DNA of 64,000 bases from Opitutales bacterium (lineage in GTDB: Bacteria > Verrucomicrobiota > Verrucomicrobiia > Opitutales > Opitutaceae): positions 1-64,000 of the forward strand of contig JABITN010000137.1 in the NCBI GenBank assembly GCA_018700525.1. The letters run 5' to 3'. The translations under genes were made by a program, and so were the position numbers. Position 1 is the first letter of the stretch. Each line of letters begins with the position of its first letter. Of the stretch, positions 1 to 64,000 are shown in pieces. Under the pieces are notes generated by a model. That model made no database searches. It saw only the letters and a list, made by a program, of their open reading frames with translations, and was not told where the DNA came from.

Positions 1-18
1 AAGAGCTTCAAGGATGCG

Positions 19-963
19 TTACTCGGAACCAAAAAATGGAAATAACTCTAAGAGTTCTTTGGCATGAGGTCGTCTGCCGTATTCGCAGAGTTCGAACGCT
101 TCGGCGTATTTAACCGCGGAGCCTTTCTCTTTGCCGTAGAGCTCTATTAGCCTAGGGCGAAATCGATTGGCGATGTTAGCATAGCGGCGTTTCATGCTTT
201 CTGCTAATTGAGCTTTCCGCTTTGCTCGTTCGGGCCCTTCCTGGGGAACTGGAATGACGCTTTCGAAATCGCGCGTGGCCCAGTAGCTTTCGATTTGAGA
301 TTCAAGTTTCCAAAGCGCGTCGATCTTTTGAGCGACGACATCGTCAATGTTAACGACGATTTCCGGATCCATAGGATGGGGCTTTTGAAATCCATCTTCG
401 GTGTAGAGAAATACCGGGTTCTTCGTTAAGTTCGGTACCGATGGAAGGAAGGACTTTACGATTACCATGAAGGCGGCGTCCTGGACGAGTATTCCTGTGT
501 AGCGATGATCGGGATGGTAGTCGTTTGGGCGATGGGCTATGACGATGTCCGCTTTCCATTCTCTAATGGATTTCGTGACTAAGCGGCGGTTTTCTAGGGT
601 TGGCATTATTTCGCCGTCGTGGAGGTCATATACTTCCGTAGCTTCTACGCCGAGAATCTTGTCAGCTTCTTCGACCTCCTGAGTGCGTCGTTTGGCGAGC
701 TGGGCGCCCGCTTGAACTGCGTGGCCAATATCGCCATTTGTAGTGGATACGAACTTTACGTGATGCCCCATCGATGCCCATAGGGCGGCAGTGCCTCCCG
801 CTTCTAATTCCGCATCGTCCGGATGGGCTCCGAAAACGATGATGCGGAGTTTTCCATCGTCAGGAATAACGTCATTTGCAAAGGCCGTAGCGCAAAAAGA
901 AGAAAACAAGATCGAAGCAATTAGCAGAATATGTGGGAGTGAAATAAATGGGGTAGAACGCAT
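19..963 (-). CDS. PIG-L family deacetylase (LmbE-like), secreted
   Basis: A 314-residue zinc-dependent N-deacetylase of the PIG-L/LmbE fold, a family that removes N-acetyl groups from GlcNAc-type sugars. The metal motif AHPDDAE is at residues 46-52, and a downstream YHPDHR (about 149-154) supplies the third zinc ligand. The first 30 residues form a signal peptide ending TAFA, so the enzyme is probably exported. The ATG at 961-963 was chosen because the frame upstream of it (to 1164) does not look like protein and would bury the signal peptide. It is transcribed away from the sugar ABC operon. The substrate is unknown; verrucomicrobial and planctomycetal secreted PIG-L proteins usually sit in polysaccharide loci. 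Confidence 0.85.
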   Translation of the reverse strand: MRSTPFISLPHILLIASILFSSFCATAFANDVIPDDGKLRIIVFGAHPDDAELEAGGTAALWASMGHHVKFVSTTNGDIGHAVQAGAQLAKRRTQEVEEADKILGVEATEVYDLHDGEIMPTLENRRLVTKSIREWKADIVIAHRPNDYHPDHRYTGILVQDAAFMVIVKSFLPSVPNLTKNPVFLYTEDGFQKPHPMDPEIVVNIDDVVAQKIDALWKLESQIESYWATRDFESVIPVPQEGPERAKRKAQLAESMKRRYANIANRFRPRLIELYGKEKGSAVKYAEAFELCEYGRRPHAKELLELFPFFGSE

Positions 964-1360
964 AGTGAGATAAAGTTTATAGGGGGTTTTTGAAAAGGCG
1001 AGCTTAAGAACGGGTCTCGATGAATTGGGGATGTAGTTCCTTTCATGTGTACGAAAAAACGAATACATAAAAGTGGCCGAAAAGTTATCGCTTGAAAATT
1101 TTGTAGCGATAGATCCACTGCATTTACTTGTGCCTATTTCGCTTGAAGATGCGCAGCAGATCATCAGGTAGCCATGAGTTGTGGTGGTGTACTCTGTTTA
1201 ATTAATTGAGGCTTTAAATGTCGGATATCTCGGGATTCGCGACTACTCGTGAACTGAAGCGCGTTGGGCTTGTTTTACGTTTTGTATCGTTGGGCGTTCT
1301 CGGAGCTTGCTCCGAGAAGGAATATAACCGATACCTTTTGCGATATCGATTTTCCCCTCT
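964..1360. promoter_or_regulatory. Divergent intergenic region with a hairpin upstream of the ABC operon
   Basis: About 400 bases between the divergent PIG-L gene and the ABC ATPase gene, with no convincing gene. A perfect 9-bp stem with a CTTG loop (1297-1318) lies about 45 bases before the ATPase start. It could be a leader hairpin or a relic of a repeat. Promoters for both directions must lie here, but no box is clear enough to call. Confidence 0.35.
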
Positions 1361-2872
1361 ATGATTGATTCCCCCGCTGACTTCGAAACTCCAATCCTTG
1401 AAATGAGGGATATCGTGAAATCTTTTCCGGGAGTAAAGGCATTGAAGGGCGTGTCCTTGGAATTGCGATCAGGAGAGGCCTTGGGGTTGATTGGCGAAAA
1501 TGGGGCAGGCAAGAGTACCTTAATCAAAGCCCTGGGCGGTGTGCATTTGCCGGATTCAGGTGATATTCGTCTTGCGGGTAGAGAGGTATCGCTACGCTCG
1601 CCGTCAATTTCGCAATCGGAGGGGATTGCTATTATTCACCAGGAGTTCAGTTTGGCTCCTAATTTGAATTCTCGTGAAAATCTGTTCTTGGGTAAGGAGA
1701 AGACGCAGTACGGGTTTATCGATTATCGAAGCGAAGAAGAGCAGGCTCGGATTTTGTTCGAGAGTTTGGGTATGAAAATCGATCTCGATAGGCGCTGTTG
1801 CGATCTGACTGTCGCTGAACAGCAGACGGTCGAGATTGCGCGGGCGCTAGCTTCGGATGCTCGAATTATCGTGATGGACGAGCCGACGGCTGCTTTGAGT
1901 CAGCAAGAAGTCGATAAGCTTCTTGCTATAATCGAAGATCTGAAGCGGAAAGGCATCGCTATCATATATATCAGTCATCGATTGGAAGAGGTGCTTTCTT
2001 TGGCCGATCGCATTACGGTTTTGCGCGATGGTGAAACGGTCGCAGAGGAAACGAATGTTTCAGGCGTATCCAAAAAACAGTTGATAGAATGGATGGTAGG
2101 AAGGTCGTTGGATGAAGAGTTTCCGAAACGCAACCCAACGATAGGTCCTGTTCGTCTCAGCGTAAAAGGGCTTTCACGAGGTCAGGCCGTTCAGAACGCG
2201 AACTTCGATTTACGAGGTGGGGAAGTGCTCGGGATTGCCGGTTTGGTAGGTTCGGGCAGAACAGAGCTGGCTCGGTTGTTGTTTGGAGCGGATAAAGCGG
2301 ATACAGGAAGCGTTACGCTAGACGGCGAAGCGGTGGAATTCGAGAATCCGAGATATGCGATCGAGAGAGGAATTTGTTTGCTCACCGAAGATCGTAAAGA
2401 ACAAGGATTGATTCTCGTTCATTCCGCTGTGGAGAATTTCGGCCTCCCGAATTTGAAGGTTTTCGTTCGAAACGTATTGCTAGATCAGGGAAAGGAGCGA
2501 ACTGCTTTTGAGGCCTACGTGGACAGTCTAAAGATTAAGGTGTCGAGCGTGTCGCAGCAGGTAGGGAATCTGTCAGGCGGCAATCAGCAAAAAGTCGTGT
2601 TGGCCAAGTGGCTGCAGCGAAATGCGGATATTCTGATTTTCGACGAACCGACGCGCGGAATTGATGTGGGGGCCAAGTACGAAATCTATTTGCTGATCAA
2701 TCAACTAGTGGCGGCGGGCAAGTCAGTCCTATTGATTAGCAGCGAGCTCTCTGAGGTGATTGGAATGAGCGATCGGATTCTCGTGATGCGGGAAGGGCGG
2801 ATTCAAGGGGAGATTGAAAACGGACAGGGAACCACTCAGGAGGCGATATTGAGCATGGCTTTGGATACGTAA
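1361..2872 (+). CDS. Sugar ABC transporter, duplicated ATP-binding protein (RbsA/MglA type)
   Basis: A 503-residue ATPase energising import of a sugar. It has the two tandem nucleotide-binding domains typical of ribose/galactose importers. The first has Walker A GENGAGKST at 45-53 and an AEQQ-type signature. The second has a degenerate Walker A (GLVGSGRTEL) but an intact LSGGNQQK signature, as is normal in this family. Length matches RbsA/MglA. The permease starts 8 bases downstream, so the two are co-transcribed; the binding protein and an exported sugar dehydrogenase follow. The sugar cannot be read from the sequence. Confidence 0.93.
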   Translation: MIDSPADFETPILEMRDIVKSFPGVKALKGVSLELRSGEALGLIGENGAGKSTLIKALGGVHLPDSGDIRLAGREVSLRSPSISQSEGIAIIHQEFSLAPNLNSRENLFLGKEKTQYGFIDYRSEEEQARILFESLGMKIDLDRRCCDLTVAEQQTVEIARALASDARIIVMDEPTAALSQQEVDKLLAIIEDLKRKGIAIIYISHRLEEVLSLADRITVLRDGETVAEETNVSGVSKKQLIEWMVGRSLDEEFPKRNPTIGPVRLSVKGLSRGQAVQNANFDLRGGEVLGIAGLVGSGRTELARLLFGADKADTGSVTLDGEAVEFENPRYAIERGICLLTEDRKEQGLILVHSAVENFGLPNLKVFVRNVLLDQGKERTAFEAYVDSLKIKVSSVSQQVGNLSGGNQQKVVLAKWLQRNADILIFDEPTRGIDVGAKYEIYLLINQLVAAGKSVLLISSELSEVIGMSDRILVMREGRIQGEIENGQGTTQEAILSMALDT

Positions 2873-2880
2873 ATGGGCAT

Positions 2881-4230
2881 ATGAAGATTTTTGGCATTAC
2901 GAAAATTCGCTTGGGCGATTACGGTATGGTTCTGGCGCTTCTCGCGCTTTGCGTATTGTTCAGCCTACTTACATTGAAACGGCAGTCGGGAGATGGTTTT
3001 CAGGCGGTCGCTGAATTGATTAATGTAATTGAAAATAAACTACCGAAGGAACAAGTGGTTTTGGTCGTAGGGGCAGTGAATACGGATTCCGCTGCGCTAG
3101 CGGAAGCAGTGTATGCGGAAGCTAGGGAAAAGGGATTTGAAAGGACGCGTTTGTTGGTGGGAAGCCCGCGGGATCTGCGTTTGGTTTTAGATGAATTGAT
3201 CGAGGAAGAAGCGTTTTTGGGAGGGATCGTTACTGGCGGAGATGCTGCGAAATGGCTCGTTTGGGACCAGATAGGGCAAAATTATCCTGCATTCGCTGGC
3301 GTTCGAATCGCAACTCCGAGCGAGCGACTCTGGCCGGATTTTCTCAAGGCTTCCAATCTGCTGGCAATCGTGGAGCGCATTGTGGTTATCGCGATTATTG
3401 CGATTGGAATGACGTTAGTAATTATCACGGCTGGAATCGATTTGTCTGTAGGCAGTCTCATTGCGCTATCGGCAGTAATTAGCGCCTCGGTAGTGCAGAT
3501 TCTGGGCGGTCCGGAGGCTTCGGGATGGGTGGTCGCATTGGGCTTTCTTTCCGGGATTTTGAGTTGCGGCCTGATTGGCTTGATGGCGGGGGGATTGGTG
3601 TCGCGATTCAAGCTGCCCGCCTTTATCGTGACGCTTGGTGTGATGATGATGGCTCGTGGCCTGGCTTTCATGACTACGGGTGGGTTCTCCATTGATCAGG
3701 TTCCGGACTCATTCGTATGGCTCGCTCAGGGACGTCTGGCGGGCATCCCGAATACGGTCTTATTGCTGCTGGTGATCTACGGAGCGGCTCATGTATTTAT
3801 GACGCGAACACGCTATGGTCGCTACATTTACGCAGTGGGAGGAAACGCGGAAGCTGCTCGACTTACGGGCGTTCCGGTAGGAGCTGTGGTTGCCTTGGTC
3901 TACACCGTCAGTGGCCTAGCGGCTGGTCTAGGCGGGTGCCTGCAAGCGTCGCTGGTGCGAGCGGCGGCTCCTAACATGGCCAATATGTACGAGCTCTATG
4001 TGATCGCTGCGGTCGTTGTGGGAGGCACCAGCCTTTCCGGTGGATCGGGAAAGGTATTGGGTACCCTGATTGGAGCGTTTATAATAGCGGTGATCCAGAA
4101 TGGAATGAACCTGCTTGGCATTCAAAGCTATACGCAGATGTTCACTCTTGGAGGGGTGATTGTGATCGCGGTACTTTTGGATAAGGCGCGACAAAGCGGA
4201 GGAATACGTCAGTTTTTGGCGGGGAATTAG
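2881..4230 (+). CDS. Sugar ABC transporter permease (RbsC type) with inserted periplasmic domain
   Basis: A 449-residue inner-membrane permease. The C-terminal 300 residues are a normal RbsC-like core, including the conserved GIDLSVGS motif near residues 185-192. The N-terminus differs: TM1 spans about 14-33, then about 115 soluble residues (34-150) come before the next helices. The insert alternates hydrophobic strands (VVLVVGAV, LGGIVTGG) with charged helices, suggesting a small Rossmann-like domain. RbsC proteins are usually about 320 residues, so this is a real family variant. The insert could interact with the binding protein, but that is inference. Confidence 0.9.
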   Translation: MKIFGITKIRLGDYGMVLALLALCVLFSLLTLKRQSGDGFQAVAELINVIENKLPKEQVVLVVGAVNTDSAALAEAVYAEAREKGFERTRLLVGSPRDLRLVLDELIEEEAFLGGIVTGGDAAKWLVWDQIGQNYPAFAGVRIATPSERLWPDFLKASNLLAIVERIVVIAIIAIGMTLVIITAGIDLSVGSLIALSAVISASVVQILGGPEASGWVVALGFLSGILSCGLIGLMAGGLVSRFKLPAFIVTLGVMMMARGLAFMTTGGFSIDQVPDSFVWLAQGRLAGIPNTVLLLLVIYGAAHVFMTRTRYGRYIYAVGGNAEAARLTGVPVGAVVALVYTVSGLAAGLGGCLQASLVRAAAPNMANMYELYVIAAVVVGGTSLSGGSGKVLGTLIGAFIIAVIQNGMNLLGIQSYTQMFTLGGVIVIAVLLDKARQSGGIRQFLAGN

Positions 4231-4502
4231 GACCTATTGGGCGAATTTGTTGAATGAGTAAACGGGTAGGGCGAGAGCGTCCTGTATCGATTAGTGATAT
4301 GGTGGACGCATGGGGGGTAACTTAGGGCTAAACAGTTGGACTTATTGCTGATCTCACGCCGAACCCTCGGCGTAGCTACGGCACAGCGCGAGGTGGATTT
4401 GCTTCGCCATCTGCGTTTCGATTCGTTGCCGATTTGTCCGTATCATCGGAAAAGGATTTCGGCAGTTGCGTACTTCTGAAATTTCGTCTTTTTTCCCTTA
4501 CT
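4231..4502 (+). promoter_or_regulatory. Intergenic segment with 7-bp hairpin between permease and binding-protein genes
   Basis: A 270-base gap inside an otherwise tight operon. It contains a perfect 7-bp stem with an ACCC loop at 4356-4373 and no T-run after it. Stem-loops at this position in importer operons often protect or set the level of the binding-protein transcript; here that role is inferred. A separate promoter for the binding protein is also possible. Confidence 0.35.
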
Positions 4503-5474
4503 ATGTCCATTCGTTCTATTCATCCCCTTTTGTTATCCCTTGTCACCTTATTCATGAGCGCTTGCTCGGATTCGACGAAAACCCGTTCCGGCGTTGAAGA
4601 ACGGGGGAAGATCGGCATGACCTGTATGTCTCTGACGAATCCGTTTTTCAAGCTGATCGCCAATGTAATGGAGGAGGAAGCGGGAAAGCATGGATACAAG
4701 TTGGTAGCCCTGGATGGCGCTAATGATGGGGCGGCTCAGAATGCTCAGTTAGCTGATTTCGTAGCGCAGGGCTATGATGCGATTTTTTTGAATCCGGCGG
4801 ATTCGAAAGCAGCGGCGGAAGGAGTTCGCAAGGCACATGCGGCTGGCATTCCTGTATTTACTTTCGATATACAGATTGATGATGCGGAGGTTAGGGAAAT
4901 GGTCGTTTCGCATATCGGAAGCGATAACTTTCAGGGCGGTCAGCTCGCAGGAGAGAGCATGATGAAAGCCACAGGAAATAAAGGGCGGATTGCGATCGTT
5001 GGATTGCCGGAGGTTTCGTCGTGTATTCTTCGAGTAGAAGGTTTCAAGGATCACCTATCGAAAAACGGGGGTAATTTAGAAATCGTCACCGAGTTAAACG
5101 GTAAAGGAAATCGAAATGAAGGCTTTGCAGTGACGACTGATATCTTGCAGGCGCATCCGGATATAGTGGGCATTTTCGCGATTAACGATCCTTCAGGTTT
5201 GGGAGCTTTCGCGGCAGTAGCCAAAGCGAATAAGACAGATCAAATTACAATCGTAGCATTCGATGCTTCGCCAGCCGGGAAGCAGGGAGTGTTTGAACGG
5301 AAGCTATACGATACGCCGCAGCAGTATCCGCGAAAAATGGCTGTCGGAACGGTTCAGTCTTTCATTCGGCATCTAGAAGGAGAAGAGGTCGAAAAACGTA
5401 TTTTCATTCCTTGTTCGCATTACTACTACGATACTGCAGTCGAAGATGAGAGCAGGATTTCCGAGCGATGGTAG
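4503..5474 (+). CDS. Sugar ABC transporter substrate-binding lipoprotein (Peripla_BP_4)
   Basis: A 323-residue type-I periplasmic binding protein that captures sugar and delivers it to the permease. The ATG at 4503 gives a lipoprotein signal with the lipobox ending MSAC (Cys21); the longer frame from 4434 would bury it. The mature part begins KIGMTCMSLTNPFF, the usual first strand of ribose-binding-type proteins, and contains VVSHIGSDNFQGG and the hinge segment IFAINDPSG typical of RbsB relatives. It is the third gene of the importer set. The exact ligand is unknown. Confidence 0.9.
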   Translation: MSIRSIHPLLLSLVTLFMSACSDSTKTRSGVEERGKIGMTCMSLTNPFFKLIANVMEEEAGKHGYKLVALDGANDGAAQNAQLADFVAQGYDAIFLNPADSKAAAEGVRKAHAAGIPVFTFDIQIDDAEVREMVVSHIGSDNFQGGQLAGESMMKATGNKGRIAIVGLPEVSSCILRVEGFKDHLSKNGGNLEIVTELNGKGNRNEGFAVTTDILQAHPDIVGIFAINDPSGLGAFAAVAKANKTDQITIVAFDASPAGKQGVFERKLYDTPQQYPRKMAVGTVQSFIRHLEGEEVEKRIFIPCSHYYYDTAVEDESRISERW

Positions 5475-5518
5475 GTGAGGCGGTCGGCAGTTGCTGATTT
5501 TGAGAATATGCTTTCGCT

Positions 5519-7798
5519 ATGAATTTAAAGTGCCTCGTTCTCTTGTTTTCGTTTGTTTTCACCGCCGTGAATGGAGAGGAGCGCGAAGGCTGGACGACGT
5601 CGCGAATCAAAGGAGCTCCTGAAACCCCGCCGCCGTATGTGGCTGAAACGGTTTGGCCGCATATTACGTTTAATCAGCCACTGGATATTACGTTGTTAGA
5701 ATCGGCAGGGTCGTTGTTTGTGACTGAACGCTTCGGGAAGATATGGCAGCTTCCGGCCGATCTGGAATCGCAGCCCGAAGCGGCTCGATTGATCGTCGAC
5801 ATGAAGGGACATATCCCGAATTTGAATCGCTTGTTGGGTTTGGCGTTTCATCCCGATTTCGCGAGTAATCGGAGATTCTATCTCTACTATGCATTGAATA
5901 CGCGAAGCCCGGGATTCGGTCTCGCACTAAGCGGGTTTGAAATGGATCGGAACTGGCAAGTGGTAGCAGGTAGTCAAGAGGAGCTTATGAACTTTCCAGC
6001 AGCGGGTCATACGGGGGGTGATATTCAGTTCGGGCCTGATGGGTTTCTGTATGTACCTATTGGCGATCTGGCTCCGCCGTCGCCGCCGGATTCGAATCTA
6101 TCGGGTCAAGATCTGAGCCAAATCGCTAGTAAGATTCTTCGAATCGATGTTGATGGTAGGGATCCTGGGCTTTCGTATCGCATTCCGAAAGACAATCCGT
6201 TTTTGGAAGTGGAAGGGGCACGACCTGAGATCTGGGCCTATGGTTTTCGGAATCCGTGGAAGTTGACGTTTCACCCGCAGACGGGCGAGCTTTGGGTTGG
6301 AGATGTGGGTTGGGAACTTTGGGAAATGGTTTACCGAGTTGAAAAAGGAGGGAATTACGGTTGGTCCGTCATGGAAGGTCCTTTGCCTACTAATTCGTAT
6401 CAAGAAACCGGGCCTACTGAAATATCGCCCCCAACGGCTACTTATGATCATTCTAAGGGTGCATCCATCACTGGAGGATACTTCTCTATGAGCGACCGGT
6501 TGCCTGGTCTTAAAAATTCGTATGTATACGGGGACTACGTGACCGGAAAGGTTTGGGCATTGGATTGGGATGGCCAAAAGGCTACGGGCATTCGAGAGAT
6601 CGCCGAAACACGGCAAGACATTGTTACGTTCGGTCAGGACGCTTCGGGCGATGTTCTTTTCTTGGAGCTCGTTCCGAATACTTCTTTGCAACGTTTCGCG
6701 GAAAATCCGAATGTGGGGCGTTCGGATACTTTTCCCAAACTACTTAGTGAAACGGGGGTTTTTAGCGATGTAGCGCGCCAATTGCCATCTCCCGGCGTGT
6801 ACGGGTTCGAAATTAATACGCCAATGTGGCAGGATGGCGCCGAATCGAATTACTGGGTGGCTATGCCTAGTGAATCTGGAATCGAAGCGAACGTGGAAGA
6901 TCGCCGCGGTTCTCCGCACATGAACTACGTGAAGCCGAAAAATATGGTTTTGGCTAAGACTATTCACAAAGATGGTTATCGGATTGAAACGCAGATACTC
7001 CACTTTGACGGCTATTGGAAAGGCTATAGCTATCAGTGGAATGATGATCAAAGCGATGCGCAATTAGTTGGTAAAGAAGGATTGGATACGGACGTATTGG
7101 GCGAGCCTTATCGTTTTTCGAGTCGCGATGAGTGCATTCGTTGTCACGGGAGCAATTTCAACCGACCGTTGGCCTTTTTTCCTGGGCAGATGAACCGAGA
7201 GGATCAGCTGCAGCGATTCAAAGACCTGGGAATTATCGACCAGGTATTCGTCGACATGGCGAACGTCCAGTCGTTGGTTGATCCGAGTGATGAAAGCGAG
7301 CCGATTGAATCGCGTGCTCGATCATGGATACATTCGAATTGCTCGCATTGTCACAAGGTTTCGGGAGGCTCGGGACTTACGGCTCAAATGAATGTGGCTG
7401 TTCCATCGAGTCAGCTTGAATTGATTGGTCACCTACCAAATCGAGGCTATTTCGGTCTGGAAGGCGCGCCGCAAATCGATCCGGGAAACCCTTACCGGTC
7501 GATTCTCTACTATCGTGTTGCGACGGAAGGAGGCGGTCATATGCCGATGATTGGGCCGAAAACACTGGATGATGAAGGCGTACGTTTGGTGCACGATTGG
7601 ATTCTCTCGCTTAATCCGCAAGTGGTGGTTGCCGAGCCAACGCTCGATCCACAAAGCGTTGAAGAAGCCTTGGGATTGTATCACGAAATCCAGTCTGGAA
7701 GATTGTCGCCCGAGGATCGAAAACGGGCGATCGACGCTTGCCTGAATCATTCCGACCCGTTTGTTGCGAATCTGTTTTTCGGTTTCTCCGAGGAGTAG
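5519..7798 (+). CDS. Secreted PQQ-dependent sugar dehydrogenase fused to a diheme cytochrome c domain
   Basis: A 759-residue exported protein with a signal peptide of about 19 residues. Residues about 40-390 are a GSDH-type beta-propeller (aldose/sorbosone dehydrogenase fold, PQQ cofactor). The C-terminal half matches the SO2930-type diheme module, with two CxxCH haem sites: CIRCH at 539-543 and CSHCH at 608-612. The enzyme could oxidise sugars in the periplasm and pass electrons through its own haems. It starts 44 bases after the binding-protein gene, so oxidation and import may be co-regulated. PQQ synthesis genes are not in the window. Domain assignment is firm; substrate is not. Confidence 0.85.
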   Translation: MNLKCLVLLFSFVFTAVNGEEREGWTTSRIKGAPETPPPYVAETVWPHITFNQPLDITLLESAGSLFVTERFGKIWQLPADLESQPEAARLIVDMKGHIPNLNRLLGLAFHPDFASNRRFYLYYALNTRSPGFGLALSGFEMDRNWQVVAGSQEELMNFPAAGHTGGDIQFGPDGFLYVPIGDLAPPSPPDSNLSGQDLSQIASKILRIDVDGRDPGLSYRIPKDNPFLEVEGARPEIWAYGFRNPWKLTFHPQTGELWVGDVGWELWEMVYRVEKGGNYGWSVMEGPLPTNSYQETGPTEISPPTATYDHSKGASITGGYFSMSDRLPGLKNSYVYGDYVTGKVWALDWDGQKATGIREIAETRQDIVTFGQDASGDVLFLELVPNTSLQRFAENPNVGRSDTFPKLLSETGVFSDVARQLPSPGVYGFEINTPMWQDGAESNYWVAMPSESGIEANVEDRRGSPHMNYVKPKNMVLAKTIHKDGYRIETQILHFDGYWKGYSYQWNDDQSDAQLVGKEGLDTDVLGEPYRFSSRDECIRCHGSNFNRPLAFFPGQMNREDQLQRFKDLGIIDQVFVDMANVQSLVDPSDESEPIESRARSWIHSNCSHCHKVSGGSGLTAQMNVAVPSSQLELIGHLPNRGYFGLEGAPQIDPGNPYRSILYYRVATEGGGHMPMIGPKTLDDEGVRLVHDWILSLNPQVVVAEPTLDPQSVEEALGLYHEIQSGRLSPEDRKRAIDACLNHSDPFVANLFFGFSEE

Positions 7799-7896
7799 TC
7801 GTTGCTAATCAGCCATCGGGTTGTGGATACGAATTTCAATAATTCTAGGAAACGAAGGGTATTCATGAAATCCACATTTCGGATTTAATGTAGGGA

Positions 7897-7925
7897 GCTT
7901 CGGAACGGCCGAAGCACTTTATTTA
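7897..7925 (+). terminator. Candidate terminator after the ABC/dehydrogenase operon
   Basis: A 7-bp stem (GCTTCGG/CCGAAGC, 7897-7915, loop AACGG) followed by ACTTTATTTA. It lies 100 bases past the dehydrogenase stop. The T-tract is interrupted, so this is a moderate candidate. The rest of the 350-base gap 7799-8151 shows no gene. Confidence 0.4.
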
Positions 7926-8151
7926 CAACAATTTGTACTGTAGAGCTGATGTTTTTATGCACCGCGTTTGTCTGGTTTTCGAATACCCTTGGTTTAGTAA
8001 GTAGATATCCAGGGGGAAGGTTCGCGAGAACTCTTAGGGTTTTCTCGAATCTCTTCTTCTTTTAGGGGACTAAGGGTTTAGAAAGTCGCGATCGATCGAA
8101 TTCCAATAGTTGGATAAAATTACGTATCGGGTTGACCTGTCTCTTCATTAA

Positions 8152-9012
8152 GTGTCCACTTTTCCGATCCCTCCCCTCGATCCCTCAATTATTCTTGATG
8201 CTAATAGGCAGGCATGCCTGCAAGGAGCGTCCTGCCTGTCATTGGTATTTCGCAAGCATTTCAGTTTATTTCGCTACTACGTAGACAGAGAAAGAAAAGT
8301 TGCTTTTGTGCTCAATCCTAAGGTGGGTACGACCTTTATTCGTAAGTGTCTTGTCGATGCCTTTGCTGAATTCTATTCGCAAGCTGATGCATCGAATGGT
8401 AGGTATCGTCTGCTTCATTCTGCTAGGAAAATGCCCATTGCTCCTCTAGCGGATTACTTTGATTTCCTGTGCAATCCCGATGGATACAAGATTTACTCCA
8501 TTGTCAGAAACCCTTACAAGCGACTTGTATCAGGTTGGCGGGATAAGTTCTATGATGGGCATTTCGCTAGCGAAAGCCATTCGGCAAGCGGTTATCCGCG
8601 TTCGATTCGAAAAGGAGTGCTTGCGGAGCTTCGGGCCTTTGCAAAGGCAAGAAATCTGCCTGGTGGCGAGAAAGACACGCTGGTGGCTTTTTCGACATTC
8701 GTCGAGTTTATCGCTAGTGGCGTTCATGGAAAACGAAACCACCACTGGGAAAGGCAAAGCGACGTGATTTTTTATTCGGATATTCCTTACACCCAAACGT
8801 TTCAAATGGAAAAGGGATTGGATAGAGCCCTGTATCCACTATTTAAAGATACTGAAGTGACTGAAAACTGGATCCTGCAAAGAGCGGGCTTTCCTTTCAA
8901 TGCTAGCTCCATCGATAAGGAGTCGCCGATTACGAGCGTTTTGGCCGACCGGATATACGAAATATTTGAAGATGATTTCGTATCGTTTGGTTATGCGAAA
9001 GAGGATTGGTAG
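8152..9012 (+). CDS. PAPS-dependent sulfotransferase family protein
   Basis: A 286-residue cytoplasmic sulfotransferase-like protein, predicted to move sulfate from PAPS onto a carbohydrate. Visible motifs are the 5'-phosphosulfate loop NPKVGTTFIRK (55-65) and the 3'-phosphate site SIVRNPYKRLVSGWR (116-130), as in the Sulfotransfer_2 group. The only upstream start is a GTG at 8152. A methyltransferase gene follows closely, so the pair may modify a surface polysaccharide. By eye this segment is more AT-rich than its neighbours, compatible with acquired surface-glycan genes; no composition was computed. It is notable beside an island devoted to removing sulfate. Confidence 0.75.
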   Translation: MSTFPIPPLDPSIILDANRQACLQGASCLSLVFRKHFSLFRYYVDRERKVAFVLNPKVGTTFIRKCLVDAFAEFYSQADASNGRYRLLHSARKMPIAPLADYFDFLCNPDGYKIYSIVRNPYKRLVSGWRDKFYDGHFASESHSASGYPRSIRKGVLAELRAFAKARNLPGGEKDTLVAFSTFVEFIASGVHGKRNHHWERQSDVIFYSDIPYTQTFQMEKGLDRALYPLFKDTEVTENWILQRAGFPFNASSIDKESPITSVLADRIYEIFEDDFVSFGYAKEDW

Positions 9013-9064
9013 GATTTGTGATTCTGTTTGACTGCAAGGGTTGAGAGGCTTGTTTTTCCATAAA

Positions 9065-9925
9065 ATGGAATACCAACGTAGCACCCGAAAGAATCCCCTG
9101 ACCGGAGAAGATACTGATGTATTTGAAACTCCTTACTCGAAAGGAAAGTGGAAGATCGTACAATGCATATCCACGGGAATGGTGTTTTTGGAGAATCCTC
9201 CTGAGTATTCTGAATTAGAGGAGGACTTTGCGTGGGAACGAACCTACTTGGAAGAAAAAAGGCGTCGTAAGGAGAGTGAGCCCATTCTGTCAGGCGTTAG
9301 TGATTTTGGGAAGAGGCTTCGTAAGCGATTTCGAAAATTGGCTCGAGTTGAGCATACTGTGCTTCGCGTACTTTCTGGAAAAGATTCTCCCATTACGAAT
9401 GGGCAAGCGCGTGTTTTGGATGTTGGGTGCGGCGGCGGGGAGCAGGGGATCAAGTGTGTTAGGTTACTGAAGGAGCGGCATGATATCGATGCGATTCCAA
9501 TTGGTGTGGAGATTTCTCTGGGTCTGGCAAAGGTAGCTGATGATGGAATGCGTGAGTTTGGGGGTCATTGCGTGCAAGCGGCAGCAAATGTTGGAATAGA
9601 GGCCCTTGAATCGGACTCGATTGATTTAGTGATTCTCCGATCTTATTTGGAGCATGAGAGTTCTCCTCTAGATGTGTTGAATTCAGTCCATAAGGTTTTA
9701 AAGCCGGGCGGTTTTGTTGTAATCCGAGTCCCGAACTTTGATAGTTGGAATCGTAAGTTTCGGAAGGGTCGTTGGTGTGGGTTCAGGTATCCGGACCATG
9801 TTAACTATTTTACTCCAAAGACTCTAAAGGTGATTTTGGAGAATGCAGGATTACGCATATTCGAATCCCGTATCACGGATCGTTTGCCGACGAACGACAA
9901 TGTTTCTTTAGTGGCGACCAAGTAA
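9065..9925 (+). CDS. Class I SAM-dependent methyltransferase
   Basis: A 286-residue methyltransferase of the Methyltransf_11/23 type. The SAM-binding motif VLDVGCGGG lies at about residues 117-125, followed by acidic motif II and the LKPGGFVVIRVPN segment (motif IV to post-motif). The first 100 residues are charged and unassigned. I start at the ATG at 9065; a TTG at 9041 would add eight residues. It follows the sulfotransferase by about 50 bases on the same strand, so both probably decorate the same molecule. The acceptor is unknown. Confidence 0.72.
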   Translation: MEYQRSTRKNPLTGEDTDVFETPYSKGKWKIVQCISTGMVFLENPPEYSELEEDFAWERTYLEEKRRRKESEPILSGVSDFGKRLRKRFRKLARVEHTVLRVLSGKDSPITNGQARVLDVGCGGGEQGIKCVRLLKERHDIDAIPIGVEISLGLAKVADDGMREFGGHCVQAAANVGIEALESDSIDLVILRSYLEHESSPLDVLNSVHKVLKPGGFVVIRVPNFDSWNRKFRKGRWCGFRYPDHVNYFTPKTLKVILENAGLRIFESRITDRLPTNDNVSLVATK

Positions 9926-10105
9926 TTTTTGGTTGAAGTAGAGTGGTGTTCGTTTACGGGAAACGCGTAACCGAGTCCGGAGGCCTCGACCCATCTTTTT
10001 CATTCGGAAAACAAAGGCAAAGACCCTCCTTGATTTTTTTATCTAAGCCACGGCTGACGTCTCGCTCCAGAACCAGTGTTAAATCCATTCTTTCCAAAAA
10101 TAGTT

Positions 10106-11752
10106 TTAAACGGCAGGAGGATTTTCATGGGATCTGGGATCCGTTGGTTTAGTTGAAAATGCCTTGCAGGCTAGAAAACCCAAGCTGATGCCGACGAGCA
10201 GCGCGGCGGGGGATATCCACTGGAAACTGACAGGATCCAGTCCCTGTTCATTCATTCCGAATATGGGGCCGGAGAATGCGACCAGAACGGCGGTAATAGT
10301 GCTGCAAGTTACTCCTATCCAGACGCCGGCTGCGTTGGCAAACGGAACGAATAGTGCGAAGAAAAACAGGATGAAGATGGGAACGGTAAGAAGGTTCACC
10401 GTTTTGGTGGTGACGGCGGTTATGTTGCCGGGCACGTGTTCCATCAAAGCGCTAGCCAAAACAACAACTACACCGATGCCGATAGCCAAGCCTCTCGCAA
10501 AAAAGACGTGTTTTCTTTTGGTCTCGGGCCTTATGCCGAAGCGGTCAAGGAAGTCGGTCATCACGACGGCGGTGATGGAATTGACGCCGGAATCGACGCT
10601 GGACATAGAGGCTGCGAAAAGTCCGGCCAGCACCAGACCGGAGACAACGGGCGGAAGGTGGAAGGCGATAAAGTGGGGGAAGATCTTGTCGGCGTTTTCG
10701 TTAAGCGTCATTCCCTTGGGGAGGAGCTGAGGATCCGCCTGGAAATAGCCGAGCAGGGCAAATCCTGTAATGGCAAGAGTAATTGTCACGATGGCGGCGA
10801 CACAGAGCTGCATACCGATCGCCTTACGTGCAGTCTTTGCATCTTTGGTCGCCATGAATCGTTGGATAGACACCTGATCGCCACCTGCAGTTGCGCAATG
10901 CCAGACAAACACGGAAAGGATAGATCCGACAACGGTGATCCGCGTGGATGGATCGAGGCTGAAAATAGGTTGTGTATCCCAGGTACCCGTCTGCCACTCG
11001 GTAGGAAACCAGCCGAATCCACCCATCTTCACAGTGATGGTCCCTATGACTAGCAAGGAGCCGCCGTAAAGCAGAATGGTCTGCATGAGGTCAGTGATAA
11101 CCACTGCACGGAGACCTCCTAAAGACGTGTAGGTTATAGCAAACGCGGCGGTTATAACGACGATCCAAGGAATGTGTTTTTCATCCACCCCGATCATAAT
11201 AGCAAGCGCCTTGGCCGTAAGATAAACAAGCAGCGTCATCCAAAACAAGCGAAGAACAATAAAGAGCGAGGCACCCAGGAGGCGAATGCTGAGGCCGAGT
11301 TTTTTTTCAAGCAATTCATAAGCGCTGGTGACTTTCACTTTCATATAAACCGGCAGCAGCACGAAACCGACCACCAGGAAAACGAAGGGATAGGAGAGCA
11401 GATTGGTCATGTTGATCGGTCCTTTTCCGATCGTTTCACCAGGGACGCCCATATACGAAATAGTGCTCAATAGCGTAGCAAACAAGGAAACACCGATCAG
11501 CAAGGGATTCATGTTTCCAGAGCCAACAAAATATTCGCTGGTGTCTTTCTGTTTTCGCGCGAACCACCAGCCCAGGAAGAGCGTCGAGAGGGCGTAGACC
11601 GCGATAATGATCCAGTCGATCGCTAGCAGGCCTCTGGCGTGGGTTTGACTTGCAGATGCTTCAACTTCAGCTGCCTGAGCCACCCTAGGTAGCAAGCATG
11701 CAAATATCGGAAACCAGAAGCGCTTAATCGTTGAGCAACTAGATGAAGCCAT
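10106..11752 (-). CDS. Sodium:solute symporter (SSF family), probable sugar transporter
   Basis: A 548-residue inner-membrane symporter of the SSS/SSF family, importing a sugar or related solute with Na+. After an unusual signal-like N-terminus (1-28, ending AQAA) come the first helix and the GWWFARKQKDTSEYFVGSG segment typical of the family, then about 13 helices to a hydrophilic tail. The SSF helix GLFAASMSSVDSGVNS, which lines the Na+ site, is intact. Planctomycete and verrucomicrobial SSF proteins often carry such an N-terminal signal. The gene stands alone, convergent with the methyltransferase gene. Confidence 0.88.
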   Translation of the reverse strand: MASSSCSTIKRFWFPIFACLLPRVAQAAEVEASASQTHARGLLAIDWIIIAVYALSTLFLGWWFARKQKDTSEYFVGSGNMNPLLIGVSLFATLLSTISYMGVPGETIGKGPINMTNLLSYPFVFLVVGFVLLPVYMKVKVTSAYELLEKKLGLSIRLLGASLFIVLRLFWMTLLVYLTAKALAIMIGVDEKHIPWIVVITAAFAITYTSLGGLRAVVITDLMQTILLYGGSLLVIGTITVKMGGFGWFPTEWQTGTWDTQPIFSLDPSTRITVVGSILSVFVWHCATAGGDQVSIQRFMATKDAKTARKAIGMQLCVAAIVTITLAITGFALLGYFQADPQLLPKGMTLNENADKIFPHFIAFHLPPVVSGLVLAGLFAASMSSVDSGVNSITAVVMTDFLDRFGIRPETKRKHVFFARGLAIGIGVVVVLASALMEHVPGNITAVTTKTVNLLTVPIFILFFFALFVPFANAAGVWIGVTCSTITAVLVAFSGPIFGMNEQGLDPVSFQWISPAALLVGISLGFLACKAFSTKPTDPRSHENPPAV

Positions 11753-13019
11753 CGGTTGTCTGGGGTATTGAGGATAGTGGGAGCAAGAAGACGAACTGTC
11801 GTGTTAAGGTTTTTGAGGCGCTGTTATTTATAAAGGATAAAATCGAATTGGAGACGAGAAGGCAAATCCAGAACATAGGATAATAAACCATAGTAGAGGC
11901 TAATCATAACGACTGTGAGAGCTGAGTTTGGAAGTAATAGAATCCCCACACCCCTAACTGAAGCCTTTTTTTAATTGTGACGACATATTTGATTTCTTAG
12001 AAAAATCCTGCCCTTGCAGAGATCAACGCCAAATACATCGATAGCAGCCTCCCATGAGTATATTTTTTGCACGCGACCCTGGGGTCGCCGATGTCTTGAT
12101 TCCTCTTTACAGCACGTTGACAGGTAACAAATTTTTTTATGCTAAGGACAAAGCCCGAGAACTCGAAGCGAGCGAGTCTGCTACCAACGGTCGAAAAAGC
12201 GGGGCCGTTTCCCAATAATGAGATGAACCTTATTCGTTTCCGTGATCCATATATATGATAAGGCCTCTGCTGCTTCCTCTACCTGGGCCAAGGCAGAGAA
12301 AGGGGTGAACCGCAACGCATTATATAAAAATGCTATTTTTTAACTGCAGATTATACAGATATATACAGATGATTAGGTTGCGGGGGTTGAAGGGAAATCT
12401 GTTATTCCCTCCGGGTAAATACCTCGCAGCTTGTCGCAAATCTTGAGCCTGTCGAAGGGCTTCGTTGCTGGATTTTGTAGCGGTCACTGAACGACGCAGT
12501 CGTTCAGCTACTTCAAAAATAATGACCGCTCGGAGATCGGTCGCGACCTTTGAAATACCTCGGGGCTTGCCCCGGGGATGCTTTATTGGATCAAGTAGCT
12601 CTTTTCATTAGATCTGTGTAATCTGTGGTAGGAATTGCTGTGGGATTCCAATGGTTCAATCTGTATTTCAGATTTTAACCACCCTTACCGAGATAAAGAG
12701 AACCGTGCAGCAATTAGGCTCTTTAAATCCGTGGTTTATCAAACGTTTGAGTTAACCTATTAATCTGTCGCTCGTTCCCTGGCTTGGTTTTTTTCGGATC
12801 GAATGGGATGCTTATTGTGATTTAAGTGGATTAACGGGTACCTTCGTTCGTGAAGTTGATTTGACCAAGTAGGGAAACTTCTTAGAAAACAGAAATACTC
12901 GTTAGAGACCTTGGCAATTGACCTTTTCCCTGTGGGATACTCTTATTGTTTTCTTTTCTAATCGCTCCCCTGGATGCCTGTCGGAAAGGCCATTGGGGAA
13001 TAAAACATCCAAAAAAACC
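11753..13019. other. Long intergenic region with repeats, no gene
   Basis: About 1.27 kb without a convincing gene; the open frames here (for example 11997-12215) lack coding character. It contains a copy of the composite palindromic repeat (12477-12590). On both sides of that are short ATACAGAT/ATCTGTGTAATCTGTGG-type segments (about 12346-12372 and 12610-12640), which look like another dispersed repeat in opposite orientation. This looks like a landing site for small repeats. Confidence 0.5.
12477..12590. repeat. Composite palindromic repeat, family A copy 1
   Basis: The outer arms are GTAGCGGTCA at the left and TGACCGCTCGGAGATCGG at the right. Inside is an 8-bp stem, CTGAACGA/TCGTTCAG (12487-12507). 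A tail runs on to a CCTCGGGGCTTGCCCCGGGG hairpin near 12558-12577. The same architecture recurs at 55490-55600 and 63790-63910, with shorter versions at 30763-30835 and 40589-40619. Confidence 0.75.
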
Positions 13020-13940
13020 ATGAATCAAAGTATACCGATCACTCTTTGTTCAGCGCTGTTTTTTCTCTGCGCGTTTAGTGTATCTGCGTCGGATCGCCGT
13101 GATGTTTCTGCTCAATCACAGGAACGGCTCGTTCGAGTTCTTGAGCCGCTGGCGGCGACTCTTGAACCGTCGCGAAAAATCGCCTACAAGTCGGTGGGAG
13201 GGAGACGCGATCTCGAACTCCATGTCTTCGAACCGAAGGGGCATGACTCCGCAATAGATCGTCGACCGTGTATTCTTATCATTCACGGCGGTGGTTGGAC
13301 TAGCGGAGAGCCGCGAGTGTATTACACCATCGCCGATCATTACGCGAAGAAGGGGATGCTCGCGATTAGCCTGCAATACCGCCTCATGAATACGAAGGAG
13401 GGAGTTACCGTCTTCGATTGCGTGAAGGACGGTCGTTCGGCAATGCGATGGCTGCGAGCGCATGCATCGACGCTGGGAATCGACCCGACCCGGATTGCGG
13501 TTACCGGTGGTTCGGCGGGTGGTCATGTAGCCCTGGGAACGGCCGTTTTCGAGAGCGGCTCCGATGTCGACGAAGCAACGGATGATCTTTCCATTTCCTG
13601 TGTGCCGGATCTGTTGATTCCGCTGAATCCCGTGGTCGACACCTCCTCGGAGGGATACGGACAGGGGAAGGTCGGCGAACGCTGGCGGGAGCTGTCTCCG
13701 CTGCATCATGTGAAGGGGGATCTGCCGCCGATGCTGATCTGCCATAGCACAGGAGACACGGTAACGCCCTACGCGGGCGCCGACCGGTTTGTGGAGTTGT
13801 CCAAAGCAGCGGGCAACGATTGCCAATTGTTTACTTTCGAAGGTGGCCGGCATGGCTGGTTCATTTTCGATCTCGATCACTATGCGGCTCTTTTGCGCGT
13901 GATGGACGATTATCTGAAAGAAAAAGGATTTCTTTTCTAG
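13020..13940 (+). CDS. Secreted alpha/beta-hydrolase esterase (BD-FAE/acetyl esterase-like)
   Basis: A 306-residue exported esterase, likely removing acyl groups from a polysaccharide. The signal peptide is residues 1-24. Visible catalytic elements are the oxyanion motif HGGGW (89-93), nucleophile elbow GGSAGG with Ser165, acid Asp246 (STGDTVTP) and His278 (GGRHGW), the full set for the lipase/esterase HSL-like group. The ATG at 13020 was preferred over 12918 because it starts directly at the signal peptide. It opens the sulfatase island. The acyl group and sugar are not determined. Confidence 0.83.
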   Translation: MNQSIPITLCSALFFLCAFSVSASDRRDVSAQSQERLVRVLEPLAATLEPSRKIAYKSVGGRRDLELHVFEPKGHDSAIDRRPCILIIHGGGWTSGEPRVYYTIADHYAKKGMLAISLQYRLMNTKEGVTVFDCVKDGRSAMRWLRAHASTLGIDPTRIAVTGGSAGGHVALGTAVFESGSDVDEATDDLSISCVPDLLIPLNPVVDTSSEGYGQGKVGERWRELSPLHHVKGDLPPMLICHSTGDTVTPYAGADRFVELSKAAGNDCQLFTFEGGRHGWFIFDLDHYAALLRVMDDYLKEKGFLF

Positions 13941-14148
13941 GAATGGGCAAGTACAGGAGTTGGTTTGGTCATGTTCAAGAAGGCGTTGATGGCGCTCGAA
14001 TCGTTCGATCACCTGTCGGGTCGTCATGAAACACTCCTGTCGGGCGTCACGTATCATGACGGAAACGGAATTGGAGATTAAAGAATATTGAATATTCCAA
14101 TAACCAGACGCGATGCGCTGGAATGATTAATAGACCCAGAGCTTTGAC

Positions 14149-15492
14149 TCAATTGGGCAGGTGTTTTGCCAAGCGTTGTTTAACGCCCTTCAGCGACTTC
14201 TTGCTCGCAAGGTTGGTCCATTCGTTCGGGTCTGCTTGGCGATCATAGAGTTCTTCGCTTCCATCTTCGTATCGGATATACCGATACTGTTCCGTCGTTA
14301 CTGAATGATTGTAACGAAACAAGGTGGTGAGCGAGTGGTGGTTCCATGCATCATTTGGGCGCTCCAACAAAGGTGTCAGACTGCGACCTTCATTTTTGGG
14401 ATTCGTCGGCAAATCGCATAGGTCCAATAATGTTGGATACATATCAATCAAGCTCACCACTCTATCGCAGACCTGCCCTTGCGGCAATCCGGGTCCTGCA
14501 ATCATCATCGGCACGTGGGTAGACCGATCCCAAAGCGTCACTTTCTTAAAGAGTCCCTTCTCTCCTAGATGGTAACCATGGTCCGTCCAAAGATAGACGA
14601 TGGTATTATCGGCGTACTCCGACGATTCGAGAGCGTCGAGCACCTTACCCACCTGCGCATCTACAAAGGAAACGCAAGCCAGGTAAGCTTGAACGATATT
14701 CTCCCACTCCTTATTTTCAATAGCCCACTCGGTTGTTGGATATTGCGGTTCTTGTGCAACGCTGGGAGCAAACGGTGGAATATCGTCCCAATCATCAGGT
14801 TTGTAAGGCGGCAGGGTCAGCGACTTAGTATCGACTTGTTTGTCAAACCACTTTTGCGGCACAAACCACGGAACGTGCGGACGCAGAAATCCCGCCATTA
14901 ATAAGAATGGCTTGTCATGTTTTTCGTTTAAGCGTTCTACCGCCCACTGAGCCGATCGGAAGTCGGGCGTGTCTTCATCCCTCTCCGGCCAGGCTCCCCA
15001 GTCCGTGCTCGTTATGTCGCTTTTCCATTTGAATCCAGGTTTTGGTTTCGGCCCAAACGGTTCTCTGCCACCGCTGATATCCACGCTGCCTTCCGGGACA
15101 TGCTCGTGACAGATCTTGCCCACTGCCATCGTCTTATAGCCATGCTTCGAGAAGTACTCGTGCATCAAAAGCGTGCCTTTCTCATGGGCCCGTTTCTGCA
15201 GTTCTTCGTCCTTCATGTGGGTGTAGAACTCAAGGGAGGTGGTGTGCATGCCCGACATTAAGCTGGCCCGCGAAGGACCGCAGAGCGGAAACTGACAATG
15301 AGCATCGGCGAACAAGGTACCGCGTTCGGCCAGACGGTCGATGTTGGGCGTCTTTGCCTGCGGGTGCCCTTTGAAAACCGCCGGCCAGTCGTTCAGGTCA
15401 TCAATCGAGATGAATAGAACATTGGGTGATCCCTGTGCTCCGAGGAGCGCAATTAAGAAGGCAAAAAGACACAGAATTAATTGTTTCTTCAT
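14149..15492 (-). CDS. Secreted sulfatase (iduronate-2-sulfatase-like)
   Basis: A 447-residue S1-type sulfatase, cleaving sulfate esters from sugars outside the cytoplasm. Signal peptide 1-21; metal-binding SIDDLN near 29-34; formylglycine motif CGPSR with Cys71. The ISIDDLNDW and HCQFPLCGPSRASLMSG context is that of iduronate-2-sulfatase-like enzymes. The C-terminal YRYIRYEDGSEELYD block is the usual end of this group. The ATG at 15490-15492 starts at the signal peptide; the longer frame to 15534 does not. It needs a maturation enzyme not seen in the window. Confidence 0.9.
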   Translation of the reverse strand: MKKQLILCLFAFLIALLGAQGSPNVLFISIDDLNDWPAVFKGHPQAKTPNIDRLAERGTLFADAHCQFPLCGPSRASLMSGMHTTSLEFYTHMKDEELQKRAHEKGTLLMHEYFSKHGYKTMAVGKICHEHVPEGSVDISGGREPFGPKPKPGFKWKSDITSTDWGAWPERDEDTPDFRSAQWAVERLNEKHDKPFLLMAGFLRPHVPWFVPQKWFDKQVDTKSLTLPPYKPDDWDDIPPFAPSVAQEPQYPTTEWAIENKEWENIVQAYLACVSFVDAQVGKVLDALESSEYADNTIVYLWTDHGYHLGEKGLFKKVTLWDRSTHVPMMIAGPGLPQGQVCDRVVSLIDMYPTLLDLCDLPTNPKNEGRSLTPLLERPNDAWNHHSLTTLFRYNHSVTTEQYRYIRYEDGSEELYDRQADPNEWTNLASKKSLKGVKQRLAKHLPN

Positions 15493-15644
15493 AATAATAA
15501 ATACACACCTTGGAAGCGAGGGTGAATGCATCACTTTTCAGGAAGCGTTCCAATCAAAAAGCGAAACAGAACTCACAGGAGGTTGGACAGTGAATCATCC
15601 ACGGCTGGGTTTTGCTTGGCAATATTGCGGCTTTACTCGCGACC

Positions 15645-16022
15645 CTATCCCTTCTCCTTCGAAGTCATCACCAGCAATCCCCATAACTTCTTTCGGGTAA
15701 TGGGATCACTGCTGGTCAATTTCCCTGCCCACCAGGTTTCATGATGCAAACTATTGTCTGGTGATTTTTCCTGAGTATTCACATCGGGAATAGCCAGGCT
15801 AAATCCTATTGGCGTATCGTCTGTTTCCATCGACCAGTAGACGCCTTCTGAAATTTCTATGCCTCCACTTAAACGGATACGTATTTCGACGGTTTCGTAC
15901 GGGCAGTCATAAATGCCAGATACGGCAGGGAAAGCAGTAATCGATAGAGCACAGGAATTAAGAACGTTATGAGTGAAAGTTGGTTCTATGGAAAAGGTAC
16001 CGCTTGAGCGATGCGTATTCAC
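15645..16022 (-). pseudogene. Orphan fragment resembling a CBM9-like C-terminus
   Basis: A 125-codon open frame with a GTG at its head. The same frame continues upstream, without an ATG, to a stop at 16188. The C-terminal half (METDDTPIGFSLAIPDVNTQ, then HHETWWAG and WGLLVM) resembles the last strands of carbohydrate-binding family 9-like domains found in large secreted proteins of marine bacteria. No start signal, signal peptide or catalytic partner is evident, so I take it as the remnant of a larger gene. The assignment rests on recalled motif resemblance only. The rest of 15493-16502 holds nothing recognisable. Confidence 0.35.
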
Positions 16023-16502
16023 GAAAGTCAGGCTTGAAAAAGAGTATGAGGAAAGGGTCGCGAAGAAGGAAGAGAGTAGGGATACTGAACCAAAACGATT
16101 GTTGGTAGGAACATCAATGGTTCCGATTTGATTCGGGGGATGGTGATAGGTTGATTTGCTTCGCTCTCTACACTCCGTTACGTCGTGCTATCAAGTTAGA
16201 AATTCCGTGGATTGGTTGCCTCATCCTCTCGTGCTGCTCTCTCGCGTTTTTATGCTGTTCCTTCAAAGAGCTTTGATCCTACTCTCTGGCAGTTCTGCAG
16301 CGCCTTTCGTCTGCAAGCTGTTTAATGACAGCGCCAAAGGGCCTTGTGATCGGTTATTGGTTTTCCCGCCTGTGCTCAAATAGCTCTCTGATTTCTTAGT
16401 GACCCAGCGCTGCGTCGAGAATAGCTAGTTCGTTAATGCACCCATTCGGGTTGCGGAAGGGAGCGCCGTATTGGGAAATGCGTTACCCGTCACTGATCGT
16501 TC

Positions 16503-17918
16503 TTAATCCTCGCTCGAGGTTTCCCGTCGTTTGGCTAGGTCGGATTGGATTTCGAGTACTCGTTTTTCCGTTAGGGTGTAGTGGGGCAATAGGGTGAGTC
16601 CAACGATTCCTATGGTCAGAAAAATTCCACAGTAAATGAGGCGTAGTGAAAGCCCGGTTTGGGCGCTTTGGATGGCGCCTTCGGCTTGATCGAATCCCAC
16701 TGCCACGAGGACCACGCCGACTAAGGCGACGGCGATGGAAACGCAGAGTTTCTGCATCCAGGTTATGACGGCTCCGTACATTCCTTCGCGCCGCGTGCCG
16801 TTCTCCCATTCGTCCTGATCGCAAATGTCACTGGTCATGGAGTGCAACATCAGGAAGAACGTCATGTTGGCGACTGCACCTATCATGTAGGCGCCGATTT
16901 GGAGATAGGGATTGTTGGGAGTGATTAGAAACCAGGCTGCTAGGACGTGGAGGAATTGGATGGAAAACGAGAATTTCAATATGGCTTTTTTCCCTAGTTT
17001 CTTTGAAATGCGCGTTGCCGCCACCAGGGCAAATACAACAATTGCGGTTTGGGCCATTCCCATGCTGCCGAGCAATATCGATGACGCTTTTAGGTCTCCA
17101 GGAAATACATACGAAACGTTGATGAATACGATTATGGATGTGGCGAAGGTCCATCCGGATAACATCAGCACGGTAAGCCCTATCAATAGTCGAAAGGATT
17201 TGTCTTTTAGGGTAGCAAAAAGCGATTGGAAGATCGGAAACTGCTTTTTAGCTGCTGAGCTTTGCACCTCTTTTCGTTCTTTAATAAAGAATACAGGCGC
17301 TAGTCCAAAAAGAATGAATACGAGTCCCGTGAGGGGGCCGATGAAGCGAGCTCCTTGCAAGGTGCTGTCGAACCACTCGAGCTGCGTTCCGGCCAATAAC
17401 CATCCGGCACAGATGTTTCCAATCATGTTGAAGAACATGCGATAGGACATGACGCCGGTGCGCTCATGATAGTCAGACGTCATTTCATACCCAATGGCGT
17501 GATAAGGAACCGTGAATAGGGTAAATGCCGTATAGAATAAGATTAGGGAGACCGTTAGAAAAGTGAAGTAGGCGGTCGGGCTCAATCCGACCGGAATCTG
17601 CCACATAAGTGCGAATGTGATGCCTCCCAGTATCGCTCCTGAAAATATATAGGGTCGCCGTCTTCCGAACCGCGACCGCGTCTTGTCGGAGACGGAGCCC
17701 ATAACTGGATCCAGGAATGCGTCCCAAACCCGAGTGATACCGATCGCGAGTCCGACCAGGGCCGGACTGACCCCTAGGGCCAATGTGTAGATCGGCATGA
17801 TCAAAGCGGCAGGTGCGTGAAATCCAATCATGTCCGCGGCCGCGCCGAATCCATAAGCGAATTTTTGCATGAGCGTGACGCGCTCTTGGGTGTTTGCAGG
17901 GGTATCAGTCAAATTCAT
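16503..17918 (-). CDS. GPH/MFS_2 sugar:cation symporter
   Basis: A 471-residue inner-membrane transporter of the glycoside-pentoside-hexuronide family. It shows about 12 helices, the loop 2-3 motif DPVMGSVSDKTRSRFGRRRP, and a VPYHAIGYEMT segment, both hallmarks of MelB/XynB-like symporters. It starts at the ATG at 17916-17918, only 11 bases after the stop of a cytoplasmic-type sulfatase, so the two are co-transcribed. The likely job is import of a sulfated sugar or small oligosaccharide that the partner then desulfates. Confidence 0.88.
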   Translation of the reverse strand: MNLTDTPANTQERVTLMQKFAYGFGAAADMIGFHAPAALIMPIYTLALGVSPALVGLAIGITRVWDAFLDPVMGSVSDKTRSRFGRRRPYIFSGAILGGITFALMWQIPVGLSPTAYFTFLTVSLILFYTAFTLFTVPYHAIGYEMTSDYHERTGVMSYRMFFNMIGNICAGWLLAGTQLEWFDSTLQGARFIGPLTGLVFILFGLAPVFFIKERKEVQSSAAKKQFPIFQSLFATLKDKSFRLLIGLTVLMLSGWTFATSIIVFINVSYVFPGDLKASSILLGSMGMAQTAIVVFALVAATRISKKLGKKAILKFSFSIQFLHVLAAWFLITPNNPYLQIGAYMIGAVANMTFFLMLHSMTSDICDQDEWENGTRREGMYGAVITWMQKLCVSIAVALVGVVLVAVGFDQAEGAIQSAQTGLSLRLIYCGIFLTIGIVGLTLLPHYTLTEKRVLEIQSDLAKRRETSSED

Positions 17919-17929
17919 ACGTATCCAAG

Positions 17930-19345
17930 TTATGCCGGATTCCATTCGTCGAAGAATGGCATCGTTCCGGTTTCATCTACATCGTCGGCGTAGCCGAACT
18001 TTTCGAGTAATGCTATGCCTGGGACCAAGGCGTCATCGTGTTGGATGAGTTTCTTGGAGAGATCGGTATCCAGTTCTTGGATCAATTCGAGATTGGATTC
18101 CTCCTTGATGAGGTTGTTCAGTTGGTAAGGGTCGGAGTCGTTGTCGTACAAGAGCCAAGGACCATTCAAGTCGCGGACATAGGTGTAGCGGTTGGTGCGG
18201 ATGCCCCGGTATTCTCGTCCTCCGACTTCTCTAGTAAATTGACCAAAGGGGGATTGGCAGGCGAGCAGGGCCGAAGTCGCTGGCGGATCAACCTTGATGG
18301 GCTCTCCGTTTGGAGATTGGAATGCCTCGACGTAGTCGGAAAGATAACTCGAGTAGTCGCTCCCGTCGATGCTTTCGGGGATCCCGATATCGCATAGCCC
18401 TAAGAGCGTAGGCAGAATGTCGGGCGTATTGATAAATGCAGGAGGTCGCGTCCCTTTTGGACCGAAGCGCCTTGGATAACGCAACAGGAGCGGAACCCGA
18501 ATGGATTCTTCCCAGGGACGTTGCTTAAAGAGCTCCTCGTGCGACAACAGCATATCTCCGTGGTCGGACCAGAAGGCGAATATCGTGTCCTCGGCGAGTC
18601 CTTCTTCTTCGAGCGCTTTCATCAGCGAATCGAGGCAATCGTCGAGCGCGAGAATATGAGCGTAATATCCCTTGAGCAGCGACCGGGCCTCGGCGGCCTT
18701 ATCAGCGGGCACATTGCCGCGCAGCTCTATGGCGCTTTCGTCGACCCGATCCAAATAACGTTGCGGCGCGGTTTCGTAGGGGTCGTGCGGAGGGCCCCAG
18801 GAGAGCGTCAGTAGGAAGGGTTTATCCTTGCCACGGGATTTTATGAAGCCGATCGCATCTTCGGTCTGGGCGATCGCATCGTAGCCGTCCCAAGTCTTTA
18901 ATTCAGTATCCGCTCCCTCGTAGTAATGAGATGTATTGTAATCATGAGTACACTCCAATACTTTCCAGTACTGAAATCCATGTTGTCGATCCACGGGTAT
19001 GGGTGCACTTCGACCGTTGGCGTTCACATGCCATTTTCCGATGTAACCGGTTTGGTATCCAGCCTTCGAGAAGAGTTTACCCATCGTTTCCGCCTTAGGG
19101 TTCATGGGGACGTCATTGATGATGACTCCGTGGTGGTGAGGATATTGGCCGGTTAAGAGCGATGCTCTAGCGGGGCAGCAGACCGGCGTTCCAGATATCG
19201 CATTGACGAAATCGATACTCTCGCTCGCGAGACGATCTAAGTGCGGTGTTTGGATGTTGGTTTCGCCTCCGAAGCCTATTGCTTGGCGACGAAATTGATC
19301 GGCGAATACGAAAACGACGTTGGGCTTTTTTTCTTGGGATACCAT
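17930..19345 (-). CDS. Sulfatase without signal peptide (probably cytoplasmic)
   Basis: A 471-residue S1 sulfatase beginning MVSQEKKPNVVFVFADQFR, so the catalytic fold starts at residue 7 with no room for a signal peptide. Formylglycine motif CCPAR, with Cys56 as the expected formylglycine; metal site FADQ; C-terminal YTYVRDLNGPWLLYDNDSDP block. The lack of an export signal and the coupling to the GPH transporter imply desulfation inside the cell. It lies between the LacI gene (upstream, same strand) and the transporter. The true start could be shifted a few codons but not enough to add a signal. Confidence 0.87.
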   Translation of the reverse strand: MVSQEKKPNVVFVFADQFRRQAIGFGGETNIQTPHLDRLASESIDFVNAISGTPVCCPARASLLTGQYPHHHGVIINDVPMNPKAETMGKLFSKAGYQTGYIGKWHVNANGRSAPIPVDRQHGFQYWKVLECTHDYNTSHYYEGADTELKTWDGYDAIAQTEDAIGFIKSRGKDKPFLLTLSWGPPHDPYETAPQRYLDRVDESAIELRGNVPADKAAEARSLLKGYYAHILALDDCLDSLMKALEEEGLAEDTIFAFWSDHGDMLLSHEELFKQRPWEESIRVPLLLRYPRRFGPKGTRPPAFINTPDILPTLLGLCDIGIPESIDGSDYSSYLSDYVEAFQSPNGEPIKVDPPATSALLACQSPFGQFTREVGGREYRGIRTNRYTYVRDLNGPWLLYDNDSDPYQLNNLIKEESNLELIQELDTDLSKKLIQHDDALVPGIALLEKFGYADDVDETGTMPFFDEWNPA

Positions 19346-19468
19346 TACTTCATTCAGATAAGCCGAGGAATCAGTGATCGCGGCAGATTAGGATAGAACA
19401 GTCGCGCCAAACGACTGGAGTTGCTAGCAAGTAGTTGCTGGACAGGTTGAATTCCGTGGATGCCTGGC

Positions 19469-20485
19469 TCATTTTGCAATGGACCGCAGGCTATCCAGAT
19501 GAGCGATTTCTCCGGAGATGAGAATGCTGCGCCGTTGTTGGGGTATGCCTCGGGAATTCGAATTCAATTGGTCTGAAATGACATCGATGGTGGTTCTGGC
19601 GAGTTGTTCTATGCTTACTTTAAAGTGGCTGAAGGAAAGCTCCTCCTCTCTTAGGTTGCCCCAGATCGAGAAGACACCCACGTCTTCCGGTATCCGGATT
19701 TTTGCGTGCGTGAGCCACTTCCCGATTTCGTTTCCCACGGTCACTATGCAGTCGGGCTTGTTGGCTCGAAACCATTTTAGGAAGGATGCCCGTTTCCAGT
19801 TTTTGCCTTCGACATACAATTGAAGCGGTTCGCTCAAAGACTGTTCGAACTGAAATCTTAGATAGGTAGCGATCGGCGAATGGGTTATCCGATTATCGAA
19901 ATCAGACCGTACTGCGAGTCCGACGCGCTGATACCCTCTTCGGTGCAGGTCGTCGTAAAGATGGTTCATGTTTTCAACGTGATCATAGCCGATTCGATCC
20001 ACCTGCGGGTTTTGCAACGTATAGCCGATGGTCGCTACTGCGAACTCATCCCAATTGAACTCGATGAGCTCTATGGGAAGCGGCGTTTCTCCAATGAGGA
20101 TGCCTTGCACGTTTCGACTCCGTAATATCTGAAGCAGACGCTTGGGGCTAAGACCAGGCTCGTTATAAGAAAACGCTTCCAAAGCAAATCCCAGTTCGTC
20201 CGCCCGTTTGCTTGCTCCCTTGAAGCTTTCGAGTTCGTAGGGCGACCCTCTTGAGGTGTCGTAGAAATATGCCAAAATCGATTGAATATTCTTGCGATGC
20301 GTGCCCATTCGCATGTTGGCCATGTTCGCTTTGACGAGGGGGTTTGGGCGGTAGCCCATTTCCTTCGCAACCTTTTCGATTGTTTCGATAGTCTTGGCAG
20401 AGCAACGCGAGTCGCGTTTCAGCGCTAGCGATACTGTGGATTTCGAGACTCCCGCCTTTTCTGCGATTTGACGAATCGTTGTCAT
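19469..20485 (-). CDS. LacI family transcriptional regulator
   Basis: A 338-residue regulator with an N-terminal LacI helix-turn-helix (IRQIAEKAGVSKSTVSLALK, about 4-23), the hinge-helix region and a sugar-binding-protein-like effector domain (about 60-335). It is the first gene of a minus-strand set with the cytoplasmic-type sulfatase and the GPH transporter, and is divergent from the TonB receptor. It probably represses both directions until an imported saccharide binds. No operator palindrome was clear enough to mark. Confidence 0.9.
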   Translation of the reverse strand: MTTIRQIAEKAGVSKSTVSLALKRDSRCSAKTIETIEKVAKEMGYRPNPLVKANMANMRMGTHRKNIQSILAYFYDTSRGSPYELESFKGASKRADELGFALEAFSYNEPGLSPKRLLQILRSRNVQGILIGETPLPIELIEFNWDEFAVATIGYTLQNPQVDRIGYDHVENMNHLYDDLHRRGYQRVGLAVRSDFDNRITHSPIATYLRFQFEQSLSEPLQLYVEGKNWKRASFLKWFRANKPDCIVTVGNEIGKWLTHAKIRIPEDVGVFSIWGNLREEELSFSHFKVSIEQLARTTIDVISDQLNSNSRGIPQQRRSILISGEIAHLDSLRSIAK

Positions 20486-20704
20486 ATTGATTAGGAGAAT
20501 TGTTTGGGTAGGGAAATCGTACGCTCGGGCGTTAAGCGTTTTTGCCCTCGTTCTACTTTATTGAATAAAATTGCTTAACCATCAAGAATCCCATTTTCAA
20601 CTTGTCCAATAGAAAACTGCTAGAGCAAGCGGAATCGTTGTGTAATTATTATCACCCTCTCGATGCGCCAAGGCGTCTTAGTTAACCCTATAAACTGACA
20701 CAAT
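20486..20704. promoter_or_regulatory. Divergent promoter region, LacI gene / TonB receptor
   Basis: A 219-base divergent gap between the LacI regulator start and the TonB receptor start. It is AT-rich by eye and must hold both promoters and any LacI operator. I could not identify a definite operator. Confidence 0.4.
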
Positions 20705-22954
20705 ATGCACAACCTTACATGGCGTTTTAGCCAATTCAAATCTGTCCTTCTTTTCGCGGCTGTTGCGGGAATTGGGTCTTTGTCCGCTCAAGACGGTTCC
20801 AACTCGGAAACCTACACTTTGGATCCTTTTTCCGTCCAAGGCGAAACCAACGGATATACCGCGACCAACTCGATTAGTGGTACGCGCGTCAATATGGTGA
20901 TCAAAGACATCCCCGTTCCGATAACGGTCATCACGGAGCAGTTGATGGAAGATTTCTCCTACGAGAGGGTCGAGGATGCCGTGGTCATGGACGCGACGGT
21001 TACAAGGCGGTCGAGAAACGAGAGGAATTTCAACGAGAACTTTACGATTCGTGGATTCCGTTCTTCGCTCAATCTGCGCAACCGCATTCCTTATAAAGGA
21101 TTCACGGATTCGTCGATGATCGACCGAATTGAGATCGTCAAAGGCCCTGCGGCTGTCCTCTACGGACTCTCGGATCCGGGGGGACTTGTGAATATTATTA
21201 CGAAGAAACCACTCAGTGTTAAGCATACCAGCATGAATTTCAGAATCGGTTCCGAATCCAATCAGCGTGTTGAGTGGGATACGGGCGGACCGTTGGACGA
21301 CGAAGGAAAAGTCCTTTTCCGTTTCACCGGGTCGTACGATCAAGGCGATCACCAACGTGCGGGAGGGTGGCACAACCAACGATTTTTCACTCCAGCATTC
21401 ACTTTTCTCCCAACCGAGAAGACTAAAATCGATATTGAATACAGCCGTCAGGAGCGCCATCACGCATATATTCGCCCTCGGAATCCATTTGTCGGTAATG
21501 GCATCGCGCCAAATGATCGATGGCAACCCGTTTCCCAAGACTACAGTCCTCTAACCGATAAGGACTACACCTCGACCGAAGGGGATGCTTGGTCAATCGA
21601 TCTAACGCAGACGTTCAGCGACAATATGTTCCTGAGGGCGACCGTTAGCGATACCACCAGATTCACCGACATGTTCAATCTCGTCGGTTGCTGTACAAAT
21701 GCGGAAGATGTTTTCACAGGGATCAGCAACGTTGAAATTAATGAAAACGATAACGCAAATATTTATATAGATTTCAATGCGAACTTCGATATCGGCGAGA
21801 CGTCACATACCTTTCTCCTTGGGGTGCAAAAGGACGATTCCGACAGCTTTGGGCAGACTTACCGCATGAATGGCGGTTCCGGGGCATTGAGAGCGGCTAT
21901 GATGGAAGCAGTGCCGGGAGCTCCCGGAGGGTATCCGGTAACTCCTTACAATGTGTTGACGGATGCAGGGAAAAACTCTGACGGAACGGCTCAAATGAAC
22001 GTGACCCGTCAACAGGCCCAGGATTTGGCTATACAATTTAAAGCTAACGGAGTTGGAGGGGCGACCGCCAACCTAGGTACACCTGGATTCGTAGCGAACG
22101 AGAGCTTCTTTATCATGGATCAAATCAAGGCGATGGATGGTAAATTGAACGTGCTGGCAGGCATTCGGCGCGATTCAATAGAGCAAAACAATTTGTCAAA
22201 GATAACCAATACGTCCATTCAGGCTGGATTCACGTACGAAGTTGCTGACGGATTGAATTTATATTCGCTCTATAGCGAGTCATTCGTTCCCAATGGGCAA
22301 CGGGTGGACACTAGAGTTGACCCTCCTTTGGTATTGATTTTCGAACCCTCGCAAGGGGAAGGGATCGATGTTGGGTTTAAATTCGACTTGATTGAGGGCA
22401 AGCTATCCGGTTCGGTCGCCTATTTCGATATTGATCGTACGAATATTCTTCAGAGTAATCCGCTACCTTCTCCTCCCGACGACGAGCCTATCGCTTTCCT
22501 TTCCGGTTTGGAGAATAGTACCGGCTATGAAGCGCAGATCTACTACACGCCTACTTCCGAGACGCAGATTGTTTTGAGCTATGCCCACAATGACGCGAAA
22601 ATTGTAGATTCCCTCATCCCTGGCGCGGAGGGATTGCGGCTCGACCAATCTGCGAAGAATGCTGTTTCGATCACAGGTAGACATACCTTTGCGGATACAG
22701 GGTTCTTTGTCGGCGGCAACTGGCTGTATCGTGAAGGACCTATTCAGCAGTTCTCAATTGTTCGTAGAGAATGGGCTTTCCAAAAGGGATATTCCACCGC
22801 GAATGTATTCGCTGGATACAATACGGAAATCGCAGGCAGGAACCATACGTTTCGAATCAATGTCCAGAATGCTCTAGACGGTGTATATTACGACCGTACG
22901 GAAACATTCGCGTTGGGACGCCGCTGGTTTTTGAGCTGGGGCTTCGATCTGTAG
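20705..22954 (+). CDS. TonB-dependent outer-membrane receptor
   Basis: A 749-residue outer-membrane receptor. A signal peptide (about 1-28) is followed by a plug domain with IPVPITVITEQLMEDF and IEIVKGPAAVLYGLSDPGGLVNIITKKP, the classic plug segments, and then a 22-strand barrel. By sequence type it belongs to the FhuA/FpvA-like group usually labelled siderophore receptors. Its setting, divergent from a LacI regulator among sulfatases, suggests oligosaccharide import instead. No TonB/ExbBD genes are nearby. A strong terminator follows. Confidence 0.9.
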   Translation: MHNLTWRFSQFKSVLLFAAVAGIGSLSAQDGSNSETYTLDPFSVQGETNGYTATNSISGTRVNMVIKDIPVPITVITEQLMEDFSYERVEDAVVMDATVTRRSRNERNFNENFTIRGFRSSLNLRNRIPYKGFTDSSMIDRIEIVKGPAAVLYGLSDPGGLVNIITKKPLSVKHTSMNFRIGSESNQRVEWDTGGPLDDEGKVLFRFTGSYDQGDHQRAGGWHNQRFFTPAFTFLPTEKTKIDIEYSRQERHHAYIRPRNPFVGNGIAPNDRWQPVSQDYSPLTDKDYTSTEGDAWSIDLTQTFSDNMFLRATVSDTTRFTDMFNLVGCCTNAEDVFTGISNVEINENDNANIYIDFNANFDIGETSHTFLLGVQKDDSDSFGQTYRMNGGSGALRAAMMEAVPGAPGGYPVTPYNVLTDAGKNSDGTAQMNVTRQQAQDLAIQFKANGVGGATANLGTPGFVANESFFIMDQIKAMDGKLNVLAGIRRDSIEQNNLSKITNTSIQAGFTYEVADGLNLYSLYSESFVPNGQRVDTRVDPPLVLIFEPSQGEGIDVGFKFDLIEGKLSGSVAYFDIDRTNILQSNPLPSPPDDEPIAFLSGLENSTGYEAQIYYTPTSETQIVLSYAHNDAKIVDSLIPGAEGLRLDQSAKNAVSITGRHTFADTGFFVGGNWLYREGPIQQFSIVRREWAFQKGYSTANVFAGYNTEIAGRNHTFRINVQNALDGVYYDRTETFALGRRWFLSWGFDL

Positions 22955-22987
22955 TTTGAAGAATAGTTTGTGTAGTTAGAGTAGTGT

Positions 22988-23020
22988 AGGGCCGAGGTAG
23001 GGAACCTCGGCCCTTTGCTT
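22988..23020 (+). terminator. Rho-independent terminator after the TonB receptor
   Basis: A perfect 11-bp stem (22988-22998 with 23004-23014, loop AGGGA) of high GC content, followed by a short T-rich tract. It lies 33 bases beyond the receptor stop codon. Confidence 0.75.
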
Positions 23021-23140
23021 GGAATACCGTGTAATTATGGTTTTTGGAGTGATTACGTGTTTTAAAATTATTTAGTATGAATGAGGGATGATCTTATATT
23101 GAAAAATTGAGATCGATACCTGAACACTTCTGATTAAAGT

Positions 23141-24520
23141 ATGAATATGAAATTTAAATCGCTGTTATGCGTCTTAGTTGTTTGTTCGATTTCTCTCTTG
23201 TGGGGAAGCGACAGTAAGCCCAATATCGTCCTAATTCTGTCGGACGATCAAACTTGGACCGATTACGGGTTTATGGGGCACGACGTGATTCGTACGCCGC
23301 ATTTGGATCGATTGGCGGAAGAGAGCGTTCTCTACCCGAGAGGTTACGTGCCGACTCCGCTGTGCCGTCCATCGCTGATGAGCCTGGCGACAGGCCACTA
23401 CGCGAAGGATCATGGAGTCACGGGCAATGATCCGACGCCTCGGCTAGCAGCGCGGGGTTCTCCGGAGGCCATAGGGTTGGCCAAGGAGCTGATCACGAAC
23501 ATCGATCGATTCGATACTTTACCCGAGATCCTAGTCAGCAACGGCTACTTGACGCACCAGAGCGGCAAATGGTGGGAGGGCAACCACACCCGTGGTGGCT
23601 TCACGCATGGTATGACCGAAGGGCAGCCGGGAGGCCGGACGCGCCATGGTGACAAGGGCCTTGTCATTGGACGGGATGGGCTTGAGCCGATCTACGACTT
23701 CATTCAAGAAGCGGGGGATCAAGAAAAACCATTTTACCTGTGGTACGCCCCGTTCTTGCCCCATACGCCGCACAATCCACCTCAACGGCTGTTGAGCTAT
23801 TACGAGAAAATGGGTCTCGATCCTGCGGTCGCGAAATACTATGCCATGTGCGAATGGTTCGATGAAACTTGCGGCGAACTGATAGGGCATTTGGAAGAGC
23901 AGGGGCTGCGTGAAAATACCATCATCTATTACGTTTGCGACAACGGCTGGATACAGAAATCGGCCGATACGGATGTGCCGGAGGGCTGGTTCACATCGTT
24001 CGCTCCGAAGTCCAAGCAGAGCGTATACGATGGAGGGATTCGGACTCCGATCATGTTTTCATGGCCAGGCGTAATTGAACCGGATATTCGTGGCGATTTG
24101 GTTAGCAGTATCGATACCTTTCCCACGGTTCTAAGCGCTGCGGGAATTGACGTTCCGGACGGTTTGCCGGGATTGGATTTGTGGTCGAGCGTTCAGTCTG
24201 GGCTTTCTATAAGGCGCGATACGATCTTCGGAGATTGCTACGCTCACGATATTCCGGATCTAGACGATCCCGAGGCAGGACTCATGTATCTTTGGTGTAT
24301 CCAAGACCGCTGGAAGTTGATTCTAACATACGACGGCGAAGTGAATCGCTACAAGGTGGTGCATCCGCGCAAGGATCCGATTCAACTCTTCGATATCGTA
24401 AGCGATCCTCACGAAACGCGAAACCTGGCGGATCAGTATCGGCAAGTGGCTGCCAGATTGAAGGAACGTATCGAAGACTGGTATCCAGTTACGCAAAGAC
24501 GGCTGGTCAGCGGGAAGTAG
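23141..24520 (+). CDS. Secreted sulfatase with CRPSL active-site variant
   Basis: A 459-residue S1 sulfatase with a signal peptide (about 1-22) and an LSDDQTW metal site. The formylglycine position is Cys75, but the motif reads C-R-P-S-L where the usual consensus is C-x-P/A-x-R: the arginine is replaced by leucine (Leu79). The rest (TGHYAKDHG, GKWWEGN, the DNG block) is intact, so the protein looks functional. A CRPS-type group with this change occurs in Planctomycetes and Verrucomicrobia as far as I recall. It is the first gene after the receptor and stands alone. Confidence 0.87.
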   Translation: MNMKFKSLLCVLVVCSISLLWGSDSKPNIVLILSDDQTWTDYGFMGHDVIRTPHLDRLAEESVLYPRGYVPTPLCRPSLMSLATGHYAKDHGVTGNDPTPRLAARGSPEAIGLAKELITNIDRFDTLPEILVSNGYLTHQSGKWWEGNHTRGGFTHGMTEGQPGGRTRHGDKGLVIGRDGLEPIYDFIQEAGDQEKPFYLWYAPFLPHTPHNPPQRLLSYYEKMGLDPAVAKYYAMCEWFDETCGELIGHLEEQGLRENTIIYYVCDNGWIQKSADTDVPEGWFTSFAPKSKQSVYDGGIRTPIMFSWPGVIEPDIRGDLVSSIDTFPTVLSAAGIDVPDGLPGLDLWSSVQSGLSIRRDTIFGDCYAHDIPDLDDPEAGLMYLWCIQDRWKLILTYDGEVNRYKVVHPRKDPIQLFDIVSDPHETRNLADQYRQVAARLKERIEDWYPVTQRRLVSGK

Positions 24521-25470
24521 ACAATCAAACCTATTGGCTCCCGCTCGCGGGAGACACCTATTTGCGACGGTAGGAGCAACAAACGAGCGAAGTGAGCGTT
24601 GTTTAAAACGATTCGGTTGAGGTTTGTTTGAACAACGGCCTCCTTCGTCGTCCTTGTGTCCTCGCTGTGCCAGTCCAATAGGTATCCGCTTCGCGGCTAA
24701 CTGTTTCGAGTTTGGTAAGATGGTTGATTATCTTTGGTTGCCTCCCCGTTGAAGCGATAATTTCAACCTCCTTCTTCAGACGAACTTGCCGTGACAAGGG
24801 AGCGATCCTGTCCGCAAAGCGAATCTAGCGAGGTACGAGCGATGCTCCAATTAACTTTCAAGCGAATAAGCTTTTTTAACATCGCTCCTTCCGTCTTCGC
24901 TTCGCTACGCCGATACAGGCCGTCGCTAGATCCTTCTCCCGCTGTGCACATCGGCGTCAACCTAAGGAATCTCGAATGAATTTTTTGCCACAAAAAGGCA
25001 CAAAACTCGTACTCTGCTACTTTCGCTACAAATCAGGATTATCTTTTAAACAATTTTATAGCCCTAAGTTGAGCTAATTCCCTCCCGAAGTTATAACGAA
25101 GGCCATGCAAGCGAATCTTTTGGGCCTTTTCGTGGAAAAATAACTGTCTTAGGCGTCAGGTTGGCGCCGATGCACTGAGCGGGAACAGGGCAGGTTCGTC
25201 CGTTAGTAATTATGGGGCTGTCCTAGCTAAGGAATAACATTAGGATTGGTCGGTGAGCGGTCAATAGAGGAGAAAATGTCGCTTCAGCGAGACGACCCAC
25301 AGAATGGGCTGGGAGGTACCGTGCTCCTTCCCATCGGTTCTTTGTCCAAACTTTTGGGTGGCTCCGAAATTAGAATCGGAACGAGTTGCGCCTCGCGATG
25401 CGACGGTCATAGTCTTCCATTCCTCACAGGGTTCATTCCTTGATGCTTCAAATTATTCTCTTACCTCTTT
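24521..25470. other. 950-base intergenic region with short hairpins, no gene
   Basis: No coding frame with credible character. There is a 6-bp stem with a CTCG loop at 24538-24553, just after the sulfatase stop, which may act as a weak terminator. Around 24975-25010 lies a short GCCACAAAAAGGCACAAAA segment resembling other dispersed repeats. The rest is featureless to me. Confidence 0.45.
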
Positions 25471-26994
25471 ATGATTTCTCGTTTCGTTATCATTTTCGCG
25501 ATGCTGGCGCTGTCCGCCGGAAACGCCTCGCTGGTTCCCAATAAGCAGTCGCGTCCTAATATTATTTGGATATACGCGGATGATCATGCGTCTCAGGCGA
25601 TCAGCGCTTATGACGAGCGCTTTCGGGAGATCGCTCCCACGCCGAATATCGATCGTCTGGCCAAGGAAGGGGCAATTTTTCGCAATAGCTATGTCGCGAA
25701 CGCGATATGCGGACCGGCACGGGCGTGCATCATGACGGGGCTGCATAGTCACAAGAACAATGTTCCCAATAACGGAATGCCGATGGATTTCTCGAATCCT
25801 ACTTTTCCGGGTATCTTGCGCGATAGTGGGTATGCGACGGCGCTTTATGGGAAGTGGCATCTAAAGGTCGCCCCGGAGGGGTTTGAAGACTGGAAGATTA
25901 TGAAGGGGCAAGGGCGCTACTTCAGTCAGGACTATCGCGTTAAGACAGCCAAAGGAGAGAAGGAAGAGCGCATCGAAGGCTACTCGCCCGATACGGTGGC
26001 GAAAATGACGATGGATTTTCTCAAAGCGAACGCAGGCAATGGGAAGCCGGTGATGGTGATGTGCCAATTTAAGTCGCCGCACGGCCCTTGGTCGCCGGCG
26101 ATTCGTAATTTGGATTTTCTAAAGGACGTGGAAATTCCAACTCCGCCGACGTTTTATGACGACCACGAAGGACGCGTCGCTGCGGGAAAGGCGAATATGA
26201 CGATTTTCAAGACGATGCGCGAAGGCTTCCATTTGAAGGGTGATCCTGATTCCGCTCACTACGATCGCTTGGGGCCAGAGCAGCATAAGCAGGCGATTGA
26301 TTCTTTGGCCTACGAGAACCGTCACCTGGCGTCAGGTAAGCTCGAAGGCGACGACCTCAAGCGCGAGAAGTATCAGCGTTATATTCATGACTACCTGCGT
26401 TGCGTGAAGGCCAACGACGAAAACGTCGGACGCATCCTTGATTATCTCGAAGAGTCAGGCTTGGCGGAAAATACGATCGTTTGCTACAGCAGCGATCAGA
26501 GCTTCTATCTCGGAGAGCATGGCTGGTACGATAAGCGCTTCATGTACCACCAGTCGTTTTCCACGCCGCTTTTGGTGCGTTGGCCGGGTAGAATCAATCC
26601 GGGAACGCAGGTGAACGCTTTGGTTCAGAATATCGATATGGCGCCGACGTTTTTGTCGATCGGCGGGGCTAAGACGCCCGATACTATGCAGGGTGTCGAC
26701 TTGACTCCTGTGTTAAACGGCGAAAAGCCAGCGGATTGGCGGAAGAGCCTCTACTATCACTTCTACGAATCGGAAGACCCTACGCACCAAGTGGCTAAAC
26801 ATGAAGGCGTCTACGATGGCCGTTTCAAACTCATCCATTTCTACGAAATAGGAGAGTGGGAGTTTTTCGATCGTGAGATCGATCCTTACGAATTGGAAAA
26901 TCGGATTAACGATCGTAGCTATTTGGGGACAATAGCGAAGATGAAAACGGAGTTGAAACGATTGAAAGCTCAGTATGAGGTGGAATTGCCTTGA
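25471..26994 (+). CDS. Secreted sulfatase
   Basis: A 507-residue S1 sulfatase. Signal peptide about 1-20; metal site IYADDHA; formylglycine motif CGPAR with Cys80; KWHL and SDQSFYLGEHGWYDKRFMY blocks; and a C-terminal DUF4976-type end (FFDREIDPYELENR). The ADDHASQAISAY opening and FYLGEHGWYDKR loop are like N-acetylglucosamine-6-sulfatase/heparan-type enzymes, but substrate cannot be fixed from this. It is followed after about 130 bases by another sulfatase gene, with a repeat between. Confidence 0.88.
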   Translation: MISRFVIIFAMLALSAGNASLVPNKQSRPNIIWIYADDHASQAISAYDERFREIAPTPNIDRLAKEGAIFRNSYVANAICGPARACIMTGLHSHKNNVPNNGMPMDFSNPTFPGILRDSGYATALYGKWHLKVAPEGFEDWKIMKGQGRYFSQDYRVKTAKGEKEERIEGYSPDTVAKMTMDFLKANAGNGKPVMVMCQFKSPHGPWSPAIRNLDFLKDVEIPTPPTFYDDHEGRVAAGKANMTIFKTMREGFHLKGDPDSAHYDRLGPEQHKQAIDSLAYENRHLASGKLEGDDLKREKYQRYIHDYLRCVKANDENVGRILDYLEESGLAENTIVCYSSDQSFYLGEHGWYDKRFMYHQSFSTPLLVRWPGRINPGTQVNALVQNIDMAPTFLSIGGAKTPDTMQGVDLTPVLNGEKPADWRKSLYYHFYESEDPTHQVAKHEGVYDGRFKLIHFYEIGEWEFFDREIDPYELENRINDRSYLGTIAKMKTELKRLKAQYEVELP

Positions 26995-27042
26995 GGTTTT
27001 TAAGCACGGATTACACGGATGAACAAATATGAATTTGCTATG

Positions 27043-27110
27043 AACAGGATGTGCTCGGTCCTCGCTTGCGATCCATCATGTCGTCCAGCGAAGCAGGACG
27101 TATCCTGTTA
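27043..27110. repeat. Inverted repeat, family B copy upstream of a sulfatase gene
   Basis: An imperfect inverted repeat with arms of about 24 bases (27043-27067 and 27088-27109), ending in AACAGGAT at the left and ATCCTGTT at the right. The right arm ends 19 bases before a sulfatase start. The same ATCCTGTT-ended arm precedes the DUF1080 gene (32573) and another sulfatase gene (33405). Confidence 0.65.
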
Positions 27111-27128
27111 ATAAATGACCACGATATT

Positions 27129-28880
27129 ATGAAAACAGTTACTGCATTATTTCTGTATTTGGCTCTTGGATGGACTGCGTTTTCAGCTGATCGTCCCAAT
27201 GTGGTCGTCATTCTTACGGATGACCAAGGTTGGGGAGATGTGAGTATTAATGGCAATTCGAATCTGAGTACGCCGCATATCGATTCGCTGGCAGAGGAGG
27301 GGATTCGCTTCGACCGATTTTACGTGTGCGCGGTATGCTCTCCCACTCGCGCGGAATTCCTAACGGGACGCTATCATGCTCGTAGTGGCGTATATAGTAC
27401 GTCGGCGGGTGGGGAGCGAATGGATCTCGACGAAGTGACGATTGCCGATAGCTTCAAGGCGGCTGGTTATGCGACGGGCGCCTTCGGCAAGTGGCACAAT
27501 GGGATGCAGTATCCTTATCACCCGAATGGTCGTGGGTTTGATGAATACTACGGATTCGCCTCGGGGCATTGGGGCGACTATTTCTCACCGCCTCTCGAAC
27601 GCAATGGCAAGATCGTGCAGGGCGAGGGATTCATCATCGATGACCTAACGAACAAGGCGATGGATTTCATGGAGGAGAATAAGGACCAGCCGTTTTTCGC
27701 TTATCTGCCCTATAATACGCCGCACTCGCCGATGCAGGTTCCCGACGAGTTTTGGGACCGCTTTAAGGACAAGGAGATCTCGATGCGTAATCGCGAGCCG
27801 AATAAGGAGCGGATGAGTCACGTTCTATCGGCTCTGGCGATGTGCGAGAATATTGATTGGAATGTCGGTCGCGTGCTGGCGAAGTTGGATGAACTCGGAA
27901 TCGCCGATAATACGATTGTCGTTTATTTTCATGATAATGGTCCCAATGGCACGCGTTGGAACGGTGACATGAAAGGTCGCAAGGGGTCGACTGACGAGGG
28001 CGGTGTTCGTACGGCGATGCATATGCGTTGGCCGGGTAAATTCGAGGAGGGTAAGATCATCGAGCAAATTGGTTCTGGGCTCGATTTGCATCCGACTCTT
28101 GCGGATTTGGTCGGTATCGAAACGGTCAACGAAAAGCGCCTCGATGGACGCAGTCTCAAACCTTTGTTGCTTGAGGATGACCCTGAGTGGAAGAACCGTG
28201 TAATCATTAATAATTGGAAGGACAAAATCAGTGCTCGCAATCAGCGTTATCGTCTCGGGACGAACGGCGGTCTATTCGACATCGCTAAGGACCCAGGTCA
28301 GCGAAAAAACATTGCTCAAGATAAGCCGGATGTCGCGAAAAGGCTGCAAGCGGCGATCGATCGTTTTGAGAAAAATGCGATGAGAGGATACGGAGAAGAT
28401 AATCGACCGTTTGTTATCGCCCATCCGGATTATAAATACACGCAGATACCTGCACGGGATGGGACGGCCCATGGTGCGATTCAACGCTCCAACAAATTTC
28501 CAAACTGCTCGTATTTTCTGAACTGGGTAAACGAGGAGGATGTTATCACGTGGACGTCGGAAGTGGGTGCTAGCGGAAAGTATCAAGTAGAAATTGAGTA
28601 CGCGTGTCCGAAAGCTGACGTGGGTTCGACGATAGAACTGAGTTTCAACGATGCTAAGTTGAATGGAAAGATCACTGAAGCGCATGATCCTCCTCTTCGT
28701 GGCGGGGAGAATGATCGAGACCCGCGCATGGAGTCTTACGTAAAGGATTTCAAGACGATGAATCTTGGAGTGATCGATTTGAAGAAAGGCAAGGGCGAGT
28801 TGACCTTGAAAGCTTTGGACATGGCGGGATCGCAAGTGATGGAATTTCGCCTGATCATGCTGACTCGGGTTGATTGGTGA
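27129..28880 (+). CDS. Secreted sulfatase with C-terminal beta-domain (tandem paralogue 1)
   Basis: A 583-residue exported S1 sulfatase. Signal peptide 1-20, LTDDQGWGD metal site, formylglycine motif CSPTR with Cys70, and the [23 protein letters not shown] block. After the catalytic domain there is an extra module of about 140 residues (about 440-583), strand-rich and beginning near [15 protein letters not shown]; it looks like a carbohydrate-binding beta-sandwich. The ATG at 27129 starts directly at the signal. It is closely similar along its whole length to the next gene, which begins 110 bases on, indicating tandem duplication. Confidence 0.88.
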
Positions 28881-28883
28881 TCG

Positions 28884-28970
28884 CCCACGAAGGACACGGA
28901 GCAACACGAAGGGAGAAGCAAACAGAGAATTGTATTTCGAATCTTCGTGTTTCTCTGTGTCCTTCGTGGG
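28884..28970. repeat. Inverted repeat with 28-base arms between tandem sulfatase genes
   Basis: Arms at 28884-28911 and 28943-28970 are reverse complements with two mismatches (CCCACGAAGGACAC at the outer end). They fill the gap between the paired sulfatase genes and could form a long hairpin. CACGAAGGACAC-type segments recur across many environmental genomes as small dispersed repeats. Here the hairpin could also reduce readthrough between the paralogues. Confidence 0.75.
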
Positions 28971-28990
28971 AAAATTAAATTGGTATTAAT

Positions 28991-30745
28991 ATGAAGTATA
29001 TTGTAGTTGTCTTGTTTATTTTCGTGGGCCTACTCGTTCGGGCCGCGGATAAGCCGAATGTCGTTATCATTCTGACGGATGATCAGGGGTGGGGTGATTT
29101 GAGTATTAATGGAAATACGAATTTGGATACGCCGAATATCGATCGATTGGCGCAGCAAGGCGTTGGGTTTTCGAATTTCTACGTTTGTCCGATTTGTTCG
29201 CCAACGCGCTCGGAGTTTTTGACGGGGCGTTATAATCCGCGTGGTGGCGTGCGTTCAGCGAGTCGAGGCGAAGAGCGCTTGGATTTGGACGAGACGACCG
29301 TTGCGGAGATTTTTCGCGACAATGGGTACAAGACTGCTGCCTTTGGGAAATGGCACAATGGCATGCAGCCGCCGTATCACCCGAATGCGCGTGGATTTGA
29401 CGAATACTATGGATTCTGTTCGGGGCACTGGGGCAACTACTACAGCCCTATGCTGGAACATAACGGCGAGATTACGAAGGGAGAAGGGTTTATTATAGAC
29501 GACTTTACCAATCGCGCGATGCAGTACATGGAGGATCACAAGGATGAACCGTTTTTTGTGTATTTGCCTTTGAATACACCGCATTCGCCGATGCAGGTGC
29601 CTGATCGTTTCTGGAAGAAATTCGAAAATAACGATCTTGGGATGCGAGCTCGACGAGAGGATAAGGAAAACCTTCAGCATTCGCGGGCAGCTCTGGCGAT
29701 GTGCGAGAATATCGACTGGAATGTCGGGCGGGTGACCGATAAGCTCGATGAGCTCGGGCTAGCGGACAATACAATAGTTATCTACTTCAGCGACAATGGT
29801 CCGAATGGCTATCGTTGGAATGGAGATATGAAAGGCAAGAAGGGAAGCGTTGACGAAGGCGGCGTTCGCTCGCCGTTCTTTATTCACTGGCCGGGTAAAA
29901 TCGAGGGAGGTCGAAAGGTTGAGCAGATTTCGGGCTCGATCGATTTATTGCCGACATTGACGGACTTAGCGGGTATTAAGAAATACGATACACTACCTTT
30001 GGATGGGGTGAGTTTGAAGCCGCTTATGCTCAAAAAGAATGCTAAGTGGAAGGACCGTTTGTACGTGAATCATTTCAAGGGGAAGACCAGTGTTCGTAGT
30101 CAAGACTTTCGCCTTGATCAGAATGGAAAACTCTACGACATGATCAATGATCATGGTCAGCGAGTGGACGTGACCGATAAGTTTCCGGATGTTTCCAAGC
30201 GATTGCTTAAAGCCCAGCGAGCCTTCGATAAAGATGTCGCTTCTTTAGTTGCCACCCCGGACGACCGGGCATTCTCGATCGGTCACCCGGATTACGGATT
30301 CACGCAAATTCCAGCTCGGGATGGATTGTATACTGGTGGAGTCGAGCGATCGGGTCGGGCTCCGAACTGTTCCTTCTTTACGAATTGGACGAGCAAGGAA
30401 GATCGAATTTTCTGGGATGCTGAGGTTTTGGCGACCGGCGATTACCAGGTGGATGTTTACTATGCCTGTCCAGAGAAGGATCTCGGCGCGACGTTCGAGT
30501 TGTCGCATGGGAGCGCTCGTTTGTCGGGTAAAGTGACCGTTGCGAACGAATCCGAAATGCGCGGTGCCGAAGACGATCGGTCGACTAGAGGCGGCGAATC
30601 GTTTGTGAAGGATTTTAAATCCCTAGATCTAGGCGTGATCCATTTGGAAAAAGGTCGAGCGAAATTAGAGTTGAAAGCGCTCGATGTTCCCGGCGATCAA
30701 GTGATGGAAGTACGATTGCTGATGTTCCACCGGGTGGATTCTTAA
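28991..30745 (+). CDS. Secreted sulfatase with C-terminal beta-domain (tandem paralogue 2)
   Basis: A 584-residue S1 sulfatase and paralogue of the preceding gene. Signal peptide 1-19, [18 protein letters not shown], formylglycine motif CSPTR with Cys69, and the same [23 protein letters not shown] block. The C-terminal module (about 440-584) is conserved, including IPARDG, APNCSFFTNW and the closing MEVRLLMF. The N-terminal signal differs from its twin while the catalytic and C-terminal parts remain alike, so the duplication is not very recent. The pair may act on related linkages. Confidence 0.88.
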   Translation: MKYIVVVLFIFVGLLVRAADKPNVVIILTDDQGWGDLSINGNTNLDTPNIDRLAQQGVGFSNFYVCPICSPTRSEFLTGRYNPRGGVRSASRGEERLDLDETTVAEIFRDNGYKTAAFGKWHNGMQPPYHPNARGFDEYYGFCSGHWGNYYSPMLEHNGEITKGEGFIIDDFTNRAMQYMEDHKDEPFFVYLPLNTPHSPMQVPDRFWKKFENNDLGMRARREDKENLQHSRAALAMCENIDWNVGRVTDKLDELGLADNTIVIYFSDNGPNGYRWNGDMKGKKGSVDEGGVRSPFFIHWPGKIEGGRKVEQISGSIDLLPTLTDLAGIKKYDTLPLDGVSLKPLMLKKNAKWKDRLYVNHFKGKTSVRSQDFRLDQNGKLYDMINDHGQRVDVTDKFPDVSKRLLKAQRAFDKDVASLVATPDDRAFSIGHPDYGFTQIPARDGLYTGGVERSGRAPNCSFFTNWTSKEDRIFWDAEVLATGDYQVDVYYACPEKDLGATFELSHGSARLSGKVTVANESEMRGAEDDRSTRGGESFVKDFKSLDLGVIHLEKGRAKLELKALDVPGDQVMEVRLLMFHRVDS

Positions 30746-30762
30746 AAACGTTAATTAGATAA

Positions 30763-30835
30763 GGTCGCAGCCGATCTCAGAGCGGCCATTTGCTATTTGG
30801 TAAATGAATATTGCCTCTCGGAGATTGACCGCTAC
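30763..30835. repeat. Palindromic repeat, family A copy 2 (diverged)
   Basis: GGTCGCAGCCGATCTCAGAGCGGCC at the left and CTCTCGGAGATTGACCGCTAC at the right form diverged outer arms of family A, without the inner CTGAACGA stem. A separate near-perfect GGAATATT/AATATTCC palindrome follows at 30842-30859. Confidence 0.6.
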
Positions 30836-30993
30836 ATTGAGGGAATATTTCAATATTCCTAAACTACAGATGACACAGAGTAATAGGAAGAGTGATCTTT
30901 TTGTAATTGAAGAACCATTATTTGTGCTCTCTGTAGCTGATTTTTTTAGTACCTCGAATGAATCTCATCTCTTCGTTCTATGATCCTCATACA

Positions 30994-32475
30994 ATGACCC
31001 CCCCCAGTCTCCTCTATAGAACCGCTTTTTTTGTTGCCTGTATTGCGTTTGCCCTGGGAGCATCGGCTGAGGAACGTCCTCCCAATGTTGTCCTCATCTT
31101 CATCGATGATATGGGTTATGCGGATATTGGACCGTTCGGGGCTCGCGACTATCCGACTCCGAATCTCGACCAGTTGGCAGTGGAGGGGCGACGGTTTACC
31201 GATTTTATGGTGAGCGCTCCGGTCTGCTCGGCCTCACGGTCAGCGCTGATGACGGGAGCTTTTCATGTGCGAGTCGACGTGAATGGCGCCTACAGCCCTA
31301 AAGCAAAATTTGGTCTAAATCCGAACGAAATGACGATTGCGGAGTTGTGTAAGCAAAAAGGATACGCGACAGCCATATACGGAAAATGGCATTTGGGGCA
31401 TCACCCGAAGTTTTTACCAACCAATCAAGGATTCGACGAGTATCACGGCCTGCCGTATTCCAATGATATGTGGCCATGGCATCCGCGTTACGATGGTCTG
31501 CCGGATGACGATCCAAAACGTAGAGAAGTGTATCCGGATCTGCCGTTGGTAGAGAATGCGACTGTCGTCGATGCAAACGTTACAGGCAAGGACCAGGAGA
31601 ACCTGACGCAATGGGCGACGGAGAGAGCGGTTGGTTTCATAGAACGTAATGCGAAAAATCCGTTTTTCCTCTATTTGCCGTATTCAATGGTTCACGTTCC
31701 GATTTACGCAAGTGATGCGTTCAAGGGAAAAAGTGGAGCGGGACTCTGGGGCGATGTCGTGATGGAGCTTGATGCTTCGATTGGCACAGTAGTTGAAACG
31801 CTTCGCGAGCAAGGATTGGCTGAAGACACCTTAGTTATATTCACGAGTGATAATGGACCTTGGATTGGCTATGGAGATCACGCGGGTTCTCCAGGACCTT
31901 TCCGGGGATCAAAGCAGACTTCCTTCGATGGGGGTGTGCGTGTGCCGACGCTTTTCTGGTGGCCTGGGAAGGTTCCTGCCAATACGAATTGCGACGAGTT
32001 GGCATCGACCATTGATGTCCTGCCGACGATCGCGAAATTGATCGACGCGGATTTGCCTGCCCACGCTATCGATGGGAAAGACATTAGTTCCTTGATATTC
32101 GGAGAAGAGAATGCTCGTTCGCCGCATGCATACTTCCCGCATTTTCATCACGGGGAATTGCAAGCGATCCGTAGCGATCGATGGAAGCTGGTGTTTCCGC
32201 ATAAGTATGGGTCGCTGAATGGGCGTCCAGGCGGTACGGGTGGATTGCCAGTGAAGTACGATTCGAATATGGCCGAACTTGCCTTGTACGATCGATTGAA
32301 TGATCCGGGCGAGGCGACGAATGTCATTGGTCAGTATCCGGAAATCCACAACGAACTTTCGAAAGTAGCGGATATGTATCGCAAGGAACTGGGAGACAAA
32401 TTGAAGAAAATGAAGGGCAGTGGTGTTCGCCCTGCTGGTGAATTGGAGCCGGGGGATGAGAAGCTGGAATGGTGA
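30994..32475 (+). CDS. Secreted sulfatase (arylsulfatase A-like, CSASR)
   Basis: A 493-residue S1 sulfatase. Signal peptide 1-25; metal site FIDDMGYADIGPFG; formylglycine motif CSASR with Cys78, the accepted alanine variant of C-x-P/A-x-R. The KWHLGHHPKFLPTNQGFDEYHGLPYSNDM block and FTSDNGPW segment are typical of the arylsulfatase A/GALNS-like group. The C-terminus ends with a lysine-rich stretch. The ATG at 30994 was chosen over 30958 because it heads the signal peptide. It is followed by the DUF1080 gene. Confidence 0.88.
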   Translation: MTPPSLLYRTAFFVACIAFALGASAEERPPNVVLIFIDDMGYADIGPFGARDYPTPNLDQLAVEGRRFTDFMVSAPVCSASRSALMTGAFHVRVDVNGAYSPKAKFGLNPNEMTIAELCKQKGYATAIYGKWHLGHHPKFLPTNQGFDEYHGLPYSNDMWPWHPRYDGLPDDDPKRREVYPDLPLVENATVVDANVTGKDQENLTQWATERAVGFIERNAKNPFFLYLPYSMVHVPIYASDAFKGKSGAGLWGDVVMELDASIGTVVETLREQGLAEDTLVIFTSDNGPWIGYGDHAGSPGPFRGSKQTSFDGGVRVPTLFWWPGKVPANTNCDELASTIDVLPTIAKLIDADLPAHAIDGKDISSLIFGEENARSPHAYFPHFHHGELQAIRSDRWKLVFPHKYGSLNGRPGGTGGLPVKYDSNMAELALYDRLNDPGEATNVIGQYPEIHNELSKVADMYRKELGDKLKKMKGSGVRPAGELEPGDEKLEW

Positions 32476-32493
32476 TTGAGGTTACAGCTCTAA

Positions 32494-32547
32494 ACTTTCA
32501 TCATGTTGGCGTAGCTATCATATAGTGAGGTACGAACGTATCCTGTT
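32494..32547. repeat. Family B repeat, left arm flanking the DUF1080 gene
   Basis: A 54-base segment that is the reverse complement, with about four mismatches, of 33258-33310. The two enclose the DUF1080 gene as inverted flanks. It ends in ATCCTGTT, 26 bases before the gene's ATG. Confidence 0.75.
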
Positions 32548-32572
32548 AAATTTAAATAACGATATTAGAATT

Positions 32573-33244
32573 ATGAAAAACGCGAAAACACTTCTGGCGC
32601 TAGTTGCGCTATCGACTGTATTCGCTTCCGCTTCTGCGGAAGCTCCCAAGGGTGATGGCTGGAAGGCCCTCTTCAATGGTAAGGATTTGACCGGTTTCGA
32701 AACCCGTAATGGTTCTGCGAACTATAATGTGGAAAATGGAGCGATTGTTGGGCGGACTTCGCCGGGGAGCGAGAACACCTTTTTAGTTACACGCGATCAT
32801 TTTTCGAATTTCGAATTGAGCTTCGAAGTGAAGGTTGACAACGGACTGAATAGTGGCGTTCAGATTCGTTCTCACGGCCGCGATTGGGGACATAATCGCT
32901 ACTATGGTCCGCAGGTCGAAATCGAGTCTAGTCCGGGCCAGTCCGGTTGGGTTTATGGTGAAGGAATGGATACAGGATGGATTTCTAAGGAACCTGGCTC
33001 TAAGGATTCTAAAGTGAATTCCCATAGTCATATGAAGAACGGAAAGTGGAATAAGTTTCGTATCGTGGCAAACGGCGCCAAGGTGAAAACGTTCATCAAT
33101 GGGAAGCAAGTGGCCGACGAGAATATGACGAAGTTCAATCGAAACTTCATTTCCGGTTCTATTGGTTTTCAAGTTCACAAGATCGCCGCTGATAAAGGGC
33201 CCTTCGAAGTTCGTTGGAGAAACGTCTATATTCGCGAACTTTAA
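32573..33244 (+). CDS. DUF1080 (3-keto-disaccharide hydrolase-like) secreted protein
   Basis: A 223-residue exported protein, signal peptide 1-22, then GDGWKALFNGKDLTGFE, the signature opening of DUF1080, a concanavalin-like beta-sandwich. Some members of the family hydrolyse 3-keto-glucosides; many are of unknown function and abound in Planctomycetes and Verrucomicrobia. The conserved FELSFEVKV, SGVQIRS and YGPQVEIE strands are all present. The ATG at 32573 starts the signal peptide; upstream codons belong to the family B repeat. The gene is bracketed by 53-base inverted repeats, which is unusual. Confidence 0.85.
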   Translation: MKNAKTLLALVALSTVFASASAEAPKGDGWKALFNGKDLTGFETRNGSANYNVENGAIVGRTSPGSENTFLVTRDHFSNFELSFEVKVDNGLNSGVQIRSHGRDWGHNRYYGPQVEIESSPGQSGWVYGEGMDTGWISKEPGSKDSKVNSHSHMKNGKWNKFRIVANGAKVKTFINGKQVADENMTKFNRNFISGSIGFQVHKIAADKGPFEVRWRNVYIREL

Positions 33245-33257
33245 ATCAGTGAATTAG

Positions 33258-33385
33258 CAGGGTACGTTCGTGCCTCACTATATGATGGCTACGCCAACAT
33301 GATGAAAGCTTAGGTCGCAATCCCGAATCTCATCATGCAGACTCGTAGAGTCATCATATAAACGAGGAACGAGTGCATCCTGTTC
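33258..33385. repeat. Family B inverted-repeat element downstream of DUF1080
   Basis: 33258-33310 mirrors 32494-32547 on the other side of the DUF1080 gene. Within this element, the left end (GGTACGTTCGTGCCTC) also pairs loosely with the right end (CATCATATAAACGAGGAACG, then GCATCCTGTT, 33351-33385), so it has terminal inverted repeats of its own. It ends 20 bases before the next sulfatase start. Confidence 0.7.
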
Positions 33386-33404
33386 ATTTAAAACAAAACT
33401 CCCC

Positions 33405-34877
33405 ATGAATAATCTATCCAAAATATTTCTGCTTTTTTGCGGTTTAGCGTTTACGGGAATCTCTGTGGCTTCCCAGCCGAACATTATTTTCATCATGGCT
33501 GATGATATGGGTTCGGGCGATGTGCAGGCTTTGAATCCTAGGTCGACGATTCCTACGCCGAATTTGAACCGATTGGCTCACGAAGGTATGACCTTCACCG
33601 ATGCCCACTCGCCGTCTGCTGTTTGTACGCCTACGCGTTACGGTGTTTTGACGGGACGTTATTGTTGGCGCAGCTCAATGGTTCGTGGAGTCCTCAATGG
33701 CTATGGAGCGCCGCTTATCGAAACGGATCGCGAGACAGTCGCTTCAGCTTTGAAGAAAGTGGGCTATGCGACGGGAGTTGTTGGAAAGTGGCACCTGGGA
33801 CTTGGCTTTCAGAAGACGGATGGCGAATGGGATTGGACGAAGACTTTAGATTATTCGCCAATCGATGTAGGCTTCGATCATTCTTTCGTGATTCCGGCAT
33901 CGCTAGATTTTCCTCCATACGTTTACGTCGAGGGACACGAGATTACCGGAGAACCGGATCGGATCCAACCGAAGCAGAGTTTTCCTGCCTTCCTTCGCGA
34001 AGGTGAGCTAGGCTCTGATTTCTCGATCGTCGACTGCTTGGATCGCATGACTGACGAAGCTGCGCGTTACATTCGAAAACAAGCGAAGCGCGATGATCCG
34101 TTCTTTCTCTATTTTCCCCTGAGCGCTCCGCATAAACCCGCTTGGCCGCATTCGCGCTTCGAAGGTCGGAGCGGTCTTGGTCCCTATGGCGATTTCGTGA
34201 TTCAAGTAGATGAGACTGTGGGGCGAATTCTGGATACGATAGATGAAATGGGAATTACTGACGATACGCTGGTTATTTATACGAGCGACAATGGCTCTTA
34301 TATGTACCGTTACGCAGACCCGGATCAAGTCGACCATGTGAAGGATTCTTCGGTTCAAGGGTACTATGAAGGCAATCATACGGCGAATGGCGTTCTACGC
34401 GGTACGAAGGCCGATGTTTGGGAAGCAGGGCATCGCGTGCCTTTTCTTGTGCGATGGCCGGGCAAGGTTGAAGCGGGAAGCTCGAGCGAAAGGACGATTA
34501 CTCACACGGACTTTTTCGCGACAGCAGTTTCGGTTGCCGGCGGCAAGATGCCGGGTGCTGTCGAAGGAGCTCAGGATAGCTTCGATTTCTCTCCGCTGTT
34601 TCTAGGTAAAGAGAAAGCGTTTAAACGGGCTCCTGTTATCCATCATTCAGGCGGAGCGATGTTCGCTATTCGCGAAGGTGATTGGAAACTTGTATTGGGC
34701 AATGGTTCCGGTGGTCGCGAAAAACCGTCTGGCAAGCGTTTCGATCGTCCTTGGCAGCTTTTCAATTTGAAGGAAGATATTGGAGAAAAGACGGACCGTA
34801 TTCGGGAGTTTTCCGAGGTGGCTCTTAAGCTCGAGAAAAAAGCCCTCGAGATTATGAGCAATGGGCGAAGTCGATAG
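33405..34877 (+). CDS. Secreted sulfatase (CTPTR)
   Basis: A 490-residue S1 sulfatase. Signal peptide about 1-23; metal site MADDMGSGD; formylglycine motif CTPTR with Cys74; then TGRYCWRSSMVRGVLNGYG, a loop characteristic of a large marine arylsulfatase group. The KWHLG, YTSDNGS and HTDFFATAVSVAG blocks are intact. It is followed 40 bases later by an SMP-30-type lactonase gene, so the two are probably co-transcribed. Its promoter region coincides with the right end of a family B repeat. Confidence 0.88.
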   Translation: MNNLSKIFLLFCGLAFTGISVASQPNIIFIMADDMGSGDVQALNPRSTIPTPNLNRLAHEGMTFTDAHSPSAVCTPTRYGVLTGRYCWRSSMVRGVLNGYGAPLIETDRETVASALKKVGYATGVVGKWHLGLGFQKTDGEWDWTKTLDYSPIDVGFDHSFVIPASLDFPPYVYVEGHEITGEPDRIQPKQSFPAFLREGELGSDFSIVDCLDRMTDEAARYIRKQAKRDDPFFLYFPLSAPHKPAWPHSRFEGRSGLGPYGDFVIQVDETVGRILDTIDEMGITDDTLVIYTSDNGSYMYRYADPDQVDHVKDSSVQGYYEGNHTANGVLRGTKADVWEAGHRVPFLVRWPGKVEAGSSSERTITHTDFFATAVSVAGGKMPGAVEGAQDSFDFSPLFLGKEKAFKRAPVIHHSGGAMFAIREGDWKLVLGNGSGGREKPSGKRFDRPWQLFNLKEDIGEKTDRIREFSEVALKLEKKALEIMSNGRSR

Positions 34878-34917
34878 ACTACGAAGTTGTGTAATCGGAG
34901 AAGACTCTTTGAATTGA

Positions 34918-35970
34918 ATGGATATGAAGGATGCGAATCGTTTTGTAAGTGGCGAGCAATCGCGTCGATGGTTTTTGAAGGCGATGGCGGTCGTTTCCGT
35001 ATCGCGTTTTGCCAAGGCAGCTACTCCTGCGAAAGAAAAATTTGCGATAGGGAAGCTTAAGGATTCGGGGACTCGTTTCGTTAGTTTCGATCCGCGTTTC
35101 GATAGACTCGTTCAAAAGGGAGCTCCGATAAGTCGATTGCATTCGGGTTGTAGGTGGTCGGAGGGCCCGAGTTGGGATAATATTGAAAAACGTCTGATCT
35201 GGAGCGACGTCCCTAATGATCGTCAATGGAGTTGGAATGAGAAGAGCGCGTCTGTTTCCGTATTCAGGGAACCGTCGCGGCAAACCAATGGAACGTGTTA
35301 CGATGCCGAGCATCGTATGATTTGTTGCGAGCAAGTAGGTCGCCGTGTTGCCCGTTACGATGCTCAAGGCAAAGCGACGGTATTGGTGGATCAATGGCAA
35401 GGTCTACCTATGAATTCTCCTAACGATGTCGTTGTTCATCCGGATGGAGGGATTTGGTTTACGGATCCGGGTTATGGAAACCGTGGCACGCTAGAGCTTA
35501 AAGAAGCGACCTATCGGATTGATCCGGTCGATGGCAAGGTCGAGCGCGTGGACTATTCTTTGGGAAAGCCTAACGGACTTTGCTTTTCGGAAGACTATAA
35601 ACGTATGTATATTGCTGATACGGGAAAGTCTGAGCCTAAATCGCTATACGTTTTTGACGTGGTCGACAGTCGTCGTTTGGAAAACCGTCGTACGTTTGCG
35701 AATGTGCATGTCGATGGGTTGGTTGCAGGACCCGATGGTCAGCAAGTGGATGTAGATGGAAATCTTTGGGCGAGCGCGGGGCATGGAGTTGAGGGAGTGA
35801 ATGGCGTGCATGTATTCGATCCCAACGGAAAACGCCTTGGGATGGTGCTTCTTCCCGAAGGCTGCGCGAATTTAAGTTTCGGCGGATCGGACGGAAAGAC
35901 ACTTTTCATGACGGCGACTACTTCGCTTTATTCCGTGAAGACTAAAATGCGGGCAGCGCATTACGCCTAA
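34918..35970 (+). CDS. SMP-30/gluconolactonase-like protein, Tat-exported
   Basis: A 350-residue six-bladed propeller of the SMP-30/gluconolactonase family, expected to hydrolyse sugar lactones using a divalent metal. The N-terminus carries a twin-arginine signal, SRRWFLKAM (15-23), with cleavage near AKAA at 32-35. Family landmarks include CRWSEGPSWD, LIWSDVPNDRQ, NGTCYDAEHRMICCE, SPNDVVVHPDGGIWFTDPGYG and KPNGLCFSEDYKRMYIADT. Paired with the upstream sulfatase and convergent with another, it probably serves oxidative sugar breakdown in the periplasm, like the PQQ dehydrogenase at 5.5-7.8 kb. Confidence 0.88.
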   Translation: MDMKDANRFVSGEQSRRWFLKAMAVVSVSRFAKAATPAKEKFAIGKLKDSGTRFVSFDPRFDRLVQKGAPISRLHSGCRWSEGPSWDNIEKRLIWSDVPNDRQWSWNEKSASVSVFREPSRQTNGTCYDAEHRMICCEQVGRRVARYDAQGKATVLVDQWQGLPMNSPNDVVVHPDGGIWFTDPGYGNRGTLELKEATYRIDPVDGKVERVDYSLGKPNGLCFSEDYKRMYIADTGKSEPKSLYVFDVVDSRRLENRRTFANVHVDGLVAGPDGQQVDVDGNLWASAGHGVEGVNGVHVFDPNGKRLGMVLLPEGCANLSFGGSDGKTLFMTATTSLYSVKTKMRAAHYA

Positions 35971-35976
35971 ATGTGC

Positions 35977-37416
35977 TTACCAGCGTTTCGATTTTCGTTT
36001 CGCTTCGGTGTAGCCAGCTTCGACTCGTTTTACTTCGAGTTGCTTTTTGAGCTTGTTTAGCTGCTTTGCGTATTTGGGATTGTTTGCGAGGTTGTTGAAT
36101 TCTCCTGGGTCGTTCTTGAGGTCGAAGAGCTCCATGCCAGACGACCCGAATCCCCATTGAGTAAAGCGCCAATTGTGTGTGCGAATAGATTCTCCACCAT
36201 TGCGGCTGATCGTGAAGGCGAGGTCTTTCTTCCACGCTTTTGTTTTGGGATTTTTGAGCAGTGGAACGAGGCTTTCGCCTTGAAGGATATCGGGCGCTTT
36301 GAGGCCGGCGAGTTCGGCCATGCTGGGGTAGAGGTCGACGAGCTCGGTGATTTGTTGAGTCGCTTCTCCGTGTTGGTCTTTTAGCCAAGGAACACTGATG
36401 ATGAAAGGGACCCGGGTCGCTTCTTCGAAGAGGTGTTGTTTCTGGTATTTATGGTGCTCGCCGAGCATGTAGCCGTGATCGCTGGTGAATATGACTATGG
36501 TGTTTTCTTTGAGTCCGAGGTCGTCCAGGCAGTCCAGTAAGCGACCGACTTGAGCGTCCATGTAGGAGACGCTGGCGTAGTAGGCTTCGAGCAAACCCTT
36601 GTGTAGTTCGGGGGTGACGCCATAGGTTGTTTCGTTATTCTTGTAGCCGCGAATGATCTCCGGAACGTCATCAAGATCGTCGGCAGGCACTACGGGAGCA
36701 ATCATGGCGTCCCGGTCGTAGCGATCGAAGTATTTGGTAGGGGCGACGAGCGGAACATGCGGTCGCACGAAACCGCAGGCCAAAAAGAAAGGTCTGTCTT
36801 GGTTGCGTTTCAAGAAATCGATGGCGTGGCTAGCGGCCATGCCGTCGGCGTGTTCGAGATCGCCGCCTGTGGCTTCTACCCCAAGGAATTTTTGGGATGA
36901 CTTATCTTTGGGCGACCAGTTGGTTTTTAAGCCAGGAACATTATGTTCGCCCGCTTTGATGTTCACGGTTTCGTCCCATGAATGAGGATCGTCCCTCTCG
37001 GCGGTGCCAGCGATGATTTCTGGGGGGATACCCATGTGATAGATTTTGCTGACGCGTCCGACCCGGTAGCCGTTTTGGCGGAAGAGTTGGGACATGGTGA
37101 CTACATCCGGCATGCTGCCTCTGAGGGTTCCGGAATTGCCCATCGTCCCTGTGGTGTAGGGATAAAGGCCTGCCATTAGGGATGCACGAGAGGAACCGCA
37201 AACTGGGTATTGGCAATGCATGTTCTCGAAGCGGACTCCTTCGGCGGCGAGCTTGTCCAGTTCGGGAGTCTTGCACTGAGGATGCCCGAATCCGCTCAAG
37301 GCCGTGTTGAGGTCATCGGACATGATGAACAAGACGTTCGGTTTCTTGTCCGCGGCTAAGCCGGTAAGGGTGAAGGCAAAAGCGAGGGCGGCTAGAATAA
37401 GATTTTTGCTATGCAT
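35977..37416 (-). CDS. Secreted sulfatase (iduronate-2-sulfatase-like, CGSSR variant)
   Basis: A 479-residue S1 sulfatase. Signal peptide 1-22; metal site MSDDLNTALSGFGHPQ; formylglycine motif C-G-S-S-R with Cys73, where serine stands at the usual proline/alanine position. The EHHKYQKQHLFEEATRVPF and FTISRNGGESIRTHNWRFTQWG blocks are of the iduronate-2-sulfatase-like group, like the gene at 14.1-15.5 kb. The start is the ATG at 37414-37416 rather than a TTG nine bases upstream. It is convergent with the SMP-30 gene. Confidence 0.88.
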   Translation of the reverse strand: MHSKNLILAALAFAFTLTGLAADKKPNVLFIMSDDLNTALSGFGHPQCKTPELDKLAAEGVRFENMHCQYPVCGSSRASLMAGLYPYTTGTMGNSGTLRGSMPDVVTMSQLFRQNGYRVGRVSKIYHMGIPPEIIAGTAERDDPHSWDETVNIKAGEHNVPGLKTNWSPKDKSSQKFLGVEATGGDLEHADGMAASHAIDFLKRNQDRPFFLACGFVRPHVPLVAPTKYFDRYDRDAMIAPVVPADDLDDVPEIIRGYKNNETTYGVTPELHKGLLEAYYASVSYMDAQVGRLLDCLDDLGLKENTIVIFTSDHGYMLGEHHKYQKQHLFEEATRVPFIISVPWLKDQHGEATQQITELVDLYPSMAELAGLKAPDILQGESLVPLLKNPKTKAWKKDLAFTISRNGGESIRTHNWRFTQWGFGSSGMELFDLKNDPGEFNNLANNPKYAKQLNKLKKQLEVKRVEAGYTEAKRKSKRW

Positions 37417-37668
37417 GTTGTTCAAAGAGTAAGTGGTCGTTTGTTTTTTGGCGGGTGGGAGAAGGATTCCTTATCGAGGTGAATGTAAAAATCTCTGTTT
37501 AGGGGAAGATGTGTTCGGTGACCGATTCAATACCTAGGTTCTCCTTCGTATTGAGTCTATCGAAAACGGTTGTGTTTGGGGTGTGGGAATTTAGCCGCTT
37601 GCCTACCTTTCGGTTGCGGAGTATTTTGGTTTCTCGTTTATCCTTCGTTTGGTAGCCCCGCTTCTGTT

Positions 37669-38943
37669 ATGACTGTCTTGAGACACACGAACGTTTCGTT
37701 TTCAAACAAGCTGGCCGTATTCGCGGCGATTTTTTCATTGATCGTAGCGTCTGGGCTCGATGCCCAATCGGAGGCTGCTAAGAGACCGCTAATGGCCTAT
37801 GTCGGCACCTATACGTCGCCGCTGCAAAACATGCGGGATACTCAAGTGGATTTGCCTCCTGGAAACGGGCGCGGGATTCATTTGTTTCAAGTGGATAGGC
37901 TTACGGGAGCGATGACGCCGAGCGGACTGCATGAGATGGGGACGAGCCCGAGCGCCTTGGCTTTCAACGCTACAAGGACGCGTCTGTATTCGGCGAATGA
38001 GACTGAGAGGATTGGCGACGACGAAGCGGGTTCGGTGAGCGCTTTTTCAGTCGATCTGGTTGATGGAAGTTTGAAGCTGCTGAACACTGTGAACTCTGGC
38101 GGCAAGGGACCGGCTCATTTGAGCGTTCATCCTTCGGGGCGATTTGTGTTGGTGGCGAATTACTTTGGCGGATCGGTGGCGGTGCTGCCGATTTTAGAGG
38201 ATGGAAGCCTGGGAGAGGCTTCGGATATTGAAAAGGATTCCGGAAAGGTTGGGCCGACGCGGGCGACGAACGCTCCTCCAGGAAGTTTCGCCTTCAGCGG
38301 TCACGACCAGATACATGCTCATATGATCGAGTCGGATCCGTCTGGAAAATTCGTCCTGCACGTTGATCTGGGATTAGATAAAATCTACGTTTGGAAGTTC
38401 GACGAACGGAAAGGGCAGTTGACGCCTAACAATCCGGCAGCGGTTTCATTGCCGCCCGGAGATGGTCCGCGGCATTTTCATTTTCACCCAAACGGTCGCT
38501 GGCTTTATTCTTTGCAGGAGGAGGGATCGACAATCGTTTTGTTTGATTACGATTCGCACAAAGGGAGGTTGGCTGAGCGTCAGACGATTTCCAGTCTGCC
38601 TCTTGGTTATAAGGGGAGCAATTTCTGCTCAGGGATTTCGGTCTCAGGCGATGGCCGATTTGTTTATGTTGGAAACCGATTACACGATAGCATCGGAATA
38701 TTTTCAGTCGGAGAATCCGGCGAGTTGAGTTGGGTTGGCGACGAGTGGACGCGTGGCAACTATCCACGTAGTTTCAATTTCGATCCGACCGGCGCGTTCC
38801 TGTATTCCTGTAATCAGCGAGCCGACAATATAGCTATCTTCCGAGTGGATAAGAAGTCGGGGACTTTAAATTTTACCGGACAATACGCGGCAGTCGGCAA
38901 TCCTTCGATTATCGTTTTCCACGATTTGGCTGACGAAGAGTGA
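37669..38943 (+). CDS. Secreted lactonase-family seven-bladed propeller (6-phosphogluconolactonase-like)
   Basis: A 424-residue beta-propeller of the Lactonase (PF10282) family. A signal peptide of about 30 residues precedes MAYVGTYTSP, the usual first strand. Recurring features such as HLSVHPSGRFVLVANYFGGSVAVLPI and HFHFHPNGRWLYSLQE are the family repeats. Cytoplasmic members hydrolyse 6-phosphogluconolactone; an exported one more likely acts on an unphosphorylated sugar lactone. The ATG at 37669 was chosen because the upstream extension is not signal-like. A strong terminator follows. Confidence 0.85.
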   Translation: MTVLRHTNVSFSNKLAVFAAIFSLIVASGLDAQSEAAKRPLMAYVGTYTSPLQNMRDTQVDLPPGNGRGIHLFQVDRLTGAMTPSGLHEMGTSPSALAFNATRTRLYSANETERIGDDEAGSVSAFSVDLVDGSLKLLNTVNSGGKGPAHLSVHPSGRFVLVANYFGGSVAVLPILEDGSLGEASDIEKDSGKVGPTRATNAPPGSFAFSGHDQIHAHMIESDPSGKFVLHVDLGLDKIYVWKFDERKGQLTPNNPAAVSLPPGDGPRHFHFHPNGRWLYSLQEEGSTIVLFDYDSHKGRLAERQTISSLPLGYKGSNFCSGISVSGDGRFVYVGNRLHDSIGIFSVGESGELSWVGDEWTRGNYPRSFNFDPTGAFLYSCNQRADNIAIFRVDKKSGTLNFTGQYAAVGNPSIIVFHDLADEE

Positions 38944-38954
38944 TGACTGAGTGC

Positions 38955-38990
38955 AAAAAAGCCGGACCTTTCGGTCCGGCCTTTGAAAAT
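38955..38990. terminator. Bidirectional rho-independent terminator
   Basis: A perfect 8-bp GC stem (GCCGGACC/GGTCCGGC, 38961-38980, loop TTTC) preceded by six A residues and followed by CTTTGAAAATTT. It lies between the convergent lactonase and LsrF-like genes and can serve both strands. Confidence 0.8.
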
Positions 38991-39009
38991 TTGATGACTA
39001 GTGGTTGAG

Positions 39010-39885
39010 CTACGCGTTCTTCAAATCGTTGAAGAGCTCGAAGCCTTCTTTTGGCGTGAGGTTGTCGTGGACGACTCCGCTGACTGCTTTGATCATCGCT
39101 AGAGGAGCGTCAGACTGGAAAACGTTACGGCCCATGTCTACGCCGGCTGCGCCGCACTGGATTGCGTTGTAAGCGAGCTCGAGCGCTTCAAGTTCAGGAA
39201 GTTTTTTACCGCCAGCGATTACGACAGGAACGGGCGTTGCAGCTACGACGTTTTCGAAGCCTTCCGTGTAGTAGGTCTTGACGATGCTCGCACCGTTTTC
39301 GGCGCAAACACGAGCGGCTAGACCGAAGTAGCGTGAGTCGCGGGCCATATCCTTACCTACAGCGGTTACTCCCATTACGGGAATGCTGTACTTTTGTCCG
39401 ATGTCAACCAAGCGGCTGATATTGGCGATTGTAATGGCCTCTGTATCGGCGTCTCCAACCGCGATCATTGCAGCCATGCATGATGCGTTCATGCTAATCG
39501 CTTCGGCTTCGGCGATCAGAACGTTGTGGTTCATCTCTGTGAGGATGGTCGTTCCTGTATCCGTGCGAAGACAAATTGGCTTTGTATTCTCAGCGGGGAT
39601 ACAAGAGCGGATCATTCCGCGAGTGCCCATGAGGCAGTCAGCGTGCTCGGCGAGAGGAGCGATGTTAAGATCGATACGCTCGAGTCCCGAAGTCGGTCCC
39701 ATGAGGAAACCGTGATCGAAGGCCAGCATAACGGTACGCCCGGACTTGCGATTGAAAATACGGGACATGCGGTTTTTGACACCCCAGTCTGTGCTATTGA
39801 TTCCTTTAAGGTAAAAGGAACTGGTATCGGCGGGCGTGTTGAGCCCGAAGTTGTCGCCGTCTCTGATATCGTCTAGATCTGCCAT
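39010..39885 (-). CDS. lsrF: LsrF-like class I aldolase/thiolase (DeoC/FbaB family)
   Basis: A 291-residue TIM-barrel Schiff-base enzyme. It resembles Escherichia coli LsrF from the first residues (MADLDDI, MSRIFN, TVMLAFDHGF, GPTSGLERID) to IVKTYY and VVIAGGKK. The catalytic lysine falls at residue 203, the same number as in LsrF. LsrF processes the phosphorylated AI-2 derivative, but no other lsr gene is present. Last gene of a minus-strand operon with SDR, dhaK and dhaL, it may instead cleave a phosphorylated ketose or diketone from sugar catabolism. The family is firm; the substrate is inference. Confidence 0.85.
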   Translation of the reverse strand: MADLDDIRDGDNFGLNTPADTSSFYLKGINSTDWGVKNRMSRIFNRKSGRTVMLAFDHGFLMGPTSGLERIDLNIAPLAEHADCLMGTRGMIRSCIPAENTKPICLRTDTGTTILTEMNHNVLIAEAEAISMNASCMAAMIAVGDADTEAITIANISRLVDIGQKYSIPVMGVTAVGKDMARDSRYFGLAARVCAENGASIVKTYYTEGFENVVAATPVPVVIAGGKKLPELEALELAYNAIQCGAAGVDMGRNVFQSDAPLAMIKAVSGVVHDNLTPKEGFELFNDLKNA

Positions 39886-39937
39886 TTTATGGTGAAGGTT
39901 TTTAGGTTTTATGAATTTAGGTGTTTAGGAAATTACT

Positions 39938-40570
39938 TTAGCCAACGTAGGCGCTAGCGGTTTGGAACATTATGGATACGGAGACTGCTCCGGGATCGGG
40001 GTGACCGATTGATTTTTCGCCGAGCGTTTTGGCTCGTCCCATCGTCGCGATCATCGCTTTGGTGGCTTCCATGCCTGCGGTCGCTCCATCGCTGACGGCT
40101 TTCATCGCGTCGGGTAGCGAAAGGCCTGTGCTGGCTGCGGCGGCTTCTTGTGCTCCTGCGAGCGCGTCGACCATTGTCTTATCGCCTGGTTTGGCTCCGC
40201 CGAGGTTGGTGACTCCTTCCAGCGCGGCGGTCATGAATGTGGAGAGCCCGCTTGCGTCGAGGCTATCGGCATCGCCTAGAGCAGTACCGCCGTTTTGGTA
40301 AAGGATGCCCATGACTGCGCCGGAGGCCCCGCCCATGGTGCCCATGAGGGTCATGCCTGTAGTAGAGAATACTTGGCCGACGGTTGTGGGTTCCAGGGCT
40401 TTAAGTGCCGCTTTCGCCGCTGTGAACCCGCGTTTCATTCCAAGGCCATGGTCGCCATCGCCTAGGCGACGATCGGCTTCGGAGAGCAGTTCTTCGCTTT
40501 CGATGATCTTATCGGAAATGGCGATAAGCATTTCCCGGACTTCGTTGGGGCTTAAGGTTTCTTTGCTCAT
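39938..40570 (-). CDS. dhaL: Dihydroxyacetone kinase-type subunit DhaL (nucleotide-binding)
   Basis: A 210-residue all-helical ATP-binding subunit of a DAK-type kinase. The Mg/phosphate loop GDGDHG is at 37-42, followed by GMKRGF, and FSTTGMTLMGTMGGASG supplies the nucleotide-binding glycine-rich segment. The ATG at 40568-40570 is used; the extension to 40621 runs into a palindromic repeat. It lies downstream of dhaK. No DhaM/PTS component is present, so ATP is the likely donor, as in the DhaK/DhaL-type kinases known for erythrulose or apulose. Confidence 0.9.
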   Translation of the reverse strand: MSKETLSPNEVREMLIAISDKIIESEELLSEADRRLGDGDHGLGMKRGFTAAKAALKALEPTTVGQVFSTTGMTLMGTMGGASGAVMGILYQNGGTALGDADSLDASGLSTFMTAALEGVTNLGGAKPGDKTMVDALAGAQEAAAASTGLSLPDAMKAVSDGATAGMEATKAMIATMGRAKTLGEKSIGHPDPGAVSVSIMFQTASAYVG

Positions 40571-40588
40571 ATAATATAGCTTTTGATT

Positions 40589-40619
40589 GGTAGCGGCCGC
40601 TCGGAGATCGGCCGCTACC
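40589..40619. repeat. Palindromic repeat, family A copy 3 (minimal)
   Basis: A perfect 11-bp stem, GGTAGCGGCCG/CGGCCGCTACC, around CTCGGAGAT. It sits between dhaK and dhaL, just upstream of the dhaL start on the minus strand, so it could affect relative expression of the two subunits. Confidence 0.8.
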
Positions 40620-40635
40620 ATCGGTTAATTGATTC

Positions 40636-41631
40636 TTAAAGTTTCGTGTAGCCGAGGGAGGAGCAAGGTGCGTCCCAGAGCGGTTTAAGCGTGTCGTCGA
40701 CCTTGGTCAGACTGATTGAGAGGCCAGCCATTTCTTGGCAGGTGACGAGCGGACCTAGCATAACGTCGTAAATTTTGATACCCTTGTCTACGAGTAGGGC
40801 TTTGACTTTTTTCAAGACGATGAGGCATTCCATCATTGTGGTGGAGCCTAGGCTGTTGATGAGGACAAGCACGTCGTCACCGGATTCGAGAATGAGGTCG
40901 TCGGCGAGAATTAGGTTGAGCAACTTTTCTGCGAGGTCATCGGCAGGCATCATTTTTTCGATGCCGACACCCTGTTCGCCATGGATGCCCATTCCAATTC
41001 CGATGGAATCATCATCGAGTTCGAAAGTTGGTTTGCCGGTGGCAGGGATTGAGCCAGGCGAGAGGGCTACGCCAACGGAGCGTGTGTTGTCGCGAGCACT
41101 CGTGACGAGACTGACGAGTTCGTCGAGGTCTTTCGCTTTGTCGGCAGCTGCGCCGGCGATCTTGACGATCGGGATAAGGCCAGCGATGCCGCGACGATCT
41201 TCTTTTGTGCTTGGCTGTGCGGAAGCGACGTCGTCCCAGATGAGAACGGTTTCGACTTTGATGCCCTCAGCTGCAGCGAGTTGAGCGGCGATCTTGAAGT
41301 TCATGACATCGCCCGCGTAGTTGCCGTAAAGATACAGGACGCCTTTGCCTTTGTTCACGGCCCTAGTAGCTTCGAGAATTATGTTCGGGGGAGGGGCTGC
41401 GAAGATGTCGCCGCATGCTGCGCCGTCGGCCATGCCTTCGCCGATGAGACCGTGGTAGATCGGTTCATGACCAGTGCCGCCGCCTACGAGGAGGGCTACT
41501 TTGTCGGATGCGATATCGGTGAGAGCGATGGCACCTGGACCGACTTTGGTTACTTTGCCGTTGTAGTAGTCGACGAGGCCGTCGACGAGTTCGGCTGCTG
41601 CGTCATTGGGGTCGTTGAGTATTTTTTTCAT
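40636..41631 (-). CDS. dhaK: Dihydroxyacetone kinase-type subunit DhaK (substrate-binding)
   Basis: A 331-residue substrate subunit of a DAK-type kinase. The GGGTGHEP motif places His55 at the position of E. coli DhaK His56, and GIHGEQG supplies His217, the residue that forms a hemiaminal with the carbonyl substrate. Both are intact, so a ketone substrate is bound covalently and phosphorylated. Length matches the family. It lies between the SDR-aldolase gene (70 bases upstream) and dhaL. The substrate might be dihydroxyacetone or a larger ketose from the island's sugars. Confidence 0.92.
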   Translation of the reverse strand: MKKILNDPNDAAAELVDGLVDYYNGKVTKVGPGAIALTDIASDKVALLVGGGTGHEPIYHGLIGEGMADGAACGDIFAAPPPNIILEATRAVNKGKGVLYLYGNYAGDVMNFKIAAQLAAAEGIKVETVLIWDDVASAQPSTKEDRRGIAGLIPIVKIAGAAADKAKDLDELVSLVTSARDNTRSVGVALSPGSIPATGKPTFELDDDSIGIGMGIHGEQGVGIEKMMPADDLAEKLLNLILADDLILESGDDVLVLINSLGSTTMMECLIVLKKVKALLVDKGIKIYDVMLGPLVTCQEMAGLSISLTKVDDTLKPLWDAPCSSLGYTKL

Positions 41632-41700
41632 ATTTTAAATTGGGGTTGGTCGCGATTGCCGAGGATAGTCGATTTTCGAGAGGGTGTGATCTGTTTAATA

Positions 41701-43533
41701 TTAAATAATTCGATCGTTGCCGCCGTCGACTGGAATCTGAGCGCCGGTGGTTTTTCCGAAGACGTTCGAGGCGAGGGCCACTACGACGTTGCCGACGCTA
41801 CGGGAAGTGATCTCAGTTTTCATGAGATTGCGCTTCTTGTATTGTTCGACGGTGATTCCGTAGCGCTCAGCTGAGCGTTCGAGGGCTTCTTTGGTCCAAA
41901 GTTTGGTGTCGAATACGGCGTCTGGGTGAATGATATTTACTCGAACGCCATCGGGAGCCAATTCCAAGGCCGCGACGCGGCAGAGTTGGGTGAGCCCGGC
42001 TTTCGCGCAGGAATAGCTGGCAGCTCCGGCTCCTGGAGCGTTTACGTTGCGCGAACCCATAAGAATGATCGCGGGATCGATTCCTTTTTTGACGAAAGGG
42101 ATGGCGTGTTTGAGCAGGACTTGGTGACTCGTGAGATTGACTTGGAAGCTGCGGTCCCAATTGCTTTGCTCCAAGTTTTCGAGATAGGCTCCTGCTGTGA
42201 AGATGCCAGCGTTGGAGACGACGATGTCGAGTCCGCCGTAGGTGCGAATGATCTGCTCGATCATGGCTTTAACCTTGGGCTCGTCGGTGAGATTGATAGC
42301 TATTCCGAGAGCGCCGATACCTTCCATTATATCCGTGATCTCTGGATTGATATCCGCTCCGATGACGCAAGCGCCTGCTTCGGCGAGCGTGGTGGCAGTC
42401 GCTAGTCCGATGCCAGCTGCCGAGCCGGAAACGAGAGCGATTTTACCTTGGAGAGTTAGCGGCGGAGTTGAAGCTTTGGGAGACTCCGAAGAGCTCGGAC
42501 TCCAGCTTGCGGCTGGGCCAGCTAGTCGGTTAGCGTGGCTGGCTCTGGAAGCGTTCGCTGCTTGGGTCGCGGTTTCGCTTTTGCTGTTTCCGAAGCTGAA
42601 TAATCCGCGGTTTGGCCAAACTACTTGCCGCAGTTCGATTGCGGCTTCTAGGTTAGAATGGTGGTCGCCTTGAGTTGTTGCGGAGCCTGCTCCGAGGAGC
42701 GTCTTAGCTTGGTCGCTACTGGAAAGGGCGATCGCCTCTGAGGAATCGTCGAGGTGTCCGACTTGAGCTTGCGCTAGTCTGTTGGATACGGCCTGTCGTA
42801 GCTCCGCGAATTCGATTAGCGTCGCCGATTCTGCGTTCGATTCGGAATCCGTTGCGTTGGACTGTGCATCGAGGAAAGCTCGGGCTTGCTCGGTGAGCTG
42901 AAGGGATTTTTGGTAGGATTGCTCGGCTTCGTCGTGGAAGGCAAGTAAACCGACGCCTGCGACGAGGACGCCTTCAATCGACTGTAGCTCGCTGGACTGA
43001 ATGAGCCGAGCGAGCGAACGAGCTTGTTCTGGAATGGTGGCGGCGGCAGGAACTGTGAGGACACGTTGTCCGAAAATCGCCTCGGCAAGCGTTGTGCAGT
43101 TGGTTTGGCGGACTAGGGCGAAAATTGGGGCTGCGCAGGTTTGGTCGATGAATCGCGCTGGAATGGCTGCGTGGAGGAGAGCGTCGATTGGAGCTGTTTG
43201 GCTCAGAGGGCTTGTAGCTGCGAGTTGCAGTTGAGTTGGGCTGTCGGCAGCAGACAGCGAGGCAGCTTCGTTGATTTTTGTAAGGCTTTCCTGTTTGAAT
43301 GATTGAAGATCGCTTGCTTGCGGAGTTTCGTCGAGTCGATCGTTTTCGATGATGGCAAGCTGGGCTTCGGTTTCGCCGAATGGGTTTTGGATATCGGTTT
43401 TAGCGGACCCAATACTGCTCAAGCCGTTTGCAAGTGCTTCGGTTTTCGCGATTAGGCTCGTGGCGTAGACTCTTGTCGAAAGAGGGTCGTTGAGGTGATA
43501 TAGAGCGTCCTCGTTGTTCCACAGGTTTTGCAT
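41701..43533 (-). CDS. RhaD-type bifunctional aldolase/SDR with degenerate aldolase domain
   Basis: A 610-residue protein aligning with bifunctional rhamnulose-1-phosphate aldolase/short-chain dehydrogenases. The C-terminal SDR domain (about 360-610) is intact: SGSAAGIG 369-376, NAG 441-443, Ser494, Tyr507 and Lys511. The N-terminal class II aldolase-like part (1-330) keeps the family's fold landmarks (IDALLHAAIPARFID, EQSYQKSL). But the GGGNTS loop reads SSIGSAK (39-45), the metal-binding HTH reads QTC (131-133), and the NHG motif reads AGVG (192-195). A Ser/Ala-rich linker (about 225-355) joins the halves. The dehydrogenase is probably active; the aldolase probably is not. Confidence 0.82.
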   Translation of the reverse strand: MQNLWNNEDALYHLNDPLSTRVYATSLIAKTEALANGLSSIGSAKTDIQNPFGETEAQLAIIENDRLDETPQASDLQSFKQESLTKINEAASLSAADSPTQLQLAATSPLSQTAPIDALLHAAIPARFIDQTCAAPIFALVRQTNCTTLAEAIFGQRVLTVPAAATIPEQARSLARLIQSSELQSIEGVLVAGVGLLAFHDEAEQSYQKSLQLTEQARAFLDAQSNATDSESNAESATLIEFAELRQAVSNRLAQAQVGHLDDSSEAIALSSSDQAKTLLGAGSATTQGDHHSNLEAAIELRQVVWPNRGLFSFGNSKSETATQAANASRASHANRLAGPAASWSPSSSESPKASTPPLTLQGKIALVSGSAAGIGLATATTLAEAGACVIGADINPEITDIMEGIGALGIAINLTDEPKVKAMIEQIIRTYGGLDIVVSNAGIFTAGAYLENLEQSNWDRSFQVNLTSHQVLLKHAIPFVKKGIDPAIILMGSRNVNAPGAGAASYSCAKAGLTQLCRVAALELAPDGVRVNIIHPDAVFDTKLWTKEALERSAERYGITVEQYKKRNLMKTEITSRSVGNVVVALASNVFGKTTGAQIPVDGGNDRII

Positions 43534-43708
43534 ATTCTAAACGTTTCCGAAATTAGGCAGTTGCTGGCGAAAAGGGTAATAATAGGCTAGATTATGGGGG
43601 AGAGAGTGTTTTTGAGCTAGGATGATTTCCGCAATGATTTGTATAATTCCTGCACTTGGGGTCTAGGCGAAATAGGGCTTAGCTCGAGGTGGGTCGAGGT
43701 GCTTTAAA

Positions 43709-44446
43709 TTAAGTGTAGCGTTTACGGTAAGCGGCTGGGGTGGTGTGGAGAACGCGGAGGAAGGATCGAGTGAAATGGCTTTGGTCGTAAAAGCCGCAGT
43801 CCATGGCTATGGCGGAGATCGGCTCGTCGCTTTGGCTCAGGGCGGAGCAAGCTTGTTGAATGCGGTAGCGATTGAGGTATTGGATGGGGGTGAGATGGAA
43901 GCTCTTTTTGAAGTGGCGTTCGAAAGCGCTTAGGGAGAGGCCGCAGACTTTAGCCATGTCGATCAGTTTGATTTCATTGGGGTAATTGGTGGCGATGTGG
44001 TCGATTGCTCGGCTCAGGGCGGAGTGGTGCAGGGCATTGGTATTGCCTTCGAATTTGCGCGTTACGCCTGCTAGTCCGCAGATGTGGCTGTCTTTAGAAT
44101 AGAGCGGAATCTTGTTGGTGATGTGCCATTGGATGAGCCGTTGGGAGGTCGTAATGAGCTCGACCTTGTTTCTTACGACGTAACCTTCTTCGATGACACG
44201 CTTGTCGTCGGCGGCGTAGCTTTGTTCGATATCGTCCGCGAAGAAATCGGTATCGGGGCGTCCGATGATTTCCTCTTTATTTTCGAGCCCCATAAAGTCG
44301 GCGAGCTCTTGGTTGATGTAGATGAAATGGCGGTTGGCGTCCTTGACGAAGAATAGCAAGCCGGGGATGCAGTCAAATAAGAGCTGACCCGTATTGGAGA
44401 TACGGTTTTCTTCGATGAACTGGGATAGCGAATCGTTTGTCGGCAC
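43709..44446 (-). CDS. PAS-AraC family transcriptional regulator
   Basis: A 245-residue regulator with an N-terminal PAS domain (about 18-130; FFVKDANRHFIYINQELADFMG, IIGRPDTDFF) and a C-terminal AraC helix-turn-helix pair (about 145-243; AKVCGLSLSAFERHFKK, AMDCGFYDQSHFTRSF). The start is a GTG at 44444-44446, with a stop codon in frame upstream and no ATG. It sits between kdgK and the SDR-dhaKL-LsrF genes on the same strand and probably controls them in response to a small molecule bound by the PAS domain. Confidence 0.86.
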   Translation of the reverse strand: MPTNDSLSQFIEENRISNTGQLLFDCIPGLLFFVKDANRHFIYINQELADFMGLENKEEIIGRPDTDFFADDIEQSYAADDKRVIEEGYVVRNKVELITTSQRLIQWHITNKIPLYSKDSHICGLAGVTRKFEGNTNALHHSALSRAIDHIATNYPNEIKLIDMAKVCGLSLSAFERHFKKSFHLTPIQYLNRYRIQQACSALSQSDEPISAIAMDCGFYDQSHFTRSFLRVLHTTPAAYRKRYT

Positions 44447-44594
44447 GAGGTTCTTATTGTGTCTAAAGCGCCGAAAGCCCTGCGGGTACAGAGAAGTTGG
44501 AAGCCTTCCGGGGCATGTTCAGATGAAGCAACCACCGAGAGGCGGTCACCGCAAGTTCAATGATTGTCAGCGATTCGAAATCGCAATGAGTCCG

Positions 44595-45686
44595 TTAGCG
44601 TACGACGCGACCTGAGCCGCCGCTGTTCAAGAGCGCTTCGACTTCGGCGCGGGTTGAGAAATTGAAATCGCCATAGACCGAGTGGGCAAGGCAAGAGGAG
44701 GCGACTGCGAATGAGATCGCGGTCTGTGGCTCTTGCAGGCCGGAGGTGTTGAGGGCGTATATTAGACCGGCTCCAAATGAATCTCCTCCGCCAACGCGAT
44801 CGACGATGTTACGAATTTCGTAAGGTTGGTAGGCGTTGCCCGAGTTGGGAGCGAAATAGCCGTAGTCGGCTTCTTTATCGTAGAGAAGGGCTCCCCAGTT
44901 GTTGTGCGATGCGGAGATGCTTTCGCGCAGGGTAATGGCTACTTTGGATACATTTGGAAATTGCCTAACGATTTCTTGAGCGACGCTGGTATATTTGCTG
45001 GCGTCTATCCGTCCGGAGTGGACGTCGGTGTTTTCGGCTTGGATTCCGAGAACGTCGGAAGCGTCTTCTTCGTTGCCAATGACAAGGTCGACGTAGGGAA
45101 GGATTCGTTGCATCGTTTCGCCTGCTAGGTCGCTTGCGGATAGAGTGGGGTTCCACTTCCAGAGCTTCTTGCGGAAGTTTAGATCGCAAGACACGGTTAG
45201 CCCGGCTGCTTTGGCGTGCTTGACGGATGCGATGGTGGCCTCGGCGGAAATCTCCGAAAGCGCGGGAGTGATTCCAGTGGTGTGGAACCAGGCGGCGTCG
45301 GTGAAAATGGTTTCCCAGTCGTAGGCGTTGGGGGAAGTGAGGCTGACCGATGATTGGTCGCGATCGTAGATTACGCGGCTTGGGCGCTGGTTGGCTCCGG
45401 CTTCGACGAAGTAGAGGCCGAGGCGTCCTTGATCGGTCAATACGATATCGCTGGTCTCTACGTTGAGGCCACGTAGGTTTGAGAGGCAGGCTTGGGTGAT
45501 GTCGTTGTCGGGGATAGCGGTGACGAATCGGGTACTGCCGCCGAGCATTGCGATCGAAGCGGCGACGTTGGCTTCGGCTCCGGCGAAGGTGAGGTTGAGG
45601 TCGCCTGGCAAAGCTTGGCGGAAGCGATTAAAGCCGGGAGGGCAAAGGCGCCCCATAATTTCTCCGAAAGTGACGATTGTGTTCAT
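44595..45686 (-). CDS. kdgK: 2-dehydro-3-deoxygluconokinase (PfkB family)
   Basis: A 363-residue PfkB-type kinase phosphorylating KDG to KDPG in uronate and deoxysugar-acid breakdown. Features are TFGEIMGRLCPPG at the start, FAGAEANVAASIAMLGG, CDLNFRKKLW, and the C-terminal ATP/catalytic motif GGGDSFGAG (299-307) with base Asp302. These match the KdgK branch rather than fructokinase. It starts 29 bases after the eda stop, so the two form the standard lower pathway from unsaturated uronates (alginate, pectin, ulvan) to pyruvate and glyceraldehyde-3-phosphate. Confidence 0.92.
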   Translation of the reverse strand: MNTIVTFGEIMGRLCPPGFNRFRQALPGDLNLTFAGAEANVAASIAMLGGSTRFVTAIPDNDITQACLSNLRGLNVETSDIVLTDQGRLGLYFVEAGANQRPSRVIYDRDQSSVSLTSPNAYDWETIFTDAAWFHTTGITPALSEISAEATIASVKHAKAAGLTVSCDLNFRKKLWKWNPTLSASDLAGETMQRILPYVDLVIGNEEDASDVLGIQAENTDVHSGRIDASKYTSVAQEIVRQFPNVSKVAITLRESISASHNNWGALLYDKEADYGYFAPNSGNAYQPYEIRNIVDRVGGGDSFGAGLIYALNTSGLQEPQTAISFAVASSCLAHSVYGDFNFSTRAEVEALLNSGGSGRVVR

Positions 45687-45715
45687 AGTGGTGTGTTGTT
45701 TTTTTGGTGGGCTGA

Positions 45716-46366
45716 CTATGCTCTAGCTGCGTTTGCGTTTTCGCGGGCTTGGCGTGCGTTAGCTTCGATTTGGTCCCAGTTATGGGCAGCAATTAGGTCG
45801 CGGCTGGCGATCCAGGATCCGCCGATTGCGGAGATAAGGGGAGAGGCGAGGTAGTCGCTCATGTTGTTCGCGTTGAGACCGCCGAGCGGAATGAAATCGA
45901 TGCCGATGTGCTGATAGGGAGCAGCCATGTTTTTGAGGTGCTTCAGCCCGCCAGCGGTTTCGGCCGGGAAGTACTTGAGCGTTCGGCAGCCGAGTTCGAT
46001 GCCTTGCTCGATGTCGCTTGGAGTGACGATGCCAGGGCCAAATGGGAGGCCTTTATCTTTAGCGTGCTCGACGACTCGTCGATTGAGTCCAGGGGCGACG
46101 CCGAAAGCGGCTTTGGCGGCCACGACTTCGTCAACTTGGTCCGTTGTAAGAATGGTGCCGATGCCGGCGAGCATCTCCGGTACTTCGTCGCGAATGGCAC
46201 GAAGGGAATCCAATGCCGCGTCGGTGCGCAGGGTCAACTCCATGGCTCCGATTCCGCCTCGCAGCAGAGCGCGGGCAAGTGGTACGGCATTCGCCGCGTC
46301 GTCAATGACGAGTACAGCGATGATCGCGGATTCTTTGATCTTTTGATGTAGGTCGGCAGGAAACAT
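45716..46366 (-). CDS. eda: KDPG/KHG aldolase
   Basis: A 216-residue class I aldolase splitting KDPG to pyruvate and glyceraldehyde-3-phosphate. The catalytic Glu43 sits in MELTLRT and the Schiff-base Lys131 in LKYFPAE; GIGTI and APGLN are the usual phosphate and pyruvate-pocket loops. It is the first gene of the minus-strand block and is divergent from an IclR regulator, which probably controls it together with kdgK. Confidence 0.93.
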   Translation of the reverse strand: MFPADLHQKIKESAIIAVLVIDDAANAVPLARALLRGGIGAMELTLRTDAALDSLRAIRDEVPEMLAGIGTILTTDQVDEVVAAKAAFGVAPGLNRRVVEHAKDKGLPFGPGIVTPSDIEQGIELGCRTLKYFPAETAGGLKHLKNMAAPYQHIGIDFIPLGGLNANNMSDYLASPLISAIGGSWIASRDLIAAHNWDQIEANARQARENANAARA

Positions 46367-46446
46367 AGGTTTGAATACTAAATATTATTGTCAGTATAGT
46401 TGACAAAATTATCTGAATAGCAGACAGATTGAAAGTTGAATCTGTA
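46367..46446. promoter_or_regulatory. Divergent eda/iclR control region with candidate operator
   Basis: An 80-base AT-rich divergent promoter. TGTCA and TGACA form an inverted repeat (46389-46405, spacing 7), a plausible binding site for the adjacent IclR protein. The right half overlaps a TTGACA -35-like box at 46400-46405. Assignment is by position and symmetry only. Confidence 0.4.
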
Positions 46447-47133
46447 ATGTCAATTGAATCTCGCAGCCTCGCTACGTCGTTATTCAAGTCCTTGGACTTG
46501 CTGGGTCTTTTGAATTCTCGGGCAAATGGGTTGAGCATAGCGGTGATCGTTGAGGAGATGGGGTTGCCGCGCAGCAGTTTGCTGCGAATGCTGGATAGCT
46601 TGGCGCATTATGGCTTCGTGGAACGCGATGGGGCTCGGGTGTATCGAGTGACTTCGAAATTTAGGGATTGGCGCGTGGAAGATGGCGACGAGCGTTTGAA
46701 GGCTCGGTATCGGCCATTGATGCGGCGTATTGCGGACGAGGTTGGTGAGATGGCGGTGTTGGGGCGTCTTCAGGGACGGCGGATGCGGCATATCTCTCAT
46801 GAGGAACCGAATTGTCGGGTTCGGGTGATTCCGCCGGAGGGCAGAACATTCGCGATCGATCAGATGGCGATGGGTAAATTGATTTTGAGTCAGCGTCCCG
46901 ATTTGGTGCCGATTGACTGCTCGAAAATGTCGCTAGCGGAGATCGAAAAGGCGGGCAAGGAGGGCTTCGCTTGGAATCGGGGAGAATCGGAGGAAGGAAT
47001 TATCGCTTGGGGAACTTGGCTCGAAGAGCCGTCGCCCTTGGGGCCGATGTTGGCGGTCACTTGGCCAGACTTTCGATTTTCGGAGGATTCGCTGGCGAAG
47101 GTGAAGGCGATTTTGAAAGCAGCTAAAACTTGA
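46447..47133 (+). CDS. IclR family transcriptional regulator
   Basis: A 228-residue regulator with an N-terminal winged helix (ATSLFKSLDLLGLLN, GLPRSSLLRMLDSLAHYGFVER) and a C-terminal IclR effector domain (about 85-225). The family commonly controls uronate, KDG and acetate catabolism. It lies divergent from eda/kdgK, so KDG or KDPG is a likely effector. The ATG at 46447 is preferred over a TTG six codons upstream. A tautomerase reading frame with a good ribosome site follows at once. Confidence 0.88.
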   Translation: MSIESRSLATSLFKSLDLLGLLNSRANGLSIAVIVEEMGLPRSSLLRMLDSLAHYGFVERDGARVYRVTSKFRDWRVEDGDERLKARYRPLMRRIADEVGEMAVLGRLQGRRMRHISHEEPNCRVRVIPPEGRTFAIDQMAMGKLILSQRPDLVPIDCSKMSLAEIEKAGKEGFAWNRGESEEGIIAWGTWLEEPSPLGPMLAVTWPDFRFSEDSLAKVKAILKAAKT

Positions 47134-47143
47134 GGAGACAATC

Positions 47144-47347
47144 ATGCCGTACGTGAATATTAAAATTACCGACGATGGGGTCAATCGGGAGTAGAAGAAG
47201 CGGATCGTCGAAGACGTAACCGCATCTCTCGTTGAGAACCTTGGAAAGCGTCCTGAGCATATTCATATTGTGATAGACGAAATTGCTTTGGAGAACTGGG
47301 GCTTCGCCGGAATGCTCACGGACGATTTTAGGAAGAAGCAGCCTTGA
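47144..47347 (+). pseudogene. 4-oxalocrotonate tautomerase family gene with in-frame amber codon
   Basis: A 68-codon frame beginning 10 bases after the iclR stop, preceded by a GAGGAG ribosome site. It encodes a complete 4-OT-like sequence: initiator Met then Pro2 (the catalytic proline after processing), VNIKITDDGVNRE, then KKRIVEDVTASLVENLGKRP and HIVIDEIALENWGF. A single TAG at 47192-47194 falls at codon 17, where the family usually has Gln or Lys (a one-base change from CAG or AAG). Everything after it remains intact, so the mutation is recent, is an assembly error, or is read through. Confidence 0.8.
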
Positions 47348-47428
47348 GGCGAAACGAATTCAGCTTGGCTTGGTTGATGTAGCCTAGCCTGCTGGGGTTG
47401 GCTGGGCAACTGGGAGAAGCGTTTCGAT

Positions 47429-47914
47429 TTACTTTAGGAGGACGGCCAATTTCGGAATGATTTGGGCTTCGGGGCTATCGTCAGTTTGGAGAATTTTCGC
47501 CAGTTGCCGAAGACTGCGCGTTGACACAGCTAGCTTGGCTTTTCGCTGAGCGTTCTGGTCGTTTTGAAATTGAGGGGATTGCTCGATTGCTCGGGCGAAT
47601 GCGGAGATCGCTTGAGGCAGAGGAGCGTCATCTCGAGACTCAAGGATGGCCAGGAGCGAATCGCGCGTTTCCTGGGGCGTGCGCTCTAGCTTTGGTTTGA
47701 GGGCTGTTATCGGGGGAGATGATTTCGTATTGAATGATATCAGAAACTCTTCGTTGGTGATCGCAGTGCTTTGGGAAGGTTCGCTTGCTTGAAAGACTTG
47801 GGCTAGGCAGAGGCTGCACGCAAATGCAAGCGTGTGGCTTCGGATTTGGATACAGGTATTGTGGGATGGCGTCGCTCCATGAAGTTCCCGGTTACGGAGA
47901 GGGCTTAAGCTTCT
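47429..47914 (-). pseudogene. Possible small exported protein gene lacking an in-frame start
   Basis: A minus-strand frame open for 161 codons with no ATG, GTG or TTG at its head. It reads IRSHTLAFACSLCLAQVFQA, like a signal-peptide core, then about 110 residues rich in charged and Ala/Leu positions, ending IIPKLAVLLK. An ATG at 47878-47880 lies in a different frame (MERRHPTIPV) just upstream. A single frameshift between the two would give a normal start plus signal peptide. It may be a frameshifted gene or chance; no family is recognised. Confidence 0.35.
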
Positions 47915-48054
47915 TTACGGGGAGTGGGTCCGAATGAAGGAGATTCCTTATGGGTTAGCCGTTAGACGCGCTAGTCGAGTCGAGAGAGATTGCCGAGGGG
48001 CTCTGACGGAACTACGGATACCGAGGACGCTTCTAAGTCGGTTGCTGATCGGTT

Positions 48055-48960
48055 TTAGGAACTACTGCCGAATGATTTTCGGTAAGCGAGGGGGGAGGCG
48101 CCTTTGCGTTTCCGAAATTGCCGGGCGAAGTAGTTGCTGTCGTTGAAGCCGACTTCGAATGCGATTTGCGAAATGGTGAGTCTGGAGTTTCGTAAAAGCC
48201 CCATGGCTCGTTGGAGGCGAAGTTGGATGAGGTACTCGAATGGAGAGAGGCTGGTGGCTTTGGCGAACGTGCGTATGAAATGGCTGCGGGATTGGCGTGA
48301 CATTTCAATGAAGTCTTCGAGTTTCCAATCGCGGGCGCAGTCTTGCTCCATGCTGCTAATGACTGAGCCGACGCGCAGCAGGGCAGCGGAGTTTGTGGAC
48401 TTGGATTCTTGGTAAGAACGCGAGAGGAACACCATGAGGTCGATGAGTTTGCCTAGTAGTGCGGACTCGTAGCCGTCGAGTCGCCGGTCTACTTCGTCGA
48501 CCATTTCCAATGCTATTCGTTCGGCACGGGATAGAGCAAGGCGAGCGAGGTGGAGGCGACTGGAGAATCGGTGTTGCTTCCGGAATACAGGTTCGAGCAA
48601 GAAGAGGGCGCAGTAGCCGGGCATTTTGAGGAGGCGACTCTCGGGCAGTTCGATTTGCTGGGGATCGTACATGATGTTGATCATTTCCAGCCGGTCGCGC
48701 TTGTGGAAATAATGATCCTGCTGGCCCTGGAGGAGGAAGATGTCACCTGCGACTATAGGGAATTCGCTTCCGTTGAGCCAATGGAGGGCGGTGCCGCCGG
48801 TTATGAGGACGAGTTCGTTAAAGTCGTGGGCGTGCTGAACCTCGGTAAGATCGTGCTCGTGCGAGGGTTCGCTTGATGATCCGGTCAAAACGTGTCGGGC
48901 AGTGATCGGGTAGGATGCGTCTTCGAAGTAGTTTTCGCCTTTGGCTAATATACCAGTCAT
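48055..48960 (-). CDS. AraC family transcriptional regulator (RhaS/RhaR-like)
   Basis: A 301-residue regulator with an N-terminal cupin sugar-sensing domain (about 20-105; HAHDFNELVLITGG, VAGDIFLLQGQQDHYF) and a C-terminal AraC double helix-turn-helix (about 200-298; FAKATSLSPFEYLIQLRLQRAM, EVGFNDSNYFARQFRKRKG). The layout is that of rhamnose or xylose regulators. It is divergent from xylose isomerase, 230 bases away, and probably activates it on binding a pentose or deoxyhexose. Confidence 0.88.
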   Translation of the reverse strand: MTGILAKGENYFEDASYPITARHVLTGSSSEPSHEHDLTEVQHAHDFNELVLITGGTALHWLNGSEFPIVAGDIFLLQGQQDHYFHKRDRLEMINIMYDPQQIELPESRLLKMPGYCALFLLEPVFRKQHRFSSRLHLARLALSRAERIALEMVDEVDRRLDGYESALLGKLIDLMVFLSRSYQESKSTNSAALLRVGSVISSMEQDCARDWKLEDFIEMSRQSRSHFIRTFAKATSLSPFEYLIQLRLQRAMGLLRNSRLTISQIAFEVGFNDSNYFARQFRKRKGASPLAYRKSFGSSS

Positions 48961-49190
48961 TTGGAGTATTGTTTGTCGTTCGTGGGATTGAAGGTGGCAC
49001 CTGATTGTGAGGGGTCAATGTCGGGGTGGGACAATAATGCTAACTTTTGAGACAATGTTTAAGGTATAAACGAACTTGGACGTGGCATAATGCTGCAGCC
49101 TAGAGATTCCTGCTGGTTTCTCTGTCTTTTGATTTCGAACGAGCGAAGACTCCGTTCCCACCTAAACACGACACTGAATATACAACTGCG
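48961..49190. promoter_or_regulatory. Divergent araC-type regulator / xylA promoter region
   Basis: A 230-base divergent gap that must carry the xylA promoter and AraC-type sites. The stretch near 49030-49075 is AT-rich. No repeat half-sites were clear enough to mark. Confidence 0.35.
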
Positions 49191-50522
49191 ATGAATATTA
49201 TCCAAGGCGACAAAGAGTATTTCCCCGGAGTGGGATCGATCCCTTACGAGGGTCGCGACAGCGACAACCCACTAGCATTCAAGTGGTACAATCCCGATCA
49301 GCAGATTGCCGGAAAATCGATGAAGGAGCTGTTTCGCTTCGCGATCGCCTACTGGCATAGCTTTTGCGGAACGGGCAACGACCCGTTTGGTCCTGGCACG
49401 AAAGAGTTTCCGTGGAACGAAGGTTCCGACGCGGTGAGCCGAGCAAAGGGGAAGATGGACGCGGCGTTCGAATTCATCACCAAGATGGGGGCTCCCTATT
49501 ACTGCTTTCACGATTTCGATTTGGTGGAAGAAGGAGCGAGTTTTGCGGAATCCGAAGCGAATCTAAGAGCTATCGTTGATTTTGCGAAACAAAAGCAGGC
49601 CGCATCGGGCGTTAAGCTACTTTGGGGAACGGCCAACTTATTCAGCAATCCTCGCTATATGAACGGGGCGGCGACTAATCCAGATTTCAATACGGTGGCT
49701 TACGCGGGAGCTCAGCTGAAGAACGCTATCGATGCGACGATCGAACTTGGCGGCGAAAACTACACGTTCTGGGGTGGTCGCGAAGGCTACATGTCTTTGC
49801 TCAATACGGACACGAAACGCGAGAAGGAGCACTTTGCCCGCATGCTGATCATGGCTCGGGACTATGCTCGCTCGCAAGGATTCAAAGGTCAGTTCTTTAT
49901 CGAGCCGAAACCTGCGGAGCCTTCCAAGCATCAATACGACTTCGATTGCGAAACGGTTATCGGTTTCTTGCGGCAGTACGATTTGTTCGAGGATTTCAGT
50001 CTGAATGTTGAGGTAAATCACGCGACATTGGCGGGACATACGTTCGATCACGAATTGCAGATGGCAGCCGATGCAGGGTTGCTGGGCAGTATCGATGCGA
50101 ACCGCGGCGACTATCAGAATGGTTGGGACACGGATCAGTTTCCGATGAACTTGAACGAGTTGACGGAAGCGATGTTGGTTATCTTGAAGACCGGCGGATT
50201 GAAGGGAGGAGGTGTTAACTTCGATGCGAAGACGCGTCGCAATTCGACTGACTTGGAGGATCTATTCATCGCTCACATTGCGGGGATGGATGCATTTGCT
50301 CGTGCGTCCTTGATTGCAGAGAAGATTCTCGATGGTTCTAAACTGCCAGTGCTTAAGACGGAACGCTATAGTAGTTTCGACGGAGGAAACGGGGCGAGCT
50401 TCGAGAAGGGCGAATTGTCGCTCGAGGCGCTTTATGCGATCGGCAGCGCCAATGGAGAGCCCAAGCAAATCAGCGGCAAGCAAGAGCGTTACGAGCAGAT
50501 CGTAAACGATTTCATATTCTAG
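49191..50522 (+). CDS. xylA: Xylose isomerase (class II)
   Basis: A 443-residue cytoplasmic metal-dependent isomerase converting D-xylose to D-xylulose. The catalytic FHDFD motif (His107, Asp110) and the metal-site [17 protein letters not shown] region (about 237-253), [14 protein letters not shown] and [13 protein letters not shown] are all present. Length matches the class II enzymes. No xylulokinase is adjacent. It is probably controlled by the divergent AraC regulator and implies a xylose-containing substrate. Confidence 0.95.
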
Positions 50523-50681
50523 AACGCGTCTTTCGATCGTTTATCAAGGTTACGCGGGATGGCTCTTTTCGGGGTCGTCTCGCTTTTTTGGCGTGAATCG
50601 ACTAATTTTAAATTTTCTTTAGAGATAAATTAATAGCAATAAATGCTTGCCAGGGAAAAATAAGAATGTGACGCTTTTCCT

Positions 50682-51239
50682 ATGTCTAGTGTGCTTTTGG
50701 AAGAGGCGGAGGGTTTGCCGATGTTCAATTTCTCGATTTTGCGAGAGATTAGGAAGCGGGCGGAAATGACATTGAGCGATTTGTCTGAGGCTAGTGGAGT
50801 CTCGATTGCGGTGATCTCAAAGCTGGAGCGGAACCAGACTCAGGCAGAGGTTGAGACTTTGTTTAAGATAGGCCGCGTATTTGGAATGCGAGCAACGGAT
50901 TTGCTAACGTTGGCCGAGGCGCCGCTTTCGAATCGCAAGGAAGCTGAGTTTTACGATGCGGACGGTTTTCTTTTTAGGGCAGTGCGCTATGCGAACGCGA
51001 ACTGCCTGTTGGGCGAAGCTGCTAAGGGGTCGAGTATTTCTAAGCCGGAGATCCATCATGACGACCATGAGATTTGTTGGGTGTTGAAAGGCGTGTTGCG
51101 TCTGACTTTGCCCCAGGAAACGCAGACTTTATCGGTGGGCCAGAGTATTCAGTTCGATGCTATTCAAGAGCATAGCTACGAGGCTCTCGAGGATTGCCAA
51201 TTCATGATCGTTCACATTCGAAAAGATAAGAGATATTAA
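50682..51239 (+). CDS. XRE-type regulator with C-terminal cupin domain
   Basis: A 185-residue regulator with a Cro/C1 helix-turn-helix (about 18-75; MTLSDLSEASGVSIAVISKLERNQT) and a cupin_2 domain (about 110-183; HHDDHEICWVLKGVLRLTL). Such proteins usually sense a small metabolite and control the next operon. It is the first of five same-strand genes, with the GH88 gene only 5 bases downstream, so it probably regulates its own operon. Confidence 0.88.
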   Translation: MSSVLLEEAEGLPMFNFSILREIRKRAEMTLSDLSEASGVSIAVISKLERNQTQAEVETLFKIGRVFGMRATDLLTLAEAPLSNRKEAEFYDADGFLFRAVRYANANCLLGEAAKGSSISKPEIHHDDHEICWVLKGVLRLTLPQETQTLSVGQSIQFDAIQEHSYEALEDCQFMIVHIRKDKRY

Positions 51240-51244
51240 TTTGT

Positions 51245-52624
51245 ATGAAAATTGACACTACGCTTTCACCTGAATCGCTAACAGGTCCTTTGGAACGCTT
51301 TTGGGAGCTTTCCGGACAGAAAATCGATTTAATCGAAAAGGAATACGATTCTTCCCAAGGATCGCCGGTTTTTACGATCGACGGGAAGTATTCGACTCGT
51401 GGTTGGACTGAGTGGACGGAAGGCTTCGTTTACGGTTCGGCGTTTTTGCAGTTCGATGCAACCGGCGACGAACGATATCTTGAGCTCGGCAAAAAGCGTA
51501 CCGTGGAGCGAATGGCAACGCATGTGAGCCATATCGGCGTGCATGATCACGGATTCAATAATTTGAGCTGCTATGGCAATTGGCTTCGCTTGTTAAACGA
51601 AGGGAAGATCGAAGGTCCGCAAGCAGAGAAGGATTTTTGCGAATTGGCGCTTAAGGTTTCCGGAGCGGTCCAAGCTAGTCGCTGGACGAAGACGCACGAC
51701 GGAGGCGGGTACATTTATTCGTTCAATGGACCGCATAGTTTATTTGTGGATACGATTCGAAGCTGTCGTATTGTGATGGTTGCTCATGCAATGGGGCATG
51801 TGTTGATGGGGGAGGGTGATTCGCCAATCAGTTTGTTGGGTCGCGCTCTGGATCACATCAAATCGACTGCTCGGTACAGCGTGTATTACGGCGAAGGCCG
51901 TGATAAGTATGATGAATTGGGTCGTACGGCGCACGAGAGCGTATTCAATACGAATGATGGACAATATCGCTGTCCTAATGCTCAGCAAGGGTTTAGCGGG
52001 TTTACTACTTGGACTCGTGGATTGGCTTGGGCTATGGTTGGGTTTGCGGAGGAGTTAGAGTTTTTGGAAACGCTTGAAGGTTCGGAATTCGAATCGTTTG
52101 GCGGTAAGACTGCCATAAAGGAAATGTGTCTTAAAGCGGCTCGGGCGACTTGCGATTGGTTTATCGAAAACACGCCGACCGATGGGGTTCCTTATTGGGA
52201 TGGCGGTGCGCCGAATTTGCACCGCTTAGGCGATTGGAGAGAACGTGTTTCCGATCCGTACAATGAATGGGAGCCAATCGACAGTACTGCTGCCGCAATA
52301 GGAGCGCAGGGTTTGATTCGTTTGGGACAGTATTTGGGAACGGATACGGAAGACGGCGCTAGGTACTGGCAGGCGGGGTTGACGAGCATGCGGTCATTGT
52401 TGGCGGCTCCCTATTTAAGCGAGGCGAGCGATCATCAGGGATTGCTGCTGCATTCGATCTACCACGAGCCTAATGGTTGGGACAATGTTCCGACGGGGCA
52501 GAAAATCGCTTGTGGAGAGTCTAGCCAATGGGGGGATTATCACATCCGTGAAGTGGCTTTGGGGTTGCAACGAATGATCAAGGGAGAAGCTCCGTATACG
52601 TTTTACGGTTGCTTGAATAAATAG
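51245..52624 (+). CDS. GH88 family unsaturated glucuronyl hydrolase
   Basis: A 459-residue (alpha/alpha)6-barrel enzyme resembling GH88, which hydrolyses delta-4,5-unsaturated uronic acids left by polysaccharide lyases. The two expected catalytic aspartates can be placed at Asp101 (VHDHGFNN) and Asp169 (LFVDTIRS), with the TTWTRGLAWAMVG motif near 255-267. It has no signal peptide, so it acts in the cytoplasm on imported oligosaccharides. The product opens to a keto-uronate that could feed the KdgK/Eda route. Specificity is not readable; GH105 is a more distant alternative. Confidence 0.82.
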   Translation: MKIDTTLSPESLTGPLERFWELSGQKIDLIEKEYDSSQGSPVFTIDGKYSTRGWTEWTEGFVYGSAFLQFDATGDERYLELGKKRTVERMATHVSHIGVHDHGFNNLSCYGNWLRLLNEGKIEGPQAEKDFCELALKVSGAVQASRWTKTHDGGGYIYSFNGPHSLFVDTIRSCRIVMVAHAMGHVLMGEGDSPISLLGRALDHIKSTARYSVYYGEGRDKYDELGRTAHESVFNTNDGQYRCPNAQQGFSGFTTWTRGLAWAMVGFAEELEFLETLEGSEFESFGGKTAIKEMCLKAARATCDWFIENTPTDGVPYWDGGAPNLHRLGDWRERVSDPYNEWEPIDSTAAAIGAQGLIRLGQYLGTDTEDGARYWQAGLTSMRSLLAAPYLSEASDHQGLLLHSIYHEPNGWDNVPTGQKIACGESSQWGDYHIREVALGLQRMIKGEAPYTFYGCLNK

Positions 52625-52652
52625 ACCAATTTCCGAGAGAGGAGTATTCGAT

Positions 52653-53477
52653 ATGTCCGATTTATCTAAACTGTGTATTCATAGCATAACGACGAAGCCT
52701 TGGGGCTTGCGAGAAGCGGTTGGCAAGTATGCGTCGGCAGGTGTTAGCGGAATTTCCGTGTGGCAAGACGCGGTGGCTGCCCAGGGCGAAGGTCATAAGG
52801 CGACCGGCGATATGATTCGGGACGAAGGGGTGGATGTGGCCTGTTACGTTCGAGGGGGATTCTTCACGGCCCTAGGCGGAGCGGATCGGCAAAAAGCGAT
52901 CGATGAGAATAAGCGAATTATCGACGAAGCAGCTGTGCTCGGAGCTCCGTTGGTGGTGCTTGTTTGCGGAGCCACTCCGGGACAATCTTTATTCGAATCG
53001 CGCAAGCAGATTACGGAAGGCATTTCGGCGTCTCTCGAGCATGCGTCGGCTGTCGGTATTAAATTGGGAATCGAACCGCTTCATCCGATGTATGCGGATA
53101 GTCGCAGCGCGGTAAATACGATGACTCAGGCGAACGCTATTTGCGATGAAATCGGTCATGCGAATCTTGGAATAACGGTGGATGTTTTCCACACCTGGTG
53201 GGATGATCGACTCGAAGCCGAGATAAAGATAGCCGGTCAGAAGAATCGGATTTTCTCCTTCCACATATGCGACTGGAAGAACTTGCCTGAGGACATGCTC
53301 AATGATCGCGGTTTGATGGGCGAGGGAGTGATCGACGTTTCGGGGATTCGTAAATGGGTTCGCGAAGCAGGGTTTTCCGGATACGAAGAAGTTGAAATTT
53401 TTTCCAATAGATATTGGGCGATGGATCAAGACGAATACCTCGCCAAAATCAAGGAAGCGTACTTCGAGATAAAGTAA
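52653..53477 (+). CDS. Sugar phosphate isomerase/epimerase family TIM barrel
   Basis: A 274-residue xylose-isomerase-like TIM barrel (AP_endonuc_2 family). Conserved metal-site segments include GIEPLHPMYADSRSAV, GITVDVFHTWWDD, SFHICDWK and EVEIFS. No signal peptide. A GAGAGGAG ribosome site precedes its ATG. Within the GH88 operon it may isomerise or epimerise the released sugar acid, but family members are too diverse to name a reaction. Confidence 0.85.
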   Translation: MSDLSKLCIHSITTKPWGLREAVGKYASAGVSGISVWQDAVAAQGEGHKATGDMIRDEGVDVACYVRGGFFTALGGADRQKAIDENKRIIDEAAVLGAPLVVLVCGATPGQSLFESRKQITEGISASLEHASAVGIKLGIEPLHPMYADSRSAVNTMTQANAICDEIGHANLGITVDVFHTWWDDRLEAEIKIAGQKNRIFSFHICDWKNLPEDMLNDRGLMGEGVIDVSGIRKWVREAGFSGYEEVEIFSNRYWAMDQDEYLAKIKEAYFEIK

Positions 53478-53516
53478 TTTAGAGTAAGAACCAAGGCATT
53501 AGGAGAATAAAATATT

Positions 53517-54665
53517 ATGAAGATACATACGGTAGGCATTATCATGAACGGCGTCACTGGACGCATGGGTACGAATCAACACCTCTTACGCTCTATTGCG
53601 GCTATTATTAAAGAGGGTGGGGTTAAGGTAAACCCGACTGAAGTCATTATGCCTGATCCGGTTTTGGTGGGTCGTAATGAGACGAAGCTCAAGCAGCTTT
53701 GCGAACAAAGCGGTGTTGAGAAATACACTACGGATTTAGATAGCGTGATGAAAGATGATCATTATCAAATCTATTTTGACTCGCAAACGACCTCTCGTCG
53801 CGCGCAGGGCGTTAAGGATGCAGCAGCGGCTGGAAAGCATGTTTATTGTGAGAAGCCGACCGCAGTTGATGTTAAGACAGCAGTCGAACTTTCGGATATT
53901 TGCAAGAAGGCTGGCGTCAAAAATGGCGTGGTGCAGGACAAGCTTTGGCTCCCAGGTCTCGCTAAGCTTCAGCGGGTAATCGATTCTGGCACCTTGGGAA
54001 GAGTTTTTAGCGTTACAGGAGATTTTGGATACTGGGTATTCGAAGGCGATAGCATTCCAGCTCAGCGTCCTTCTTGGAATTATCGCAAGGAAGATGATGG
54101 TGGAGTGATCATAGACATGGTTTGCCATTGGCGCTATGTTCTTGCTAATCTCTTCGGTAAGATCGAATCGGTATCTTGTATTGGAGCGACTCATATACCT
54201 GAGCGTGTGGATGAGTACGGAAAGACATACAAAGCGACTGCTGATGATGCAGCCTACAGCACATTCCAGATTGAAGGAGGTATTGTAGCCCACATTAATT
54301 CAAACTGGTGCACGCGACCACGTCGTGACGATTTGTTCATGATGCAAGTCGATGGCACGAAGGGATCTGCAGTTGTGAGTTTACGCGATTGCTGGATTCA
54401 GCCTTATAATGCGACTCCAAAACCAGTTTGGAATCCGGATATCCCACAGCCAATCGATTTTTACGAAGGTTGGCAAAAGATGCCTGAGCAAGAGAATTTC
54501 GATAACGCGTTTAAGGTGCAGTGGGAGCTTTTCCTTAAGCATGTCGTTCTCGATGAGCCGTTTACTTGGGATTTGCTTGAAGGCGCTCGCGGGGTGCAGT
54601 TAGCAGAGTTGGCTCTAAAGTCATGGGCGGAGCGTCGTTGGGTCGATGTTCCCGAGATGGGCTAA
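53517..54665 (+). CDS. Gfo/Idh/MocA family oxidoreductase
   Basis: A 382-residue NAD(P)-dependent dehydrogenase. The N-terminal Rossmann domain has GIIMNGVTGRMGTN (7-20), and the family signature CEKPTA lies at 111-116; the C-terminal alpha/beta domain includes DDGGVIIDMVCHWRY. The operon context with GH88, an isomerase and an SDR suggests oxidation or reduction of a sugar or sugar acid from the imported oligosaccharide. The substrate is unknown. Confidence 0.88.
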   Translation: MKIHTVGIIMNGVTGRMGTNQHLLRSIAAIIKEGGVKVNPTEVIMPDPVLVGRNETKLKQLCEQSGVEKYTTDLDSVMKDDHYQIYFDSQTTSRRAQGVKDAAAAGKHVYCEKPTAVDVKTAVELSDICKKAGVKNGVVQDKLWLPGLAKLQRVIDSGTLGRVFSVTGDFGYWVFEGDSIPAQRPSWNYRKEDDGGVIIDMVCHWRYVLANLFGKIESVSCIGATHIPERVDEYGKTYKATADDAAYSTFQIEGGIVAHINSNWCTRPRRDDLFMMQVDGTKGSAVVSLRDCWIQPYNATPKPVWNPDIPQPIDFYEGWQKMPEQENFDNAFKVQWELFLKHVVLDEPFTWDLLEGARGVQLAELALKSWAERRWVDVPEMG

Positions 54666-54710
54666 CCTTAGTTTGTAACGAATGGTAATTTCGAACAGAG
54701 GAACTATTTT

Positions 54711-55487
54711 ATGAGTAAGAAAACCGCTCTAGTAACTGGAGGCTCTCGTGGCATCGGTTTCGGTATAGCCAAAGCTCTTGCGTCCGAGGGGTGGAATATC
54801 GTCATCAATGGTATGCGTCCCGAAGAGTCTGTCGCTGAGCCAATTGGCGAGCTGAAGGCTTTGAATGCCGAAGTGGCTTATGCTCGTGGAGATATTGGTT
54901 CTGCCGAAGGGCGTGAAGCGATTTTGGGCGTCGCCCACGCATTCGCTGGCGGAGCTTTGAATTTACTCTGCAACAATGCCGGCGTCGCTCCTAAAGTACG
55001 GGCGGATTTGTTAGAAACATCTGAAGACAGCTATGATTGCGTTCTCGATACTAATTTGAAAGGCGGTTTCTTCCTTACTCAAGCGGCTGCTAATGCCATG
55101 GTGAAAGCGAAGGAAGCTGATGCCTCTTTCGAGGCTGCGATTGTGAATATATCTTCGATTTCCGCTACGGTCGTCAGCGTTAATCGTGGTGAGTACTGTG
55201 TCGCAAAAGCAGGGCTTTCAATGGTGACTCAGCTTTTTGCATCACGTTTGGGCGAATTCGATATTCCTGTTTACGAAGTTCGTCCTGGAGTAACGAAAAC
55301 GGATATGACGTCTGGGGTGACTAACAAGTACGATAAACTGATTGAAGATGGGCTATGCGTTACGAAACGCTGGGGCTTTCCTGAAGATGTTGGGAAAGCG
55401 GTAGCGGGATTAGCGCGTTGTGACTTCCCGTACTCAACAGGCCAAGTGATCATGGTTGATGGCGGATTGACGATTCCTCGGCTCTAA
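54711..55487 (+). CDS. Short-chain dehydrogenase/reductase (FabG-like)
   Basis: A 258-residue SDR with TGGSRGIG at 10-17, NNAG at 88-91, Ser148/149, Tyr162 and Lys166 as the catalytic set, and the C-terminal STGQVIMVDGG. Although FabG-like, its place at the end of the GH88 operon argues for a sugar-acid substrate, for example reduction of a 4-deoxy-5-keto-uronate to KDG. It is separated from the preceding gene by 45 bases. A family A repeat follows immediately. Confidence 0.88.
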   Translation: MSKKTALVTGGSRGIGFGIAKALASEGWNIVINGMRPEESVAEPIGELKALNAEVAYARGDIGSAEGREAILGVAHAFAGGALNLLCNNAGVAPKVRADLLETSEDSYDCVLDTNLKGGFFLTQAAANAMVKAKEADASFEAAIVNISSISATVVSVNRGEYCVAKAGLSMVTQLFASRLGEFDIPVYEVRPGVTKTDMTSGVTNKYDKLIEDGLCVTKRWGFPEDVGKAVAGLARCDFPYSTGQVIMVDGGLTIPRL

Positions 55488-55489
55488 TT

Positions 55490-55600
55490 GGTAGAGGCCG
55501 ATTTCCGAGCGGCCACTGAACGACGCAGTCGTTCAGTTGACTTGACAACAATGACCGCTCGGAGATCGGTCGCTACCTTTAAACTGCTCCGGGCTTGTTC
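55490..55600. repeat. Composite palindromic repeat, family A copy 4
   Basis: Full composite copy. Outer arms (55490-55515 and 55552-55577) are 26-base reverse complements with four mismatches; the inner CTGAACGA/TCGTTCAG stem is at 55516-55536; a CTCCGGGCTTGTTCAGGGG tail follows. It lies between the SDR stop and the end of the convergent small Cys-rich gene, so it may terminate both. Confidence 0.8.
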
Positions 55601-55610
55601 AGGGGACGTA

Positions 55611-55763
55611 TTATTTGGGGTTTTTTGGGAGTTCGGGCTTTGGGCAATTGCATGCGCTATTGCAGCCGCTTTGCTTGCCTTTGAAAACGAAACGTTTCGC
55701 TAGGAAGCCGACGGCGATGGCTAGGATGCCGAGAATGATTAGGATTTCTAAATGTTGCTCCAT
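55611..55763 (-). CDS. Small FeoB-associated Cys-rich membrane protein
   Basis: A 50-codon minus-strand gene with ATG at 55761-55763. It encodes one hydrophobic helix near the N-terminus (HLEILIILGILAIAVGFLA), a basic patch (KRFVFKGK) and a cysteine cluster GCNSACNC. This is the layout of the FeoB-associated Cys-rich (P12-like) proteins that accompany feoAB in many bacteria. Here it is divergent from feoAB, with the start codons 72 bases apart. It is likely part of ferrous iron uptake, perhaps as an iron chaperone at the membrane. Confidence 0.65.
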   Translation of the reverse strand: MEQHLEILIILGILAIAVGFLAKRFVFKGKQSGCNSACNCPKPELPKNPK

Positions 55764-55834
55764 GGATGAAACCAGTTGACTTTGCCTACCATAAACTGAA
55801 ACTCGGTCTCAACAAGCTCAAAAGGAGACCCGCT

Positions 55835-56062
55835 TTGAAAACCCTCAACGATCTAATTGCCGGACAAACTGCAAAAATCGGTTCATACAAACCGACGCTT
55901 ACTGCTGCCCGACGACTTATGGAATTAGGCCTTATGCCGGGTGTTACGGTGCGATTTATCAAGTCAGCCCCTATGGGTGATCCCATTGCGTTGGATGTCG
56001 AGGGACGCCAGTTGAGTCTGCGCCGCGAGGATGCGGCTCAGATTTTGGTTCAACTGGTTTAG
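55835..56062 (+). CDS. feoA: FeoA family ferrous iron transport protein
   Basis: A 75-residue SH3-like protein assisting FeoB. TLNDLIAGQTAKI, RRLMELGLMPGVTVRFI and APMGDPIALDVEGRQLSLRREDA are standard FeoA segments. I start at the TTG at 55835 because AAAAGGAG lies at ideal distance upstream and the product has normal FeoA length. The ATG at 55766 would add 23 basic residues not usual for the family. feoB begins 21 bases after the stop. Confidence 0.85.
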   Translation: MKTLNDLIAGQTAKIGSYKPTLTAARRLMELGLMPGVTVRFIKSAPMGDPIALDVEGRQLSLRREDAAQILVQLV

Positions 56063-56083
56063 GGATCAGCGACTCTTCGGTAC

Positions 56084-58312
56084 GTGTCGAATTCCGCAAA
56101 GACTGATTTAGGCGAAGGTCGCCTCCGGCGAGTTGCCTTGATAGGAAACCCGAATACAGGAAAGAGCACTTTGTTCAATTGCCTGACGGGTATGCGCCAA
56201 AAGGTGGGCAACTATCCGGGCGTAACGGTTCAGAAAAAGACAGGGATTGCTCTGATCGGAACGGAGCGGGTTGAAATTAATGACTTGCCGGGAACGTATA
56301 GTTTGGCGGCGGCGTCGCCCGATGAGCGGGTAGTAGTGGATGCTTTGCGTGGGGAGGTCGAGAATTTGGATCGTCCGGATTTGGCTTTGTGTATCGTCGA
56401 CGCGACGAATTTGCAGCGAAATCTTTTTCTGGCCTATCAGATCGGGCAGTTGGGTCTGCCGATGGTCTTGGCATTGAATTACTGGGATTCGGCCAAGAAA
56501 CGTCATATTGAGGTGGACGTCGAAGCGCTCAAAGCTCGGTTGGGAATTCCGATCGTACCGATTTCGGCGTCGAGGGCCGAGGGCGTTGCGGAGTTGAAAG
56601 AAGCGATGGCTCAAGCGTTGGAGGACAGTCCGCTATTGCTAACGCCGATTTGGCCGGAAACGGTTAGCGAAGCCGTGGAGGAGGCTCGGGAAGTTTTGCC
56701 TGAAGCCTGTGACGAACGGATGGATGATGCGTCAATCATGCGTGGGATTTTCGAAGGCGACGAAAAGATTTTCATTCGCGGAGGAGCTTCGGGAGACGAG
56801 GCTCGGGATGCATTGGAGAGTTCGAAGAAAACTCTCTTCAAGGGGGGGCTGAACCCGGCGAATGCCGAAGCTGTTTTGCTTTACCGCCACATCACGAAAA
56901 TTGTGGAGCCGTGCATCAATACGAGTCAGTCGCGGCGGGCGGATGGCAGCGAATCTATTGATGGATTATTGACTCATCGTTGGTGGGGGCTGGTGGCTTT
57001 CCTGGCTTTGATGTATCTGGTTTTCCAATCCGTGTATAGCTGGGCTGGTCCCTTCATGGACGTAATCGAATCGGGTAAGGGTCTCGTTCAGGGGTTACTT
57101 TCCAGTTGGTTGGCCCCTTGGCCGATAATCCAGAGTTTGGTGACGGATGGCATTATTGAAGGCGTGGGAGCTGTAGTGATTTTTTTGCCTCAGATTCTTA
57201 TTTTATTTTTCTTTATCACTTTGTTGGAGGATACTGGTTATATGTCGCGAGCTGCTTTTCTGATGGATAAGCTGTTCAGTTGGTGCGGTCTGTCGGGTAA
57301 GAGTTTCGTGCCGCTATTGTCGAGTTACGCGTGTGCCATACCGGGGGTTATGGCGACTCGTACGATTCAGGACCCGAAAGCGCGATTGGTTACGATTTTG
57401 GTGGCTCCGTTTATGAGTTGTTCGGCACGCTTGCCGGTGTACGTGTTATTGATCGGAGCTTTTATCGAACCGAAATATGGAGCGGGGATTGCCGGCGCGA
57501 CCTTGTTTGGGATGCATTTCGTGGGTTTGATTGTGGCGATGCCTTTTGCGTATTTGATGAATCGCTTCGTCTTGAAAACGCCGCCGCAGCCTTTTTTACT
57601 GGAGCTTCCCAATTACCAGATTCCGAAGGTGCGCGACGTCTTTATTCGGATGTATAATCAGGGCAAGGAATTCGTGGTCAATGCGGGCACGGTGATTTTT
57701 GCGATAACGATTGTGATATGGGCTCTATTGTATTTCCCGAGATCGGAGTCGATTGGATTGGAAACTAGGGATGTATTCTTGGAGAGTCTGGCTTCGGAGA
57801 ATGGCTGGAGCGCCGACGAAAGTTTGGCGGAGCTGGAATCGGACGAGGACTTGCAGTCGATTTTGGAGCATCAAGTTTCCTCGGCTTATATCGAACAAAG
57901 CTTTATGGGTCGAATCGGCAAGATGGTGCAGCCGGTGTTTGCTGGAGCGGGCTTCGATTGGAAAATAACCGTTGGCGTGATCGCGAGCTTTCCGGCTCGA
58001 GAGGTTCTCATATCGACTTTGGGTATTATCTATAGCTTGGGAGGAGACGTGGACGAGGAAGCGGGCGATTTACGCGAAACGATGGCGAGTCAAACGTGGT
58101 CGACTGGACCGGAGGCGGGCTTGCCGATTTTTACGATCCCGGTAGTTATCGCGATCATGGTTTTCTTCGCTCTCTGTCAGCAATGCGGAGCGACGCTGGC
58201 TATTATCGCTCAGGAGACGAGCTGGAAGTGGGCCGGCGTGTCGTTCGGTTTTATGACATTGCTGGCGTGGCTAGCGTCCATTCTGATTCATCAGATTGGA
58301 ACGATGTTGTAG
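56084..58312 (+). CDS. feoB: Ferrous iron transport protein B
   Basis: A 742-residue inner-membrane Fe(II) transporter with an N-terminal G domain. G1 GNPNTGKST (21-29), G3 DLPG (67-70) and G4 NYWD (132-135, for the usual NxxD) are visible. The membrane region carries the two Gate motifs (around LSSYACAIPGVMATRT and SFPAREVLISTLG). The start is a GTG at 56084, 21 bases after feoA. The family is complete and looks functional. It faces the hybrid kinase gene convergently. Confidence 0.93.
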   Translation: MSNSAKTDLGEGRLRRVALIGNPNTGKSTLFNCLTGMRQKVGNYPGVTVQKKTGIALIGTERVEINDLPGTYSLAAASPDERVVVDALRGEVENLDRPDLALCIVDATNLQRNLFLAYQIGQLGLPMVLALNYWDSAKKRHIEVDVEALKARLGIPIVPISASRAEGVAELKEAMAQALEDSPLLLTPIWPETVSEAVEEAREVLPEACDERMDDASIMRGIFEGDEKIFIRGGASGDEARDALESSKKTLFKGGLNPANAEAVLLYRHITKIVEPCINTSQSRRADGSESIDGLLTHRWWGLVAFLALMYLVFQSVYSWAGPFMDVIESGKGLVQGLLSSWLAPWPIIQSLVTDGIIEGVGAVVIFLPQILILFFFITLLEDTGYMSRAAFLMDKLFSWCGLSGKSFVPLLSSYACAIPGVMATRTIQDPKARLVTILVAPFMSCSARLPVYVLLIGAFIEPKYGAGIAGATLFGMHFVGLIVAMPFAYLMNRFVLKTPPQPFLLELPNYQIPKVRDVFIRMYNQGKEFVVNAGTVIFAITIVIWALLYFPRSESIGLETRDVFLESLASENGWSADESLAELESDEDLQSILEHQVSSAYIEQSFMGRIGKMVQPVFAGAGFDWKITVGVIASFPAREVLISTLGIIYSLGGDVDEEAGDLRETMASQTWSTGPEAGLPIFTIPVVIAIMVFFALCQQCGATLAIIAQETSWKWAGVSFGFMTLLAWLASILIHQIGTML

Positions 58313-58344
58313 CTTTCATTTTGGTGGCTCCGTTTGGTAATCGC

Positions 58345-59817
58345 TTAGCGTTGTTCGCTTTGATCGCGTCGTTTGGTGAGTCCTTCGAAGGCTTGCTTCA
58401 GGCTTGTTTGGAGAATCGAGAGGGCGATTGGTTTACAAACGAAATCGTCGATGCCTGCTTTGAATGCGAGGTCTTGTTCGGTTTTCATCGTCCCGGCGGA
58501 AATGCCGATGATCCAGGGTTGTTCGCGGGCTTCGCGATTTTTTCGAATTTCCTTGGTCGCATCGAAACCGGATAGGATCGGCATGTGCATGTCCATGAGA
58601 ATGACGTCTTGGTTGCCGTTGAGAAATAGATCTATTCCTTCCTGCCCGTTGCTGGCGAGTTCCGGTGTATAGCCGAAACGATCCAGCATAGCTCCGATGG
58701 TTTTGAGATTGGCGAAGTTGTCTTCGACGACTAAAATAGAAAAGGGATACCGCGTATTGGGCGTTTCGGTATTGGGATCCTTTGTTTTGGTTTCCGTAAT
58801 TGACTCCTGGCCTATTTCGAAGGGGATTGTGAACGAGAATTCCGAGCCCTCGTTGAGCTTGGAATTCAATCGGATGCGCCCACCCATTAGCTCGACCAGG
58901 TTTTTACAGATTGCGAGACCTAGTCCGCTGCCGCCGAATCGACGGGAGATGGAAGCGTCTACCTGAGAGAAAGGCTTGAAGAGTCGACTCATTTTATCTG
59001 GATCGATTCCGATTCCAGTGTCCTTGACAACGACTTTGAGCTCCGCGGATTGATGGCCTAAGGGCTCCGCCGTCGCGATGATTTTAATCGAGCCTTGCAG
59101 AGTGAATTTGAGAGCGTTGTTAACGAGGTTTAGGACTATTTGGCGAAGTCTCGCCGCGTCGCCGATGGCGATCTTAGGAACGGAGGGATCGATCTGGGAT
59201 TCAATCGTCAGAGAGCGTTGCAGCGCTTTGCTTTTGAGGAGGAAGACGCAGCTGTTGATGCAATCGCTGGGGGAAAAGGGGATAGATTCGATTTCGACTT
59301 TGCCAGCTTCGATCTTGGAGAAGTCGAGAATGTCATTGATCAAAGCCATTAGGGTATCGCCGCTCGATCGGATGGCCTCGAGCATCTCTCCTTGATCGGA
59401 GTCTAGTGGGGTTTCTTCGAGAAGGTCGATCATGCCTATCATACCGTTGAGCGGCGTACGGATCTCGTGATTCATATTCGCGAGAAAGGCGCTCTGCATA
59501 TCGATGGCTTTGCTAGTAGAGGCGAGGGCGGCTAGTTCGGTAGAGATGAGGCTAACGGATACGGATTGGAGGGAATCGATTTTGTAGGCGCTACCGTGAT
59601 AGAAAACGAAATCGCCTGATTCGTTAGGGAGAGAGATATTGGGCGAAGTTGCATCGCCGTGGGTGAAAGCTCCTTGCACGAGTTTTGCGAGTTCTAGCGA
59701 TTGCTCCATCAGCGGGTGTTCCCGTGATATGAGGTGGGCACTGGCTTCACTGCATTGCAATAGATTCAGCTCTCTATCGAATATAAGCGAAGCGATTAAT
59801 CGTGAATTTATCGGCAT
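58345..59817 (-). CDS. Soluble hybrid histidine kinase with receiver domain
   Basis: A 490-residue cytoplasmic sensor kinase. The N-terminal 100 residues are PAS-like but weak; HisKA carries the H-box NMNHEIRTPLNG (His117); the ATPase domain has the N-box RLRQIVLNLVNNALKF, DTGIGI, and the G-box GGSGLGLAI; the C-terminal receiver domain has the phospho-acceptor Asp409 (LMDMHMP) and conserved Lys in CKP. No transmembrane segment. No partner regulator is next to it, so it may pass phosphate to an unlinked phosphotransfer protein. Confidence 0.9.
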   Translation of the reverse strand: MPINSRLIASLIFDRELNLLQCSEASAHLISREHPLMEQSLELAKLVQGAFTHGDATSPNISLPNESGDFVFYHGSAYKIDSLQSVSVSLISTELAALASTSKAIDMQSAFLANMNHEIRTPLNGMIGMIDLLEETPLDSDQGEMLEAIRSSGDTLMALINDILDFSKIEAGKVEIESIPFSPSDCINSCVFLLKSKALQRSLTIESQIDPSVPKIAIGDAARLRQIVLNLVNNALKFTLQGSIKIIATAEPLGHQSAELKVVVKDTGIGIDPDKMSRLFKPFSQVDASISRRFGGSGLGLAICKNLVELMGGRIRLNSKLNEGSEFSFTIPFEIGQESITETKTKDPNTETPNTRYPFSILVVEDNFANLKTIGAMLDRFGYTPELASNGQEGIDLFLNGNQDVILMDMHMPILSGFDATKEIRKNREAREQPWIIGISAGTMKTEQDLAFKAGIDDFVCKPIALSILQTSLKQAFEGLTKRRDQSEQR

Positions 59818-59914
59818 TTAGTCTTTATTGCAGCGAATGGTTTCATCTTTAGCATCGGATTGTAACATTCTTTTCCCAGACAGATAATCTAATGGATTTT
59901 CGAGAAAAAATCGG

Positions 59915-61711
59915 CTATCGCTTGTCCTTTGCGTAAATGGAGACCTTGGCTTCGCGGTCGCCCAATATGACCTTGGCGCGCTTGAGGGCTTTGGCGGTAG
60001 AGAGTGTCGGATTGCTTTCTTCGTCGGCGAAAAGGTTGATGGGGTTGATGATGTCGATGAGCCCTGATTTCTCGAGGATTCTCATCGTGTCCGGCCGTGC
60101 TTCGCTCACAAGCAGGATTCGGTCGCGTTCGTTCATGTACCTGATTAGCTCTTCGAGGGCCATACAGCTAGTAGCGTCGAGGTTGTGTGCGTTTCGTAGT
60201 TTCATTATAACTACTTTCAAATTCTGAGCGTCGCTTACGCGTCGCATTTGGTCGCGAAAGAGTTCGGCGGCTCCGAAGAAGAGTTCGCCTTCGACGTGGA
60301 CGATGGAGACTTCCAAATCGTCGCGTTCCTCGGATTCGTCGAGCTTGCCTAGCTTGCCTTCGTCGTCGAATGCGTATTCGACGATTTCAGGATTGGCGAC
60401 TTTCTTGATAAAGAGGGCGATCGAGCAAACGGCTCCAATGTAGATCGCGAAGTCTAGGGCGAATACGAGTCCGGTGAGGAAAGTGACGTAAAAGGTGATA
60501 CTGTCGGATCGCGTGGTTCTGGTCACCATTCTGAGTTGGTGTCTGTTGATGAGGGAAATGCCGATAGTGACGACGACGACAGCTAGGGATGCGCTGGGAA
60601 TATATCCGATGAGCGGGCCGAGGAGAATGGCGCCGAGGAGAACGATAATGCCTGCGTATAAATTGGATAGCGGCGTTCGTGCCCCGCTATTGGTATTTAG
60701 TTGAGACCGGGTTAGGGATCCCGACGCGACCATGCCTGAAAAAAGGCCGCAGGCGATGTTCGCCATGCCGGAGCTGAGCATTTCTTGATTGCTGTCTAGG
60801 CGTCCACCTTCGCGCGCGGCTAGGGATTTCCCAATGGAGTTTCCTTCTAGAACGCAGAGGAGCGCGATGGCCAATGCGATTGGTAGGAGGACTTTGATCG
60901 TCTCGAATTCGAAGCTCGGTATGGAGGGTCCCCATTCGGAGAGGCTCAAACTCGGCATGAGCGTTACATGCAGGGAGGGATTTACTTTGTAAGCGACAAA
61001 GGCGACTAGCGAAGCGAGGACCAGCGTGATAGCGACTGCTGGCAATTTTTTCGAGACGCGTTGAATGGCTATGAATATGAGTAGAGTTATGACGCTGAGC
61101 CCGAGCGATGGCATATGGGTTTCGCCGATATGGCGAATAGTCGTCGTAACGACGTCTATGAAGGTAGAGGCTTTTTCGCCTGGCGAGAATTCGAATCCCA
61201 GCGTTTTCTTGATTTGGTTGGCTATGATTAGAGCGGCTGCTGCCGTGATGTATCCGCTTATTACGGTACGCGAGATGTATTGGATAAGCGTGGCCACGCC
61301 TAGGTAGGCGCCGACGACGAGGATGATGCCGACTAGTAGGATTAGGAGCGATATGTAGTCGATAGCTTGGCTACCAGCGAAACCCAGGGCTGCGAACGAG
61401 CTCATCACCATGACAGAGGTCGCATTGGTCGGTCCGAGCACGATGAACTTGGATCCGGCGAAATACATACCGACGATAGAAGCGACGACCGATCCGAAGA
61501 GGCCGTAAGAGAGTGGCAGGCCGGCTATCATTGCGTATGCCATGCCTTGTGGAAACGCTAGTAGGGCTACGTTGAAGGCGGCTTTGGTGTCGCCGATAAA
61601 ATACTCGCGATTGTATTCGGCGGCGGTTTTGCGCAAGGGAAAAAGGTCGAGCCGAGTCATGAAGCTTCGTTTGCGTGACGAAAGGTTTTTGGTAGTGGAC
61701 GCGTCAGCCAT
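59915..61711 (-). CDS. SulP family anion transporter with STAS domain
   Basis: A 598-residue inner-membrane transporter of the SulP (SLC26-like) family. After a basic N-terminus come AFNVALLAFPQGMAYAMIAGLPLSYGLFG, the typical TM1 region, and 12-14 helices, then a C-terminal STAS domain (about 465-580; VHVEGELFFGAAELFRDQ, LRNAHNLDATSCMALEEL). Likely substrates are sulfate or bicarbonate. In a bacterium releasing large amounts of sulfate from algal glycans, sulfate handling is a plausible role, but that is inference. Confidence 0.9.
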   Translation of the reverse strand: MADASTTKNLSSRKRSFMTRLDLFPLRKTAAEYNREYFIGDTKAAFNVALLAFPQGMAYAMIAGLPLSYGLFGSVVASIVGMYFAGSKFIVLGPTNATSVMVMSSFAALGFAGSQAIDYISLLILLVGIILVVGAYLGVATLIQYISRTVISGYITAAAALIIANQIKKTLGFEFSPGEKASTFIDVVTTTIRHIGETHMPSLGLSVITLLIFIAIQRVSKKLPAVAITLVLASLVAFVAYKVNPSLHVTLMPSLSLSEWGPSIPSFEFETIKVLLPIALAIALLCVLEGNSIGKSLAAREGGRLDSNQEMLSSGMANIACGLFSGMVASGSLTRSQLNTNSGARTPLSNLYAGIIVLLGAILLGPLIGYIPSASLAVVVVTIGISLINRHQLRMVTRTTRSDSITFYVTFLTGLVFALDFAIYIGAVCSIALFIKKVANPEIVEYAFDDEGKLGKLDESEERDDLEVSIVHVEGELFFGAAELFRDQMRRVSDAQNLKVVIMKLRNAHNLDATSCMALEELIRYMNERDRILLVSEARPDTMRILEKSGLIDIINPINLFADEESNPTLSTAKALKRAKVILGDREAKVSIYAKDKR

Positions 61712-61876
61712 TTATCAGGCGATAGCTTCTGTGTTGATGAACGATAAATCGAGCAAAATTAGCGGTGGATTTCGAGGGATTGGAAGGATGGGCTTGGTGG
61801 ACGTGTTTCATTCTTATCGGACGGGGGCGTTCTGTCATTGCCGAATGGGCAAAAAGGTTTCAATGATGACGGATTA

Positions 61877-63610
61877 ATGAAATCGGAAAGCGACCAGATC
61901 CAACCAATCCCTTCGATCGTTCGAGGGCGCGTCTATTTGTTTCTCGAAAACAATAAGCTGGTCTTGCAGCTCGATGGAGATGGTCGTTGGGAAACGTTCT
62001 TGAACGGACCGGATCTGGAAAGCTTGGGAGAATCGACGCCTGAGGGATTGCGATCGGTAGAGATTGGCAAACAAGGAGAAACGCTGCTCGCGTTTGCGAT
62101 GTTGGAAGGATCGGTTGAGGATCTTGGGGATGCGTATCGAGCATTTACGCTGAAGGAAATTTACGAGCTTTCAAAGACGGGTTCGGTGCTCGCCGAAAGT
62201 TTGCTCGAGGACCTGCCGGTCATTCGAGAAAACGTGATTCGAATTCCCTATCTCTATTTCAAGGAAACGGATTACATCTATCGCTTTCGAACGGATAAGC
62301 AGCGGAACAAGCAAATCTATCACATCGATGATTCATCGTCCGCACTTTATCACAGTTCGTTGTGCGATGCGATTAAGGCAGTCAAGCGAGCGAAGGAACG
62401 TTCGGCTTCCACACCGGCAACGCTGGATTTCGGTGCGGTCGAATATTTGTTGCCGAGTCATTTCGGATTTTGCTTGGGGGTTCAGAATGCTATTGAACGC
62501 GCGTACGAGACGATCGCGGCTCATCCGGGCCGTCGGGTATTCATGTTGAGCGAGCTCATTCATAATCCATTTGTGAACGAGGACCTGAAATCGCGTGGGT
62601 TGCATTACTTGCAGAGCGATAAAGGCGTTCCGGCGGTCGATTCGGAAACGGGTAAGTTATTTTGGGATGTTTTAACGGATGAGGACGTAGTAATCATTCC
62701 GGCATTCGGAGCGCGGGATGAGGATAAGGTTAAATTGATAGAGAGTGGCTTGCCGCTCAATGCGTACGATGCGACCTGCATGTTGGTGGAAAAAGTATGG
62801 AAGGCGGCCAAGCGTTATGGACAGCGCGGGTTTACCGTGGTGATCCACGGCAAGGCCGAGCACGAGGAAACGAAGGCGACCTTTTCGAATAGCGCGAAAT
62901 ACGCTCCGTCATTGATTGTTCGAGACATGAAAGAGGCGGTATTGTTGGCTGGGGTAATTCAAGCTGAAGACTCGGATGAGCGTGAGCGGCTTTTCGAGCC
63001 CTTCCGCGATCGTTGCAGTTCGGATTTCGATGTGAGCCGTCACTTTGAAAAGCTTGCTTTGGTCAACCAAACCACGTTGCTGCGCAACGAGACGCTCAAG
63101 ATCATTGATTACCTCGAAGAAGTGTTGAAAAAGCGTTATGGTTCTGCTCATATCGAGGAGCATATGGCGATGAGCAGCAAGGGAGATACTCTCTGTTACG
63201 CGACTCAGGTGAATCAGGATGCGTTGACTCAGGCGATCGAGGAGCCGATTGACATAGCGATCGTAGTGGGCGGTAAAAATAGTTCGAATACGTATCAGCT
63301 TTACAGGATTTGCGAGTTGGCGTTTGGCGATCGGGCTTTCTACATTCAGTCGGAGGCGAATATTCAGTCGAAGACCGAGATCGAGCATTTCATATTTCCC
63401 TACAATCGCAACGATCCCAGGCAAGGACGGATGGAAATGCGCCCGTTTCTTCCAGAAGAGAGTCGACCGCTGAGGGTGTTAATCACAGGCGGAGCCTCTT
63501 GTCCGGATGGATTACTCCAGCAGATCATCGCCAAAGTGAACAATTATTTCGATCCGTCTAAACTTAGACGTATCGAAGATGTGATTACCGATGTTGAAAA
63601 TCAGGGGTGA
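61877..63610 (+). CDS. ispH: 4-hydroxy-3-methylbut-2-enyl diphosphate reductase with N-terminal extension
   Basis: A 577-residue protein whose C-terminal 390 residues are IspH/LytB, the last enzyme of the MEP isoprenoid pathway. The three iron-sulfur cysteines are placed at Cys199 (FGFCLGV), Cys301 (DATCMLV) and Cys439 (DTLCYATQVNQ); HEETKAT, GGKNSSNT and TGGASCPD are also typical. Residues 1-185 form an extension unlike IspH, beginning with a beta-rich stretch (RGRVYLFLENNKLVLQL), and an insertion lies near 365-430. Ordinary bacterial IspH has about 310-400 residues. The ATG at 61877 is used; a TTG 39 bases upstream is less likely. The role of the extension is unknown. Confidence 0.88.
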   Translation: MKSESDQIQPIPSIVRGRVYLFLENNKLVLQLDGDGRWETFLNGPDLESLGESTPEGLRSVEIGKQGETLLAFAMLEGSVEDLGDAYRAFTLKEIYELSKTGSVLAESLLEDLPVIRENVIRIPYLYFKETDYIYRFRTDKQRNKQIYHIDDSSSALYHSSLCDAIKAVKRAKERSASTPATLDFGAVEYLLPSHFGFCLGVQNAIERAYETIAAHPGRRVFMLSELIHNPFVNEDLKSRGLHYLQSDKGVPAVDSETGKLFWDVLTDEDVVIIPAFGARDEDKVKLIESGLPLNAYDATCMLVEKVWKAAKRYGQRGFTVVIHGKAEHEETKATFSNSAKYAPSLIVRDMKEAVLLAGVIQAEDSDERERLFEPFRDRCSSDFDVSRHFEKLALVNQTTLLRNETLKIIDYLEEVLKKRYGSAHIEEHMAMSSKGDTLCYATQVNQDALTQAIEEPIDIAIVVGGKNSSNTYQLYRICELAFGDRAFYIQSEANIQSKTEIEHFIFPYNRNDPRQGRMEMRPFLPEESRPLRVLITGGASCPDGLLQQIIAKVNNYFDPSKLRRIEDVITDVENQG

Positions 63611-63789
63611 TGGAAATTTTCAGTTGCAATTGCTAGTCTGATCGATTTCGAGAAAAGGACCCGAAACTCTACGATATGTCTGAGTATTGCGTTTAGAAAA
63701 AGCGTTATTCCTTTCGTGTGATTATTTCAGAAGCTTATGTTTTCGCTCTGCAGACTACGAGGGTCGCGTGCTTAGTTGCTTACTTTGGA

Positions 63790-63910
63790 CGCGGCCGATC
63801 TCAGAGCGGTTATTGAACGATGCAATCGTTCAACTATTGAAAATAATGGATAGTGGCCGCTCGGAGATCGGCCGCTACCTGTTCAATACCTCGGGGCTTG
63901 ATTCGGGAAC
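63790..63910. repeat. Composite palindromic repeat, family A copy 5
   Basis: Full composite copy: left arm GCGGCCGATCTCAGAGCGG (63791-63809), inner TTGAACGA/TCGTTCAA stem (63813-63833), right arm with GGCCGCTCGGAGATCGGCC ending 63879, then a tail AATACCTCGGGGCTTG as in copy 1. The inner stem differs from copies 1 and 4 by matched changes on both sides, which keeps the pairing. Confidence 0.78.
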
Positions 63911-63940
63911 GGGTTATTCCAAGCGATTCGGCAGGCTGAC

Positions 63941-64000
63941 CTAGAGTCGGTTTTTTATTTGGCCGTTGCCGGATAGGAGAACGGCGATCGGGCGGGTTTG
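63941..64000 (-). CDS. C-terminal end of a minus-strand gene, possibly threonine synthase
   Basis: At the window edge one minus-strand frame reads RPIAVLLSGNGQIKNRL and then a TAG at 63941-63943. The hydrophobic strand followed by SGNG with a lysine two residues on resembles the C-terminal VLTGNGLK segment of threonine synthase. Only 19 residues are visible and another minus-strand frame is also open, so this is a weak call. Confidence 0.3.
   Translation of the reverse strand, partial: QTRPIAVLLSGNGQIKNRL

Follow-up and report, generated by a model that had tools for sequence, protein, structure and literature searches.

The region 39010-43533 of the window, the latter being the entire 64,000-nucleotide stretch of Opitutales bacterium DNA that was analysed, is predicted from its sequence to be a small operon for sugar breakdown in which a DhaK-type kinase is combined with a cleaving enzyme of the LsrF type. 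The favoured explanation, to which a probability of about 0.4 is attached, is that the operon catabolises a sugar-derived ketose other than dihydroxyacetone by way of an SDR-type dehydrogenase, the two-subunit kinase DhaK-DhaL (DhaKL) and thiolysis by LsrF; the ketose is perhaps released from a sulfated glycan. The SDR domain would first oxidise the C4 hydroxyl of the open-chain ketose to give HOCH2-CO-CH(OH)-CO-R, a 2,4-diketone. His217 of DhaK would then hold the C2 ketone while DhaL moves a phosphate from ATP onto the C1 hydroxyl, and finally LsrF would form a Schiff base through Lys203 and split the C3-C4 bond with coenzyme A, yielding DHAP and R-CO-CoA. The acyl product would be lactoyl-CoA from a 6-deoxyhexulose and acetyl-CoA from a 5-deoxypentulose. 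DhaK chemistry requires a ketone adjacent to CH2OH, and the LsrF substrate has the same layout. We infer the order of the steps, the use of coenzyme A, ATP as the donor, and the substrate. No published description of this gene set was found in the open-licence PMC subset.

Operon Organization and Sampled Loci

An earlier, sequence-only reading of this DNA described four consecutive minus-strand genes with small gaps, and these were recovered (Table 1), the intergenic gaps between LsrF, DhaL, DhaK and the aldolase-SDR fusion being 52, 14 and 69 bases. The conserved unit is larger than those four genes and takes in the upstream PAS-AraC gene, which has 80-85% identical counterparts at the same position in loci L058, L059, L060 and L108. 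In the same four loci, a homologue of the sulfatase (74-78% identical) lies near the operon. The probable start of DhaL is the second Met (residue 18), the position at which DhaL of L059 begins.

Table 1. Positions of the operon genes, their domains and associated features in the window.
Feature	Positions	Strand	Product and assignment
LsrF	39010-39885	(-)	291 aa; LsrF-family class I aldolase/thiolase, catalytic Lys203
DhaL	39938-40621	(-)	227 aa ORF; nucleotide-binding kinase subunit; TIGR02365 177.9 bits, cut-off 138.3
DhaK	40636-41631	(-)	331 aa; ketone-binding kinase subunit; Dak1 361.5 bits
Aldolase-SDR fusion	41701-43533	(-)	610 aa ORF
SDR dehydrogenase domain, fusion residues 358-610	41701-42462	(-)	adh_short_C2 147.5 bits
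Degenerate class II aldolase domain, fusion residues 1-357	42463-43533	(-)	NF006197 over residues 1-286, 118 bits
PAS-AraC regulator, directly upstream of fusion gene	43709-44446	(-)	PAS_4 + HTH_18
Sulfatase, operon-associated but outside it	33405-34877	(+)	PF00884

The comparisons below draw on an LsrF search that matched at least 588 stretches, of which 587 were confirmed and the best 80 loci kept; 79 of these were annotated, L113 being left out. A further 63 loci represent every LsrF match at E <=1e-60 in two other searches, the window's own excluded. Loci were counted as distinct when their LsrF was not identical across the last 250 residues, which reduced 142 loci to 132. ORFs of less than 110-120 aa were uncalled in the 63 loci, so that VOC proteins and LsrG are undercounted there.

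LsrF and the Mode of Cleavage

LsrF of the window belongs to its family by the NCBI equivalog model NF006081 (427.6 bits, cut-off 297), shares 55.7% identity with E. coli LsrF across 287 residues, and matches PDB entry 3gkf with an E-value of 3.7e-101. In the E. coli structure, the phosphate contacts are His58, three glycines and Arg254 (PMC2728841, available part). Residues Asp57, His58, Lys203, Gly225, Gly226, Gly252 and Arg253 are invariant in all 134 rows compared, and because the Schiff-base lysine and the phosphate pocket are thereby kept, the substrate is probably phosphorylated; the invariance of the phosphate-contact residues likewise leads one to expect a kinase step before LsrF. As had been proposed, the enzyme looks competent on a phosphorylated substrate, judging from Lys203 and the pocket. 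At residues 60 and 109 it carries Phe and Asp, where E. coli LsrF has Tyr and Ser. These two positions are fully coupled across the family (71 F/D, 62 Y/S and 1 Y/T), but the coupling was rejected as evidence of function, since as few as three changes account for it on the tree and the p value of the pair test was 0.5.

The two halves of the fusion protein have fared very differently. In the SDR domain, which gives a strong domain match, Ser494, Tyr507 and Lys511 are invariant in 13/13 aligned rows, whereas the aldolase half is a dead remnant that has lost its metal histidines. Its class II aldolase match is below the Pfam threshold (19.9 vs 22.2 bits), neither the HxH pair nor the second HG histidine nor the GGGN motif is present in it, and the HxH and HG histidines are missing from L058, L059, L060, L108 and L109 as well. 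The pN of the aldolase domain is about five times that of the SDR domain, where protein change is far slower. The fusion as a whole scores below the cut-offs of the bifunctional rhamnulose-1-phosphate aldolase/SDR families, and a fold search with it listed 50 matches, all SDR-type dehydrogenases, a result that is uninformative about the aldolase half; that half was folded by the model with fair confidence. The lost histidines and raised pN bear out the sequence-only reading in holding that the metal aldolase had decayed, but its further step, that LsrF replaced it, is too simple. In 14 distinct loci among the matches listed, LsrF has an aldolase-SDR fusion that keeps the HxH pair no more than six genes away (on the same strand in 10 of them). 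These loci include Lentisphaera, Paracoccus, Shinella and Desulfobacterales; keeping the pair is a pattern test and, of 15 such fusions, L179 is without GGGN and L187 without the second HG. Simple replacement is therefore unsupported. Further class II aldolases that have an HxH pair are encoded in the window genome at C118, C267 and C173.

Nearly as likely as the favoured thiolysis is a plain aldol split, in which DhaKL would phosphorylate the ketose at C1, LsrF, now in the role of the dead aldolase half, would release DHAP and an aldehyde without coenzyme A, and the SDR would oxidise or reduce that aldehyde. Lys203 and Asp57 suit an aldolase mechanism (PMC2728841, available part), and the SDR derives from the aldolase-SDR fusion family, whose SDR domains may have the aldehyde product as their substrate. 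Moreover, the decayed aldolase half is confined to the window's group, accounting for six of the 20 distinct fusions near LsrF among the matches listed (the window included), and L061 and L065 retain the SDR alone, which is the path expected under a takeover. Such a takeover sits poorly with the 14 distinct loci, from several phyla, that keep an HxH aldolase near LsrF, and the E. coli protein has been characterised as a CoA-dependent thiolase (PMC6410053 and PMC8016206, available parts).

The DhaK-DhaL Kinase

The window DhaK keeps His55, His217 and Asp108 by sequence comparison, and the GDGDHG motif of DhaL starts at residue 54 and is found in 76/76 DhaL proteins near LsrF. We take these to be the covalent-binding histidine and the base of DhaK, and the Mg-nucleotide motif of DhaL. 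Thus the catalytic residues of a dihydroxyacetone kinase (DhaK His/Asp, DhaL motif) are all present, and with Lys203 of LsrF they are intact as had been noted. DhaK nevertheless falls below the equivalog cut-off of TIGR02363 (337.7 vs 406.25 bits) and has Gly103 where reference dihydroxyacetone kinases carry a lysine (E. coli DhaK position 104). That lysine, a criterion proposed here from seven chosen references and without a published definition, is present in 7/7 of them and also in the Lactococcus DhaK 3ct4. It is absent from 82 of 83 LsrF-linked DhaKs, a set that includes a few copies with non-distinct LsrF, and the remaining one has a gap there. Glycine occupies the position in 7/7 DhaKs from other plasmid contexts; these glycine DhaKs are themselves annotated as dihydroxyacetone kinases. 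The missing lysine is a hint against dihydroxyacetone as the DhaKL substrate, and points the same way as the earlier suggestion that the kinase may act on another ketose.

The phosphate donor is unlikely to be DhaM, because no EIIA-man protein was found in the genome (96% complete) and it has a single Dak1 gene; no DhaM was found either. The earlier observation that DhaM and PTS genes are missing is true of the neighbourhood, but the part concerning the PTS cannot be extended to the genome, since it encodes an HPr.

Salvage of dihydroxyacetone is improbable as the role of the operon. Here LsrF or another enzyme would free dihydroxyacetone and DhaKL would merely convert it to DHAP, which accords with the intact catalytic residues of DhaKL and with the genome search having found no Dak1 gene besides the operon dhaK. 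The missing lysine speaks against it, as do the phosphate pocket kept in every LsrF compared and the finding of no glycerol dehydrogenase among the neighbour genes scanned.

Candidate Substrates

Rhamnulose, one of the kinase substrates that the sequence-only reading proposed to test, is unlikely, and L-rhamnose is unlikely to feed the window operon, because the genome has a separate rhamnose operon on another contig, where a rhamnose isomerase stands together with an aldolase-SDR fusion and a rhamnulokinase-like gene. The search of the genome found no E. coli-type RhaA, which taken alone would mislead, since a Pseudomonas-type rhamnose isomerase is present. L-rhamnose had also been suggested by L100, which links LsrF to rhamnose (rhamnose isomerase, a FucA-like aldolase, LsrF, SDR and a rhamnulokinase-like gene together), and it was rejected on account of the same separate operon; LsrF in L100 could serve a side reaction, since the FucA-like aldolase is also present. 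For L-fucose there are hints only: two weak matches to a fucose-isomerase C-domain in the genome (44 and 29 bits), and a single GH95 gene near the operon of the relative L062.

Less probable still is disposal of AI-2 (DPD), with DhaKL in place of LsrK and another enzyme in place of LsrG. LsrF does score above the NCBI family cut-off, and LsrG could be replaced by a small VOC protein that lies beside DhaKL-LsrF in other genomes; this protein, in which four metal-type residues are conserved, occurs in 20 LsrF loci among the matches listed. However, a genome search with controls found no LuxS, searches run without a positive control found no VOC homologue and no cupin, and none of LsrK, LsrG, LsrR or the Lsr transporter was among the genes scanned beside the operon. 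The ribose-type ABC transporter of the window is separated from the operon by about 34 kb and has a binding protein only 27% like LsrB, and LsrF differs from the E. coli enzyme in its Phe60/Asp109 pair.

Conservation across Phyla

The neighbourhood search that the sequence-only reading had called for shows the gene set to be kept in same-genus genomes and recurrent across phyla. It is present in 3/3 same-genus genomes sampled, and the gene order is identical in L058, L059, L060 and L108. The short contig of L109 shows the same order up to its end, and this repetition argues against a chance arrangement. The sample gave no match in other genera of the window's family (at least 20 such genomes), and DhaKL is absent from the stretch read around close LsrF relatives (88-96%) of family f8. 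Among the matches listed, 74 of the 132 distinct loci have a same-strand DhaK or DhaL gene no more than 3 kb from LsrF, and this co-occurrence spans nine named phyla. LsrG occurs in 2 of the 79 annotated loci (from the best 80 of at least 588). An SDR label was given to 42 of 134 rows, although it takes in generic SDRs of less than about 35% identity, and LsrG, the VOC protein or an SDR could each make a beta-dicarbonyl in these sets. No DhaKL, FGGY, UPF0261, SDR, cupin or VOC label is carried by 30/134 rows, some of which are short contigs. The DhaKs near LsrF fall into three types with different residues at the diagnostic lysine position. That the three were recruited independently was considered, but the DhaK tree, which needs at least one change, at a point where long branches meet, does not require it. 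That the genes merely adjoin, with separate roles, is very improbable: gene order is variable and LsrF also occurs without DhaKL, whose presence changes 17 times on the LsrF tree, but the co-occurrence is repeated in nine phyla and the order is conserved in the window's group.

A wider proposal, and a doubtful one, is that AI-2 breakdown is a specialised branch of an older, widespread retro-Claisen route for ketoses, extending from Verrucomicrobiota to gut Bacteroidota, in which oxidation or isomerisation to a 2,4-diketose would be followed by C1 phosphorylation by a DhaK-type kinase not specific for dihydroxyacetone, and by cleavage by LsrF to DHAP and acyl-CoA. The annotated records that were viewed call LsrF the thiolase of AI-2, the quorum signal, and DhaK a dihydroxyacetone kinase. 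Should the pair prove to be a general module for ketoses, these labels are misleading in many genomes, including gut Parabacteroides, LsrF by itself is a false ground for inferring AI-2 processing, and metabolic models miss a sugar route.

Comparison with Known Systems

The window operon resembles the lsr operon of E. coli in having an LsrF with the same catalytic and phosphate-binding residues and in the predicted succession of a kinase and cleavage to DHAP. It differs in having DhaKL for the FGGY kinase LsrK and an SDR for LsrG, and in the absence of an adjacent LsrR or Lsr transporter and, as far as the search found, of LuxS from the genome. The 5-deoxyribose salvage/DHAP shunt uses a class II aldolase and other kinases. 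It too begins with phosphorylation, after which the phosphorylated deoxypentose is cleaved to DHAP, as is proposed for the window, and the available parts of its descriptions mention neither DhaKL nor LsrF (PMC6079011, PMC10986504, PMC12632272).

With the dihydroxyacetone kinases DhaK-DhaL(-DhaM), the window shares the two-subunit architecture, His55/His217/Asp108 and GDGDHG, but no DhaM was found, glycine takes the place of the shared lysine, DhaK is below the equivalog cut-off, and the scan of neighbouring genes gave no glycerol gene. DhaK-type kinases of other contexts, on plasmids or elsewhere (Pasteurella multocida, with PdxA and RpiB; Rhizobium, Paracoccus, Sinorhizobium and Citrobacter plasmids), are 36-47% identical to the window DhaK and have the YGNY motif in 7/7; unlike the window, they have no LsrF annotated in the flanks viewed. 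Finally, the fusion departs from the bifunctional rhamnulose-1-phosphate aldolase/SDR proteins (TIGR02632/PRK08324) in its dead aldolase half, its sub-cut-off scores and the separate rhamnose operon of its genome, but it has the same domain order and an SDR domain with the catalytic Ser-Tyr-Lys, 56-59% identical to that of the intact fusions in Lentisphaera marina and its family (L062, L063, L064, L066 and L105).

Gene content and conservation

The gene set proposed in the sequence-only reading was borne out, with LsrF, DhaL, DhaK and an aldolase–SDR (short-chain dehydrogenase) fusion all on one strand. LsrF is full length, scores above the NCBI curated cut-off and shares 55.7% identity with E. 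coli LsrF across 287 residues; DhaL is above its own cut-off, and DhaK falls below the DhaK equivalog cut-off and below that of its top model, the broader 'dihydroxyacetone kinase family'. The set was not found described in open-licence papers, where most subscription journals are missing.

Coordinates of the operon and of features discussed with it
Feature	Location	Strand	Remarks
LsrF, DhaL, DhaK, 610-residue aldolase-SDR fusion	window 39010-43533	-	ORF and profile matches; fusion of class II aldolase-like and SDR halves
AraC regulator with PAS domain	window 43709-44446		immediately upstream of fusion gene
Sulfatase	window 33405-34877
TIM barrel	window 52902-53384
Sulfatase-like gene run	window 14149-37425		3-keto-disaccharide hydrolase, SMP-30 protein, lactonase nearby
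PfkB kinase, KDPG aldolase	window 44595-46366		separate adjacent genes
DhaK, DAK2 protein, HPr, class II aldolase	L217:8169-10823		Citrobacter amalonaticus plasmid
LsrF and SDR in apparent L-rhamnose operon	L100:3482-10770		rhamnose isomerase, FucA-like aldolase, rhamnulokinase-like gene
LsrF and SDR in apparent L-rhamnose operon	L107:8177-12069		rhamnose isomerase not seen

In the order sample, 14 of 132 genomes have LsrF at E 1e-60 or better, and in the phylum sample 52 of 387 do; both counts include the window genome. The neighbourhood is conserved in Verrucomicrobiota: the order AraC-PAS, fusion, DhaK, DhaL, LsrF is the same in the three same-genus genomes listed (L058, L059, L060) and in an Opitutaceae genome (L108), and is kept from the fusion onwards on a short Opitutaceae contig (L109). 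Ahead of the regulator, the first four carry two xylose-isomerase-like TIM-barrel genes, followed in L059 and L108 by one small ORF; neither the window nor six other stretches of its genome yielded a close copy, and a TIM barrel at window 52902-53384 is 25% identical. These four loci also have a sulfatase near the operon with 74–78% identity to the one at window 33405-34877. Almost the same genes, the aldolase half retaining its motifs, occur in Lentisphaera marina and its family (L062, L063, L064, L066).

DhaK lies within about seven genes of LsrF in 40 of the 63 loci of the two samples. From a scan of named genomes, the best 80 of at least 588 matching stretches were kept, 79 of them annotated; once loci identical over the last 250 LsrF residues had been removed, the 63 sample and 79 annotated loci gave 132 distinct ones, and in 74 of these a same-strand DhaK or DhaL lies no more than 3 kb from LsrF. 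The pair is present in named Verrucomicrobiota, Lentisphaerota, Kiritimatiellota, Planctomycetota, Bacteroidota, Bacillota, Spirochaetota, Acidobacteriota and Pseudomonadota, the last four by one record each, three of the four metagenome-assembled, so that contig misbinning is possible for these four.

The aldolase–SDR fusion

The aldolase half has lost its HxH pair, its second histidine and its GGGN motif in six fusions, those of the window and of five relatives. Nonsynonymous change between the window and these relatives is 0.43–0.47 in the aldolase half and 0.077–0.092 in the SDR half. Only the contrast between the halves carries meaning, as most of these comparisons are close to saturation at synonymous sites. 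In L061 and L065 the aldolase half is gone and the SDR stands alone. With one half decayed and changing faster, and the other found by itself in some relatives, the SDR is the predicted working part of the fusion.

The aldolase decay described in the sequence-only reading is confirmed, but its view of LsrF as a replacement is not supported as stated. Fifteen other LsrF-near fusions keep the HxH pair, 14 of them distinct because L118 is the record behind L066, and 10 of the 14 are on the LsrF strand. As intact-looking aldolases stand near LsrF in several phyla, LsrF is more than a substitute for them; loss of a redundant aldolase after the gain of LsrF is possible.

The kinase

DhaK His55 and His217 are intact as claimed, being kept in 84 of 85 aligned DhaKs with a gap in the other, and Asp108 is kept in all 85. 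The position of E. coli Lys104, which we take to contact dihydroxyacetone, is Lys in the Lactococcus structure 3ct4 and in all seven reference kinases (six with DhaM, PTS or glycerol-dehydrogenase genes as neighbours, plus a fused Pantoea DAK with none of these in view), and Gly in the window DhaK. None of the 82 LsrF-near DhaKs with a residue there has Lys; the local motif among 83 is LNH in 69, GNY in 7, NNY in 6 and a gap in 1. All seven DhaKs chosen from other contexts have YGNY, but as these carry the annotation dihydroxyacetone kinase, whatever their true substrates, the missing Lys is a hint, not proof, against dihydroxyacetone as the substrate of the LsrF-linked kinases. ATP is the likely phosphate donor, since Dak1 is single-copy in the window genome and an EIIA-man protein is absent. 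The DhaK-type kinase of the Citrobacter plasmid (L217) is also without the Lys.

Other LsrF gene sets

DhaK–DhaL and LsrF are joined by a cupin and/or VOC protein in Bacteroidota, Kiritimatiellota, Lentisphaerota, Planctomycetota and a lineage of the window's order (L021-L027); of 134 rows, 42 have cupin, VOC or both, all 42 with DhaK–DhaL. The cupin, a member of the D-lyxose/D-mannose isomerase family (7nzo at profile E 2.4e-21), would be secreted, judging by eye from its N-terminus; the VOC protein is some 105 residues long and has an invariant His, Glu, His, Glu set in all seven aligned. Near such sets (L161, L130, L149, L205 and others, in Bacteroidota and other genomes), a SUMF1-like large protein and cytochrome-related genes are often close by; both annotations appear on the Parabacteroides distasonis plasmid L205, which has its VOC gene annotated as a hypothetical protein.

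Elsewhere LsrF and SDR occur with UPF0261 (Tm-1-like) and an epimerase-like protein, or with FGGY-type kinases. UPF0261, LsrF, a ribulose-phosphate-epimerase-like protein and SDR stand together in L061, L112, L114, L115 and L116, with DhaK–DhaL not in view, and UPF0261 may be another kinase stand-in. A DhaK–DhaL, FGGY, UPF0261, SDR, cupin or VOC label is absent altogether from 30 of the 134 rows. The varied sets indicate that LsrF is the constant element, combined with different kinases and different preceding steps.

Substrate

Rhamnose was rejected as the operon's substrate: another contig of the same genome carries, side by side, a Pseudomonas-type rhamnose isomerase (E 4e-86 to 2hcv), a 741-residue aldolase–SDR fusion with an HxH pair and a gene resembling rhamnulokinase (38% to E. 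coli RhaB). Of the two apparent L-rhamnose operons with LsrF, L107 has an aldolase and a kinase that fall in the same clusters as those of L100. Sulfatases around the operon, with a GH95 gene near that of one relative (L062), loosely suggest glycans that are sulfated and may bear fucose. The sulfatase-like gene run of the window suggests sulfated glycan breakdown. The PfkB kinase and KDPG aldolase of the window match the two ends of one known kinase–aldolase fusion model, NF041633.

LsrF and the proposed route

In family f8 (L016, L017, L018, L019, L020), LsrF is 88–96% identical to the window's and DhaK–DhaL is absent from the stretch read (only 4.4 kb of contig in L016), which suggests lsrF transfer between families. 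Residues 60 and 109 pair as Phe60 with Asp109 in 71 of 134 sequences, Tyr60 with Ser109 in 62 and Tyr60 with Thr in 1, the three changes on the tree being too few for a test.

In the E. coli LsrF structure, the phosphate contacts are His58, Arg254 and three glycines (226, 227 and 253), with Lys203 as the catalytic lysine and Asp57 as the likely acid/base (PMC2728841). The window equivalents (58, 253, 225, 226, 252, 203 and 57) are invariant in all 134 sequences, window and E. coli included, in agreement with the claim of an LsrF-like Lys203. This invariant phosphate site argues that the substrate is phosphorylated and that the kinase would act before LsrF. In the favoured route, a ketose would be oxidised at C4 by the SDR, phosphorylated at C1 by DhaK–DhaL and split thiolytically by LsrF to DHAP and acyl-CoA; a plain aldol version is nearly as likely. 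E. coli LsrF passes an acetyl group on to CoA, with release of DHAP (PMC6410053, PMC8016206).
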